From Erythrobasidium yunnanense (lineage: Eukaryota > Basidiomycota > Cystobasidiomycetes > Erythrobasidiales > Erythrobasidiaceae), in NCBI GenBank assembly GCA_001600175.1, contig BCJC01000002.1, positions 2,081,111-2,145,110 on the forward strand: 64,000 bases of DNA. Reading direction: 5' to 3'. The notes under the pieces were generated by a model. The model was not told the DNA's origin and did no database searches. It saw only the letters and a list, made by a program, of their open reading frames with translations. Below, in pieces: positions 1 to 64,000 of this stretch. The first letter of the stretch is position 1. Every line of letters starts with the position of its first letter. A program made the translations under genes and the position numbers.

Positions 1-1675
1 GAGGGCGCTTTTCAACTACAACGACCCGCTGTTGCTCAGCGAAAGTGACAGCAACGAAGCGTATGTTTGGTGTTTGCTACAACTTCGAACGGATTCGAGC
101 TGACTTTGTCGTCAATGTGGTCCAAAATCTTGGACATCTTCATTGTTGAACGCTTTTCCAGTGCAAAAGCCCGTCTTTCAAGCAAGCTAGAATCAGAATA
201 TAGAAATCTTACATCGCTGCCGGCAGCGCTGGCGGGCCAGGCTGGAGCTTCAAGACCTCAGCAAGCTCAAGGGCCAGCTGCACCTACAGCAGGAACGAAG
301 CGCAAGCTTATCGAAGGTAGATACATAGCTGCAAGTCTCACAATGGGAGGATCTAACCTTCGCTCGGCCGCAGGTCCAGGAGCCTCGACTTCCGATGTTC
401 TTGACGATGTAGCTTCAAGCAAGGCGTACGTTGGCTACCTACTACAAGCCTACATAAAAGAGTACTGACTTAGCTTTAATATAGCCTCATTCGGCAAACG
501 CAAGGACATGCAGCACACCAACAACCGACCCTTCTTTCCCAATCTCTTATCAAGCGCAAGGAAGCTCGTTCGATAAAGCCAGACTATCACCCGCAATGGA
601 AGCTGTCAAGAGTTATTTCTGGACATCTAGGATGGGTCAGAAGTGTGGCAGTGGAGCCAGGCAATCAGTGGTTCGTGACGGGCGCTGGCGACAGAGTCAT
701 CAAGATTTGGGATCTGGCGACGGGAGAGCTCAAGCTATCCCTTACTGGTGAGCTTGTCATCAGCAGATTCTGTCAAACTATGCTAAAGCGGGAGTTGTCT
801 GCCAGGTCATATATCGACAGTGCGAGGGTTAGCCGTTTCACCACGGCATCCATACCTTTTCTCAGCAGGAGAGGACAAGATGGTCAAATGCTGGGATCTA
901 GAAACCAACAAAGTTATCAGACACTATCACGGGCATCTTTCCGCTGTCTATACAATGGCGTTACATCCTACTCTGGACCTGCTAGTAACAGGAGGAAGAG
1001 ATGCTTCAGTGCGGGTTTGGGATATACGTACGAAGACACAAGTCGTCCTTCTTTCTGGACATACGGCGACGGTTGCGGACGTGAAAGCCAACTCTACAGA
1101 TCCTCAGATCATTTCAAGTAGCATGGACTCGACAATCCGGTTATGGGATTTGGTAGCTGGAAAGACACAGACGCAACTCACGCATCATCACAAGAGTGTC
1201 AGGGCGCTAGCACTATCGAATGTAGAACACTCATTCGCATCAGGTTCAGCGGGCGGCTCAAACATGAAGAAGTGGAAGCTGCCAGAGGGTCAATGTAAGC
1301 TTGGTCTTCAGCCTCTATTAACATATGGCTCACCTCCTATACCCAGTCGTCCATAACTTCCAAGGACAGGATAGCATCATCAACACGCTTGCGTTGAACG
1401 ACGATGGCGTTCTCTTTTCCGGCGGTGATAACGGCAGCGTCACTTTCTGGGACTACAAATCTGGTCTACCCTTCCAGACGATGCAGGACGTGCCGCAACC
1501 TGGATCGCTTGATGCAGAAGCCGGTCAGTACTCTAGTTCCTGCGCTGAATGATCCGAGCTGACAGCCATATTCTGCTATCTAGGTGTCTTCTGCAGTACC
1601 TTCGACGTTACAGGCTCGCGGCTGATCACAGGATGCGCTGACAAGACAATCAAGATCTACAAAGAGGTTTCATGA
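1..1675 (+). CDS. PRP46: Pre-mRNA-splicing factor PRP46/PLRG1 (WD40), 5' end outside window
   Basis: WD40 protein of the Prp19-associated (NTC) complex, which activates the spliceosome in the nucleus. Coding exons I can join by phase are <1-60, 162-316, 374-425, 485-747, 806-1294, 1347-1523 and 1584-1675; all junctions have GT/AG ends and the frame closes on a TGA. The product ends in seven WD-type blades. Visible blade cores include [55 protein letters not shown] and the last strand TIKIYKEVS. The upstream KLESEYRNL stretch matches the N-terminal region of PLRG1 proteins. The initiator and first exon(s) lie before base 1. The WD40 order plus this N-terminal segment separate it from other WD40 families. 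Confidence 0.9.
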
Positions 1676-1837
1676 TCGCTTGGAGCAAAGGTTGTACAGC
1701 CAGTAGTACTGTTGTAAGAGGCTCAGTTTGCAATCTGTCTTGTGACTATAAGGCTTCCTCCTTACTATAACGCCTGCCCGAATCACTTATATCGTCGGCT
1801 TTTCTGCTTCCACGTCTTGCTTTGACCTACCGAAAGG

Positions 1838-2823
1838 ATGCTACCTCTCGAACTCGCATCTTTCTTCAGTCCTCTGTCCGGTTGCTCTACTCATCCACTG
1901 CTCTTCTCGCGCTTTGCGTTGCTGGGCCAGTATCCCACCTCGACGTCTCTACATCTGGCCCTTGCATACTTGCAGCGCAGGCGGCACCTGAATGCAACGC
2001 ACTTAGCAGATGTCAAAGACCCTCATGTCCTTATATTGCAGCCATCGCGGCACAAATTCCACGCCGGTTTAGTGCAAGAGAACGACGAATACCTCGCCCA
2101 GCATGGAGGCGATCCAGCTATAGCATTACTACTCGAATCCAATCTAGAATTTCGCTTTCTGGAAAGTATGGCTGCTTTCACCTTCTTCTGCACGGCATAC
2201 GACTCTTCCGAAGCCGGTGATGTCAATTCGCCTCTATACCTCAGACAGGCGCCAGATCTTGTCATTATGTGCAATCTGAGTGACTACCTCCTGGAAAAAG
2301 CTAATACCGGGTGCGGCCGACCTTTGCCATGTAGCATCGACATGGACTGATGTGCACTTTGCGGCGATCAAGAGCTGGCATCGAAGTCTACGCATCATTG
2401 ATAGCCGGTCTACTCTCTGCATTTCCTGAACCAACGCAAATAGTGCTTCTCGATAATCCGCCGGACACGCATAAGATGCTACCTATCCTGCCCTCGCATC
2501 TAAATTCTCAGCTTCGGCGCAAGCAACGTGCAGATGGAGATAAGAGCAGTCCTGCAAAAGAAGGACAGAAGACATACACTCCAGAGCCGAGGAAGATGGA
2601 ATTGGAGAAGATCGTCGAGTATTTCTGCGATACTGTGGGCACGATCACGGATCATGGCGGGAATGAGAATCTCAACTGGTACGAGGTGGACATACAGCCT
2701 GTTGAGCAGCATAGCAGCGATCCTCAGGCTAGAGGTGAGCATATAAGGGCACGATATGCAGTGCATAAAGGTTGGGATGAAAGTGGATACAGCGGTAGGG
2801 AGCGTCTGAGCGTAAGATTTTGA
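1838..2823 (+). CDS. Unrecognised protein, at least two exons
   Basis: ATG at 1838 opens about 147 clean codons. A second open stretch, read to the TGA at 2823, lies in another frame, so at least one intron sits around 2280-2375. A GTGACT donor at 2280 and a GCTAAT branch-like site are visible. Acceptors at 2334 and 2374 are both possible, and only the latter joins the frames with one intron. The first exon is hydrophobic and regularly alternating (HVLILQPSRHKF, DLVIMCN), with a GQYPTSTS segment before a helix. That is loosely like the strand / loop / strand layout of RecA-fold proteins, but no proper Walker A is present. The C-terminal third is polar and lysine-rich. I do not recognise the family. 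Confidence 0.55.
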
Positions 2824-3232
2824 GACAGTGAAGATCCTGCTCATTGCTGTAGATGTCATGAAAATCCTCTTTTCACCCTTCTCGTCTCACCTCAGTCGAG
2901 TCGCGCTGCATCGGGTACTGTCGAGAGCGGTGTGCATCAGATAGCTCTTTTGGGTGTAGACATGTATGTCAGGCAATCCAACCAGCTTTTGCGGAAACTT
3001 CGCATCCTTTGTCACGCGACTGACCTCTTGCTTGACTTTCTGCGAACTCGCGAACGCAACGATTCGAGCAATAACCAGCGTCGTGCTCGACATAACACTT
3101 CTTGGATCTTGAGACTTCGTACACACTCGTTTAGCTAGCCGCAAGAGCATCGCAAGGCCCGCAAGGGTTGAGGTGGAAGCGTCAGTCAACCTTGTCGAGA
3201 TCAGCCTGGAAAATCGCAGATCCTCGTTCGCA
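2824..3232. promoter_or_regulatory. Intergenic, presumed RAD21 promoter
   Basis: This 409 nt stretch separates the unknown gene from RAD21. I see no ATG-started coding exon, RNA gene or repeat in it. It must hold the RAD21 promoter and 5' leader, but no named motif stands out. Confidence 0.35.
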
Positions 3233-6023
3233 ATGTCGTTCAATACCGATGCTGTGAGTACTGCAAGCGTAAGGTAGCTGTGCGAACGCGATTCTGATGT
3301 TATTTCCTATTGCAGCTCCTGAACAAGCGCAGCCCGCTGGCTGCCGTCTGGATGGCTTCCCACGTCGAGCGCAAGGTCGCAAAGACTGTCCTTCTTCGCG
3401 TAAATATCCCAGACTCTGTAGATGCCATCACTGGAGGAACCGAAGGCGATTCTCATGTGGAGATCCTGGCTTTGCGATTGTCCGGTCAACTTCTGCTCGG
3501 TGTCGCAAGAATCTACTCTAGGAAAGCGAAATACCTGATGGATGACTGTTCAGAAGCCTTGCTGAGGCTTAGATCGGCCTTCAAGAGTGCTGGTAGCTCT
3601 ACTGCACAAGGTGCTAGAGCAAGGGGAGATGTAGACATGCCGGAGAACGAAGATGCAGGAAGAGGGAACATCAACATCAATCTAGCACTAGATGCTGGCA
3701 GGAATGCCGACTTCGATATGCTCTTCAATGCAGACTTTGGCGGAATGGGCGGTATGTGGTGAGTAGATCAACCCGTTTAAACTCGTCCTACCTTACTGCA
3801 ACTGGCTAACGTATTTACTAGGGACGATCTTGATGCCTTGCGAACACCGCGTGCGATTCGACAGAAAGCACCGGGTACAAGCAGGACGACCGTATCTCGG
3901 AATGCAGACATCACACTAGCAGAAGACGATATAGATCTACCTCCTCATGAAGGTGACGACCGAGGAAGTCCATTCCCAGACGACGAGATGGGCATAGCGT
4001 CTCAGGAATATCGGGCCATGTCTGCCTCGATTAATGGTGGTGACGAGCTGGATCTAGGCTTAGATCTGGAGTTGGATTTTGGGCTAGGCAACGAGCTGGA
4101 TCTAGGGCTAGACAACGAGAACGACATCGATCTAGGGTCGTCTTCCCCAGCACCAGGCGCGAGTAAACAGCAGGGTCAAAGTACAAGCAGGGTTGCAGCT
4201 ATCGCAGCAGAAGCACGCGCAAGAAGCTCTTCAGAAGCGCCTTCAGTCGAATTAGGAAGGGATGCAGCGCCGCCTCGTGCGCTCCGAGACAGTATAGATA
4301 GGGAATTGTTGCCTGAAGCGGCAGCCGATATGGACCAAAGCGTGCTCAAGAACAATACAACATTCGATAGCGACAACGGCCAGCCGGCTTTTCAAGGAAA
4401 TGACATGGACGACTTCGCAGGCAACAACTTTGGCGATCTTGACATGGGACAGCGGAGTAAGTGAGGCCCTGCAGAGTCTTTGAACGGCGAACTGATGTAG
4501 CTTATACAGCGCCGAGAGCTCTCTCCCCAGCTGGCTCACAAGCGCCTGGAGACCGCGAACGCACACCACAGACTGCAGCCGATGCCGAACAGGGCGCTGC
4601 GCCAACAGACGAAAGCCAACCTATCGATATGACCCCCAAAACCGCTAAGCAGGTCGCAGACGCAGCTGCTCTGGAATCAGCTACGCGCAAGCGGAAAGAG
4701 AATGCCAATCCGACTACACGACAGAAGCCAGCCAAAGTCCGCAAGCAAATTATAGACTCCGTCATCGAACTTGAACAGCAGCGGCGAGTTGTAGGGGACT
4801 CGCAATCGCAAGGCCAGTCACAGACTACATTAGGAGGAGTCTCTCTAGCTACTAAGGAAGAGAGAATGCAGCAAGGCTTGCTCAAAGAGACTCGCTATCT
4901 GCCAAAGAGCGCTATTCAGCTGCGCTTCCAGGAGGTTGCAGCGAACCCAACACCGCACTTCCTAGGGGGTCTGTTAGGTGCATTTACGGAGTCCGGCAAC
5001 AAAGGGGATGGCTTCTATGCTGGTCCGCCCGGTCTTCCTCAAGAGTTGCAGACTCTATTCCGCTTCACGCTCAGCAAGAAAGGCAGCTTGAATGGCGCAC
5101 CGAAACGTATTCGAGCAGAAGAACAGCAAGAGCAGCAGCGTAAGAGGGCGCGGTCGCAGTCAGAAGCTCCGTCTGTCGAGTTGGGCAGAGAACGACAGCC
5201 CTCGATGGCCGGAGATATGGATGGCTTGCTTGATTTTGGAGGCGCTCCTGGAGACGATTCGGAATTCATGGGCAATGACTTCGACATGGGTGGACTGGAT
5301 CGAGATGTCAATCTCGACCTTGGAAATGCATCCCACAGGACCATTGAGAAGACGCCTTCCCGTATGGGCACCCCGCTTCCTGGAGCGCTCGACATCAGCT
5401 TCAACATAGACTTCGATGCCATCGATCGAGCCAATCAGTCAGTTCTGGCCGTCTTCGATTCCGCCACTAAAGCTTCGCAGCCGCAAAACATGGTCACTCC
5501 CGCAAAGTCGACGAGAGGTGGCATGCTCAGCGTGCCCGGTACGAGGAGTAGCGCAATCAACAGTCAGCAAGGCGAGCAAGAGTCTCAAGCGGATGAAACT
5601 GTCCTCGAAACGCGGCATGCGGGTAAGAGAGGGACCAAGTGGTCGGAAAACACGGTGAAAGCGATTAAGCTACTCGAACACGAATTTGGCTCAAAAGAGG
5701 AAGAGAAGGTGTTGAGCTTCAATAAGCTGGCTGATAAGGTATGCGATAATCCAGCTTTCCTCATCTTCGCTAACCAGTTCTTACAGGCCTCGCGCAAGGC
5801 TGCAGCATCCATGTTCTTCGAGACGCTCATTCTAGGAACGAGGAACTGTCTGAAGATGGAGCAGTCTGAGCCATACGGTGATATTAAGATCTCAAGTCAG
5901 CCCGAACTATGGGAAGTATGCGACAGCTTGAACAAGCTGAGCGTAGAGAACCAAGCTGCCAGCCGAGAAGCGACACCGGCAGCGTCAGTCAGGAGTAGAC
6001 GTAGTGTCTCAATCAATATATAA
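3233..6023 (+). CDS. RAD21: Cohesin kleisin subunit RAD21/SCC1
   Basis: Kleisin that closes the SMC1-SMC3 cohesin ring and is cut by separase at anaphase. Five exons (3233-3253, 3316-3758, 3822-4456, 4501-5738, 5787-6023) join in frame to 857 aa. The N-terminal SMC3-binding domain is clear: LLNKRSPLAAVWMASH, then LRLSGQLLLGVARIYSRKAK. The C-terminal winged helix that binds SMC1 is also clear: RKAAASMFFETLILGTRNCL. The acidic middle carries two SVELGR motifs (4243-4260 and 5172-5189) that fit the yeast Scc1 separase consensus S-x-E-x-G-R. The last intron (5739-5786) is 48 nt and stop-free. RAD21 fits better than meiotic REC8 because of the two cleavage motifs and the strong N-terminal match, but REC8 is not formally excluded. 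Confidence 0.93.
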
Positions 6024-6290
6024 CCACGAATGATAACGTAACGACATGCTTGGTCTAATGAATATTATCGTTGTATCTAGCTCCCATATTTTGTAGAAAG
6101 AGCAGCTTCTTGATGTTTCTAGGTTAATTAGCGAAGGATAAGAGTGTATGCAACTACCTGAAGCAACAGTTGTCCGGTGATTGCTTGCTGTCCTGAAATC
6201 TGGAAACTTCTCTTGCAGCGTCCAAAATTTGGCTACCGGGTTGACTCTGCCTTTTTCCCTTTCTCAAGCCGCTTTAACACCTTCTACACC

Positions 6291-6723
6291 ATGGTAAACA
6301 AAGCCTTACAAGACATATACGGCCTGCTAACAGTTTCGGTCTTGCTTTTTCCAGTCGCTTTCGATAAAGTCGATCCGTTCGGTCGTCCCTCTGCTTGACC
6401 GCGTCCTCATCCAGCGCGCAAAGGCGTCGCAAAAGGTGCAAGAATCAATCTCTGAATGCTGGAGAATGAGCTGACTTGATGCCCGTCAAAAGACTGCCTC
6501 TGGACTGTACATCCCGACAAAAGACAACGAAACGCTTCCTGAAGGCACAGTCGTCGCTGTTGGACCTGGAGCACCTAACAAAGATGGCCAGATAATCCCG
6601 GTCAACGTCAAGGAGGGCGACAGAGTCCTGCTTCCGCAGTTCGGTGGGCAGCCGGTCAAAGTGGGCGAAGACGAGTACACCATCTTCAGGGATGCAGACT
6701 TGCTGGCGAAGCTTAACGAGTAG
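6291..6723 (+). CDS. HSP10: Mitochondrial co-chaperonin HSP10 (GroES homologue)
   Basis: Heptameric lid of the mitochondrial HSP60 chamber. Three exons (6291-6293, 6355-6435, 6493-6723) give 104 aa, the usual size. The first coding exon is only the ATG, followed at once by a GTAAAC donor, a CTGCTAAC branch and a TTTTCCAG acceptor. Signature segments are SVVPLLDRVLIQRAK, the mobile-loop region TASGLYIPTKDNE, VVAVGPGAPNKDG, VKEGDRVLLPQFGG and the terminal YTIFRDADLLAKL. The initiator assignment rests on the spliced frame M-SLSIKSIRSVVP, which matches the family N-terminus. Its partner HSP60 lies about 13 kb away on the other strand. Confidence 0.95.
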
Positions 6724-6822
6724 ATGCGACTTCTGCGTATGGTGAGCCTGAGCTACGTCTGCCGAGAGCGAAATGAAAGCTGGCTGACTGTTTCTAGTGA
6801 CTTTCTTTCTAGGTACCATAAG

Positions 6823-8094
6823 CTAGTAATGACGGATCTGTACTATATACGCGATAAAGTAACGCAACTAGACTTCTCACCACTCATCTCTGCCCATATT
6901 CGTGCTCAGACCTGGCCGATGAATGCCTGCGACAGAGCCGGATGTCAACTTCGCGCCCGCACTCACTCTAGTACACAGTTCGCCATGCTCACCTGAAGCG
7001 CTTTTAAGCCCAGACGGAAATTATATGCGCTGGTCAGGAGCATGACACCGAAAGTTCCCAAGAACCCAGTAAGACGACCCCCGGCGACAGCACCCTAGAC
7101 CAACGGCAGCTGCTTCAGCACTTTCGCCAATGCTGCAAATGATATATATCACTTACTGTGCCTTTCAGCCCAAGTTCCTGAGCGTCCAGCCAAAGAACGT
7201 CAGTTGTGCCAGACAGAGCGTACAAAACGGATTCGTGACATACCACGTGTGCCTGCATGTGGACAGTATTCAAGTCAGCTTTTCACATAAAGTCGAACAT
7301 GGTGCACTAGGCCTCACGACGCGAATGGCAAACAGGACGCCATAAGCTGAATGAGCCAACCATGTCTGGCAAGCACATATGTCAGCAAAGAGTATACTCG
7401 GCGACCCCTCTTTAGCGAATGCCTCACCGGAGCGCCGTTCAATTCAGCGAAGCCAATTAAGAGCATTGCGAGCGGCACCTGCTCGAAGGCTCAAGTTATA
7501 GCGGGTGCATATAACCTTCCAGACTTACATTCTCTGTGAAGTTACCATGTGCTCGGGTAGCGCTGCATGACATAAAGTCAGTACGCTCTGAATCGTTGAA
7601 GTGTCACATACTGACATTTGTAGCTGTCTTTCAGCTTCTTTGAACTCCGCAGGGTCTGATGCCACCTTCTTTCCGCTGCATATCGTTCAGCTGTTGGATC
7701 GCTAACTTAAAGTAGCATGAGTACTGACAGGCTAGTATTTGGATCTGACTTTACTGATCCTTCAGAGCGCTCGCCAAGCATATAGCCGGTCCTTTGTTGC
7801 ATGCGAAACATATCAGGATAGCGTTATACTCCGAAACGATCAATGTAGATTTACTTCACTCGGAACTTGGCGACGTTCATGCCTGTCAAAGCGCATACTA
7901 TGCTTCAGTCTGATTGCTTGAGTGATACACTATAGCCAGTAGCATCTTGACTACCTAGATAAGTGTAATACCCAGTAAACATAGGAGACCAAGCAAGCGT
8001 TGCTCTGTCGTGACAGATGCTGTCAGACCGGCATCATCTTGCCTGAGACCCGAATAGACATCACGCACGGCGTCAGGACGATGGCAGCAGGCAT
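6823..8094 (-). CDS. MAPEG-family membrane protein, copy B (many small exons)
   Basis: No long open frame exists here, but stepping through GT/AG sites on the minus strand gives a MAPEG-type (membrane-associated, eicosanoid and glutathione metabolism) protein. The start is MPAAIVLTP at 8094. Further segments are MFTGYYTYLGMNVAKFR, DPAEFKEAERQLQ, PLAMLLIGFAELNGAP (about 7430-7479), TWLAHSAYGVLFAIRV and GGRLTGFLGTFGVMLLTSAY (about 7010-7100), ending at a TAG at 6823-6825. AELNGAP-TWL followed by a hydrophobic helix is typical of the YecN-like MAPEG branch. About four helices are expected. Some junctions between 7500 and 7950 are not settled. The 3' end is 100 nt from the HSP10 stop on the opposite strand. 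Substrate unknown. Confidence 0.6.
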
Positions 8095-8270
8095 GTTACT
8101 CGAAATGTATGTGTGAAGGGTTGTACAACAGCCAAAGAAGCAAGAGTCTTTAGAAAGCAGAACCTACGGTCGCGCTCGGCTAGCCTTTCTGTTGCTTATC
8201 CGCGCCGCCACTTGAGACAATGTGCCTGATATGTATACACGCGCCTGAGAGTCGCTAGACGCGTCGTTCC

Positions 8271-9056
8271 TTATCCGACAAACCACCCATGTTGCTTGAC
8301 AAAGTATCCGAAGGTCTGAGGTTGCCACGAAACAATCAGAACGTAAGCAGTCAGGCCAAGAGACAAACCCGCTCACGAGGAGAGCATCGTAACCAGCCCA
8401 TAGATTGTATGCACCGAAGCTCAGATTCACGATGCCCGTATTGATGGCATCACTGGTAAAGGAAGCCAGCGAATTGTTGATCTTTAGATCAAGCTACCAT
8501 TAGCCGGAGAACCGTGATATGGAGTCTTTATCAACTTACCAGGACCTTCCAGGAATACGAAGTTTCATGGACTCAGCGTTCGTATATCATGTTGGAAGAC
8601 CAGCTTTGCGAACCGAAGGTACGGCTCGAGCCAGCAGCAAGGCAGCATATCCAGTGTGTATTAGCCAGGTCTACCCATAAATCTCAGTAAGGGGGCTAAC
8701 GAGGCCAGATTGGCGAATAAGAGGCGTCTTACAGGCGCGCCGTTGATTTCGGCCACTATCATGATCGTCATCGAGAAAAGGACCTGGGCGCGAGTCAGTC
8801 AAGGTGAATGTGAAGAGTGAACGAGTCGTACGTTCTCGGAGAACGCAGATCTAACACGAATAGTTCTAGAAAGTCAATCCGGCTTAGTGGATTCTCTTCC
8901 TGCGAGGCGTTCGAACGTCCTTACTGTTGGAGGAGCGCATGGTCGATCTCCCGTTCCCTGGGTGCAGATGTTACGCTGATACCGCAGGCTGCTCATTAGC
9001 AAAGCAGGGAGAGGAGAGGAGAGGAGTCGGTGATCGGGGTTTCCTTACGGCTCCCT
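8271..9056 (-). CDS. MAPEG-family membrane protein, copy A (start not resolved)
   Basis: Second MAPEG gene in tandem with copy B. Minus-strand exons read REREIDHALLQQTIRVRSAF, SENVLFSMTIMIVAEINGAP (about 8732-8783), TWLIHTGYAALLLARA, then SFTSDAINTGIVNLSFGAYN, LWAGYDALL and FGYFVKQHGWFVG ending at a TAA (8271-8273). An intron follows INGAP exactly where copy B has one, and the next intron (after LLLARA / LFAIRV) is also shared, so the two are paralogues. One central junction (about 8560-8640) and the N-terminal exon(s) upstream of 9056 could not be fixed. A MNFTRPRFVVTPYM frame near 9400 is a possible start. A single very short exon or an assembly error in the centre cannot be excluded. Confidence 0.5.
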
Positions 9057-9573
9057 CTGTACAAAGTCAGTCTTAGCGCCTGTTACGTTTGTACGACCAG
9101 TACAAATCCACAAACCCAAACTTTGAGGTCGAGTTTAGCTACTTGGGCCGTGAGACTTCGAGGACAGTGACATGAGCGCAATGCACTTCCATCGAGCCTA
9201 GCATCAGCTCACTACGCATGGTACAGCTGTGTTCGGTATCTCAGTCATTGTGCATTGTGTCAGATTGCTCAGAAGTACGCCGAGGACGGGACTCCAGACG
9301 AGCGCGCCGCTGCGAGAGGAGGATCAGAAAGCGCACAGAGGAGTTGCGAGTCGCAAAAGAGTCATGTACGGAGTGACCACGAAGCGCGGTCGCGTGAAGT
9401 TCATTGTGGGAGCGAGTTGGCCAGAGTACTAGGTAGGAAGGCATCGCGAATATGCATGATGACACATCTGACAAGGATGGTTACGACAAAAGATGTGCAT
9501 AGGTGCCTAAGCGCAGTCAGACCAGCAGACTAATGCTACGAGAACAATTACGGACATGCCAAGGTGGCATACT
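9057..9573. other. Intergenic between MAPEG copy A and nitronate monooxygenase
   Basis: About 517 nt holding the unresolved 5' exon(s) and promoter of MAPEG copy A and the 3' flank of the monooxygenase gene. A short purine repeat of GAGGA units lies just inside the neighbouring gene at about 9009-9026. I see no other gene. Confidence 0.3.
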
Positions 9574-11141
<1,568 letters not shown>

Positions 11142-11435
11142 CCTGACTGTCGCTGCCCAAGCTTGTCGTGTTTTAGAGCTGTTCTGAACTTTCACGCCAA
11201 GAAGGGGTGCCGGTCTTTGGGATGCGTATTTCGTCTGGAGGCTCGCAGCACTGCTGTAGGGACGAAGAGTATGTGTTCAAAAACAATCAAGATGGTGAAG
11301 CAAAAGGAAAGCGCGACCGAGGTGTTTCAGCGATGAAAGTAAGCCGGGTATGAGTGCAGCCGGGCCGAGGTAAGACAACGTATTCTAAGTATTACTGATG
11401 CGGATTGCGATATTAGTGATGGCTCTAATCAATGT

Positions 11436-14400
11436 CTACTTCATTCTGTTGATCTGTTCGATGTTCAGCCGCATCGCAGCCAACTCCGCTTGCAGATTTG
11501 CGATCTATCAAGGACGACATCAGTGTTAGTGCTTACGGTCAGCTATAGGACTTACATCGTCAGTCAAGGAGGCCTTGATGTTTTCAGGAGTCTCAGGCTT
11601 GCTGATGGTCTTTTGATGCCTGTCGATACCAGCTTGTGCAGCTGCCATCTTCTTTTCGGCTTTAGCGAGCTCCACATCGACGTTGATGAAGCCCTTAATG
11701 AGCAGATTGACAACTACATCGGCACCGACAGTCTCGCTTGAGCATCCTTCCGGTACGTCGGACATGCTTTCCAAGACCTCAACAACCTTTGAGCCCTTGA
11801 CGAGCGCACCGACAGTCGGTATCTGCTCGCGAAGGAGAGGTAGAGGTCGAGCATTTGAGCAAACGATATAGGCTGTAGGCGAGCGTGGTCAGCTAAAAGT
11901 ATTTCGAATTGTAGGCTTAGAAGACTGACTTTGTAGGTTGGTGCGTAAGTTGTATGCGCCAGCCAGCGAACGCGCCTTCTCAGTACATGCATTGACGAGC
12001 TCGAAGTCCCGCTCAGCTTGCTGATTGTCAAGGCCAGCACCCTACAAAACGGTGTTAGCCCGTAGCTCGGTTTTGTGGAGCAAAAGCAGCACCCACGGCT
12101 TTGGGGAAGGCAGCCAGTGCGATACTGATCGTCTTGTCGTCAGGACGTCTCGGTAAGCGTTGCCACAGCTCTTCCGTTACGAAAGGCATGAAAGGATGCA
12201 GCATTCTTAGCCCTAGGTCTAAGCAGGTGTATAGGGTGTCTTGTGCAGATCTGCGGACTTCTGCCGGTGCGTCGTCCGCTGATAGGGGCTTCATAGCTTC
12301 GATGTAAATGTCGCAAAGTTCGTATAGCCAGAAGTCGTATACGGTCTGTGTCGCTAAGAGGAAGTTGCGGCTTTCAAGATGCTTATTCAGACCTGCTGCT
12401 GCGGTCTCGAGCCTCGATAGGATCCAACGCTCGACAAGAGTCTCTTTCCCGGTTGGCTGTGAAGGCGAGCACGTTAGTCGACGGCAGCCACTGGTCCGCA
12501 GCGTTATTACGAACCTGTGCTGTCTTAGCTGGAACGAAATCTTCTGGTAATCGGAATTGTACGGCAAATTTGACAGCGTTCCATAGCTTGTTGCAGAACT
12601 TTCTGTATCCCTCGACTCGGAGAATTTCCAAGTTGATGTCTCGGCCTACCATGGCGTCTACTCAGTATGTAGAGCAGGAGCGATGCTTTGTGGGACTCAC
12701 CTCCAGTCGTATATGCGCATAATGCGAACCTCAGAGCATCAGCTCCGCACTGTGGGATGCCTTTCGGGAAGTCCTGTTTCTGCCCGGATTTCGCTTTTTG
12801 AATCTCCTTCTCCTCCAAGTTGCCTTCATATAGTTGCTTATGCAGGGTTTCAAGCGTGCAGCCTTCGATCACATCGATAGGATCGATAACATTTCCGAGC
12901 GATTTTGACATCTTGCGCCCATGTGCATCTCGAACCATAGCATGGCAGAATACCTCGTGGAAAGGAACTTTGCCTGTCAACCGTAGGCCTAACATGACCA
13001 TTCTGGTGACCCAGAAGAAGATGATATCCCAGCCAGTCTCGAGAAGCGAGTTAGGGTAAAAGTTCTCGAAGTCGGCCGTCTATACACCAAGCTTCAGATT
13101 TGTCTGGACATCGTAAGATAAGATAGAATACTTACTTGCTCTGGCCAGCCAAGGGTAGAGAAGGGCCACAAGCCAGATGAGAACCACGTGTCCAAGACAT
13201 CCTCATCCTGCTTGAGCGTGTACTTCTTCCCCGCAAACTTTTCACTAGCTTTCTTTTCAGCTTCTTCAAGTGTTCTCCCAATGATCCAGAACTTCTCGTC
13301 GGAGTCAGAGTTGTTTTCGCCCTCAATGGCTACGAAATAAGCAGGAATTCTATGGCCCCACCAAAGTTGACGAGAGATACACCAGTCTTGAACAGTTTCA
13401 AGCCAGCGATACCAATCGTTCTCGGAACTTTGTGGACGGACCACTACTTCGCCTGCTCGGGTGTGCTTGATCGCTTCTTCTGCGAGAGGTTGGCAGGATA
13501 CCCACCACTGAGGCTTCATGACTTGCTCTATTATGTCTCCGGATTTACTGGAGTATACTGATCTGAGCGTATATTCATTAAGAGAGAGACGCAAGCTTTA
13601 CCTGCAGACTTGAACAGTCATCGGGTTCGCTTCGGCACCGATATATAGATTCTTCTCCTTTAATTTTTCAATGATCGCATTTCGGCAGTGGTAGCGTTTC
13701 ATGCCCTGCGCGATCACCCTCAGTAGTGCGCTTGGGCTTACGCTTGTAGACTACCACATACCTCGAAAGGACCAGCATTCGCGTTCATGGTACCATCATC
13801 GTTCAGAACATTGATAAACTCCAGCTTGTTCCGTTCACCGCACTTGAAATCGTTTGGATCGTGTGCAGGCGTGATCTTTACGGCACCGGTACCGAACTCC
13901 ATATCTACGAGCTCTGAGTCCGTAACGATCGGAATTTTGCGGTCTACGAAAGGGTGGATGGCGAATTTGCCCTGAAGATGCTTGTAGCGAGGATCGTCCG
14001 GGTGAACAGCAATACCGGTATCACCGACCATAGTTTCTGGACGAGTAGTAGCGACAATGATCTTTTCGTCTGAGAGGGAAGTCCGTCAGCTTGACTGCCA
14101 TCGATGTCTGTGAATTGATCGCACCCGAATCTTCGATATGATAGGCAAAACTCGTCAATGTACCAAACTCGAACTTTTCTTTCGGATCATAACCAGGTAC
14201 GCTCAAGAACTCGCGACCTTTGATGTCTTTCGGGTCGCACTGTGTTCAACAATGTTAGCTGAATGGTGAGGGTCTGTTCAGCCGAACGTATTTACCTCGA
14301 TGTTGGAAAGAGTCGTTCGCAGCTGACAGCACCAGTTCACCAATCTGTTCGCGCGGTAAATGATTCCTTCCTCGTGTAGCCTGCAGAAGTTCTCCATAAC

Positions 14401-15491
14401 GGCCTTATAGCGGACTTCGTCCATTGTGAAAGCCGCTTTGCTCCAGTCTGAACTTGCTCCCAGTCTCCTCATCTGCTTCGTGATGCGTTCCTGATATTGA
14501 TCCTTCCATTCGTAAACTCTCTCGATAAACTTCTCTCGTCCTAAATCATGTCTCGTCTGTCCCGTAGCTTTGTACAGACGCTTCTCGACGACAGACTGTG
14601 TTGATATACCAGCATGATCGAATCCTGGCATGTATAGAACGGTCTTGCCGTGCATACGATTCCATCTGATGAGCAAATCTTGGACAGACACGGCCAGGGC
14701 GTGACCGAGATGTAGGGAACCAGTCACGTTCGGAGGAGGGAGTGGAATAGTGAAGACTTCGCCGGTGGGCTTGCCATTCTCATCGAGTGACGGCTTGTAT
14801 ACTCCTATCTTTTCCCACCTGCGCACGATCGATCCTCTTAGCGAGTTCTCTACATATCCGATAGGGTTGCGCGACTTACCAAGCATCCCATGAAGCTTCC
14901 ACAGCAATAGGGTTGTATCCATCTGCCATCTTTCCAGACAGGTCTACAATCACCAGGTCAGCTTGGCAACGCTACATACTTCAAGTTGAGGAGCCCACCC
15001 TTCTTCTCTCCATGCGGCGTAGTATTAACGAATGGTTTCTCCTCTTCGGCATCAGCAGCACCCTTCTTTTCTACTTTATCTTTTTTAGCCGGGGCTGCTT
15101 TGGTAGCAGCGGCTGCAGCTGCAGCGGCCTTCTTCTTCTGTTCAGCTTTAGCAGCAGCTTCTGCTTTTCTTGCTTCTTTCTCGCGCTTCTTGGCTTCTCG
15201 CGCTTCGTTTTTGGGACCTTCGCTAGCTGCAGCACCGTTCGCGTTTCCAGCAGCAGGTGTTTCGTCTGGCTTTGCATCGTTTAGGATAGCAGGAACAGTC
15301 TCATCTTGCGATGGCACAACGCCGTCGTTCTTGCTGGCCATACTCGCACTTTTTGTCGTGCTGAGACCCAGGTTTTGCTGTTGACTCGAGATGTAACTTG
15401 GGTAGAATGGGGATGCTCTGCTTGTTGAAGGGGTGTACAGAAATGCTGAACGAAGTAGAAGACTGCGCCTAAAGAACGGCCTCGTTAGCAT
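11436..15491 (-). CDS. VAS1: Valyl-tRNA synthetase, cytosolic and mitochondrial
   Basis: Class I aminoacyl-tRNA synthetase charging tRNA-Val. The HIGH box is in [20 protein letters not shown] (about 14700) and the KMSKS box in [14 protein letters not shown] (about 12910). The editing and anticodon domains follow, and the C-terminal coiled coil ends in [12 protein letters not shown] (TAG at 11436). There are about ten introns. The first (14944-14998) uses a GTGGGC donor and joins HGEKK to [15 protein letters not shown] 15341 starts the Lys/Ala-rich cytosolic form MASKNDGVV. In frame 50 codons upstream, ATG 15491 begins [18 protein letters not shown], an Arg/Ser-rich, acid-free mitochondrial presequence. 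Budding yeast VAS1 makes both isoforms from two starts in the same way. A still earlier in-frame ATG (15572) exists. SEC13 ends about 150 nt upstream. Confidence 0.94.
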
Positions 15492-15639
15492 AAACTGGTC
15501 GAGCAGGAACAAGGAACAGCGTAATCTAGATGAAAATGTACGCAAGGATGTACAAATAGTAGGCCAAGTCATAAATAACAGTGTGGACAATGACTCGTTA
15601 CTCTTCGTCTAGCGTACATATCCGCAGATAACGGCGCGC

Positions 15640-16928
15640 TCAAGCAGCAACCTCGCTCACGCACTCCCATTCTCCCTTCAAATTCTCCTTCCAGAGCGAT
15701 ACCTTTCCGTCTCCTGCTGATACTGCCAATACATTGCCCGTGACGCTCCAGGACACCCTCCATACAGGTTCTGGGAACTTGTTCTCTTCTGCATTTGCTT
15801 GATTCTGGCCTGCACCAGATGAAAGGTAGGGTAGAGGGTTGAGGTACTTCTTGTTCCATGCTTGACCTGGTCCATCCTGAGTCCAGATGATGACCTGCTT
15901 GTCCTGCCCGCAGCTTGCAAGGTACGTCCTTGGCAGTCCTACGCCTGGCGAGAAGGCTACGTCCCGCACCCAATCTGTATGAGCTTCCAATGTCTCTTCT
16001 ACTACCCATTTCTTCTCTTGTGTATCGTAGTTCCACAGCTTGACAAGAGCATCGCAGCCTCCGGTTGCGAACTTCCACACAAATTGCGGTTGTTGCGAAG
16101 GGTTGTTTGACTGAGGAGAAATCAGAGATGAAGGAGCGATTGCAGGGCACCATGAGATAGCGTTTACGCCGATGTTGTGCGCTGCGAAGAGCGGAGCTTC
16201 CCAAGTTCCATCGTCTGTACAAGCCGTCAGCAAGGCGACTGAGAAGGCAGGCCCGGCGCTTGAGGCTCACCTTTGAAGGTCAAGACAGATACTTTGCCAT
16301 CAGAGCTTGCGCATGCGAGGATAGGACCCAATTCATGCGGTGCCCAAGATATGCTATTGACTGAAAGACGGCGGATCTCAGCACAACGCAGATCGATACC
16401 GGTCGTGTTTGAAGCTACACACCACTGGCACCATGTAGACTGTGCTCCTTGATCTTCTCCCAGCGGCCATTGAGGGATCCTGTCGCGTGTCCCTGCTGAG
16501 GTGCGTTTCCTTGAACTTCTCGCCAGACGATGACTGTTCCATCGTAGCTGCAGCTTGCGAGGATGCTACCGAACTTTGGATGAGCCCAGCTGACAGCCCA
16601 GACGGGTCCCGTATGGCCTTGGAGCGTATCGATGAGCTGCTGCGACGATGACCCCGACGCTGGCCCTGCTCCTCCATCGGATTGCTGGCTGCTGTCGACC
16701 TGGAAGATCTTGATGGTTCGGTCGCTGCTGCACGTCGCTAATCTTCTCCCATGCCAGTCCAGCTGAACATCGTGCACCATGTCGCTGTGCGCCGTCTCTA
16801 TCGTCGACAGCGTGCTCGCACTCGCACTGCTCCCAGAACCACTAGCATTGGCTAGCGAAGGCTGCAAGACATCTCTCGCGTCAATATACTGTCTCAAGTA
16901 ACCCTGTATGCTGTCCTCGACTCACCAT
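15640..16928 (-). CDS. SEC13: COPII coat and nuclear-pore WD40 protein SEC13
   Basis: Six-bladed WD40 protein that pairs with SEC31 in the COPII cage and with NUP145C/NUP96 in the nuclear-pore Y complex. Blade signatures are [71 protein letters not shown], a SWAPHELGP segment, [32 protein letters not shown] and [20 protein letters not shown] at the end. The start is an exon containing only ATG (16926-16928), followed by a GTGAGT donor and a CTTGCAG acceptor at 16862. An earlier non-ATG reading would run into the intron. A Ser/Ala/Gly-rich linker near residues 5-25 and a [11 protein letters not shown] insert between blades are local features. Confidence 0.93.
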
Positions 16929-17588
16929 GATGTTGTTCGGATGCTGGAAAGGTAACGAATCAAGGCGACGTGTCCCGCAAGATTACACAACGCCTCCTGG
17001 CATCTCACAGTTGTTCGGCTTTGGTGTCTATACTTGCTCTGCTCAACAACAACGACGCTACAACCTCACTCGCCCTGCCCGCCGACTCAGTTCAAACTAT
17101 ATGATGTTATTTCCCGAATCCTGTTGCATCCAGTCTCACGATCTCAAGCCTGGTATGCCATAGCACTCTCTTTCAACCCATGCCGCCATATCTACCTCCC
17201 TGACACCAATCAATTCAACCGTAGTTTCCGCTCAGACAGACTTTCGGGCAGAACTTCTGACGTGTTCTGCCTTCGCTGATTCTGCCGCCATGATACCGCA
17301 TGGAGTTTCTTCACTTGCTATGAGAGTCTTGGCTGCAATTCTCCCACCAGGGTTCGCACGCCTTGAAAGGATTGCTGCGAGTATGGTGTCGTTGATAGAA
17401 AGGGGCAGCACAACCTTTCTCCCTCCCAGACTATAAAGCAGAGTCCTCTGCTGCCTCTTGGCTTTTGCTCTTGCCATCGCAAAGCTTGCTCAGACACTGG
17501 TGAGCGCGTTTTGGCTCGAAGGACAGGAGTCTGCTGACACGTCCTCCCATACCTCAATCCTCGCGCGCTTGATTACCGCAGTTCTACG
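16929..17588. promoter_or_regulatory. Divergent intergenic region SEC13 / family copy A
   Basis: About 660 nt between divergent genes. The right part looks transcribed: a GTGAGC donor at 17500 and a CCGCAG acceptor at 17580 would remove an 81 nt intron from the 5' leader of the gene at 17589. The sequence just before the donor (TGGCTTTTGCTCTTGCCATC...CACTG) resembles the leader of the tandem copy at 18737-18780. No other gene seen. Confidence 0.35.
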
Positions 17589-18592
17589 ATGTCAACATAC
17601 AACTCCTTCGACTCCAAGTCCTCCGCAACCAATTCCCGTCGCTTGAGCAAAGCGTCCAGCGTGTCCTCCAACGCTTCAAGCGCTTCAAGCCAGTCTAGCG
17701 TCTCCACAAGGTCATCTCTCAGTTCTGGAGCCTCCATAGGCTCCTGGGATCCGGTACACGCCAAGGATGTAGATCGCAAATGCATATTGGTCAACGGTCG
17801 AATTGAACATGTCGAGCGTGAGTCATGGCTTGCTTATATTATCCGCTGACTTCCTGACTCTATGGGCGTCTGGCCAGATTGGTACGACAATGCTTCTACA
17901 AAGCCCCTGCCTGGTCAACACCGTCTGCGCGACGATAATGGAAAGGTTATCACCGCAGTCGAAGCAGCCGCAGATCGCGAGCTCAAGGAGACCTTGAGAT
18001 TCACTGGTCTGCTTGGCAAAAGGAAGAGAATGGCCTTCCAGACCGTCAAGAATGCTGTAGAAACCGTCCCTCTACGCACACGCGAAATCGACACGCTTTC
18101 TGGCCAAACAGGACCATGGAAGACATCCTCTATCCAAGTAGATCGTGTCCCAGATTACTCTGCAGCCACCGAGAACGACGATCGACTCATAGCAGACCGG
18201 AAGAGGCATCTCATGAGGCCTAAGGCTATCATTGTAGACGGCAAGAAAGTAAAGCCCTCAAGTAAGTCTACCCCAAAGATTAAGTGTTGCAATTGACAAC
18301 TGATACGTGTACTGTGCCTCGGAAAGGGTACTACGAGAACGTATGGGACGACCGACCATCTGTCGAACCATTTCCTGGGCAAGCTGGAATATACTGCCAG
18401 GTAGGCAACTATGCACAAGACGCAGCAAAATGGGAGATGCGTACCAAGAAGAAGTTGCAGCGCTACGTTGGCTACCAAAAGAAGGGAGACATGAAAATGC
18501 GATCTTTCAGAACTGCTTCGTTCGATAACGAAATGGGTGGAGTTGGCAAGCCTGTTAATTTCGTGAAGGACAAGCCGAAGGATAAGATGTAA
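17589..18592 (+). CDS. Unrecognised two-module family, copy A
   Basis: Three exons (17589-17817, 17878-18261, 18327-18592) give 292 aa. Exon 1 codes a Ser-rich, low-complexity N-terminus ending in GASIGSW and a CILVNGRIEHVE strand. Exon 2 opens with HWYDNASTKPLPGQHRLRDD and goes on to LKETLRFTGLLGKRKRMAF. Exon 3 opens with YYENVWDDRPSVEPFPGQAG and goes on to LQRYVGYQKKGDMKMRSFRT, then GGVGKPVNF. The two exons look like copies of one module of about 60 residues. No signal peptide, membrane segment or known domain is visible; the product is basic and probably soluble. Copies B and C share the exon layout. Function unknown. Confidence 0.8.
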
Positions 18593-18862
18593 GCCGTTGT
18601 GACGAGACTGCACCCCTGCAGTCACGACTTGTGAAAGAGATTCGCCCTGAAAGGACTTGTTCTGAAAGGACCTGCTCTAAAGGGGTAGAGCTGAACGGGA
18701 CTTGCAGGCTAGGACTATCAAGCATGCCTCTCTAGTGCATCTTGGCTCTTGCTCTCTCAGAGATAAAGCAATACTGGTGAGTTCACTTTGATTCACAGCC
18801 AGAATAGTGCTGATGACCTCTGCCCTCCCTGCGACCGATCGCCAGTCTGCAGCTCCTGCACT
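18593..18862. promoter_or_regulatory. Spacer between tandem copies A and B
   Basis: About 270 nt. It contains a short run of near-repeats of GAAAGGAC / CTAAAGG (18648-18700) and then a leader resembling that of copy A, with ACTG|GTGAGT at 18775-18784 and a TCTGCAG at about 18850. A 5'-leader intron in the same place as in copy A is likely. Confidence 0.35.
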
Positions 18863-19856
18863 ATGCTTCGCTTGTCAACTACCAAGTCGTTCGACCGCGA
18901 GTCCTCCCTGCATGGTTCACGACGCTCAAGCCAGACTTCCTCCAAAGCTTCCAGCGTCTTGAGTCGGTCCACCGGCTCGACGACCTCATCTTCCAGTTCA
19001 GGAGCATCCATTGGCTCCTGGGATCAAAGAGGTGCCAACGACGTACATCGTGGGTACATTTTGATCAACGATAAATTCGAGACAGTGTCTGGTGAGCTGG
19101 TGCAATGGTCGCTCGCGGCCGCCATGGACGCTGAGAAATGTCGATTCACGTAGATTGGTACGACAATGCCTCGATCAAGCCTCTGCCCGGCCAGCACCCT
19201 CTACGCGATGACAATGGAAACGTCATCACCGCAGTCGAAGCAGCTAAAGACCGCAAGCTCAAAGAGACTCTAAAATTCACTGGTCTGACTGGCAGGAACA
19301 AGAGAATGACGTTTGTTACCGTCAAAAATGCAGTACAGACCCAGCCTCTGCGCGTACAGGCAATCGACCCTATCACTGGCCAACGAGAACCATGGGAGGA
19401 ATCTTCCATCCAAAGACACTGTATTCCAGACTATTCTGCAGCTACCGAGAAAGACGAGATGATCATCGCCCACCGCAAACGGCATCTGAAAGGATCCAAA
19501 TCCATCATTATCGACGGCGAAAAGGTGAAGCCTCACAGTAAATTTCCTACAACATCAGGGTCGCACTCGGCAACTAACCTCTGTACATCATTTACTCAGA
19601 ATACTACGAGAATGTAAACCGCGATAATCATCCGTCCGTGGAACCATTCCCTGGACAGGATGAAATATATAGCTGGGCAGGGAATTATGCCGAAGTTGAA
19701 GCAGACCGGGAGAAGCGTTACAAGGAGAGATTGCAACGCTACGTCGGTTATCAAAAGAAGGGGAACATGACAATGCGGTCTTTCAGGACTGCTTCGTACG
19801 ACGACGCGATGGGTGGAGTCGGCAAGCCTGTCAACTTCATGCTGGATAAGAAATGA
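18863..19856 (+). CDS. Unrecognised two-module family, copy B
   Basis: Tandem paralogue of the gene at 17589. Exons 18863-19091, 19154-19537 and 19600-19856 give 289 aa. Exons 1 and 2 have exactly the same lengths as in copy A (229 and 384 nt) and both introns are phase 1. ATG 18863 (MLRLSTTKSFDRESS) was preferred over an earlier open reading because it gives this exon length. Module 1 begins DWYDNASIKPLPGQHPLRDD. Module 2 begins KYYENVNRDNHPSVEPFPGQ and includes GNYAE, LQRYVGYQKKGNMTMRSFRT and GGVGKPVNFMLDKK. The modules are closer to copy A than to copy C, consistent with a recent local duplication. The Ser/Thr-rich N-terminus diverges most. Function unknown. Confidence 0.8.
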
Positions 19857-20129
19857 TCGAGAACAAGGATGTCAACTTTGTTATCGCTACGCTTTCACGT
19901 TGTACTTGTGCAAGTTGTCCGCCTTCCATGAAGAGTTGCATATCCCCAAGATCATTTCGAAGAGGCTCCATCAGCATTCAAAATACGAGGAGATGAGCGG
20001 GGTACGTTTGACTTCATTACGTTAACCTGAGAAAGCCCTATAATACAGTTGGCCGGGTGTGTCGTGCCTTTTCTGCTGTTATGATGGAAAGATGGAGTGG
20101 GGAGGCTCAAAAACCGATGAATGAGACCT

Positions 20130-22205
20130 CTAGAACATGCCACCTCCTCCCATACCTCCCATTCCACCCATCGCACTGCCTGGTGGTCCTGCTGGCTTCT
20201 CTTCCGGTGCCTACGAGCAGAGTGTGTCAGCGGCATCCGCTTGGCGAGCTACGAGAGCAGACTCACCTCGACAATAGCAGCTTCCGACGTCGTCAGTAAT
20301 GAAGCTACACCGCTTGCATCGACCAAGGCAGTTCGTACGACCTTGAGCGGATCCAGGATACCGGCCTGGATCATATCGACGTATTCTCCCTTCTGAGCAT
20401 CGTATCCCATCGAGAAGTTGTCTCCATACTTCTTGAGCAAGTTCTCGACTACTACGCTTCCCTCTTCTCCTGCATTCTCTACAATGGTTCTCGTAGGACG
20501 CGTAAGGGCCTGCTTGATGATGCTGATACCTAGATCCTGATCGAAGTTTGCACCCTTGAGGTCCTTTAGCACCAATGTAGACTTCAAGAGAGCAGTACCT
20601 CCTCCTGGCAGTATACCTTCCTCGACAGCTGCTCGTGTGGCGTTCAAGGCATCGTCGAATCTGTCCTTCTTCTCGCCGACTTCGACCTCGCTAGATCCTC
20701 CGACTCTGATGACTGCTACACCTCCCGAAAGCTTAGCCAGACGTTCTTGCAGCTTTGTCTTGTCGTAGTCTGATGTTTGCGAATCGGCAATCATGGCACG
20801 TATCTGCTCGCATCGGTCGGTGATGAGGTTTTTTGAGCCGTTTCCGTGCAGGAAAATAGTGTCTTCCTTCGTAATGGTGATGCTGTCTGCTGATCCAAGC
20901 AGATCGGCAGAAGCCTTCTCCAGCTTGACGTCCAGCTCGTCTGTGAAGACTTGACCTCCTGTCAGGATAGCCAAATCGCCCAAGATCGACTTCCTGTTGT
21001 CTCCGAATCCAGGTGCCTTGACTGCACAGACTTGCAGCTGACCACGGAGCTTGTTGAGGATGCATGCAGCAAGAGCTTCACCGTCGATGTCCTCAGCGAC
21101 GATAAGAAGAGGACGACGTTGCTGAGCAGCAATCTCAAGCGAAGGTAGAATGTCTTGGAGAAGCGAGATCTTCTTCTCGCTCAAAAGGATAAGAGGCTTC
21201 TCGAATTCGACTTTTTGCGTCTTGACATCGGTGACGAAGTATGGAGAGACGTATCCTCGGTCGAATCGCATGCCCTCGGTGATCTCGATCTCGTCAGTCA
21301 AGGTCTTGCCCTCCTTGACGGTGATGACTCCGTCCTGTGATATGCAGTCACGTCAGCTGGTCCTTCGCCAATGCATTTGGAGACTTCGACACACCTTTGA
21401 AACCTTCTCCATTGCCTGTGCAATCAGGTCTCCGACAGACTTGTCACCATTGGCAGAGATGGTCGCAACGGACGCGATCTCCTCGGAAGTAGTGATCGAG
21501 CGCTTGTTGTCTTCCAAGTACTTGAGAACAGCATCGACGGCAGCTTGCGAACCTCTTCGGAGATCGGTAGGAGAGCATCCGGCAGCAACGTTCTTTGTTC
21601 CCTCAGAGTAGATGGCGCGGGCAAGAACAGTAGCTGTAGTAGTACCGTCACCGGCGACTTCGTTCGTCTGAAGCACAAGAAGGAGATTCAGCACACTGTA
21701 CTTCTTTAAGCGACGCCGAGCAGCTGGACCTTGTTGGCGACATCCTGCACAAGTCTGGCACCGAGGTTCTCGAACTTGTCCTTCAATGTGATAGACTTTG
21801 CGACCGTGACACCATCTCTGCGAACGGAAGAAGATGCCTAGTAAGCCACAAGCTGGGAGACCGAAAGAAAAAGAAGAAAGCCAGTCGCACTTTGTAATCT
21901 TGGGTCCGCCGTAAGCTTGCTCGATAATAACATTGCGTCCCTTTGGTCCAAGAGTGACGGATACGCTCTTTGCTAGGATTTCGACACTGGCAGCATGAAA
22001 TCAGCAAATTGTTGGTGTGACGGCGGGCTTTTCGAGCAGGCATCGGATAGTCGACGTTGAAAGCCTAGAAGCAAGGGTATTCGACGTACCCAGCAAGCAT
22101 TCTCTTGCGGGCATCGTTGCCAAAGGCGATTTCACGGTAGCTTCGAGTTTGAAGCTTTGAAGCTTTGACATTTCGCAGGTTTCTGGGCAGAGTAGCGCGC
22201 AGCAT
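20130..22205 (-). CDS. HSP60: Mitochondrial chaperonin HSP60
   Basis: Group I chaperonin forming the ATP-driven mitochondrial folding chamber with HSP10. ATG 22205 opens the presequence [20 protein letters not shown], rich in Arg/Lys and lacking acids. The mature part follows with [34 protein letters not shown], the ATP-site loop [76 protein letters not shown] and [13 protein letters not shown]. The flexible tail has the typical GGM repeats ([14 protein letters not shown]) up to the TAG at 20130. Several introns split the N-terminal third. An in-frame upstream ATG exists but would bury the presequence. Confidence 0.96.
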
Positions 22206-22512
22206 GGTAATATCAGTCTTAAGTTGCTGTTTGTTTGTATCAAACGTCCAGAACTGGTCGGCGAAAGGAAGAGAAAGCTCTTCTCTTGTCTGAATTAATT
22301 TCAGGACTTCGAGAAGGTTCACTTCAGGGGGTGTTTTATAGCGAGGTATACGGATATTGTACAGAGTGTTACATCGTCCATGAACAAAGCTGTAGATACA
22401 TTGGAAGGCCTTGCCGTGAAAGTCTTGAAATCCGGCTTACTTGGCTTTGACATCGCACAATGCGCTGATACAAAGGAGACCCTTATCTTGGAGTACTGAT
22501 TCTGCTGCTGCT
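22206..22512. promoter_or_regulatory. Divergent promoter HSP60 / EamA transporter
   Basis: 307 nt between divergent start codons, presumably holding both promoters. A GAAxxTTC-like cluster (GAACTGG, GAAGGTTC around 22250-22320) is compatible with a heat-shock element but is too loose to call. Confidence 0.3.
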
Positions 22513-24460
22513 ATGGACAAGAACGCTGCCTCATCGCTGTCGGGATCAGCGCCCTCGAGCCCAGCAAGATCCAGCATTCTGCGCGACTATGCTGCAAGAA
22601 ACGACCAATACTCACTCGATACGCCGCGAGAGTCGAAGGAGAGCTCGCGAGGTCTGCTCGATGGCCACAGAAGAAGCGCGAGTGTCGAAAGTACCGTTAC
22701 GAATTATGACCACTCCGGCTTGAACGGCGGCAGCAGCAGCAGTAGCAAAGCTGGCCTGTTACGGAGCATCAACGAGCACGATGAAGATCAAGATGGATTG
22801 CTGGACCACCAAGATCAGGAAGAAGACGATACGGACGAATGGCCTGCGAACGGATCTCGAAGGAGACAGGCCAGCTCTTCCTCAGCCATAAGCGAAGTCG
22901 CAGACCGTGCAAAGGGCTTTGTGTATCAGAATAGAGGGCTGCTCATGATAGCGACAGCTCAGGCAGCCTTTGCGACCATGAATGTTTTGGGTAAGTCGCC
23001 GGAGCCGGTCTACTTCGTTCACAGCTAACAAAGGTCTTTTCGTATCATCGTCTTGCAGTCAAGGTCATGACAAGCAACGCAGAGGTCGCAGTCCCCGTGT
23101 GGGAGCTGATATTCACAAGAATGGCCATAACCTGGTTCTTCTGTTACCTAACCTTACGCTATAAGCAAAGTAAGCTGAGACAGCAATGCGTACAGTACTT
23201 GCTGTATATCTGATCCTGATCCGCGACAGTACCGAATGCCATGCTTGGACCGCCAGAAATGCGAGGTTGGCTGTTCATACGAGGTATGGCTAAACTGCTA
23301 GTAGAGAAAGATCGATTTATATTAATGTCCCTATCCTGTGCTAGGCTTCGTTGGCTTCTTCGGCCTCATGGGCTCCTATACATCCCTTCAATATCTATCT
23401 CTATCCGATGCGACAGTTCTAGGGTTTCTCGCGCCCTCAGTGACGGGTCTTCTGGCCGCCTTGTTTCTGAAAGAGCCGTATACATGGAAAGAAGCTACTG
23501 CAGGTCTCGTCTCTCTGGGCGGTACCGTGCTTGTGGCGCAACCTGCCTTCCTGTTCGGAGGAATGGTTCAAGACGAATACGGCGTCACGCCTGAAGAGCG
23601 TCTGATGGCTGTTGGGATAGCGTTGATGGGTGTATTGGGTGCGAGCGGTGCATATGTCACGATACGACAAATAGGCAAGAGAGCGCATGCGCTGCACGGT
23701 GTGCAGTATTTCTGCATGGTGAGCCGGCTCATACAATGTTGTGGTCGGGTTGCTGATTACTATATGCCTTCGAATTTCAGGCATGTACGATAGTCTCTCT
23801 TGGTATGCCGCTCCTTTTGCACAACCAACATTTCGTTCTTCCTGCAAAGCCCATCTTCTGGCTTTATCTGGCTGCCATCGTGAGTCTATCAGGCCATAGA
23901 TACAACAAATTGTCTGAGCATCTATATCTCGTAGGGCGTTGCTGGCTTTACCGCTCAGTATCTCCTAGGCAAGGCACTGCAAGTCGAAAGAGCCGGTCGT
24001 GCTATGCTGGGCAATTATATGCAATTACCTTTCGCACTTCTCCTACAGTACATAGCTTTTGGAGAGACCATGGATCTTCTATCCACACTCGGTGCATCGA
24101 TTATTATGGGATCTACGATCTGGGTCGTTACAAGCAAACAGGCTGCAGTAAAGGAGACGGACAGCGTGCTTCCAGCCACACCTAGGATGGTAAGCCACAA
24201 GACTTGCTCGTCAATGCTTCGGTCATCCTAATTGAATCGCTTGCCAGTCTATCGATCAAGAACGAGAAGCTGCGAAGCTCGAAGCTGGTCTCTTGCACGT
24301 CAATGCACCATCACGGATAGTGCCGCCGATACAGCAGCAGCATACCCATCATAGATCAAGCTCGTCAATATCAGGCGCTATGACGCCAGAAATCAGTCTA
24401 AGCAGAAGCTCACTAGAGGAAGAAGGTGTCCGGCTGTTACAGCCTTCGCCGCTTCGGTGA
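22513..24460 (+). CDS. EamA / SLC35G-type drug-metabolite transporter
   Basis: Multi-pass carrier of the drug/metabolite transporter superfamily, probably about 10 helices; substrate unknown. The first 140 residues are polar, acidic and Ser-rich (cytosolic tail). The membrane part starts NRGLLMIATAQAAFATMNVL, continues after introns with EVAVPVWELIFTRMAITWFF, then LMGSYTSLQYLSLSDATVLG, FLAPSVTGLLAALFLKEPYT and SLGGTVLVAQPAF. The second EamA half follows: GIALMGVLGASGAYVTIRQI, GVAGFTAQYLLGKALQVE and TLGASIIMGSTIWVV. The paired EamA repeats and the FLAPSVTGLLAALFLKEP motif match the SLC35G1/TMEM20 branch. At least five introns. An in-frame ATG at 22441 is possible, but 22513 gives the cleaner N-terminus. 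The stop is TGA 24458-24460. Confidence 0.82.
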
Positions 24461-24683
24461 TCGTCATCTTATTCGCATATTATTGTTTTGTAACATAGTG
24501 CGTCGTCCCCTAGATCAAGCACTCGTGCTGCGACGATAATTGATAGACGGGACAGCACGCGTGTCGTTCTGTGCCAAAGTTTGTTACTGCTTGCTCGAAT
24601 TGCTACAAACGGTCACTTGTCCTCTTTATACGACTGCTCTGACTGCTACTGACACCAAAGAACGATTGCGTAATCACTGCATG

Positions 24684-27600
24684 CTAGAAAACGCGGCAGA
24701 TTGCATCTATGCGAGCATTGATCTCGCTCTTCCGTACATATGTCAGCCAATAAGGATTGGCTGTTGAGCCAGTGGTATTTGCAAATATTTCCGAAGCATC
24801 GATGTCCGTAACCTGAGTTTGATATCAGCTGTGATAGCAGTGAGCAACCGGCCAGGACTTACTGTTGAATCGTTGTATTTGAGCCATCGATCTGGCTGAG
24901 ACGGTAAAGCACGCTGGTAGACTGAACATGTAGATGGGAAGTGTCAGTAATCGTTCTAACGGCGAGAGCATGTCGGGCCTTACGGTAGTAATGTCCATAT
25001 CCCGCAGCACCGAGGTGGATGAACACGCTAGCTAGCTCGTATTCCGATTCTTCATCCGTAGCTTCCCAAAGCTTGTCCAATTGCGTGCGACAAGACTCCA
25101 GGCTGTGTTTCGCCATAACAATGTCTTGTTCGATCGCGACGGCTTGTTCTTGAAGACCTTGTAAGACATCACCATCCTCGATAAGCAGGGAGGCAATTCG
25201 ATCTGAAAATTCTTTATCTTCTGGACTTTGCTCCTCATTCTGCCTGATCTGCTGAAGAGCGTCCGCAGCGTCTCTAAAGGCGGCTGGGGCGGTTTGCTGA
25301 ATGTAGGAGCCACTGTCAGCGAGAGGCAAGGAATAGAGCTTCGTGGGGCATACCTTTTCTTCGTCTACTTTCTCTAGTTCTAGCAAGAGTGACTGGAGCC
25401 GCTTGATCTCGGCCTGTAGTTGCGTACTTTGATGGTGTTTCTCCGCAAGCAGACTATTTTGCGGGTCATATGCCATGTAACGATTCATCCGTAGCGTCAG
25501 GGGAAAGGGCATATAAGCATTCGACTTGAACACTCGTGCTGTTGCTCGATCAAATTGGACGCGCTGTTCGGGAAAGCAGAGCATTAGTGAGAACGTACAA
25601 TTGAGCATCAGCCAGGTCGACATACCTGCAGCTGTATCTGCAATATAGGCGGCAATTCTGTCAACACGTCTTGCCGCCTGGCTTTCTTGCCCTCAATCTC
25701 GACAACCGAGGATGCGAAAGAGTCATCTAGTCCTTCATATAGACTTTTGCCTTCTTGTGCGACGTCGACTAGGAGGTAAGAAAACGGCTCCTCTTTCAGG
25801 CGCGTACTCTGCCCATCCGAATCCTCGAAGTCAAGTATTTGGCGCGTAGTACCGCAGAAGAGGCTTTGCACGAAGCTTCTTTTCGATGTCGATGCTTCAC
25901 TATTGATCTTGCTGTCATCTAATGCGACCTCAACCTGGAATATGACTGCGAAAATACCGGAATCAGACGAGAAATGTAAAAAGAGGAGATACAAGATTGA
26001 GTCCTCACCGTTGTCCATTGCTTCAGAAACATCGTTCTGTCGACCGAACATCATATTTGTATTCACGATGGATGTCGATTTCCTCTCAGGGCGGGCGGGA
26101 AGAGGGGGAGCTAGCTTATCGGCCTCTTGCGGACTTGCGGAAGTTGCATCGCCCGTATTAGTCGCACTTGCCGGCTGTTCTTGTGCTACGCTTTCGGTTG
26201 CTTGCGGATTTGGTACTTGTGTTTCGGAAGTCATAGTAACGTCCTCGGTAACGGACCGGGCAGTGACTGAGCTACTTTGTGACGCTTGCGAATCGACCAT
26301 GACGAAGTCGTCTGTGAGAGTGGCCTGCGAGCTAGGAGGTGTCCCACCGCGTCTTTCTATATCCATGCTTTCTAGATGATCATTTCTCCTCTTGCCCAGT
26401 ACAGAAGGAGATCCAGCGTCCATAGGCTGCGAAGCCTCTTCGCCGTTAGTAGAAGCTGGCGGCTGAGCGGCAGCAAGACCTTCATTAGAGGCGTCTACAC
26501 TGATTGAGTCGGGTTCAGAATTCATGATTGCATCTTTGACCACGAAGGCAATATCGAAGTCTTCAGCTTCGAGTGTAGGGGCAGAGGGCAGAGCGGGAGA
26601 AGTGGCTTCGTCTTCATCCTTGGAGCTAACGAGAGCGAGATAGGCGAGGTCCATCTCCGGCCGCACAGAAGGGACGGGAGTATGTATGAGTTGCGAGAAC
26701 AGGGTCTGTAAATGTGTCACAACTGCATGGACCAATCAGCTTGACTACTCAGAGGGGTACTTTCTTCGAGGATTGCCATTACTCACACTTCTTAGATCGC
26801 TCAATCTCCCGCTTCGTAACCTGCCGGCCTCCAACACGCTTCTTCGCTAGAAGCTCTTCGGTGACATCTCCTTCCTGAAATTCTTGGTAGTTGAGGATGA
26901 TTTCGCGCAATTGCCGGAACGTAAAAAAGTACTGTATGCTTGATATAGTCAGTGATTTATAGTGTCTCGTACTCCAAGAATGCGCTCACCTGCAGTAAGC
27001 TGTTGAGATAGCAGGTATTGCCTATGTTTTGCAGGCCTGCAGGCCTGTCCAGACTGACCTCAACCTCTTGCACACCGGCGGGAAGGGGTGCGGCAGGGAG
27101 TTCTTTGGTCTGTATATACTTCCGCAAAGCAGCGCTATTACGGGCATCCGCGATAGTCTCTAGTGCGGAGATATATCTGCTCGTCTGGAAAGCGGTCGTC
27201 GTTGGATCCGTCAACTGTAAGATGCATCAAGACCTCAGTCGGCGAATCGCAAGAAAATAGGTGGCAACTGACATTGAAATGTACTCCCATCATGACCGTA
27301 TCGTCTTCCGTGTCCTGCGTGACTTGCAAATGCTTATACGCTTCCTCCAGTGTAAAGGTCGGTATCTCTGGTTTGGCGGGCTCAATAGAGGCTAGGACGC
27401 CGTCTATGAGGTCGGCTCGGCCGAGCTTGGCAACAAACTTTAGGGCATCCTTCAACTTTTTCATGTCGCTCTCCGTTCCTCCATTCATCGTCAAATAGTC
27501 TTTCCGCTCCTGGAAGCATGCAACGATAACCTCTTCTTGAGGATATCTTGAGATTTCATACCCAAAGAAAACCTCTCCCGTCTTGGGAAGCTCGCATCCC

Positions 27601-29666
27601 AAAGTCTTGAAATGCTCCTCGACTGTAGAGAAAGCGGGTTTGTTCTGAGACTCCTCCTCTCTGACATTGTCTTGTAGTAGGAGAGAGTCCCGCAATATCG
27701 ACACCTCCTTCAATGCCTGAGTATACCAGAGCGACTTTGTTGGATCACTCAGAAGCTGGGCCAGATAGGCCCGATAAATTTCGAGATCAGATGTCTCTGG
27801 AGTCACGCCGAGTAGCTTGTAGTGTATTTCAAGAGAAGCGGACGCGTCTAGCCATGCCGTTCTCGAAGGATCGCTCTCTTCGATAGGATCTGAGCCTATT
27901 ATCTTTTCAATGACCGGTAAAGGTGATTTGAGCCGTATCAGATTGCTAGCATTCTGTTGTTGTGGCCCGGCAATGAGTGGACCGGCGAGCTTAGCGGCCC
28001 AAATCGACACCTCTAAGAAGGCTCGCGTGAGGAGGACAAGGGACTTATGGTTGATTTCAGGTGGCTCAAACGCCGCCCGCCCATCAATCGTGTCAGCCTT
28101 CGGTGTGAAGCCTAACGCAAGAAAAATATCGCGACTATATAGTAAAGTAAGATGAGCACAGGTACGCTATCCAGACGGCCACGACTCACCCAGCTTGTGT
28201 GTCGCCCATTCTTTTGACGAACGTCGTCCCAGACCACGGAATAGCCGATCTTTCCCCTCTGTACAAAAGGTTTCGAAGAACCTTCCAGATGTAGTCCAGT
28301 GCCTCTCGCATGGTAGCGTCTGGGCCATCCGGTGAAGGATTCCGTCTCCTAGCCTCCTCGAAGCGCTGACACAGCAACACGCCCAGAACACTGGATATAC
28401 CGTCTAATTGCGACACCGTAAAGGCTCTGCTGCACACTGAACAGCGATACAGATCCCACCATTCCTTTTCAGGACTAGCCTTGACAAACCAGACGTTGTC
28501 ATTTGTGGATTCGGGATCCGGGTATGGTGAACTCGAAGGTCCCCCGAAGGTTCTACGGTTAATCGCTACGTGCGTTCTTTGGTAAGTAGGAGTGTTGATC
28601 TCACTCTGCCGCAACAGGAAGCGTGGGTCTACTTCACGCTGCCAGTGTATGTAGTGGTGCCTTGGCGGCAGCCCTACATTCACTCCTAGGCAGGGTGCAT
28701 CTGCAGGTGATGTCGAATTCTTCGGTGGAAAGGGCGCCAGGATACTCCAAGCGTGCGTTTGTACATTGTAGAATCCGTAAGGATGTGGACGAGCTGCTTG
28801 TAGTTGCTGTGCGGTAATGGGAAAGTACGAATTGCGTGCGGCAGCTGCGATATTTGGGGTCGCAGATGGGCCTGCGACAGCAGACGAGTATGATAGAGTC
28901 TGTGGCTTCTGAGTGGGTGTCGAAGGCGGTGGTAGACTTGCGCTAGCGGTAGTAGCTGTAGACGGACTTGAAGGCACTCCAGGCTTCGTAGGTGATGCTG
29001 TATTGTTACGTTTCGCGGCTGGCGGGGCAGCGACGAAGTCTTCGACGATAGTATAGTCTACCAGATTGTCCAGCAGGTTGTATGGGGTATTCCAATCTAT
29101 AGTCTGTCCAAACTTGAATGCCGGGTCGCTCGACTTTCCGAGCAGCGAGTTTGTGAGCTGACCATGGCCGTGTGAGTATGATGACTGCTGTAGGTCAGGA
29201 TACCCAGGTGCAGAAGCGCCAATGACCGTCAAAGCTGACGGTCGCTGGCCAGGTGCATAATCGTGTTCGAGACCTCCTTCGATTTCTACCTCTATGGGCG
29301 GCTCCGAGTCTGATGGTATATCATCTGCACCGTCTAAATCAAGGCCTGCCTGCCTGCTGACGGTTTGCGGACGAGTGTCGACATCCATGACCTCGTTAGC
29401 CCTTGAGACTGTTCTTGATTTCGGAGGAACCAGAGGCGGCCTTGAGGACGTTAACGATACATTAGGAGATGTGCTTGATGCGCCAGAGGTGCTACCAGTT
29501 GATGAGCCAAAGAAATTGGACGCTGGTATGGATTGGCTGCCGCTCGTGCTCGCTAAACGTCCTAGTAATCAGCTTTGGCTACTTTTCTCACATATTGTGG
29601 ATGTTCTGCGTGGTCTTGAAGCTTGACTTTACCTCTTCTTTCGTTACCACCATGCTGACGCGTCAT
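24684..29666 (-). CDS. UBP2: Ubiquitin-specific protease, UBP2-like
   Basis: Cysteine deubiquitinase of the USP family. The Cys box is RPAGLQNIGNTCYLNSLLQ (about 27010-27060, nucleophile in NTCYLN). The His box is VFIHLGAAGYGHYYLYQRAL (about 24965-25030, spliced). The C-terminus NPYWLTYVRKSEINARIDAI reaches a TAG at 24684. A long N-terminal region precedes the catalytic part, including HHYIHWQREVDPRFLLRQ and a CSVC pair, followed by ...LGFTPKADTIDGRAAFEPPE and LNPEEVA-like helical repeats, as in Ubp2 proteins (about 1300 aa in yeast). The catalytic domain carries a long acidic Ser/Thr-rich insertion (25900-26700). ATG 29666 starts MTRQHGGNERRG, spliced over a 5' intron. Around ten introns. 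Confidence 0.87.
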
Positions 29667-30589
29667 GGCATAAGGGCAAGGTACAAAGCTGTTGTCGATT
29701 TCGAATTTTGACGGCAGAGCTCAATTAGGACGCTAGAAGTGATAGAGAAAGCTGGTATTGCACCAAGGATGGTAAAACATAAACTGACAGAAGAGAGCCG
29801 AAAGGGAATATTAGAAGAAGAAGATAGCTAGGCTTGTCTGAGGAAAGTAAATAGCTAGGTATTGTGGAGGGTATGTAGAGAAAGAGATAGACTGAAGAAA
29901 GTCGGATATACCTAGCGTCGAATAGGACAACAACTTTCGAATCCACCCTAAGGTCCTAGCCAGACTTTCCCACAAACAGTGCACTAATGGGAGACATATA
30001 CAGCAAGCTACGTGGAGTAGACTGGCGCTTTGTATAGGTTAGAGACGGAAAGAGATAGAGGAAGAACAAGCGCCAGATGGGGCCACTTTGTACATACGAC
30101 AGACGGAAAGAGGGAAGGAAGTACTTCATGGATTAAGAAGAAGGAGAAGGATGTGTGGGAGCCGAGTAGAAGGAGCGAAGAATAGTGGCTGCGTGTACGC
30201 CGTACCGGTTAGGCAGGAGACCAGGTTTCTTGCCCCGTCTCGGGATGTACGGAGCGAAATAGATACCAGACAAGGTAGGAGAAGAGTTTGATGTCGAAGC
30301 TCGCCGCCGTGTGATAAATTTCGGCTTCTTGGAATGGCGAGGTTTACCAGATCGAAACTGAAGAGTCGATCTCTTCTTCTTCTTTCTCCTCTTCGGGTTC
30401 AATCGCGGGACGATAGTAGGCGGAATGAGTGTAGCAACAGGGAATCGTGAAAAGTTAGGTTTGGCAGGCGAGAAGGAAACAAAGGGGAGCTGTGATTTAG
30501 AGCCAGAGGGAGAAAGAGGCGGAATAGATAGCTTGCTGGGCAAGGAAATAGATGATCGTCGTTGGGATGCGTTGGCAATCCGGAGTGAT
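29667..30589. promoter_or_regulatory. Region between UBP2 start and H1 stop
   Basis: 923 nt containing the UBP2 promoter and the H1 3' flank. 29740-30130 is purine-rich (AGAAAGAG, GAAGAAGA runs) with no coding signal. 30133-30606 holds a long minus-strand open frame without an ATG, described among the findings. No RNA gene seen. Confidence 0.35.
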
Positions 30590-32117
30590 TTACTTCTTGG
30601 CGGCACGGCTGCTACTTTTCCTTGTAGACGAGGCGGGAGCCTCAGCGGACTGCAAATCGCCTGTCAGTCTTTCATGATGGCATACTACACGGTGTCAGCT
30701 CACCTTGTCAGCTGCCGCTTTGCGGCCTGAGGTCTTGGCAGCGGTGCTGGCGGCAACCGGGGCACTCTTTCTCGCAGCTTTGGGCGCGAGCTGCTTTCTG
30801 GGTCCTTTGGCTGGCGCCTCGGCTTCTTTCTCTTTGACGGGAGAGTCGCTTTTGGAACGACTGCCTCTAGTAGAGGCAGCAGCGGGAGCGGTCTCTTTCA
30901 GAGGGGCCTTCTTGGCGGGCTGTAGAGACAATGACTTAGCTCAGAAGATATACAGCATGAAAAGGCAATGATACTCACAGCCTTCTTAGCGGGCTCTGCC
31001 TTCTTCTTCTCGTCCTTCTTGGGAGCGGCCTCAGCAGCCTTCGACCTATCGGCAGGTGCCTTTCGAGCGCTCTTCTTCTCTGCAGGAGCTGGCGCTGCAG
31101 TCTTCTTAGCGGCAGGCGCGACGGCAGATGGCTGAAAATGCGCTTGATATCAGAGAAATACAAACTAGGCTTGCGACCTCGGCCTACCTTCTTCGCTGGG
31201 AGCTTCTTCGCAGCAGCTTTCTTAGCGGCAGCAGCAGCTTGCTTCTCCTTGGCAGCATTTGCCTTGGCTAGAGCCTGAATGTAGAGGATCAGCTGTTGGC
31301 CGTGCTGCTCAAGGTAGGACCATGGGAATTTACCTGGGTTCGCTTGGTGGTAGTAGGAGCCTTGTTCTGGAAGACATCGAGAGCGTGAGCTCATCATATC
31401 AGTGTGGCATAGCCACTCGATCTAAACTGTCACACACCTCCTTGTCGCCTTTGACGTCCTTGGCCAACTTGACCTTTCCGGAGGGTCCATTGGGTTGCTC
31501 GAGAGTGTCGTTGTCGACGCCTGCAGCATCCATGATTCTTAGCACTTGTCCTTCCGATTGAGTCAATGGATTGTCGGTTATGTCGACCAGCATGCTGGAC
31601 ACATGACCTTCCCGAAGAGACGGAGACGACCTACCCTTGGTGATTGCAGCATTGAGGTGATGCAAGTTGGTTCTGGTATCATCGAGGTTGTAGTGATCAA
31701 ACATGTATCTGAGTAACAGCAAGGAGGCATTCTCAAGTCAGCTTGATGGCCTTCCAGCGTTGTTTATGCCCCCATTCCTCGACGGGTCCTCGCAGCAGGA
31801 CAGCGAAGACGTCGAAAGACACAGGGCAGTTGTAAGTCACTGACTTCTTGATGTATGCACGCGAAGCACCAGACTTGTCGCCAGAGGCTACGATGGCTTC
31901 CTGTAATGTTGTTGTTTTCCAGGCGAGAACACGTCAGAAATCGACCGTACGAGCTGGCTGAGCGTTATCTGCTGTTCACCTCTACAATATCGTAGAACGA
32001 GGGATGATCCTTGCTGCTCTTCTTGGACACTGCGCCCTTGCTTCGCTTAGATTTCGTCGTTCCTTCGCCGGCTTCAGCTGCAGCAGCTGCGTTGTTCTTG
32101 CTTTCGTCAGGGGACAT
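30590..32117 (-). CDS. HHO1: Linker histone H1
   Basis: Chromatin linker histone. ATG 32117 starts MSPDESKNNAAAAAEAGEGT. The winged-helix globular domain then begins KDHPSFYDIVEEAIVASGDK, continues SRAYIKKS, FDHYNLDDTRTNLHHLNAAI and closes with LEQPNGPSGKVKLAK. It is followed by a very long Lys/Ala/Pro tail made of AAKK, PAKK and KKAAAKKLPAKK units, ending RKSSSRAAKK (TAA 30590-30592). At least six short introns interrupt it, several inside the repetitive tail. The tail sequence alone could be another basic nuclear protein, but the globular-domain order argues for H1. The wing segment before LEQPNG carries an apparent insertion (LTQSEGQVLRIMDAAGV) compared with animal H1. Confidence 0.8.
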
Positions 32118-32495
32118 GGCTGATTGCTGTTTCTTGATGTATGCGATGTCGTTTATTGCAATCTTCTTGACTTTCCTGAGGTGTTGGAGCAGAACAGACC
32201 TCTGACATCTCCAGGCGCGCCTGACCTTGCGGGGCCGGGAATTCATGTAAACAAAGTCGAGGAATGCAATCAAGGCCAGACTGACAGGTGACTAATACGG
32301 TAGATGATGAGCATTGGAATGACTGTAACTTTGTACAGCGTTGACTACTCTACATTGATGGAAGGGGTTTGAAGCAAGAAGCTAGCCTGGATATGTACCT
32401 CTACAACGATACCTACGGGAGAAGAGCACAAACCGATACAGAGAGAAACGAATGATTATGGTTGTAGGGGTTATGTACTATTTATGCGCTTGCAT
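32118..32495. promoter_or_regulatory. H1 promoter region / 3' flank of AhpC-domain gene
   Basis: 378 nt. It must contain the H1 promoter and the end of the downstream-lying minus-strand gene. No coding exon with an ATG and no repeat recognised. Confidence 0.3.
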
Positions 32496-35419
32496 TTAGG
32501 CTGACCGTCGTTTGTGCGAATGGTTGGAGCTGGTACGCGACCCCAAAGATGGTGTAGAGCCGTTGTTATTGCTGGCGCGGCTGCTGCTCCGTTGCTGTAG
32601 ATGCCCAAAGAGGCCGCGTATTCTGCTGCCAGCATTTTGGCTCTCTTCACTACTCGAGCTGAACCGCGAAGAAGACGCCACGAGGTCCGCCGAAGTAGGC
32701 TGGACTGACGGGACCATCAACGCTCCCATACTTGATGGTCTTCTCCTGAAGTCCCGAGTGTTGCCGCTCGCAACATCATCCACCTGGAGGAAACGAGTGG
32801 ATATAGGTGAATGCGGAGTAGGTGTCTCAATTTTATGAGGCATCGAGACGCGTCTGTAGTCTTCCTGCTCGGTGTCATCGCCAGAATCAACCTCGGGAGA
32901 TGAAGGAGGCTCGGTCTCTGTCTGGAACGTCGGGAAGGTATGGGATGCAGGTGAAGGGTCGGCCGAAGAAAGAGGTGTGCTGCCGTTCGATGCTGCAAAG
33001 ACCGTCGCAGAAGATATCCCTAGATCCCTGACAGGGCGCTTGTCTTGGTTGGCCTGCTTCGAGCTGATGTTCTTCCTGTGTAGCCAAGTCCCCAATTTAG
33101 GCGTAGAATTGGGAGAGTCGGGTTCTTTTCTAAGCTTGTTCCCTGTTCCATGCATGGTGACTCGCTTGCTTCGATTTGTCATCGCTGGAGAAGGAGGCGT
33201 GATGACAGGTGTGTTGACCATCGGGGTCGGAGCTAGAATCTCGAGCTCTTTCTCCAAGTCCACATCCACACTTGCTAGGACAAGCTCTATCTCCGCATGG
33301 TTTCGCGTGCTCTTCATGCGATGTGTAAACTTGACTTGCAGGCCGGGACCCAAGATGAATTCCCCTCCAAGCTGTTGCTGATCGCCCGGAGGCTTGATAG
33401 GCATCTGCAGTCCTCCCGCAACACCTGCCCAGATACTACCGCCGAGAGAGTGCTTGATATATTTGCCTACTGTGCCATCCTTCTCTTTTCCTGCATTGAA
33501 GGTACGCAGCGTCATGCCTAGCGCGTTGTAGACATTCTTCGCACGGTCGGTGTAGATGGGATAAGGACATTTGTCGCCAAGCAGCTCTGCAACGCAGAAG
33601 ACAGTCAGCAGCTACTTAAGAATTGAACGAGTAAGCGGGGCTCACTCTTGTACGGCTTGATCATCTTCCAGCTTCCATTGCTGACAACGATGAGGCGCAG
33701 GCCATATTTCTCCAAGATAGCAGGTCGGACTTTCGCGATCGAGTCCATGTAGTCCTGGCACTGCGAGCACCAGAAATGTCTGATGAAGCAGACTATCGTT
33801 CTTTGCTTCTCGAAGAGACTGCCGAAGCGTATCCTATTTCCATACTCGTCGCGGACGGAAAGTAGAGAAGCTTCGTAGAGCTCTTTCGCATTCGGAGGCC
33901 GCGTCGCGCTGAAGTGAGCCTTCGAAGCTTTGCGGTGCTCTTTGTCGGCTTTCGAAGGTCGTGCCATTTCGGCTCTGAATACCCGATCACGTATTTCGAG
34001 CTGCAGAAAGAAGGATTGTCAGCTATGCTTTATATTTTGGCAGAGCGTTCGATTGCTCACCTCCTCAGCCAGATCCCACTGTGCAGTCGCAGTTACGCTT
34101 GAATTGATTCTGAAGAGATCCGGTCGCGGTGTGGCAATAGACTGTACGCTTCTAGGACTTGCTCCAATGACTGGTGCAGTCAAGCCATTCCTTGTCGAAG
34201 GAGACATCGATACGCGAGGCGTTGCTGGACTGTTCGATGCCGTCCGGTCTGATGATTCCGAAAATCTTTGACTCATAGGTGATGCGAGTACGACGGATGG
34301 CACCGGGAAGTCTTCCAGCGAAAAATCTTGCATGTCCTCATCGTCTCCGTCGTCGATGATATCCGAGCTCGCCGTGCTGGATGCAGAGGGCCTTCGGTCG
34401 AAATCTGGCATCTTGCCTGGAATATCTGGTTCTGCAACCAATGGACACGCCATTGCTGGTACTATCGAGTCTGGATCGACGGAAGTATCGGTTTTTGCTG
34501 GAGCATTTGCCCCAGGCAAGGCTTCATCCGTTGGCACTCGGTGCTTCAAGTACATGTTGATAGGCGGCAGGGGTATAGTTGGTACTGCATTGTTGTCCAA
34601 GTTCAGCAGTCGGGCTATATGCGCTGCCTGAGCAGGCGAGTTGAAGGAGGATCGCAAGCTCTCTTCATCGGTGTTCGAGTCCGAATAGACGGAGTGTGTA
34701 AGATGAGGAGGAGTGTGTGGAGGCGTCCCATCGCTGGAAAGACGCTTTTCGTGCTGTAAGGGAGATGTGGTCACAGCTCCCAACGCCAAAGCTGGAGGGC
34801 TCTTTCTCTTGATGGATAGAGGCTTGACTATGATATTTCCATCGTCTGAAATCCTTCTTCCTGAAGAATAACCCTCAGAAAAGGTCGTTTCCCCTATTCT
34901 CGCCTTCTCCATCATTACGCCCAGCGATTCTGCAGTTGGGATAGCTTGACCCTTGGGAGTTGGCGCGGGTATTGCAGACATGTTGACGACTCCAAATCGC
35001 TTCCTGTTGCTGGATTTCTTTTCGACAAGCGGGATCCCGCTAGTCCGGGTCTCTCTAAGCCGTTCTTCCAAGCTGTTGCGACGATCTTCTTGGACCTCCA
35101 ATGAATGCTTCTTGTAGCTGTTGTGTGTATCTATACGACTATGCTCTTCTTCCTCGTTTCCAGCAATTGGAGCAGCATCAACCTGCATTTCGGTGCTCCC
35201 GGCTGTCAGAGGTCTCGACCTGACGTCGCCGGCTGTCCCTGTACTTTTCAGGGATTTCCGAGATGAGCTTCGAGGAGGGCGTGCAGGGCGAGTAGGCGTT
35301 GTAGATCTGAAGCCAGGAGCCAGAGATGAAAGCGACGACGACGAAGCAGAAGGTGCGGAATACGACAAGCTCTCGCTGAGCCGCTGGCTGCTGGCCAGGT
35401 TCTGCAAGGCTGCCGCCAT
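32496..35419 (-). CDS. AhpC/TSA (AAED1/PRXL2-like) domain protein with long disordered arms
   Basis: The central peroxiredoxin-like thioredoxin fold of the AAED1/PRXL2C type is split by two introns. It reads LYEASLLSVRDEYGNRIRFG, SLFEKQRTIVCFIRHFWCSQ-CQDYM (CxxC redox pair), YGLRLIVVSNGSWKMIKPYK, ELLGDKCPYPIYTDRAKNVY, GGSIWAGVAGGLQMPIKPPG and QQLGGEFILGPGLQVKFTHR-M. About 450 disordered Ser/Pro-rich residues precede it (ATG 35419), joined by a GTGAGC...CTGCAG intron at WDLAEE|LEIRDRVFRAEMARPS. A Ser/Thr-rich arm of about 250 residues follows, ending HSHKRRSA. Coding-like sequence continues upstream of ATG 35419 (DSVYRQQNAGVAQENREEM), so another 5' exon near 35510-35698 is likely. The redox role is inferred from the family. 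Confidence 0.75.
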
Positions 35420-35876
35420 TTCTTCGCGGTTTTCCTGCGCTACCCCAGCGTTCTGTTGTCGATATACAGAGTCCTAGTCGAGTTTGTGGTGGTCAAAGAA
35501 TGCCTTTACAGCTATGAGTTGTTTTCGCGTGTCGTGCTGCGAGATTGCCGCCAGAACCAGCTGAGGTCGCAACGTCAAGATTCGAGCAAGGAGTACGAGC
35601 AGAGCAGAAGTAGTACAAGTCAAACAGTCATGGTAGCCATCTCGAGCAGTCGACGTGGTCCTCTCGACCATTTCGAGCCATTCATCTCGCCCAGCCATGT
35701 CCCATTTGGGAAGGACGTATATTCTGGCGATGCGAGGAACCTAGACACGACTTCCAGACTGATATGCTCTCGCTATCAACATCATCGTACAGTTTTGCAA
35801 CATGAACTGGCATCTACAAAGCGGTCGTGCCTCGGAAGGAGGATGTGTCGTAAAGGATCGCGCTGGGCTGATAGCG
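35420..35876. other. Region between AhpC-domain gene and SEC15 stop
   Basis: 457 nt. On the minus strand it contains a possible extra 5' exon of the AhpC-domain gene: ATG 35698, MAGRDEWLEMVERT... up to KQLIA. This joins in phase to DSVYRQQ at about 35470 over a 36 nt GTAAAG...CTAG gap, which is rather short for an intron here. The rest is presumably promoter. Confidence 0.3.
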
Positions 35877-38659
35877 TTACTGCTGCTGCTGTTGGGATGC
35901 TCTGGAAATGACTCTGAAGACATTCTCTAGCTCTCCCTTCTTCTTTCTTTGGGTGTGAGACAGGACCTGCTGATCCAGACTCCCAAAGTATGCCAGCATC
36001 TTCTGTATGACTGGATAAAGCTTGCGTATAGTGATGGCAGGGTATGCCAAGTTGCGTAGATCCTTGTCGAGATAGTCTACAGGGGATGCACTCTCCAGAA
36101 GAGCAACGATCTGGTTTTTGACAGCCGAATGAGTGCTCGACTCGTGAATGTGTATGACCGGCTACTTACCTGTGACAGTTCCGCAAAAACCTCATCTAGT
36201 CCTTGCCCTGGAAGGTTAGACGCCAAAGCAGTCATGAACCGCACGTCTATCGCAAAGTACGCCAGGCCATTGTCCGAGATCTTGGCGGGCACCTTGTCCG
36301 TCAGTAAAGCCTGCAAACAGACATTCAGCATCAATGCGCCCAGGATTTTGACTGAAGGCATTATAGGCATACCATAAGGGAATTCGAGCAATGCTGTAAA
36401 GTGCCTTTGAACACTTCCTTTCGATGCGCAGGCCCAAGTCCCGCCAGCTGATTGTCCATGGACAGACTGAGATAGTTTACCATGTCCAGTAAAAACGCAG
36501 ATGGGTCTTCTTCTTCTGCTCCTGGCGCACCAGCTGATTTTGGCGCACGCCGCGCAAGCCAGTCATACCGTGCATCTTCGAAGAACCCGTCTAGTTGGCG
36601 ACAGATCACTCCAATGATCTTGACTACTGCTTGTTTGAGCGCAGTGCGAATGGTCGGTCCGATATCGAGGGATGTCCTGGAAAGGTTTTCGTTAGCGCTA
36701 CTGAACTGAAGCGATTGTGCTATGACATAGACATGCTCACCTCGCTGTGAGAGTGTTCTTGCTGATCTGTTCTGCCGCAGTCTCGAAGAATTCTAGATTT
36801 GCGATGATCTGCGCCAAGCCCGGCAGGTTGTTGGTAGTTCTGATCTTCTCGACCACGCTTTCTACGATTGCCTCGCCCAGTAGCCTATTCAGGGCCTCTC
36901 GGAGTAGCTCGTCCCCTGTCTGTAGACTGACGGCTCCTTCGCTGAATTGACGAAATTGAACATTCATATTGCGTATGTCGATACAGCAAAGAGGGTACGT
37001 TGGAGAGAAAGGAAGCTCGATGGGGAAGGGCATGCTAAAAGGCACATCACAAACATCAGCACTCTGTGGGGGAAAGGGTAGCCCTGAGGAATGCATACCT
37101 TCGGATGGTATTAGCGGTCCACGGGCCATCTAATGGGAGATATGCCACATCAAGCACCTTCTCCAGCTCATCTGCGTTCTCAACTCTCATAGGCTGATTA
37201 TCGTCCTCTTGCACTATTTGCTTGAAGTCCTTCTCCGACTTCAAGCTGATTATTGAAGAGTATTTCCTCAAGAAATCCGCCAGGATCTGGTTGAGCAAAC
37301 TTGTCGAATATCCGAACCCTTGTAATGTTTGGACAGTGCTCAGCAGTCTTCCTTTCGTAGCTAGCCATATTTCAGGGTCATCCGTTCCCGAAAGACCAGA
37401 CGTGATAACGTGCGCCAAACGCTCGGACATGGTAGTCCATAGTTCGCCGACTTGCTCAGATGTACGAAACTTGGTGGCTCTGTTGCGTTTCGTCGGGCCG
37501 GTGGAGGTCGAGCTGAGAACGTAAGACTCGATGATGAAGAAGCCTACGATCTCTTCGAGTAATTGGGAGAGAACGTCGAGGGAGAACGGAACGATAGATT
37601 GTGATTCAGAAAGAATGAGAGAGGCTTGTGACTGTCAAGAGCATGTCAGACCATGCCTGCTAAGTTATGGCTGAAGTTGCTCACACTACGGTCCGCTTGG
37701 TAGCTCTTCTGGAGATCCTCCAGCGCGTCGAGTGTGTCGTAGATGTGTATGCACTGATATAAAGGCTTGAAGCTGATGCGAGACTGATCATCCAGCAGCA
37801 TCGAGTTGTACTCGTACTTCTCGCTGACGCCCACTTCGACGGGCCCATTCAGAGCTGTTGCCGATAGTACCGTAAGACTTGCATTTGCATTCGCACCAAC
37901 AGCAGTTGCAGCTGATGAGCCGACACCGCGCTCTCTCCACCGTCTGGCTCGCTTCTCGTACTGTTCTATCGCTTTCCTGCCAAGCTCTTTGCCCGCTTCT
38001 CTCGCATCGAACAGCCAGCTTTTGAACTCTGTAGTAACTTCTGCTCGTACTTGTAACTTGGTAAGAGGGAGAGTGGCCAGCATATGCTGAGCGAAGTCGA
38101 ACTGGAGAAGCGGTTTAAGGTGGATAGCCAGCAGATCGTCCAGCGACCTTAGGGCAGCATAGTAGTTTTTATCTACGCTTATAAGTCTGTTTATCTTGTT
38201 CGCCAGATCCAGTACCCTCAGACAAGCTTGTAGCGTTTGGACCGTTTCATCGATATTGGTTGCAACTCTCCCACTTTCCAGTAGATCTCGCTTCGTATCT
38301 GCCAGGGCATTCCCTTTGACTTGTATCTGCTGGTTCAGATCACCTAGAGTGTTGCGCAGGTTGACGGTTCCCTTCCTGACTTTGAGGAGCTTCTCGGTCG
38401 ACCCCAAGAATTCCGTATAGTTGTCTCTGCAGACTCGCTCAATCTCTGCATCTTTGGAAGAGATGTAGCTGGAGAGACTCGACACGAAAGCTTCGCGCTG
38501 GCCAGAAGATGAGATCGCTCGCAGGACCGGCGCAACGGGATCAGGACCGGCTTGGACACCTTCGCGAGCATTCGAGTCGCCAGCTAAAAGATAGATTGGC
38601 TCGAGTAGCCCTTCACGCTCTTCCTTCGAATACTTGGGCCGTCGTGGCCCGGGGGCCAT
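35877..38659 (-). CDS. SEC15: Exocyst complex subunit SEC15
   Basis: Subunit of the octameric exocyst that tethers secretory vesicles at the plasma membrane; SEC15 is the effector of the Rab Sec4/Rab8. ATG 38659 (MAPGPRRPKYSKEEREGLLE). The N-terminal coiled coil has SYISSKDAEIERVCRDNYTE, FLGSTEKLLKVRKGTVNLRN and TLGDLNQQIQVKGNALADTK. The Sec15 core follows: SLDDLLAIHLKPLLQFDFAQ, AEVTTEFKSWLFDAREAGKE and LGRKAIEQYEKRARRWRERG. The helical C-terminal domain runs to YLDKDLRNLAYPAITIRKLY and ENVFRVISRASQQQQ (TAA 35877-35879). About six short introns. Length (roughly 800 aa) fits the family. Confidence 0.9.
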
Positions 38660-38789
38660 CTTGCGTTTGTCTCCTCCTGATCAGATTGGGTTTGTCGCAA
38701 GAAGAAACGCAAACCGATGATTGCTCTGCACCACTCTAGATCTATACATAGACTCTAAGAACTGACACCGACTGCTACTGCCTGTCCTG

Positions 38790-40425
38790 TTACGTCCCGA
38801 CCAACTCATCTCCATTCACCTCGGCCTGGCTTTTGCTCTTCTTTAGTATGCTACGGAGGATTGGAGGTACTTTATCAATCTCCGGACTAGACAAGGGTTG
38901 TTCTGCGACCTTGCTCGGCTGGCGGTGGGACAGCGAGAGCCTCTCTATGCCATCCGATCGATCTGGACCCTCCTCCTGCCTGTTCGACGAGGATATTGTA
39001 AGCCCAATAGACCTTAAAAAGAGTGCATCTACATCCGTAAAGATCTTCTTGATGCTCGCAGACTCGACTACTAAATACGGTTGCTTCTCGTTAGGGCCAC
39101 TTCTCCTATTCGGCGGAGTAGGTAGCTGATACACGACTGCTTTAATAGTTCTGCCTGATTGACTGATAGAAGAAGCGGGTAGATGGTTCTTGTCCATGAA
39201 GTAATCGTCGATGAACTCCGTGTCTTCCCAGAATTGGCCGTCTTGAAGATCGCTGACAGGGATGCCTTCGTCAGAGCGTCCTTTCAATGGAAGATAGCCA
39301 TTGTTCAAGTGACGAGTGTATGAACATATACAATCCGGGAAGACTGTCGATAGCGCCGTCTCCGCCATCTCAGCATAGGCTGATATGGAAGCGGTACTAT
39401 GAAACTGTAACTCCAGCAGCACCGATAGCTCGACCAACAAAGCCTGCATCTGGCCGGATGATGTTTGATCGGCCAACAGGGAGTGTGCTTCACTGCGAAA
39501 TTTTCAAGAATGTACCCGAAAGAATAAGCACAGCGAGCTTTTGAACCCGTTAAAAGATAGCTCCTTACATGGTCTGCACCACCAGAATTGCAAAGTCCTT
39601 CAACATTTCCTCCTGCGCCGCTGTCAATGGTGGCCTGTCTTCGTTGGATGTCAGACACAGAGTGCCCAGTATACTCGTGTGACTATGTGAGATAGGATAC
39701 GCAGCTTAGATGGCAGACAGGCATACGGAGCATTGTCGAGCGTAATCATACTCACCCATCCTGATCGGTATAGCATAGCTGAGTCCCGACGTAGCTCTTC
39801 ATACCTCCTTTAGCTTGCGGCGCGTTATGCCATACTGGATCGTCTGGAATATTCGTTACAGCGAGGATTGTCTTTCCGTCGGTAAATCATACGTTTCAGG
39901 TTTGCATCCACTGTATTTCGCCTGGAAGGAGCTCACCTTTGGCTCTTTCGTAGCTGTGTGCGAACATATGGTTTCTCTTCTTGGATATGTATGCTTCTCC
40001 CTTCCTACTGTTACGAAGTCTACCAGGACATCCACATCAAGCAGTCCGATATGGCCCTGAGGCCATCCTGTGCTCTTTTGCAGCAGGCGAAGTATGGTCT
40101 GTAGATTCGCTTCCAGTGCGCGACTGTCTAGCACGAGTTCTGTCAACCTCCATAGATGGGCGACTCGTTCCTTCTCGTTGTGCGTCAAGGTTGGATAGAT
40201 ATATGACGCTGCGTCCGTCTTTGCGTCTAGCAGCAATGGTGATTGTTGGCCCTCCGAACCCGCATCTGCTGGTGCTTGCAGCTCTGAAACATCGGATGTC
40301 TTGCTCTTATTCAGGTCCCTCGAAGTCGAATGTCCATGACCGGAGCGCGAAGGGCAGACAAGCGATATCTGGGCATTGTGTGGTTCATATACGAGTAATG
40401 GAGGCCGTGTAGCTGTCTTGCTCAT
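38790..40425 (-). CDS. GAF-domain protein
   Basis: ATG 40425 starts MSKTATRPPLLVYEPHNAQI. After a polar N-terminus comes YPTLTHNEKERVAHLWRLTE, LEANLQTILRLLQKS, then a GAF sensor-type fold: HIGLLDVDVLVDFVTVGREK, DDPVWHNAPQAKGGMKSYVG, TQLCYTDQDG and LGTLCLTSNEDRPPLTAAQE. A helix MQALLVELSVLLELQFHSTA and a variable C-terminus with PPILRSILKKSKSQ lead to the TAA at 38790. GAF domains bind small molecules such as cyclic nucleotides, or chromophores. This one resembles the sensor GAF at the N-terminus of fungal hybrid histidine kinases, but no kinase or receiver domain follows, so it is a stand-alone GAF protein. About four introns. Ligand unknown. Confidence 0.7.
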
Positions 40426-40821
40426 GGCTTCCCTGCCAGATAGGCGTCTTCACTCTCTTCACCTTAGAATGCCCTGGGTTCTGTCAACTCAGTCTATGTT
40501 ACCAAGGGCATAGTCGCAATTTATACAGTTCAGAAGAAGACAAGCCGTTAAAGCGAGCGAGCAGTCGGTCGACGCGCAAATGCTGTGAATCAGTCCAATT
40601 CAATCCACGTGTCTGAGCGCAATTAGTGTGTGCCTGAAGGCTTTACATTGGGATAAGATGCCTTGCGGTAGGTCAGTTCAGAATGCTGCAAGATGGGCAC
40701 AAAGCAGACGAGAGAAGCTACGCGTTACGGACAGCAGTGAGCAAGCATCTGAGCATCGGGATTCGTCCCGAAGATCCCGAGCAAAGTATGCAGGCCTAAC
40801 ATTCGCTTGCTATCCGAAACC
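40426..40821. promoter_or_regulatory. Intergenic, GAF gene promoter
   Basis: 396 nt upstream of the GAF gene and downstream of family copy C on the same strand. No gene, RNA or repeat recognised. Confidence 0.3.
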
Positions 40822-41871
40822 TCATTTGGAAGCGTGTAGGAAATTGATGGGTTTGGCTGACTTTCCGCTCGTCTCGCCAGACCCGCTCATGTTGCCATCG
40901 TACGAGCCACTTCTGAAAGCCCTGTAGGTGTTTCCCCCAGATTTTTCATGACCCACATAAGTCTTCAGTCTTGCTTTCAGGACCTTATCATTCTCAGCAA
41001 CATGCTCGGAATAGTTGCCTGCCCACATTGAGACTCCCCTTTGGCCTGGAAGAGGCAGGACGTTGTTGGGTCTCCCGCTGACCATGTTCTCGTACCAACC
41101 TGTGAAACAGATCTAGTAGTATAAGTTGCGTCTGCCTCACCATTATGGATGTTGGCACGTACTGGAAGGTCTCCATGGTCTGCCATTCAAGATGATCTTT
41201 TGAGGTCTGGTAAACTCTGCACAATTGCTTTAGCATCGGTCATCACGGTCTATGGGCTTGCAATATCAGGAGACTTGCCAGAGGGTTTTGCTTTGTCTTT
41301 TCTTAACTGTCCTGCCTGTTTTTTCATGATCGATGCGTGGCTATCGGGTCCTGCAGAAAAATCTGGGATAAAATGTGCTTGCATGTCCGTATGATGCGGA
41401 CGAGAAGCTTTATCGATGGTCTCGAAAGTCAATCTCTTTTTCTTGCCAGTCACGCCAATGTACTTGAGCTTTTCCTTGAGTCGGCGATCGTCTGCTGCTA
41501 GCCATGCGGTTTTGATTTGCCCATTGATCAAGCGCAGAGGATGTTGACCAGGTAGAGGCTTCGTCGAGGCGTTGTCGTAATACTCTGTCAAACTCGAATG
41601 TTTAGTGCTTAAGCTTGCAGCAGCCTGGTCTCGACTCACGAGGGACACGCTCGAGGTGGTCATTGACCAGGATTTGATTCTGATCGACAGTCTGGATGTC
41701 ACCCAGCAACTCCCATGAGCCGACCGATGCTCCAGAGCTACTTGAGGAGCTGCTGGAAGCACTGGAAAGGCTTGAGGCCCTCGAAGACATGCTCGATGCC
41801 CTGCTTTTGCGTTGTTGGCTAGTTGCGAGCGACTTGGTATGCATCGAACTGCTTGGTGGCTTGCGGTACAT
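40822..41871 (-). CDS. Unrecognised two-module family, copy C (dispersed)
   Basis: Third member, about 21 kb from copies A and B and inverted. Exons 41640-41871, 41279-41584 and 40822-41099 total 816 nt, or 271 aa. Exon 1 (232 nt) is Ser-rich with GASVGSW and QILVNDHLERVP. Exon 2 starts QYYDNASTKPLPGQHPLRLI and includes LKEKLKYIGVTGKKKRLTF. Exon 3 starts GWYENMVSGRPNNVLPLPGQ and includes MWAGNYSE and LKTYVGHEKSGGNTYRAFRS, ending INFLHASK. The second intron (41100-41278, 179 nt) only keeps frame if it uses a GC donor (GCAAGT) with a CACAG acceptor. The A/B phase-1 position is then reproduced exactly. An earlier in-frame ATG (41914-41916) is possible. Function unknown. Confidence 0.75.
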
Positions 41872-42735
41872 ACGGTGAGCTAGTAGAGCAGGTTCTATGG
41901 TCTGCGGAGCATACATCAGCTAGCTCTTATATGTAGACTCGCTGCCCAACCTAATAGACTTGCTGCGATAAGTTGAAAGCCAAAAGACAGCGGAGAGGCT
42001 GGCTTTATAAGCCTACTCCGGAGAAAGGGAAGCTTTGCCCTCCATAGCGGGCTGTACATGCAGGGTACCATTGAAACTGCGGATAGGGACCGTAGACTTT
42101 GACTTGGTAGTGATGTTTAGCAAGGCCCCACCCAAGACAATGACGCTCGATGTAAAGCATGGGATTGGCAGCCAGGAGAATCTGCATTTGGCTATCTTCA
42201 AGGCGGCAGCAACGAGATAGGCCGCAAGGAAGGAGAGGGTAATGCTGTATGTGATTAGATGTAAGCAGACACCAGTTCGGACTTAGCCATGCGCTGTTCC
42301 CCGCACGAGCGGTAAGGATCGTGAAGTCATTATGCGTTGATTTTACGAAGGTAGAGGGAGGATGTGATTCGGGGTTAGCTCCTCATCAGATATCATCAAT
42401 CTTGCAAACGCCTCAACAACGGACCCAGACAAGGTCGCCCTCCCAGATTCCGATGCAAACCATCTCGGAAGGGTCCACACTGAATTTTCGCTTCGACGTT
42501 TCTGAGGTGCTGTCATGAACGTTCATGATGCTTTCGCTTATCTCTAAGTGTTCACGATGGCCATCAAAGCTATCAAGAAATGACCGACTGAATCGCCGTC
42601 ACCCAAGCTAGCTTGTCCAGCACTGCCCTACGTCATTCATGATCATCGTCCGAGCCAAGCCCTTGTCGAAAGTTCAGTCGCAGGATTGCAGGTTGCTTCT
42701 CCTTCAATCAGTCCAATCCATATACACTATACATA
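41872..42735. promoter_or_regulatory. Divergent intergenic region copy C / RCR-like gene
   Basis: 864 nt between divergent genes. Short open frames occur, but none has splice or homology support. It presumably holds two promoters; the leader of copy C may contain a small intron ending CTCCGCAG near 41905. Nothing else recognised. Confidence 0.3.
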
Positions 42736-43464
42736 ATGTTGACGACAAGAAACACACTCGCGCTCGTATTGCTCGCTGCGTCGTTCGTGCAGTCCGCAGA
42801 GGCCAGACGGTGAGCACCTCTTTCCAAGCTTGGCAGATTGTAGCAGCGACTAACTTGTCACCATTGTTCTCAGATGCTACTATGACCGGTACATCTAGCC
42901 TTTCTACCAGCTTGAACCAGCTTGAACGAGGAAAACCCAAACTAACATGACATCCCGATGACGCAGATTCGGAAGACGCAGATGTACAGGCTGGGCAGGC
43001 GGCCTCATCGGAGGAGTGATTGCAGCTATCGTGCTACCACTGCTGTTCCTGCTCCTCCTCTGCATGGTCTGCTTCAGAAGACGCCGCTCAAGAAGAGCCG
43101 CGACTAACATCGAGACTGGCCCAGCGTGCGTTAACATTTACTCGGATTACATGAGAAGCCCAGTATTAACATTTGAATGAACTGCAGCATGCAACAGTAC
43201 CCACAGACACAGCCTGGATACGGCTACCAGCCCGACCAATCCCAGCAGTATGCTTACGGTCAGCCTCAACAGCAAGGTTACGGTCAACAAGGATATGGCC
43301 AACAGCAGGAGTATGGTCAGCAGCAGCAGCAGTATGCTCCACCCACCTCGCCTCCTCCCGTACCTGCATACGAAGGGAACAACGGTGGAAATGCCTCGTT
43401 TGCACCTCCTCCTGGTCCTCCTCCTCAAGCTGCTGGCCAATACGGTCACACTGCCGCCAAGTAA
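42736..43464 (+). CDS. RCR-like single-pass membrane protein (Congo red resistance family)
   Basis: Exons 42736-42809, 42874-42888, 42967-43125 and 43188-43464 join to 174 aa. It has a signal peptide (MLTTRNTLALVLLAASFVQS), a short Cys-bounded lumenal stretch CYYDRFGRRRC, and one membrane helix GGVIAAIVLPLLFLLLLCMV. After CFRRRRSRR comes a long Gln/Tyr/Pro-rich cytosolic tail with repeated QQGYG units and proline runs (PPTSPPPVP). This layout is that of the RCR family. The yeast Rcr1/Rcr2 proteins act in the secretory and endosomal system and influence chitin deposition and plasma-membrane protein turnover through PY-type ligase binding. The second exon is only 15 nt. The family call rests on architecture and the CYYDR...C core. 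Confidence 0.72.
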
Positions 43465-43775
43465 ACAGACGACAGATGTGAGCCAAGGTTGAAGGGAAAG
43501 AACGAGAACCGTAGTGCGCAAAGCCTATACTGGGCGAATGTAGCTCTTACAGCGTAGACGCACCAAGAACGAGTTCTTGCCTATATAGCCTAATACATTT
43601 TCCGTTGTAATTTGTAGCATAGTCGATGCTTATCGCCCGTTTCTCAAGATATACAAGGACTTTTTACCCTCTCCCATCGATTTGAATGCTTGTTCTATAA
43701 TTGACTGCAATATCCTCGAGAGCGAAGCCTTGCAGTTTCCGCTAGCTACGATATACGCAGTGCACTGCACGGTTT
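43465..43775. terminator. Convergent 3' region RCR-like gene / FAU1
   Basis: 311 nt between convergent stop codons, AT-richer than the flanks. It has TATATA/TAATACATTTTCC-like stretches near 43580-43610 compatible with 3'-end processing signals for the plus-strand gene. No coding sequence. Confidence 0.3.
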
Positions 43776-44832
43776 CTAGTGCGAACTGACCTCTCCATCC
43801 GGGAAGATGAGCTCGTCAGGCTTGATATCCTTATGCGCACTGCTATGTCCATCTTCTACGTCTATAGTAGGTATCCTTCCATCCGTCTCTTCTAGGATCT
43901 GCTCATTCAGCGCCAGTGCGACTGTCAAGCAAGCGAGAATCAGCGTAGAATACATGGTATCGTAAGAGCAAGGAAGGGACACACTGGTGTATGGCGACTC
44001 GAGACTGTGCTTTTGGCTATATTGAGCGCATCGTGAGAGATAGCTATCGTAGTATCCTTTGCCGTGACCTAGCCTATTCAGCTCCCTGTCGAAGGCGAGG
44101 CCTGTCATACACATCAACGATATGCGAGATCAACAGGCGCTGACCAATTTGAGTCAGTAAAAGACTTACCTGGCATAAGGATCAGGTCCAACCCTGAGCC
44201 AGTGGCTTCATCGAGGGCTGCACAATTGTACGGAATGTCAATTTCTCCCCTTTCTATGGGTGCAGAGGAGGGTGACGTAGTGCCAGACACCCACCATTCT
44301 GGCGCTGGTCTATACCCTCTTCAGGAAGGGACCTGATCTTCCATTTATCAGGCTTGAGGGCTTTGAAATCATTTATGTCTTTCAAGGCCAGGAATTGCAT
44401 TCTACTACCCTTCGCTGGCGGAAGGTATGGAATGAACAGTTTCTTATCTTGTCCATCCCATTCAATCAGCAAGGATCGTAAAATGAGGCTGCGAAACACA
44501 CTGTTTTCCAAAGCATGATGGATGATGGCATCCGTACGCAGCTCGGACGTAGGCATGGACACATAGATCGATATCCTCTTTGCGCGTTGGTATACAGGAT
44601 GCGCCAGCACTTCACGCGTAACGGCAGCGGCTGACAATCACAGTATGGCATTAGCTTGGAGGACAGGAAGACGAGGAGCGAGAGAAGGGAGGTTGGGAAA
44701 CGGACATTGAGCAGAAAGAGACTGATCATCGATGGCAGAGAGCTTGGACCGGACCTGTTTTCGGAGGACCTGTTTCGCAGCTTGGATGGCAGAGCTTGAG
44801 GACATCGTATCATTCAGCGAGCTTGAGGACAT
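43776..44832 (-). CDS. FAU1: 5-formyltetrahydrofolate cyclo-ligase
   Basis: Converts 5-formyl-THF plus ATP to 5,10-methenyl-THF, recycling folinate into one-carbon metabolism. Motifs in order: [71 protein letters not shown], a short [11 protein letters not shown] exon, then [20 protein letters not shown] with the family's GRGKGYYD-type loop (here GHGKGYYD), and the C-terminal [20 protein letters not shown] and [10 protein letters not shown]. Four or five small introns. Two in-frame ATGs (44832 and 44805) lie in a 14 nt direct repeat, so either could initiate. It is divergent from INO80. R to H in the loop is a mild oddity; the Lys, Gly and Tyr residues are kept. Confidence 0.88.
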
Positions 44833-45249
44833 AGGGACAGTCTGAGTATCAGCACATGAACGCAGAAGAATCCCGGCGAGTATAGTGCTCGATCGAGGCC
44901 GTCAAAGTTGATTTGGGAGGGCGAAAATCGCAGGCTGGGCAAAGACACATGCAGGCCCGAAAGTGCAGTCCGAAGGTCATTGAGAGAGCTGTCAGACCGT
45001 TGTAACACTTTGTATAACTTCAGTATATATCAGGGCGTAAAGCGACCTTTTTCAGAGCTCGTCAGGCTTCATCATCCCCGGAGAAGCACGCAGGCTCGCT
45101 CAATTGGACGCGGGCACGGGCAAGGCTGAGCCCTCTGGCTTCTGTCGAATTCCAGCGCAAGAAAAGGGAAGAGTATTGCTCAAAGTCTGGCTACTACAAC
45201 GTAGAAGTGGTGTTGCTGTCGACATCGTCGTCGTCGTCGCTTTCTCGCG
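44833..45249. promoter_or_regulatory. Divergent promoter FAU1 / INO80
   Basis: 417 nt between divergent starts. A GTCGTCGTCGTCG run lies immediately before the INO80 ATG (45221-45240). No gene seen. Confidence 0.3.
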
Positions 45250-48200
45250 ATGGATCTGGCTGCCCTCCTTCAGCCAGCCGACGCAAGCGACCAGCACCCT
45301 CATCTCACATCGTCCTACTACGACGGTTCCTCTGCCGATGAGACAGCTGGTCCTTCTGCTTCGTCTGCTGTCCATGACCAAGAATCCTGGATCCATCGTC
45401 AATCTGCGCCGTCCCAGCCTCAGCAGGCCGCCGCTCCTCCTGCCCAAACTGCTCCTGCGCCTGTTGCGCTGCAGCAGCTCAGTGCAGCGCCGTCTCCTGC
45501 TCCTGCAAAGAAGGTGCGAAATATCATTGATGGAGTCTTAAGCCAAGCTGACATTTCGACTGATTGCGCACTTTGTCCCGGGTTGTTGCAGTCGAAGAAA
45601 AAGGCTACTACAAGCGCATTGCCGCAAGACCACGTAGAGTCAGACTGGCTGCAAGATGCTGCAGCTATCAGAGCAGGTGCGTCCGCAAACAAGAAAGTTG
45701 TGGTCGGGTTCCAGGCTGATTGTCGTACTTTCGATGAAACAGAGGAAGACATCGCTCTCTTACATTACCCACACGTCGTCAATCCGTACCTCGCACACGT
45801 CGCAGCATCCACTATCCAATCCCGAAATTTAGGCGTTCAAGCTTTCACGAGAGCAACCCAAGACGCTATCGCTTCGACGTCTGACTCCCTCGCCCAACAA
45901 TGGACAAGCAACCCTACGTCATCATCATCGCTACGAGACAACCTCCTACAAGCTCTCCATCACATCGAAGAAATACCACTGCCTCCTCAGCAGATTACAG
46001 GCGGGCCTCAAGCATTGACAGCACCTCTCCTGGCCGCGGGGAATTTCTCAACATCATCAGTGGGAGGTGAAGCTAGTACGAGCACTAGTGTAGCAGGGGA
46101 CTACAACACGCTCACACCCGAAGAACGCGCTGCCCGAAAAACAGAAATCGCCAAAGAAGGCTGGAGGAAACGACGCTTAAATGCACAAGAAAAGAAAGAA
46201 GTAGACGACGCTAAGAGGGCGAAAGGATTAGAAGCAGCAGCGAGGAAGAGAGAGTCGAGGAGAAATGCAGCAGAGAAACTGAAGGCTGCGAAAGCGCAAG
46301 CTCAGCAACAGCAGATGCAGGAAGCTCAAGAAGCATTGTTGGCTATGCAGCAACTCCCGCCCGACAACCAGCAACAGCAGCACCCAACTTCAGATGCGGA
46401 TATGAGTATGAACGCAGGCATGCCGGAGGATGTAAAGCCTTTTGAACAGCTAGCAACATTGGATGGACGACGCGACCATTCACTCTCCTTCCCGCTAATC
46501 CAAGACCCTAGCACGTACGAAACATCGGTATCAAGGAAACGAGCCGCCTCAGCATCTTCTTCAGCCAATGGATCCACCCTAAACGCCGGCAAGAGAGCTC
46601 GCTTATCGCCTTCTGTGGACGTCAAGCAAGAAGTCATAGAGGCAAATATGCAGCCTCTACCAATGTCGCCAGCTCTTCCCCTTCCTTCACCCTACATCCA
46701 GCAACAAGCTCTTCTTCCTCATCTACAAGCTTCTCCCTCCCTTCCTCCGCCATCTGTTCTCGAACCCCCGCCGCAAGCTTCTCCAGCTCTTCCTCCTGCT
46801 GCTGCTGCTGCAAAGCCAGATCTAGCGTCCACAGCAGCAGCGGCCGCAGCAGCCGTTGCCCGCTCGAAGAGTGACTACGAGCGAAAAGTATGGGCCACGA
46901 TAGCTCGATCCAGTATCCCGAAAGTCATTCGAGCTCAGCAACAAGGGCTCGTTTCCCGCCAAACATTCCACAAACGACTGTCCGGAGCCGCTGCTCGAGA
47001 GGGCAAGAAGTACAACACTAAGAATGTGAAACCGTTGAAGGATCTACAGATCAAGGCGAGGAGAGTGATGAGGGAGATGCTGCTGCATCTGAAAGGAAGT
47101 GAGAAATCGCAGAAGGAAACAAAGAGGAAACAGGACAAAGAAGTATTGGAGAAGTCGAGGAAGGAAGAAGAAGCTAGAGAAGCGCAGAGAGCGGCTAGGA
47201 AATTGAATTTCTTGATCACGCAGACGGAGCTGTATTCGCATTTCGTAGGCTCGAAATTGAAGAGTGAGTACACATAGTCTCCTTCCGTGGCAAGATGCTA
47301 ATCGAGATACGTCTACAGCCTCCGAAGCAGAAGACTCGGCAGAGACGGCAGGAACGAGTACTGCGAATCAAAACGGAGCCCCTCCTTTACCGCCTGAAGG
47401 CGGCCTTATCTCTCAACTCGCAAACACCGAGACTCCCTCAGCCAGCGAGCTAGCAGCGCTAGACTTCAACGCGGAAGACGAAACCAATATGCTAAGTCAT
47501 GCTCGAAGAAACGCAGAAGCCGCTGCACAATTAGCAAAAGAGAAAGCTAGGAAGTTTGACGAAACTTTCAAGTCTGAACAGGCTGTCAGCAAAGAGAACT
47601 ATCTCCTTGGCGAAGATGGAGACGAGGAGATGCAGGCTGCTGGTACCCCGAACGGAGGTGATGCCGCTATGGACAGCCTTACTGCAAAAGCGGCTTCCGG
47701 CCAGATGAATCAGATCAACAGTGAGTGTTCTTCATACGTCCGGATATACTTAGACGCTGACACGGTGAGATCGTACTTCAGTCGACGACATGAACTTCCA
47801 GAACCCGACGATGGCAGCCAATGTCCCGCTCGTCACGCAGCCTTCGATGCTGACATGTACGATGAAAGACTATCAGCTCAAAGGTCTAAACTGGCTCGCC
47901 AACTTGTACGAACAAGGTATCAATGGTATCTTGGCCGACGAGATGGGATTAGGAAAAACAGTTCAGTCGATATCTCTGATGGCATATCTGGCGGAACAGC
48001 ACAACATCTGGGGTCCATTCTTGGTGGTAGCTCCTGCTTCTACGCTGCATAACTGGCAGCAGGAAATCACGAAGTTCGCTCCGGCCCTCAAGGTCTTGCC
48101 ATACTGGGGAAATGTCAAGGATAGAACGACACTGAGAAAATTCTGGAATAGAAAGAGTCTAAGATATGATAGAAACGCACCTTTCCATGTCCTGATCACA

Positions 48201-50926
48201 AGTTATCAGCTGGTGCGTGAGCTTGATCTTTGATATGATCGTGTAAGCTGACACTGAAGAATACATCAGGTCGTTACGGACGAACAGTACTTCAATAAGG
48301 TCAAATGGCAATATATGGTCCTTGACGAAGCACAAGCCATCAAGTCATCGAGCTCGTCGAGATGGAGGATCTTGTTGGGCATGAACTGCAGGAATCGGCT
48401 TTTACTTACCGGAACACCTATCCAAAACTCGATGCAAGGTTAGACATCAACAGGCCCAAAACGCTATCGTGTACTCTGCTGAACACAGTTAATCTGTCAA
48501 CAGAACTTTGGGCTCTCCTGCATTTCATCATGCCCTCCCTCTTCGACTCGCATAATGAATTCAGCGACTGGTTCGCGAAAGATATAGAAGGTAATGCCGA
48601 CAAGAATGGTGCGATGAACGAGCATCAATTACGACGCCTGCATATGATTCTCAAGCCTTTTATGTTGAGACGTATCAAGAAGAATGTACAGAACGAACTT
48701 GCAGACAAGGTGAGCGAAATGTCACTGCGATGGAGCCGATGAATGGCATACTGAGAGCATTGATCAGATCGAAATCGATGTATACTGCGACTTGACGACT
48801 AGACAACGACATATGTACCGCACGTTACGACAAAATATTTCAATTACCGACTTGGTAGCACGAGCATCATCCCTAAGCGACGACGAAAGCGTCAAACGTC
48901 TCATGAATCTCATTATGCAGTTTCGAAAAGTAGGTTTTGAGTTTTCTGTGAGTACAAGCGCGCAAGACTGACATGGCAACCATCTGCAGGTCTGCAATCA
49001 TCCCGAATTATTCGAACGAGCGGATGTTACAGCTCCTTTCTCCTTCTCCAACTTCAACCAATCTTATAGCCTGAACAGAGAAGGCAACAAGCTGGACGTA
49101 CAATATAGCACAAATAGCTATCTCGACGTTAAGCTTCCTCGCCTAGTATACGAGGACAGGCCAATGGCGAAGCTCGAAGAGACCAGCCATGTCGCCCAAC
49201 TTATGTCTATCTGGTCAAAGAATCATTTAGGCACGTCAATCAATAGCAAAGGTAAGCTGGCATCTTACGGATAGCAGAATGCACGCGCTGAGACAATCAT
49301 TACAGACTCAGCCTTCTCAGCGATGAAGCTCGCCGAGCTGGATCCAAGTACTCTGCATACACTCTCGCGACCCTCAGATCCTGTAGCACGCTTAGACGTT
49401 GCCAAGGCTGCCGTCAACAACGACATGATTGCAACAACGCAAGCACAGTACGACCGCTTTGAGACGTCACCCTTTCAGGTCAGGCTGACTTAGAATCTTT
49501 GCGCAGAATCAGCGGTCTATTGCCTCGCAAGCCATCCGTAAAAGTCCGTCAATCGATACCAGACGATCCAACTTGGCGGTATCTTGGTCTTCCACCTCTA
49601 GGCGCTGTCCAGGATGGCTTCCGTCAATATTCTCGCTTCAATCGCTCCGATATCCGCTTCTACATCGATGAAGCAACCGCTCCTCCTGCCTCACTCACAT
49701 GTTCCTCGCGAGACTTCGCCTATAAGCAGAATGATATGCTGTACGATCAATCCACTCGAGCAGCGCTCTATGGAGCACCTGGGGAGAACAACGGAGTTCT
49801 TACTTCACTGGACAAGTCTCAACTACCTTTAGCACCAATGGAAGTTCCACAACTGCACAAGCTAATTCTAGAATCCGGCAAGCTCGCCAAGCTGGACGAG
49901 CTGCTCGTCACCCTGAAGACAGGAGGTCATCGAGTCCTCGTCTATTTCCAAATGACCCGAATGATAGATCTGATGGAAGAATACCTCGCTTTCCGACAAT
50001 ACAAGTACCTCCGACTCGATGGGTCTTCGAGCATCTCCGAGCGAAGAGACATGGTATCAGACTGGCAGTCGAAGCCGGAAATCTTCATCTTCCTTCTCTC
50101 GACCCGAGCTGGTGGTCTTGGTATCAACCTTACTGCAGCGGACACGGTCATCTTTTATGACTCTGACTGGAACCCTTCAAACGATGCACAAGCTATGGAC
50201 AGAGCACATCGTCTCGGGCAAACGCGCCAAGTCACTGTCTATCGACTAATCACAAAGAACACCATCGACGAGCGTATCTTGCAGCTTGCGCGTACGAAGA
50301 AGAGCGTGCAGGACGCTGTCGTTGGGTCATCTACCCAGGTCGTCGGAGGTGCCGTATCAGCTTCTGGAGAAGTCAAGTCGAACGAAGTTGTCTCGCTACT
50401 TCTGGATGACGACGAACTGGCAGAAAGTATCCGACAATCCGAAGCGAACAAGGCGAAACAAGAAGCCAAGATGATCGACAATGGCAAGAAAGGCGCAAAA
50501 GCACGAGAAGAGAACAAGAAAGCTAGAGAGATCGCAGCTGCTGCGAAGAAGCAGGGCTTGGCGAATGGAGGAGGCTCGATGCTCGGACCAGGCCAGGGGT
50601 GGGGCATGCAGGACGATGATGAAGATGCTTTCGGATTCTTCTCGTCGGCGAAAGGTAAAGGAGCTACAGGAGACGATGACATGGATGCGGAAGGCGAAGA
50701 CGACGCAGATGGCGAAGTCGACGGAACGGCGAAACCCGCAGCTAAAGGAAAGGGCAAAGGCAAAGCAAAGGCGAAAGCTGAGCCTGCTGACCCTAATGCA
50801 CCGCCAAAGAAGAAGAGAGCACCCGCTGTGAGGAAACCACCTGAGTTGGGTCCGGATGGGCAGCCGATCAAGAAGCCCAGAAAGCCGAAAGCCAAGAAGG
50901 CAGACATACCGACCGCAGCGGTGTAA
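45250..50926 (+). CDS. INO80: INO80 chromatin-remodelling ATPase
   Basis: SNF2-family motor of the INO80 complex, which slides nucleosomes and exchanges H2A.Z. ATG 45250. There is a disordered, Gln/Pro/Ala-rich N-terminus with a basic coiled coil (about 46100-46350). The INO80-specific DBINO domain follows (46880-47270: [40 protein letters not shown]). ATPase lobe 1 has Walker A in [20 protein letters not shown] (47934-47990) and Walker [13 protein letters not shown], with [20 protein letters not shown]. The long insertion typical of INO80 lies between the lobes (about 48760-49840). Lobe 2 carries [38 protein letters not shown] and [18 protein letters not shown]. The C-terminus is Lys/Pro-rich. 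About eight introns fall in the second half, while the first 2 kb is a single exon. Confidence 0.95.
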
Positions 50927-51278
50927 GGTAATCGCACGGCAACATGCCATCAGACAACCGTTCGTGAACGTCGAGCAGTGCTAGCGGAGTGAGGATTGTC
51001 AAGACACGAAAGGGAACAGAGCAATTCGCATGCAATGCAACAGTAGGCATCTGTCACAAGTCCATACCCATTCATCTACGCTGTGCACACTTACGTGAAT
51101 GTAAGGATTAGCTGCAAGCTTTGACGAAATGTAGCATGTTCAGCTGGTCTGCTATTGCGGGACCCCATCGCAACATGCAAGCATGCCACGCGTTTTTGCC
51201 CTCTCTCTCTCTCTCTCTCTCTTTGCAAGCTTGGTTGCACTCGCTATCTCATCGCGATACAACAGTCCATTGGTCAGT
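50927..51278. terminator. Convergent 3' region INO80 / NUP54-57
   Basis: 352 nt between convergent stops. It holds a perfect (CT)11 microsatellite at 51201-51222 and nothing coding. Confidence 0.35.
51201..51222. repeat. (CT)11 microsatellite
   Basis: Eleven uninterrupted CT units in the 3' intergenic space, on the coding-strand side of INO80. The only long simple repeat noticed outside genes. Confidence 0.95.
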
Positions 51279-52937
51279 CTACCCTAAGACCATCCCTCTA
51301 CTTCCTTCACTAGCGTCATTGAACATCCACGGTAGGCCGAACCCATTCCTTGCCGTATCTATATCCACACAGAGTGTTCTTATCGCTTTGGAGAGGTAAT
51401 CTAGTGATTTCTGCTGTTGCGCCAGTACCTGTGCATCATATCATAATTAGCGAACTATCCCCATCACCGTATTAGTAGAGAGAAAGGTATTCGAACGCAC
51501 CTCGAGCACTTTGTTGAGCTCGCCCTGGTCCTGCACCCTATATTCTCCATAATTATCCGGCGTACCGCTCCGCTGATTGTTTGCAAGCGCAGCTTTCCGC
51601 TGCGACACGACCATCCACAACTCGCTTACTATATTTGCTAATCTCTGCGTGTTTCCTCCATTCGATCTGGGTGCGTGTTGTTTGTTGGGGAGTCGATGTG
51701 AAGCTGTGCTGAAGCCGTTCAACTCGTTTCGGATATGCTCAAGCATTATGAGTAGCTCTCCATCATCTTTCGCGCTCCCTGATCCGCCTGCTCCAGAACT
51801 AGACAATGACGCCGCAGACCCGCCAACCGAAGAAGAAGAAGGATGCAGACCCGCCAATTTCGCACACATCCTCACTAATCTTTCCTCCAATTTCACTTGT
51901 TCCCTCGACAGCCTCTCAATCCTCACAAGCGTCTCATTCCAATGTTTCTTATTCGCGTGCTCGATTTTCCCCTTCACGTCCCCGCTCTTCAGTTTTGCTA
52001 GATGCGCCTGCGATGTCGATTTCTGTATCTCTACTCTTTTCTGCAGATCGTCAAAGGAGGAAGCTAGGACTGGTAGGTAGTCTTTCGGACGAGGAGATTC
52101 GAGGACGGCTTGTTTGTACAAGCTTGCAAGGCGCGGTGAAGCTGCGACTTGGGGTGGAAGAGGGAGAGAAGATAGGGGAGTAGATAGAGGGACGTCGGAT
52201 ACGTTGTAGAGATAGAAGAGGAACTTGTTGTCGAATGAAGATGGGTTCCAGGCGTTCGTGATGGCCATTATGCGCTCAGTCAGGATTTGGGCATCGTTCG
52301 CCGGGGTGTTGTTGGAGCTGGATTGTCCTAGAATGGATGAAGAGCCCATGAGCTGAGGCTGCGAGGAAGATGCTCCCAACGAGAAAGCCGATCCAGCTCC
52401 ACTCTGATTGAGGCCTGTATTGGACGAAGGGAAGAGTTGGGAAACAGTAAGAGGTGGTTTAGAGATGTTTCCAAAGTTCAATGCAGGCTGTTGCTGCTGC
52501 TGTTGTTGCTGCTGTTGTTGATTCTGGTTCTGTGCGCCGAACGAGAAGCCCAGGGAACTCCCAACTCCAGCATTGTTGTTGTTATTGTTCGCAGTAGATG
52601 TCCCGAATCCACCGAATAGATTGCTACCACTTGTACTTGCAGCTGGCTGTCCCGTACTCGCTCCAAACCCTCCAAACGGCGCTGCAGTGCTCGTCGATGT
52701 CGTCGAATTTCCAAACGAGAATGGCGCAGGAGCAGCACTACCGGTAGTATTGATAGTAGATGTCGCTGCCGGCTTTCCAAAGCTGAACGTAGGCGCTGTA
52801 CTGGTAGTCGCTGCTGGGGTCGACGTTGAAGGCGCTCCGAAGCTGAAGGGTTTGGCGGCTGTAGCACGACATAAACACTTTCATTAACACAGGTTATAAC
52901 ACTCTGTAACACTCCCTTGTTTACCTCCAAAAGCCAT
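51279..52937 (-). CDS. NUP57: FG nucleoporin NUP57/NUP54
   Basis: Central-channel nucleoporin of the Nsp1/Nup57/Nup49 (p62/p54/p58) complex. ATG 52937 codes MAFG, then a short intron. The FG-rich region reads AAKPFSFGAPST, FSFGKPA, APFSFGN, AAPFGGFGAS, NLFGGFGTS and LGFSFGAQN, followed by a poly-Gln run. The Nup54 alpha-helical domain is clear: LTERIMAITNAWNPSSFDNK, FLFYLYNVSDV, SFDDLQKRVEIQKS, IERLSREQVKLEERLVRMCA and QGELNKVLEVLAQQQKSLDY. The last exon follows a GTGCGT...GCACAG intron and stops at TAG 51279. Its start codon is only 49 nt from that of NUP120 on the other strand. Confidence 0.9.
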
Positions 52938-52986
52938 ATTAAGATTCAATCACTCCTTCGACTTGTCCGGATTCAAGAGCCATCAA

Positions 52987-55900
52987 ATGGCCCTCGTCGC
53001 AGCCTGGAGCTGGCGGAACAATGATGCAACAAACGACGACGAAGAACACGACAACGATGAGGAATACGATGTCTCAATCCATCTGGATGGCCGCCTGCTC
53101 GTCCGGGCCAGCGACTACCAACTCGCGGCAAGCTGGAACGACAGCGCTGTGACAATCGCTCTTCAGGCGCCTTTGATACCAAGCAGTATATGCGCAGACT
53201 ATCATGTTAACAACGACGAAGACCCGACTCTGCGCATCCTCGCGCTGGATTCAGAAAATACCGTACATGCATGGAGGATAGCCAGCAGCAACGGCGACGA
53301 CATTCAGCATACACAGCTTGAACTGCACAACATCAAAGCATCTGTATCGTCTGGGATATACAACGGCGCGAGTCTCGTAGGGCTCGCTGTAGCTGGACAG
53401 GACGGCACGATGATGCACGTAGAATACGATGGAGAAGCGCACTCTTTCATCGCACAGCAAGTCATGCGTGTTCCATCTACGGGTATTGGACTACGCAACT
53501 TCTGGTCTGCAAGGAATGGCGTTTCGTCCCAAGAAGCGTCTGCTGTACTTTCCCTCGAATCTACGTGTTCAAGCTATGATGCACAAGGGCGCACATTGCC
53601 TGGACATCTGTTCTCAGTATCAAGAGATAGGAGACTCCGGATATGGTCCAGCTCTAACAACGCAGCCGTCGAATCGATCAATCTACCGTCCGCACCGTTA
53701 ACAATGGAGATAGTACCAGCGAGCACTTCTACCGATGCATCCACATCCACCTCGTCTTCCTCGCTTCTCGCAGCATCCCCTCGCCCTCTCTTACGGTATA
53801 TTCCCGCCTCAAAAACCCTAGAATCACCTTGTCTTTTGGTACACATCCCTACTTCACAAGCGCAGACATCCTTCTTCATTCTCTACACGCTCTCAGCAGA
53901 TGAAAACGGTCAACTCGTCAGTATAGCAGCTTCACAAGAGATCCCTTGCGATTTCGCTATTTCAACAACGAGCGGGAACGATGCGAGTTTAGTGGATTTC
54001 CAAGTTGTGCCAAATGCAGCGGGAAGATATGAGCTCTGGACATTGTGGAATGAGAATGGTCAAGGTGTCATGAGGGTGAAAGGCTTACAGCTAGGCAGCG
54101 CTGCAGATACGGAAGGATCAGCACTAGCACTGCAACGCGCTAGGTCTCCCTCAAGCGAGCCAGGTGACATCTCTGTCGATGTCTACGTAGCAGGCTCATC
54201 CCATACTTCCTGGCGGACCGTCCATTCCTCCCAATCACAAGACGCACCCCCACTCTCCGTCCCCTCAGCAGCATTCGATAATCTCTTCTCGTCACTCTCC
54301 TCCCAATCTCTCGATCACCCATCCGAGAATCTCTCTCTCGAAGACCAGAAATACCAACTCCGACACCGCGTTCGAACAGCTGCGAGCGAGAGCTTCCTCG
54401 CACACATCTTCCACCCAAATCGATATGCCCTCCTTAATATCCGAAAAGGATTAGCGGAGTACCTATCCTCCTCGTCCCGTGCACCACAAATACCTGAATC
54501 TAGTGAGAATGCAAGTATCGCACAGACCATATTGGACATCATAGGGTCTGCTATATCGATCCCGACGGACGCACAGACGGGAGCACTACAGATACAGCCA
54601 TTCTTGAAAGCGTATAAGACGGAATGGCTGAAATTTGTAACGCTAGTAGAGGAGGGCAGAAGAGAGGGCGTGACGCCTATTGCGCTGGCTACTTTGGGAA
54701 GTGGGAAGGGCGTATTGGCTTTGAGTAAAGGCGGACAAGCTATCCCTGCTGCGAGAGAGGGGTTGCAACAGCTTTATGCCGCGCTACAGGAGTCGAGCGA
54801 AGTCGAAGATGTTACATTACCTGGATTAAGCAGCGAGCCAGAGCGGCAGTCACGAGCTATGCAGACGCTACAAATAGCTTACGGCTTCACCAACTCCCTC
54901 TTCTCCATAGATCAGGAGGCTTTTGTCAATTTCGAGCAAGCAGCTAAGGCAGCCGTCACTGCGCCTCTTGCGAATGCACTCGAGGACGTAGCAGCGGACG
55001 TTTATGAAGCTGCCCTGGAGCATCTTATCGATGACGAGACGGTTGAAAGCTTGAGCTTAAGCTTGCGTGATCTGGTAAAAGGGCAAGATCTAGTAGATCT
55101 AATAAGTAATGCTCTTCGAGCTCTGCCCGCCTCTCCGAAAGCGTCTAATAGCAGTGAGGAAGAGATGGACCAGGACGACGCTCAAGATGATGATTCTACG
55201 TCCGAAGCGCTTCACGACATGTTCCTATCATTCGGCATCGATCTCGCATCTGCCAGCTTACAAGCTCGGTATTCCTTCTCTCTATCACTCTTCGCGCTCG
55301 TCCTCTTCATCCAAGGCGAGCTCCTCCACCCCGATCCCAACATCTCCCTCTCTTCCCCATCCACCGAACCACTCATTTCAGAAGACGGTATCCTGACACT
55401 CCTCTCACTCTCATTCGATTCTCTCAGAACATTCTCTATCGCCAAATGGCTCGCAGAGCATAATGTAGCTCTGACGGACCTCGACACATCCCCACCTTCG
55501 AATTTGATGAAACTGGAAGACGGACAAGGTCTGTTAGATAGAATGGCAGACCTGAAAATGGGAGGAAATGGTAATAATCAGCAATTGCTGGCTTTCACAG
55601 GCGGCCAAAGCCACTCTGTGCTTGCTAGTCTGCTAGCTGGAGAGTACTATTCTAGTACGCTGGACAAGGCTTCGACTAATCTCAGCGAGGCTACCTTCGG
55701 CCTTCTGAACAAGCTAGGCTTCGTTGGCATTTCTGCAGGTGAAGACGTACATAGTATAAGCTGTTCACAAATCGCGTTGATAGCGGAGGCGCTGCGGACA
55801 CAAGGACTGCTGTCGGATGCGAGGATGCTGGTGGATATGGTGCCTGAGAAAGAGGAGGATGCGGGATTGCTACATCTTCAAGGCATGATCAGTGCCGAGA

Positions 55901-57876
55901 AGGGCGATGTGGAAGACGCTTTCGCTACATTCAAGCAAGTGGCAGGAGCGATCTGTGAGCTCACAACCTTATGTTGCCTAAGCTAAGCATGGAGATAGAG
56001 CCTGATCCTCCTTTTTGGCAGACACAAACGACTCGACGGTGGACACGCTGCGGACGATTCTCGAGTCTGAAAGCTGTGACAGTCGCTCAGCGTACTATCG
56101 ACACATGATCAAGATTTTCGATGCGCAACAAGCCGACCGCCAAGTCGCCGACGCGTGCAGACTCGCTATTCAAGCGCATACAGACGATTCCAAAGATCAA
56201 GATCATGACATGGACGCTTCCTCCTCTTCTTCATCAACGACATGGCTACAAGAAGTCTGGTACAAAGCCTTCCGGGCACTCGTCAATATCTCTTCATACG
56301 ATGAAGCGTATTCGACCATGCTTTCCATCTCATTCAAGTCCATCCAACAAGATTGCTTACGGCATTTGATTGTGACGATGTGCGAATCCTCCAATGACGG
56401 CGATCAGTCAACGATAGAAATGTTAATTGGAGGAAAGTATAACTTTGTAGGACTGCATGATCAGGTAGAGCAGATCCTGTCGTTCAGAGCAAAGAACTCA
56501 CATCCGCTAGCTTGGCCCGATTACCACAAGATACTGTATGCGTGGTATGTCAGCCGGAGTGACTTTAGAGCTGGTAAGTTATACATTCACATGATCCGAA
56601 TCTTATCGCTGACCATTTATGTGGTCAATGTGGTCACAGCTGCTTCGACAATGTATCTCCGTGCCAAGCGCCTCACGCAAGTCCAGCACGAGCACAATAG
56701 TCGCGCAACAGGAGGCGCCGAACAAGCGGCTACAGCAGCTGCTCAATCATACCTGGCTGCAATGAATGCGCTCTCCCTCGTCGACCCCGAAAAGCAGTTC
56801 ATCTTGATTGAACTGTCGAAACAACAACAGGAAGACCACGCGAGAATGGTTGAGGTGGGTAGCTTCTTGACAAGAATATGAGATGTAGAGTGTGGTGGCT
56901 GATGTATGTTTGTGCGGGATTACGCAGAAGCGGAAACAGCGCATCATGGACGCGCCTATACCTGACCCCGCTGCGGTCACGCTGGACATGATCAAGAAAG
57001 ACTATGTTCTTGCTTTGGCACGTCTGGAGCTTGCACAAAGCTTCCCTGAGCTACAGCGGCCGAGTGAGTTTCGCCTAAAGAGAAAGCGCCGTTCCTTCTG
57101 ACGATGAGCCTGCCTACAGACCAACATATCGATGCTGTAGGCGCTGTAGCCCTCTTCTCGCAAATCGGAATGTTCGACAGTGCTCTTCAAGTAGCGCTAT
57201 CGCTCAACGTCGACATGTCACCCATCTTCACCAAACTCGCCATCCGCTGTGTCCACCTTACAAAACGTTCCTCCTCCTCGTCCTACTATAACACCGACAG
57301 CAATATCTCTGAAGATGGATGGATACTTCGCGATCCATCTGCTTCGAATTGGGAGGGAACGTTGGCTAGTAAAGGCTGGAGCTTGTTACATGTCTATCTG
57401 ACCAGATATGACGAGGCTAGCGGATTGGGCGAGTATAGGAAGTGTGTGCTTATGGCTATCCTGAACGAAGATAGGAGGACGCGGCTGCCGAGGTGGTTAT
57501 CAGACTGGTTCATGGTGAGTTGGCGCTATACTCTAATGTGTGGCCGAGCTAAGCACGAGCTATACAGTCGCATCACCCCGAGTACTTGATCTGGCACTTG
57601 ATAGAGTACGACATGCTTGAAGACGCTTTCGGTTTCGCTACGCAAATGGTCAATGCCTCAAGTTCGTCTTTGGTCAAGCGGACATCTCAGACCCCTCAAT
57701 CCGCTCTTACCTATCTTCCTTACAATCTACTAGATCAATTGATGGTTGTTGATTTGGATGAAGAGACACAGAGCCGGAGGGCCTTGATTGTGGAACTGCA
57801 GAAAGAGCTTAGGGAGCTCGTCAAGCAGCAGAATAAGCATGTCAGGGAAGTAGCGAGGGCCATGCGGATGCAGTAG
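52987..57876 (+). CDS. NUP120: Nuclear pore Y-complex nucleoporin NUP120/NUP160
   Basis: Scaffold nucleoporin of the outer-ring Y complex, which also contains SEC13. ATG 52987 (MALVAAWSWRNND). The N-terminal beta-propeller shows LRILALDSENTVHAWRIASS, GASLVGLAVAGQDGTMMHVE and the family marker GHLFSVSRDRRLRIWSS. The helical domain follows, including QRARSPSSEP, LALVLFIQGELLHPDPN, KWLAEHNVALTDLDTSPP and HHPEYLIWHLIEYDMLEDAF, ending YLPYNLLDQLMVVDLDEETQ and a coiled stretch up to the TAG at 57876. Exon 1 is almost 3 kb. Five or so introns occur from 55950 on, the first at GCGATCT|GTGAGC. Total near 1500 aa, between fungal Nup120 (about 1040) and animal Nup160 (about 1440), so the NUP160 name may suit better. 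Confidence 0.85.
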
Positions 57877-58605
57877 AATCACGAAAGGATACGTCTGTTG
57901 TAGCGAATAGCGAAAACAAAGCCTGAACTTGGGATGTCACGCGTGACTCTGCTCGACTTGACCAGCTCAAACCTCAAGCCTGCTCGTACGCTTTGGCTCA
58001 CATCTGAAACGCTCTGTGTGGTGCTATCATCTCATACCGCAGCATCATCCAAAGCTTTGGCGTGACAGCCGTTCCGTCACAATCGACCCAAACATCAACA
58101 GAAGCGGAACCGGACCGGGCGTCATCAACGACGACTCCTTCTTTCTCTTTCAAGCCTTCCTTCCTGTGTTCTTTCCTTTCGTTCAGTCTGCTTTCTATCT
58201 TCCTTCCAATCACTTCCCTGTCTCTTGCGCTGCTGCCCTTGTCCTTCAAGCTTGTTTTAAAGCTGACAGATTCGCAACTGACACTGACCATCCGTCTGAC
58301 TTCCTTACGATGGGCATCCCGTCAGCTCCGAATTCAAGTCGACAAACGGGAATGTCCCGCTTCTGGCCCTCTAGCTAGGCGGACGGGAAGCGGTGATCTC
58401 GGTCAGACCGCGTTACGCTTCGCAACCATGCGATGCTCATGCGTAAGCCGCCTTCTCGCTGTTTTCGCTGGTTGGTTCCCTCCTTCGCTTTGCTTTCATC
58501 CAAGCAAGCAAATACCCGTAATTGGGCGGATTGACCTGACAGGCTCGCAAACACCCATACATACTGTCAAGTCAAGTAAGATTCACACAGTAACATCACA
58601 GTGCA
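57877..58605. promoter_or_regulatory. Forkhead gene promoter and long leader
   Basis: 729 nt. 58130-58260 is strongly pyrimidine-rich (CTTTCTCTTTCAAGCCTTCC type), as often seen in fungal promoters and leaders. At least one short ATG-started frame (58312-58377) could act as an upstream frame. A long open frame here lacks an ATG and overlaps the forkhead start, so I do not count it as a gene. Confidence 0.4.
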
Positions 58606-61081
58606 ATGGCTATGCACTTCCTGCGACCGCCTTCGGCCATGGACCAGTCCAACTCGGTGACGCTAGACTCGATGAGGGCGCACTCTGGTTCGCCCTTCCA
58701 AGGCAGTCACGGCAGACCCTCTCCCACTCCCTCATGCTACTCGGTATACGTACCAGATAACGAGCAAGATGACGAAGAACACATGCCCTCCTACAAACCG
58801 CCTACCCGAAACCAGGCCCACCATCAACAGCAGCAGCAACAGCCTTCGCAGGTTGACAACGGCGATGCTCACGCAGAGCGTGAAGAAGAGTCATCGCACT
58901 ATGATGCAGCAAGACTCGAAGAGATACAGCGAGCCACTGCTGAGCACAACGCCGCTTACGGTATCGCGGACGAACTCAACACGACGCTCTGGGATCTCAA
59001 GTCGGGAACTGACGGTCCACATGGCAAACCTCCCTATCCATACTTGACTCGTAAGCTTACTTCAGTCTGTCTATGCTCGACTTTGCTGACTTCGTTCGTT
59101 CGTCTAGTCATTCGCATCGCCCTCATCAGCTCGGAGAACAAGAGGATGACATTGCAAGAGGTATGTCATTACTACTACACAGCTTACACACGCTGACCCC
59201 TTGTTCCAGCTTTATGACGCCCTCGAAGCACGCTACCCGTAAGCCACGTCGCATGTTCGCACAGACCTCTTGAGCGCGTTCTGACGCGTGTTACCGTCCA
59301 CAGCTATTTCAAGGGCGACAGTAAAGGATGGAAGAACTCGGTAAGTCAACCATACTTTCAGCTTCAGGCTATAGCTGATCCGGTGGTCATTGACAGATCC
59401 GACACAACCTGTCACTCAACAAGTGCTTCAAGAAGGAAGCTCGCCATGTCTTGGATCCAGGCGTGAGTGAGCTCGTACCCCAACATACAAAATATGCTGA
59501 ACATCGATATGGCGTTCGCAGAAGGGCTCCTACTGGTATGTCGACATCAACGAGGAGCACAGCACTCCTCGCGTACGACACCGACGCAAAACGAACGAGA
59601 ATGGCAGTGGAGAAGTCTTCAAGTCCACTACCACCTCCTCCGGACCATCTACTCGCGCTTCGCGCAAGCGTAAACAGCCTTCTCCAGACGATTCTTCCCG
59701 CCTCATGTCGCCTGACGAGATGAGGGATGTCAAACCTCGTATTGAACACTTGCGACTTCCACTAAGTAGTATCGTCATTCCACCTACTCCGGGCGCTACG
59801 GAAGTCGGAGGAAATAGTATGCAGAGATCAATCAGCTCGAACGGTGCTCAGCTCAAGTACGGAGCTGCAGCCTCCGTGTCTGGTACAGGTAGGACAAGAG
59901 CCATCTCTGCTCCTTCGCCCGTCTCGATGGCGTTTGCTGGTGGTATACAGAACCTAGCTGGACATCCTCAGCCTTATCACCACCATCACGCTCATCAGTA
60001 TGGGCATGCACAAGGCGGGTTCCCATACGCATCAGGCAACCCCCTCGCATCTTACGGAGGAGCTTCGTACCCATACCACTACTCCACCGCGCCTGTCGCC
60101 AATACGATCCATAGCAACAATAACGGACAGTCTTATAATTTTCCAGCTGTAGTGGGATACCCGCAAACACACTATCCAGTCGATTATCACCCTTATGCTA
60201 TTCCTACTACTTCCGCTTCGTATGCTCCGTACGCACAAGAGCCCTCTACGCAACAGCAAGAGCAGGCACAAGTACCTGAGGCTTCTGCAAAGACAGCAGC
60301 TCCTGCGGATTTGTCACGCACCAGCTCTCCTCAGAACAACGATATCTCGGTACCTTCACCTCCTGCCACTGCTAAGCAGACAAACGAGAACGGGCCTATG
60401 CCTGATTCGGCTGCTACTATTAGTACGCTGGGTCCCGAAACGCCTCGAAGTCTTTTCTCTGCTATGCTCAGAACGCAGAACGAAGTTTCTGCGGGTGCTG
60501 TCATACGCGAACAGCAGGAAGATGGCGAGGGAGACGATCAGAAAATCACCGGACAGGATGTAGATGGAGCGAAAGAGCAGAAGGAGAAGTCGGATGAGGG
60601 CGACAAGGTAGCAGAAGATGCAGGGGAACAGAAGGCTTCGTCTGCTCCTCCCGCAAATCTGCCTGGGCCAGCTACGGGCTACGTCTTCCCCGCTACTGCA
60701 CCCACCTCGGTCCCTTCTAGCAATCTGCGACACATTCCACCTATGTCTGGTCCACAGTACTACTCTCCGCACGGCTATGCGGGTGGACCTCTTTATCAAT
60801 ACAGTGCACACCGACCTACTCCTCTCCCCTTGAACACCTCAAATTTCCCTCCTTCTGGCTCTGGCGTCTTTTCCATCCCTCCTAGCTCTACTTTGAATGG
60901 AGGTAAAGACAAAGTAGCTATTTGGGCTCCGTCACCTACTACTGTTGCGAGTCCTACGCGATTGCTGCCATCAGGCGATTATGAGAAACTGTTCTCGTCG
61001 GCGCCCTTTGGCATGATGTGGAATGAGAATGGAAGGAAGAATAGCAGAAGTAACAGCATCTTTGGCGTAGTCACTCGATGA
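58606..61081 (+). CDS. Forkhead (winged-helix) transcription factor
   Basis: Nuclear DNA-binding regulator. ATG 58606 (MAMHFLRPPSAMDQSNSVTL); a second in-frame ATG (58639) is possible. After a His/Gln-rich region (HHQQQQQQPSQ), the forkhead domain is built from four small exons. It reads GKPPYPYLTLIRIALISSEN, KRMTLQELYDALEARYPYFK, GDSKGWKNSIRHNLSLNKCF (recognition helix 3), KKEARHVLDPG and SSYWYVDINEE. A basic RHRRK / RKRKQPSP segment follows and is a likely nuclear signal. The rest, 59705-61081, is one disordered exon rich in Ser, Pro, Gln and Tyr. No FHA domain is present, so it resembles the Hcm1/Sep1 branch more than yeast Fkh1/2. Targets unknown. Confidence 0.88.
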
Positions 61082-61580
61082 GCGCTACCGCCAGCAAAAT
61101 CTTCCTTCGAAACCGTATTCCCTGCTCCATATGCTCTGCGATTCATCATTACTTCCTCCTATTCTCTCTTTATCGTTAAACCTGGGAATCAGTACATAGT
61201 AATTTCGCAAGTTACCCTGTTAGTCTCACATCCCCTTCATTAGTCACCACACTCCTAAGTTCCCATTAGTTCCGATACCTCGTAAGCATAGACGCACAAC
61301 TCTTCCTGTTTATTCCTATCAACTTCAATGTATCCATGCTTGGCTTTGGGAGTTTCTGTTTCGTCAGAGAAAGTGAGGCGTGGGCAATTTGCGCGCTTTC
61401 AGTCATGTAGACGATTAGCTCATACAAGAAGCAACGAAGAACGTGATGATGATTATCTATCGCCTTAGTAAACTTGCTCATTGTCTGTGCCTGGCTTGTC
61501 TTCAGGCGGTCCGCCTTTCGCGTCAAGACTGATCTCTTTTTCCTTTTCTCTGCCTTCTCCCTCAAGCATAGTCATCAACC
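61082..61580. promoter_or_regulatory. Intergenic, forkhead 3' / dehalogenase promoter
   Basis: 499 nt, AT-richer than the flanks. No coding or RNA gene recognised; it presumably contains the forkhead 3' end and the hydrolase promoter. Confidence 0.3.
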
Positions 61581-62780
61581 ATGGACTTTTCCCAATTTGA
61601 GACTGTCTATGTGCCAGTCAAGAGTCCTGTCGCTGGAGACTTGAAGATTCATACAAAGAAAGCCGGCTCGAATGGACCGGTCCTCGTACTTTCGCATGGG
61701 TAGAGTCTCGCGAAGTGTACAAGGTGTTGATGATAGCTGACGTTCTTGATGTAGATATCCGTAAGCTTTGCGACTGGCAAAAGCTCCATTCCCTGCTGGT
61801 CCGGTCTGACTGAAGCTCGTTGATGCATAACAAGACAAACATACTACATCTGGCATCGCATCGCACAAAGACTCGTAGACGCTGGCTATACAGTCATCGT
61901 CCCTGACCTACGAGGGTACGGCGACTCGAGCAAGCCAAAAGGTTCAGAGTCGCATATCGAATACTCGAAGCGCGAGATGGGCAATGATGTCGTAGCTGTA
62001 GCGTAAGTCTACAGCCACCAAAGAACGAGGTGGAAGAGCTGAAAAATCGTATAGATCGCACTTCGGCTATGATAGCTTCAACCTTATAGCGCACGACAGA
62101 GGCGCAAGAGTCGCACATCGTCTAGCTTTAGACCATCCGAAGGCTGTTCTCTCACTCATGATCCTCGACATCGCGCCAACTCTATACATGTATGAACATA
62201 CGGATATGGAGTTCGTAAGTTAGGGCTTCAGTTATCAGTAAGCTAGACTGAGCAGTGTGATACACAGGCAACGAAGTACTGGCACTGGTTTATGAAGCTG
62301 ACTCCGCAATGCGAGGCGATCATAGCTGGAAACCCCGAAGCATGGTTCAAGCAAGTAACGCGGGATTGGGATGGCTTTACGCCAGAAGCGCGAGAGAGCT
62401 ATTATAAGAACTTCAAGCAGCCTGATAGTATCCACGGGGTGAGTTTGCATTGCCTCGTAGGTGGCTCTAGCGTATGCTTGCTAAAGTCATGCGTGGTTGG
62501 CCAGTGCTGCGAAGACTACCGCGCAGCAGCTTCAATAGATCTTGAGTACGACCGCGAAGACCGCAAGAATGGCCACAAGCTAAGCGTGCCGCGCATAACC
62601 GTGTTTTGGGGAAATCAAGGTCTTATACCGAAATACGGAGATGTGGTGGGCGTCTGGAAAGACCATTCAGAAGATCATGTACAAGTGACAGGAAGGGCTG
62701 TGGAGAGTAATCATTATATACCAGAGATGGCGAGTGAGGATGTATATAAGGAGATCTTGGAGCTTGTACCGCTGAAATAG
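61581..62780 (+). CDS. Alpha/beta hydrolase, haloacetate (fluoroacetate) dehalogenase-like
   Basis: ATG 61581 ([15 protein letters not shown]) to TAG 62780, with about five introns. The fold is an alpha/beta hydrolase: [19 protein letters not shown] (oxyanion region), [15 protein letters not shown] and the nucleophile elbow [20 protein letters not shown] with Asp instead of Ser. [15 protein letters not shown] carries the usual acid position of this branch. The cap contains ATKYWHWF, the His-Trp pair that holds the halide in fluoroacetate dehalogenases, and then [19 protein letters not shown]. The catalytic His lies in [14 protein letters not shown] + YWHWF + CEDYRA together match haloacetate dehalogenases better than epoxide hydrolases. 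The family is mostly bacterial. Actual substrate unknown. Confidence 0.78.
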
Positions 62781-63021
62781 ACGCTTCCGCCTTGTATGTT
62801 CTGCCATCGATCTGCTCAGGCTGTAGCATCAGCAGTCTCCGTGGTGTTCTGACGAGTTTCAGCAAAGCAGACAGGGCGACCTGTGTTACCAAAGAATAGC
62901 GACCTTCATGCGCCAAAGCGCCTTGTGTAGGGCGATGGCTGTATCATCATTGGTCTTATAGCAAAATCGTGGTTTCGTATACAATCCCTTGTTCTCTGAG
63001 CAGCCGCCGGTATACCGCCTG
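62781..63021. terminator. Convergent 3' region hydrolase / E(z)
   Basis: 241 nt between convergent stop codons. No coding sequence recognised. Confidence 0.3.
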
Positions 63022-64000
63022 CTAGCCGTCGAACAGCTCGAAGTTACCTCCATAGTCTGGGGAACAGTCGCACGCGGTCAGTTAAAGGCTAAATATGCTA
63101 GAGGAATTAGGACATACCTAATAGCAGCTCCTCGTTCTTCTGGAACTTCTGTCTTCCATCCGGCTTGGCGGCATTGATTACGATTCTTACCTCCCCGTTT
63201 ATCCACGTACCTAATCACACACACGAAACACATCAGCATCTCCCCACATCTCGAACTAGACAGAAGAAGTAGATTGTAGCTTACTTCCGCCCCTTGCATT
63301 GTTTCGATGACTGCCTTTGATATGCGTCGAAGCGGTGTTGATATAGCGGACTTTATTGCCTAGTCGGATACCGTCTACGATACCTGATCGAGTGACGTCG
63401 AATAGGAAAGATCTCTGCCTCGTCTGGTATAGCAAGCTGATAAGATCGATGAGAGTCAGTCAGCCGTGTATCAATGATAGAGGGGAAAGCAGTAGTCGTA
63501 CCTCCGGTAATTCGCTTCGTGCTCATTGAGGACTTCTCCTCGATAGTCCCCGATATATAGTTTGGGCAAATTGGCTTCTTCGCCTATGAAAAGTCCCCAT
63601 CCTTCCAGGTCCGAATTGCCAATGAACGTGCGCTGCCACACCACAATCCTCAGCTTACTCTCATCTAAAGGAAACAAAGAAAGAAGCCAGCTTACCACCG
63701 CCTTATCAGCCTGCACGGTCATTCCTTTACATGGTTTCTCGGAGGAATGGCTTGTGCATGTATCGGGATGGCATTCTCTTTGGTGCGCTATGCAGGGACA
63801 GCCTTTTGCGCTCCCGCTCTCGCCGCCATCCCTGCATGATCCGCCGTGAGCTGCACAATCACATCCTTTAAAGCGATCCGTGCCTTTATTTCCCAATACA
63901 AGAGATATATCAGCGAAATGAAGGCGGTAAGAGGAAGAGAAGGGAAGAGAGGGAAGGACGCACAGTCGACGGGACACCCGCAGCCTGGTTCACACCATGT
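63022..64000 (-). CDS. EZH2: E(z)/EZH2-type histone H3K27 methyltransferase, C-terminal part
   Basis: Catalytic subunit of Polycomb repressive complex 2; the 5' part lies beyond 64000. The Cys-rich CXC region reads WCEPGCGCPVDC, then after an intron FKGCDCAAHGGSCRDGGE, GCPCIAHQRECHPDTC and CKGMTVQADKA. The SET domain follows: FIGNSDLEGWGLFIGEEANL (GWG loop), KLYIGDYRGEVLNEHEANYR, RSFLFDVTRSGIVDGIRLGN, KVRYINTASTHIKG, NGEVRIVINAAKPDG and KNEELLLDYGGNFELFDG, ending at TAG 63022-63024. CXC directly before SET is diagnostic of the E(z) family. The usual NHS motif is replaced by NTAS (63328-63339). At least four introns lie within this part. Confidence 0.85.

Follow-up and report, generated by a model that had tools for sequence, protein, structure and literature searches.

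Three clustered fungal paralogues predicted to share an exon-duplicated module and a common core promoter

Analysis of the window, i.e. the whole 64-kb stretch of DNA under study (C2:2081111-2145110; GC content 51%) in a genome of 20.9 Mb and 10 contigs, indicates that genes A, B, and C are three neighbouring paralogues that make up a genuine and conserved fungal gene family, a conclusion that is well supported. The best explanation for the data as a whole, to which we assign about even chances, is a constrained three-paralogue family with exon-duplicated modules, a common promoter, and a binding function inside the cell. The statements on the family, the duplication, and the promoter are much firmer than the one on the binding mechanism. 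The gene models, which were predicted from the genomic sequence, comprise the following features:

17589-18592, plus strand: gene A, 292 aa; exons 17589-17817, 17878-18261, and 18327-18592
17878..18261, plus strand: exon 2 of gene A, encoding the core of module 1 (WYDN...PLPGQ...FTG..GKRKR), the linker, and the start of module 2 (IIVDGKKV)
18327..18592, plus strand: exon 3 of gene A, encoding the core of module 2 (YYEN...PFPGQ...YVGYQKKG) and then the C-terminus
18863-19856, plus strand: gene B, 289 aa; exons 18863-19091, 19154-19537, and 19600-19856
40822-41844, minus strand: gene C, 280 aa; exons 41844-41640, 41584-41279, 41216-41163, and 41099-40822

A previous sequence-only reading of this DNA had described three predicted proteins with a Ser-rich N-terminus and two modules each, and the models bear this out at the lengths given here. 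The frame of gene A is open once its two introns (60 and 65 nt, both GT-AG) are spliced out; its exon 2 is bordered by a phase-1 intron on either side, and P0001, one of the homologous fragments introduced below, carries a homologous stretch. The two introns of gene B, 62 nt each, correspond to those of gene A in position and phase. Gene C, for which the alternative starts 41871 or 41916 are possible, contains introns of 55, 62 (GC-AG), and 63 nt; compared to A and B, it has one additional intron in the stretch between the two shared introns, likewise in phase 1. Taken together, all seven introns (55-65 nt) are in phase 1 and six of them are found at matching places, the seventh being the extra one of gene C. 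The donor of intron 2 in gene C is GC, and fragment P0003 ends in a similar read-through (GKSPDNATT vs. GKSPDIASP), which argues that this unusual donor has been kept. As the exon models are sequence predictions, the open frames and motifs could in principle be an artefact, arising by chance or reflecting pseudogenes. However, this is barely credible in view of the matching intron places, the three frames that are free of stops after splicing, and the selection and the homologues elsewhere that are described below.

The repeat unit begins with I[IL][VIL][ND][GD], followed by seven residues and then [WY]Y[DE]N, and this 12-residue spacing is present in all six modules. The unit continues with a loop that differs in length between copies, P[LF]PGQ, a run of charged residues, an aromatic-x-G motif, a basic stretch, and F. 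The [WY]Y[DE]N and P[LF]PGQ motifs by which the module had been recognized are thus present, but the unit starts earlier than the motif with which the sequence-only reading let it open. Likewise, the reported basic cluster holds as a basic stretch, but not as a fixed set of residues, since it reads GKRKR in A, GRNKR in B, GKKKR in C and P0003, GRKNR in P0002, and GKDSKKR in P0001.

When modules 1 and 2 were aligned across the proteins and compared to shuffled sequences, the real alignment was reached by 0/2000 shuffles in eight of nine pairings and by 1/2000 in the remaining one. Comparison of the two module profiles yielded an E-value of 0.0005 at a probability of 31.7%, and plain tblastn gave only E 0.47-3.6; judged from the sequence alone, the homology of the modules is moderately supported. 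The intron position is the stronger evidence of a module duplication, as in 6/6 modules the codon immediately 5′ of [WY]Y[DE]N is interrupted by a phase-1 intron. Together with the alignments above the shuffled level, this position indicates that one module originated when a phase 1-1 exon was duplicated. Since the A/B exon between both phase-1 introns is symmetric (1-1), a tandem duplication would be possible with the frame unbroken, and we regard this origin of one module as well supported.

The predicted proteins A and B are 66% identical, and A and C 45%. Using the Nei-Gojobori method, we obtained dN 0.238 and dS 1.09 for A-B, dN 0.488 and dS 2.02 for A-C, and dN 0.507 and dS 1.70 for B-C, with dS near saturation in the latter two pairs. 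The dN/dS of about 0.22 for A-B indicates that purifying selection acts on this gene as a whole, with a weaker constraint in the Ser-rich tail (0.42/0.77 over 43 codons). The family had been suspected to be expanded elsewhere in the genome, which we did not observe: in exon searches of the own genome, where match numbers for large families are to be read as minimum values, 9/9 matches at E<=10 with B as query, 3/3 with P0002, and 10/10 with C fell on A, B, and C. These results argue that the three genes are a local cluster of paralogues and no expanded family.

Outside this genome, a search of 5.8 billion proteins yielded 2 matches with the full alignment, 3 with exon 2 (two of them already found with the full alignment), and 1 with exon 3, although absence from this set says little, because it holds few spliced eukaryotic proteins and the search is word-based. 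In total, four homologous fragments, P0001-P0004, were recovered, which share the source label 'lgn' and carry no annotation; conservation outside this genome is hence present. P0001 and P0002 are A/B-like, and P0003 and P0004 are C-like; the latter two, each located on a 1915-base contig, may be one gene. All are of exon length only and have either module 1 (P0001, P0002, and P0003) or module 2 (P0004) in common with the cluster, and, as judged by eye, their frames depart from the conservation exactly where the cluster genes have their introns. In trimmed exon 2, compared among six sequences, the identity amounts to 79% for P0001-A, 66% for P0002-A, and 79% for P0003-C, as opposed to 52% for A-C; P0004 lacks exon 2 and hence lies outside this comparison. 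The corresponding tree groups C with P0003 (support 1.00) and A with P0001 (0.71), with P0002 and B not firmly placed. Since no members besides A, B, and C were found in the own genome, the four fragments would come from other genomes. The presence of both types there suggests that the separation of A/B from C predates the split from the organism of P0003, and the A/B-C split therefore appears to be old.

The few homologues retrieved from 5.8 billion proteins would also be expected for young, lineage-specific genes that emerged from non-coding DNA, were duplicated later, and lack a settled function. We consider this improbable, however, given the A-B dN/dS, the intron places and the promoter kept from A/B to C despite near-saturated synonymous sites, and the occurrence of both the A/B and the C type outside this genome, which speak for an old, constrained family. 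Orphan fungal gene families are generally short, devoid of known domains, and present as clustered paralogues with few relatives found. In these respects A, B, and C resemble them, whereas the long-term constraint, the readable history of exon duplication, and the core promoter in common set them apart. They would represent a clean, small case of orphan family growth by exon duplication within a gene and, subsequently, gene duplication.

Upstream of the three genes we identified the following candidate core promoters:

17432..17463, plus strand: core promoter of gene A, TATAAAGC ... TTGGCT
18716..18747, plus strand: core promoter of gene B, TATCAAGC ... TTGGCT
41978..42009, minus strand: core promoter of gene C, TATAAAGC ... 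TTGGCT

They are part of an ungapped 33-bp block with TTGGCT at its end, which comprises one base more on the 5′ side than the 32-position promoter pattern and is identical in the three genes in 19 of 33 columns. When the upstream sequences of 400, 271, and 400 nt were shuffled 20 times in two-base blocks, only 11-13 columns were identical, with the scan restricted to A-B pairs with >=17/33 matches in real and shuffled sets alike. It lies 5′ of the ATG selected for each gene, at a distance of 157, 147, and 165 nt from its start and of 126, 116, and 134 nt from its end for A, B, and C, respectively. Moreover, when the A region was compared to the B region by blastn, this block was the single match upstream of the coding starts below E 0.001 (17429-17471 vs. 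18713-18755, 77%, E 1.7e-4); the core promoter was kept while the other upstream DNA drifted. The 32-position pattern, which was derived from the A, B, and C sites themselves, occurs with <=3 mismatches at 3 places in 20.9 Mb, namely at these genes and at no other, and at 0 places for the reversed control. The looser pattern TATAAAGC-N14-22-TTGGCT was found at 4 places (A, C, L023, and L024) vs. 1 for the reversed control; gene B has TATC, its TATA box reading TATCAA. In the interval between core promoter and ATG, we also noted by eye possible 5′-UTR introns at 17500-17581 (A) and 18777-18852 (B), both with a CTG/GTGAG donor.

That the block is retained despite the near-saturated synonymous sites between A/B and C suggests that the core promoter is under selection and that the genes are regulated in common. 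As the promoter in common is of the TATA type, A, B, and C are likely, with fair confidence, to be induced together under one condition. This would provide an experimental handle, since a condition that switches on all three genes may lead to their function.

In line with the earlier reading, in which no known domain was recognized, Pfam-A yielded no family at E<=10 for any of the three full proteins. With single exons, for which every member except P0003 was scanned, PcfJ was obtained in 1/5 members (E 0.1) and UvsW_N and ABC_tran_Xtn in 1/4 members each (E 0.13 and 0.15), all at chance level. None of the PDB chains matched the three sequence profiles significantly (best E 0.042 for 7zgn, 0.45 for 2nch, and 0.33 for 9e6q), and a text search of the literature for 'PLPGQ' revealed no fungal occurrence, other hits being judged by title. 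AlphaFold2 predictions, made on single exons and not on the spliced proteins, reached a mean pLDDT of 53 for exon 2 (5 sequences) and 48 for exon 3 (8 sequences), which is too poor for a fold search. Both models were unusable and lend no support to the ideas on fold and ligand.

The module could nevertheless belong to a known domain family, as a member that evolves fast and lies beyond profile recognition with few sequences; the protein would then do the job of that family. In favour of this notion, the profiles are thin (7 sequences at hand, with P0003 and P0004 maybe one gene; Neff 1.5), the low-confidence model of exon 2 shows a mixed order of helix and strand, and 7zgn, an unrelated-looking chain, weakly matched two profiles (E 0.042 and 0.53). 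The Pfam and PDB results argue against it, and we consider it possible but lean towards doubt. Within the searches made, which test the claim in part, the two-module family appears to be undescribed and of a common kind. A further-reaching proposal holds that the module is a previously undescribed fold, invented in one lineage, doubled as an exon, and present in three co-induced genes that serve a lineage-specific intracellular response; this we regard as speculative and decidedly unlikely.

That the proteins are hydrophilic and basic is well supported by their predicted composition, with pI values of 9.84, 9.55, and 10.1 and net charges of +18, +11, and +19 for A, B, and C, respectively. That no membrane helix had been recognized is corroborated, as no membrane-length hydrophobic stretch occurs in A, B, or C (highest 19-residue hydropathy 0.28). 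By hydropathy, their N-termini likewise contain no stretch resembling a signal peptide, in agreement with the earlier reading: the highest 9-residue means in the first 30 residues are 0.21, -0.11, and -0.11. The N-terminus is Ser-rich, and presumably disordered and phosphorylatable.

Small size, Ser-richness, clustering, and few relatives, all seen in A, B, and C, are common features of effectors, and the proteins could accordingly be effectors or otherwise secreted by an unconventional route of release. This reading is highly improbable, however, when the lack of a signal peptide-like stretch, the cysteine counts of 2, 1, and 0, and the gene-wide purifying selection are considered. Moreover, the neighbours with a Pfam match (six of nine stretches scanned: WD40, Cpn60_TCP1, EXOC6_Sec15_N, tRNA-synt_1, Helicase_C, and Nup54) include several that appear to be of housekeeping type.

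We read A, B, and C as a candidate lineage-restricted, probably co-regulated family of intracellular proteins. In the mechanism that we consider the most likely one, albeit weak and rather unlikely to hold as a whole, a condition would switch on the three genes via their common promoter, and the products would act inside the cell. Each module would be a small binding unit, in which an anionic ligand such as nucleic acid or a phosphorylated protein is bound by the [WY]Y[DE]N/PLPGQ loop and the basic stretch after it. Two modules could allow bivalent binding, which the Ser-rich tail might regulate. Speaking against this, the basic charge fits many roles, and the basic cluster varies among the members.

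The fungal origin proposed before is supported by the spliced genes and by an HSP60 exon in the window; the chains closest to this exon bear the names 'glomalin' and 'Mitochondrial heat shock protein 60-like protein', entries that we take to be fungal. Beyond the C promoter, the plus strand of the window (42736-43464) seems by eye to hold a spliced gene whose product resembles a small membrane protein of the single-pass type, with a signal peptide and a tail rich in Gln, Pro, and Tyr. Rfam yielded 0 matches in the 64-kb window. With two probes (5.8S and 28S), a full rDNA unit was not found in the genome; the 28S probe gave one match of 73%, where Rfam reports nothing at E<=0.01. Elsewhere (L019 3139-3263, minus strand; G000:C1 near 4391700), the 5.8S probe recovered a single partial 5.8S rRNA that covers model positions 40-154 of 154 and runs into an ITS2-like start, which has a basidiomycete look. 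This stray rDNA fragment adjoins an HSP70-like gene, named by eye.
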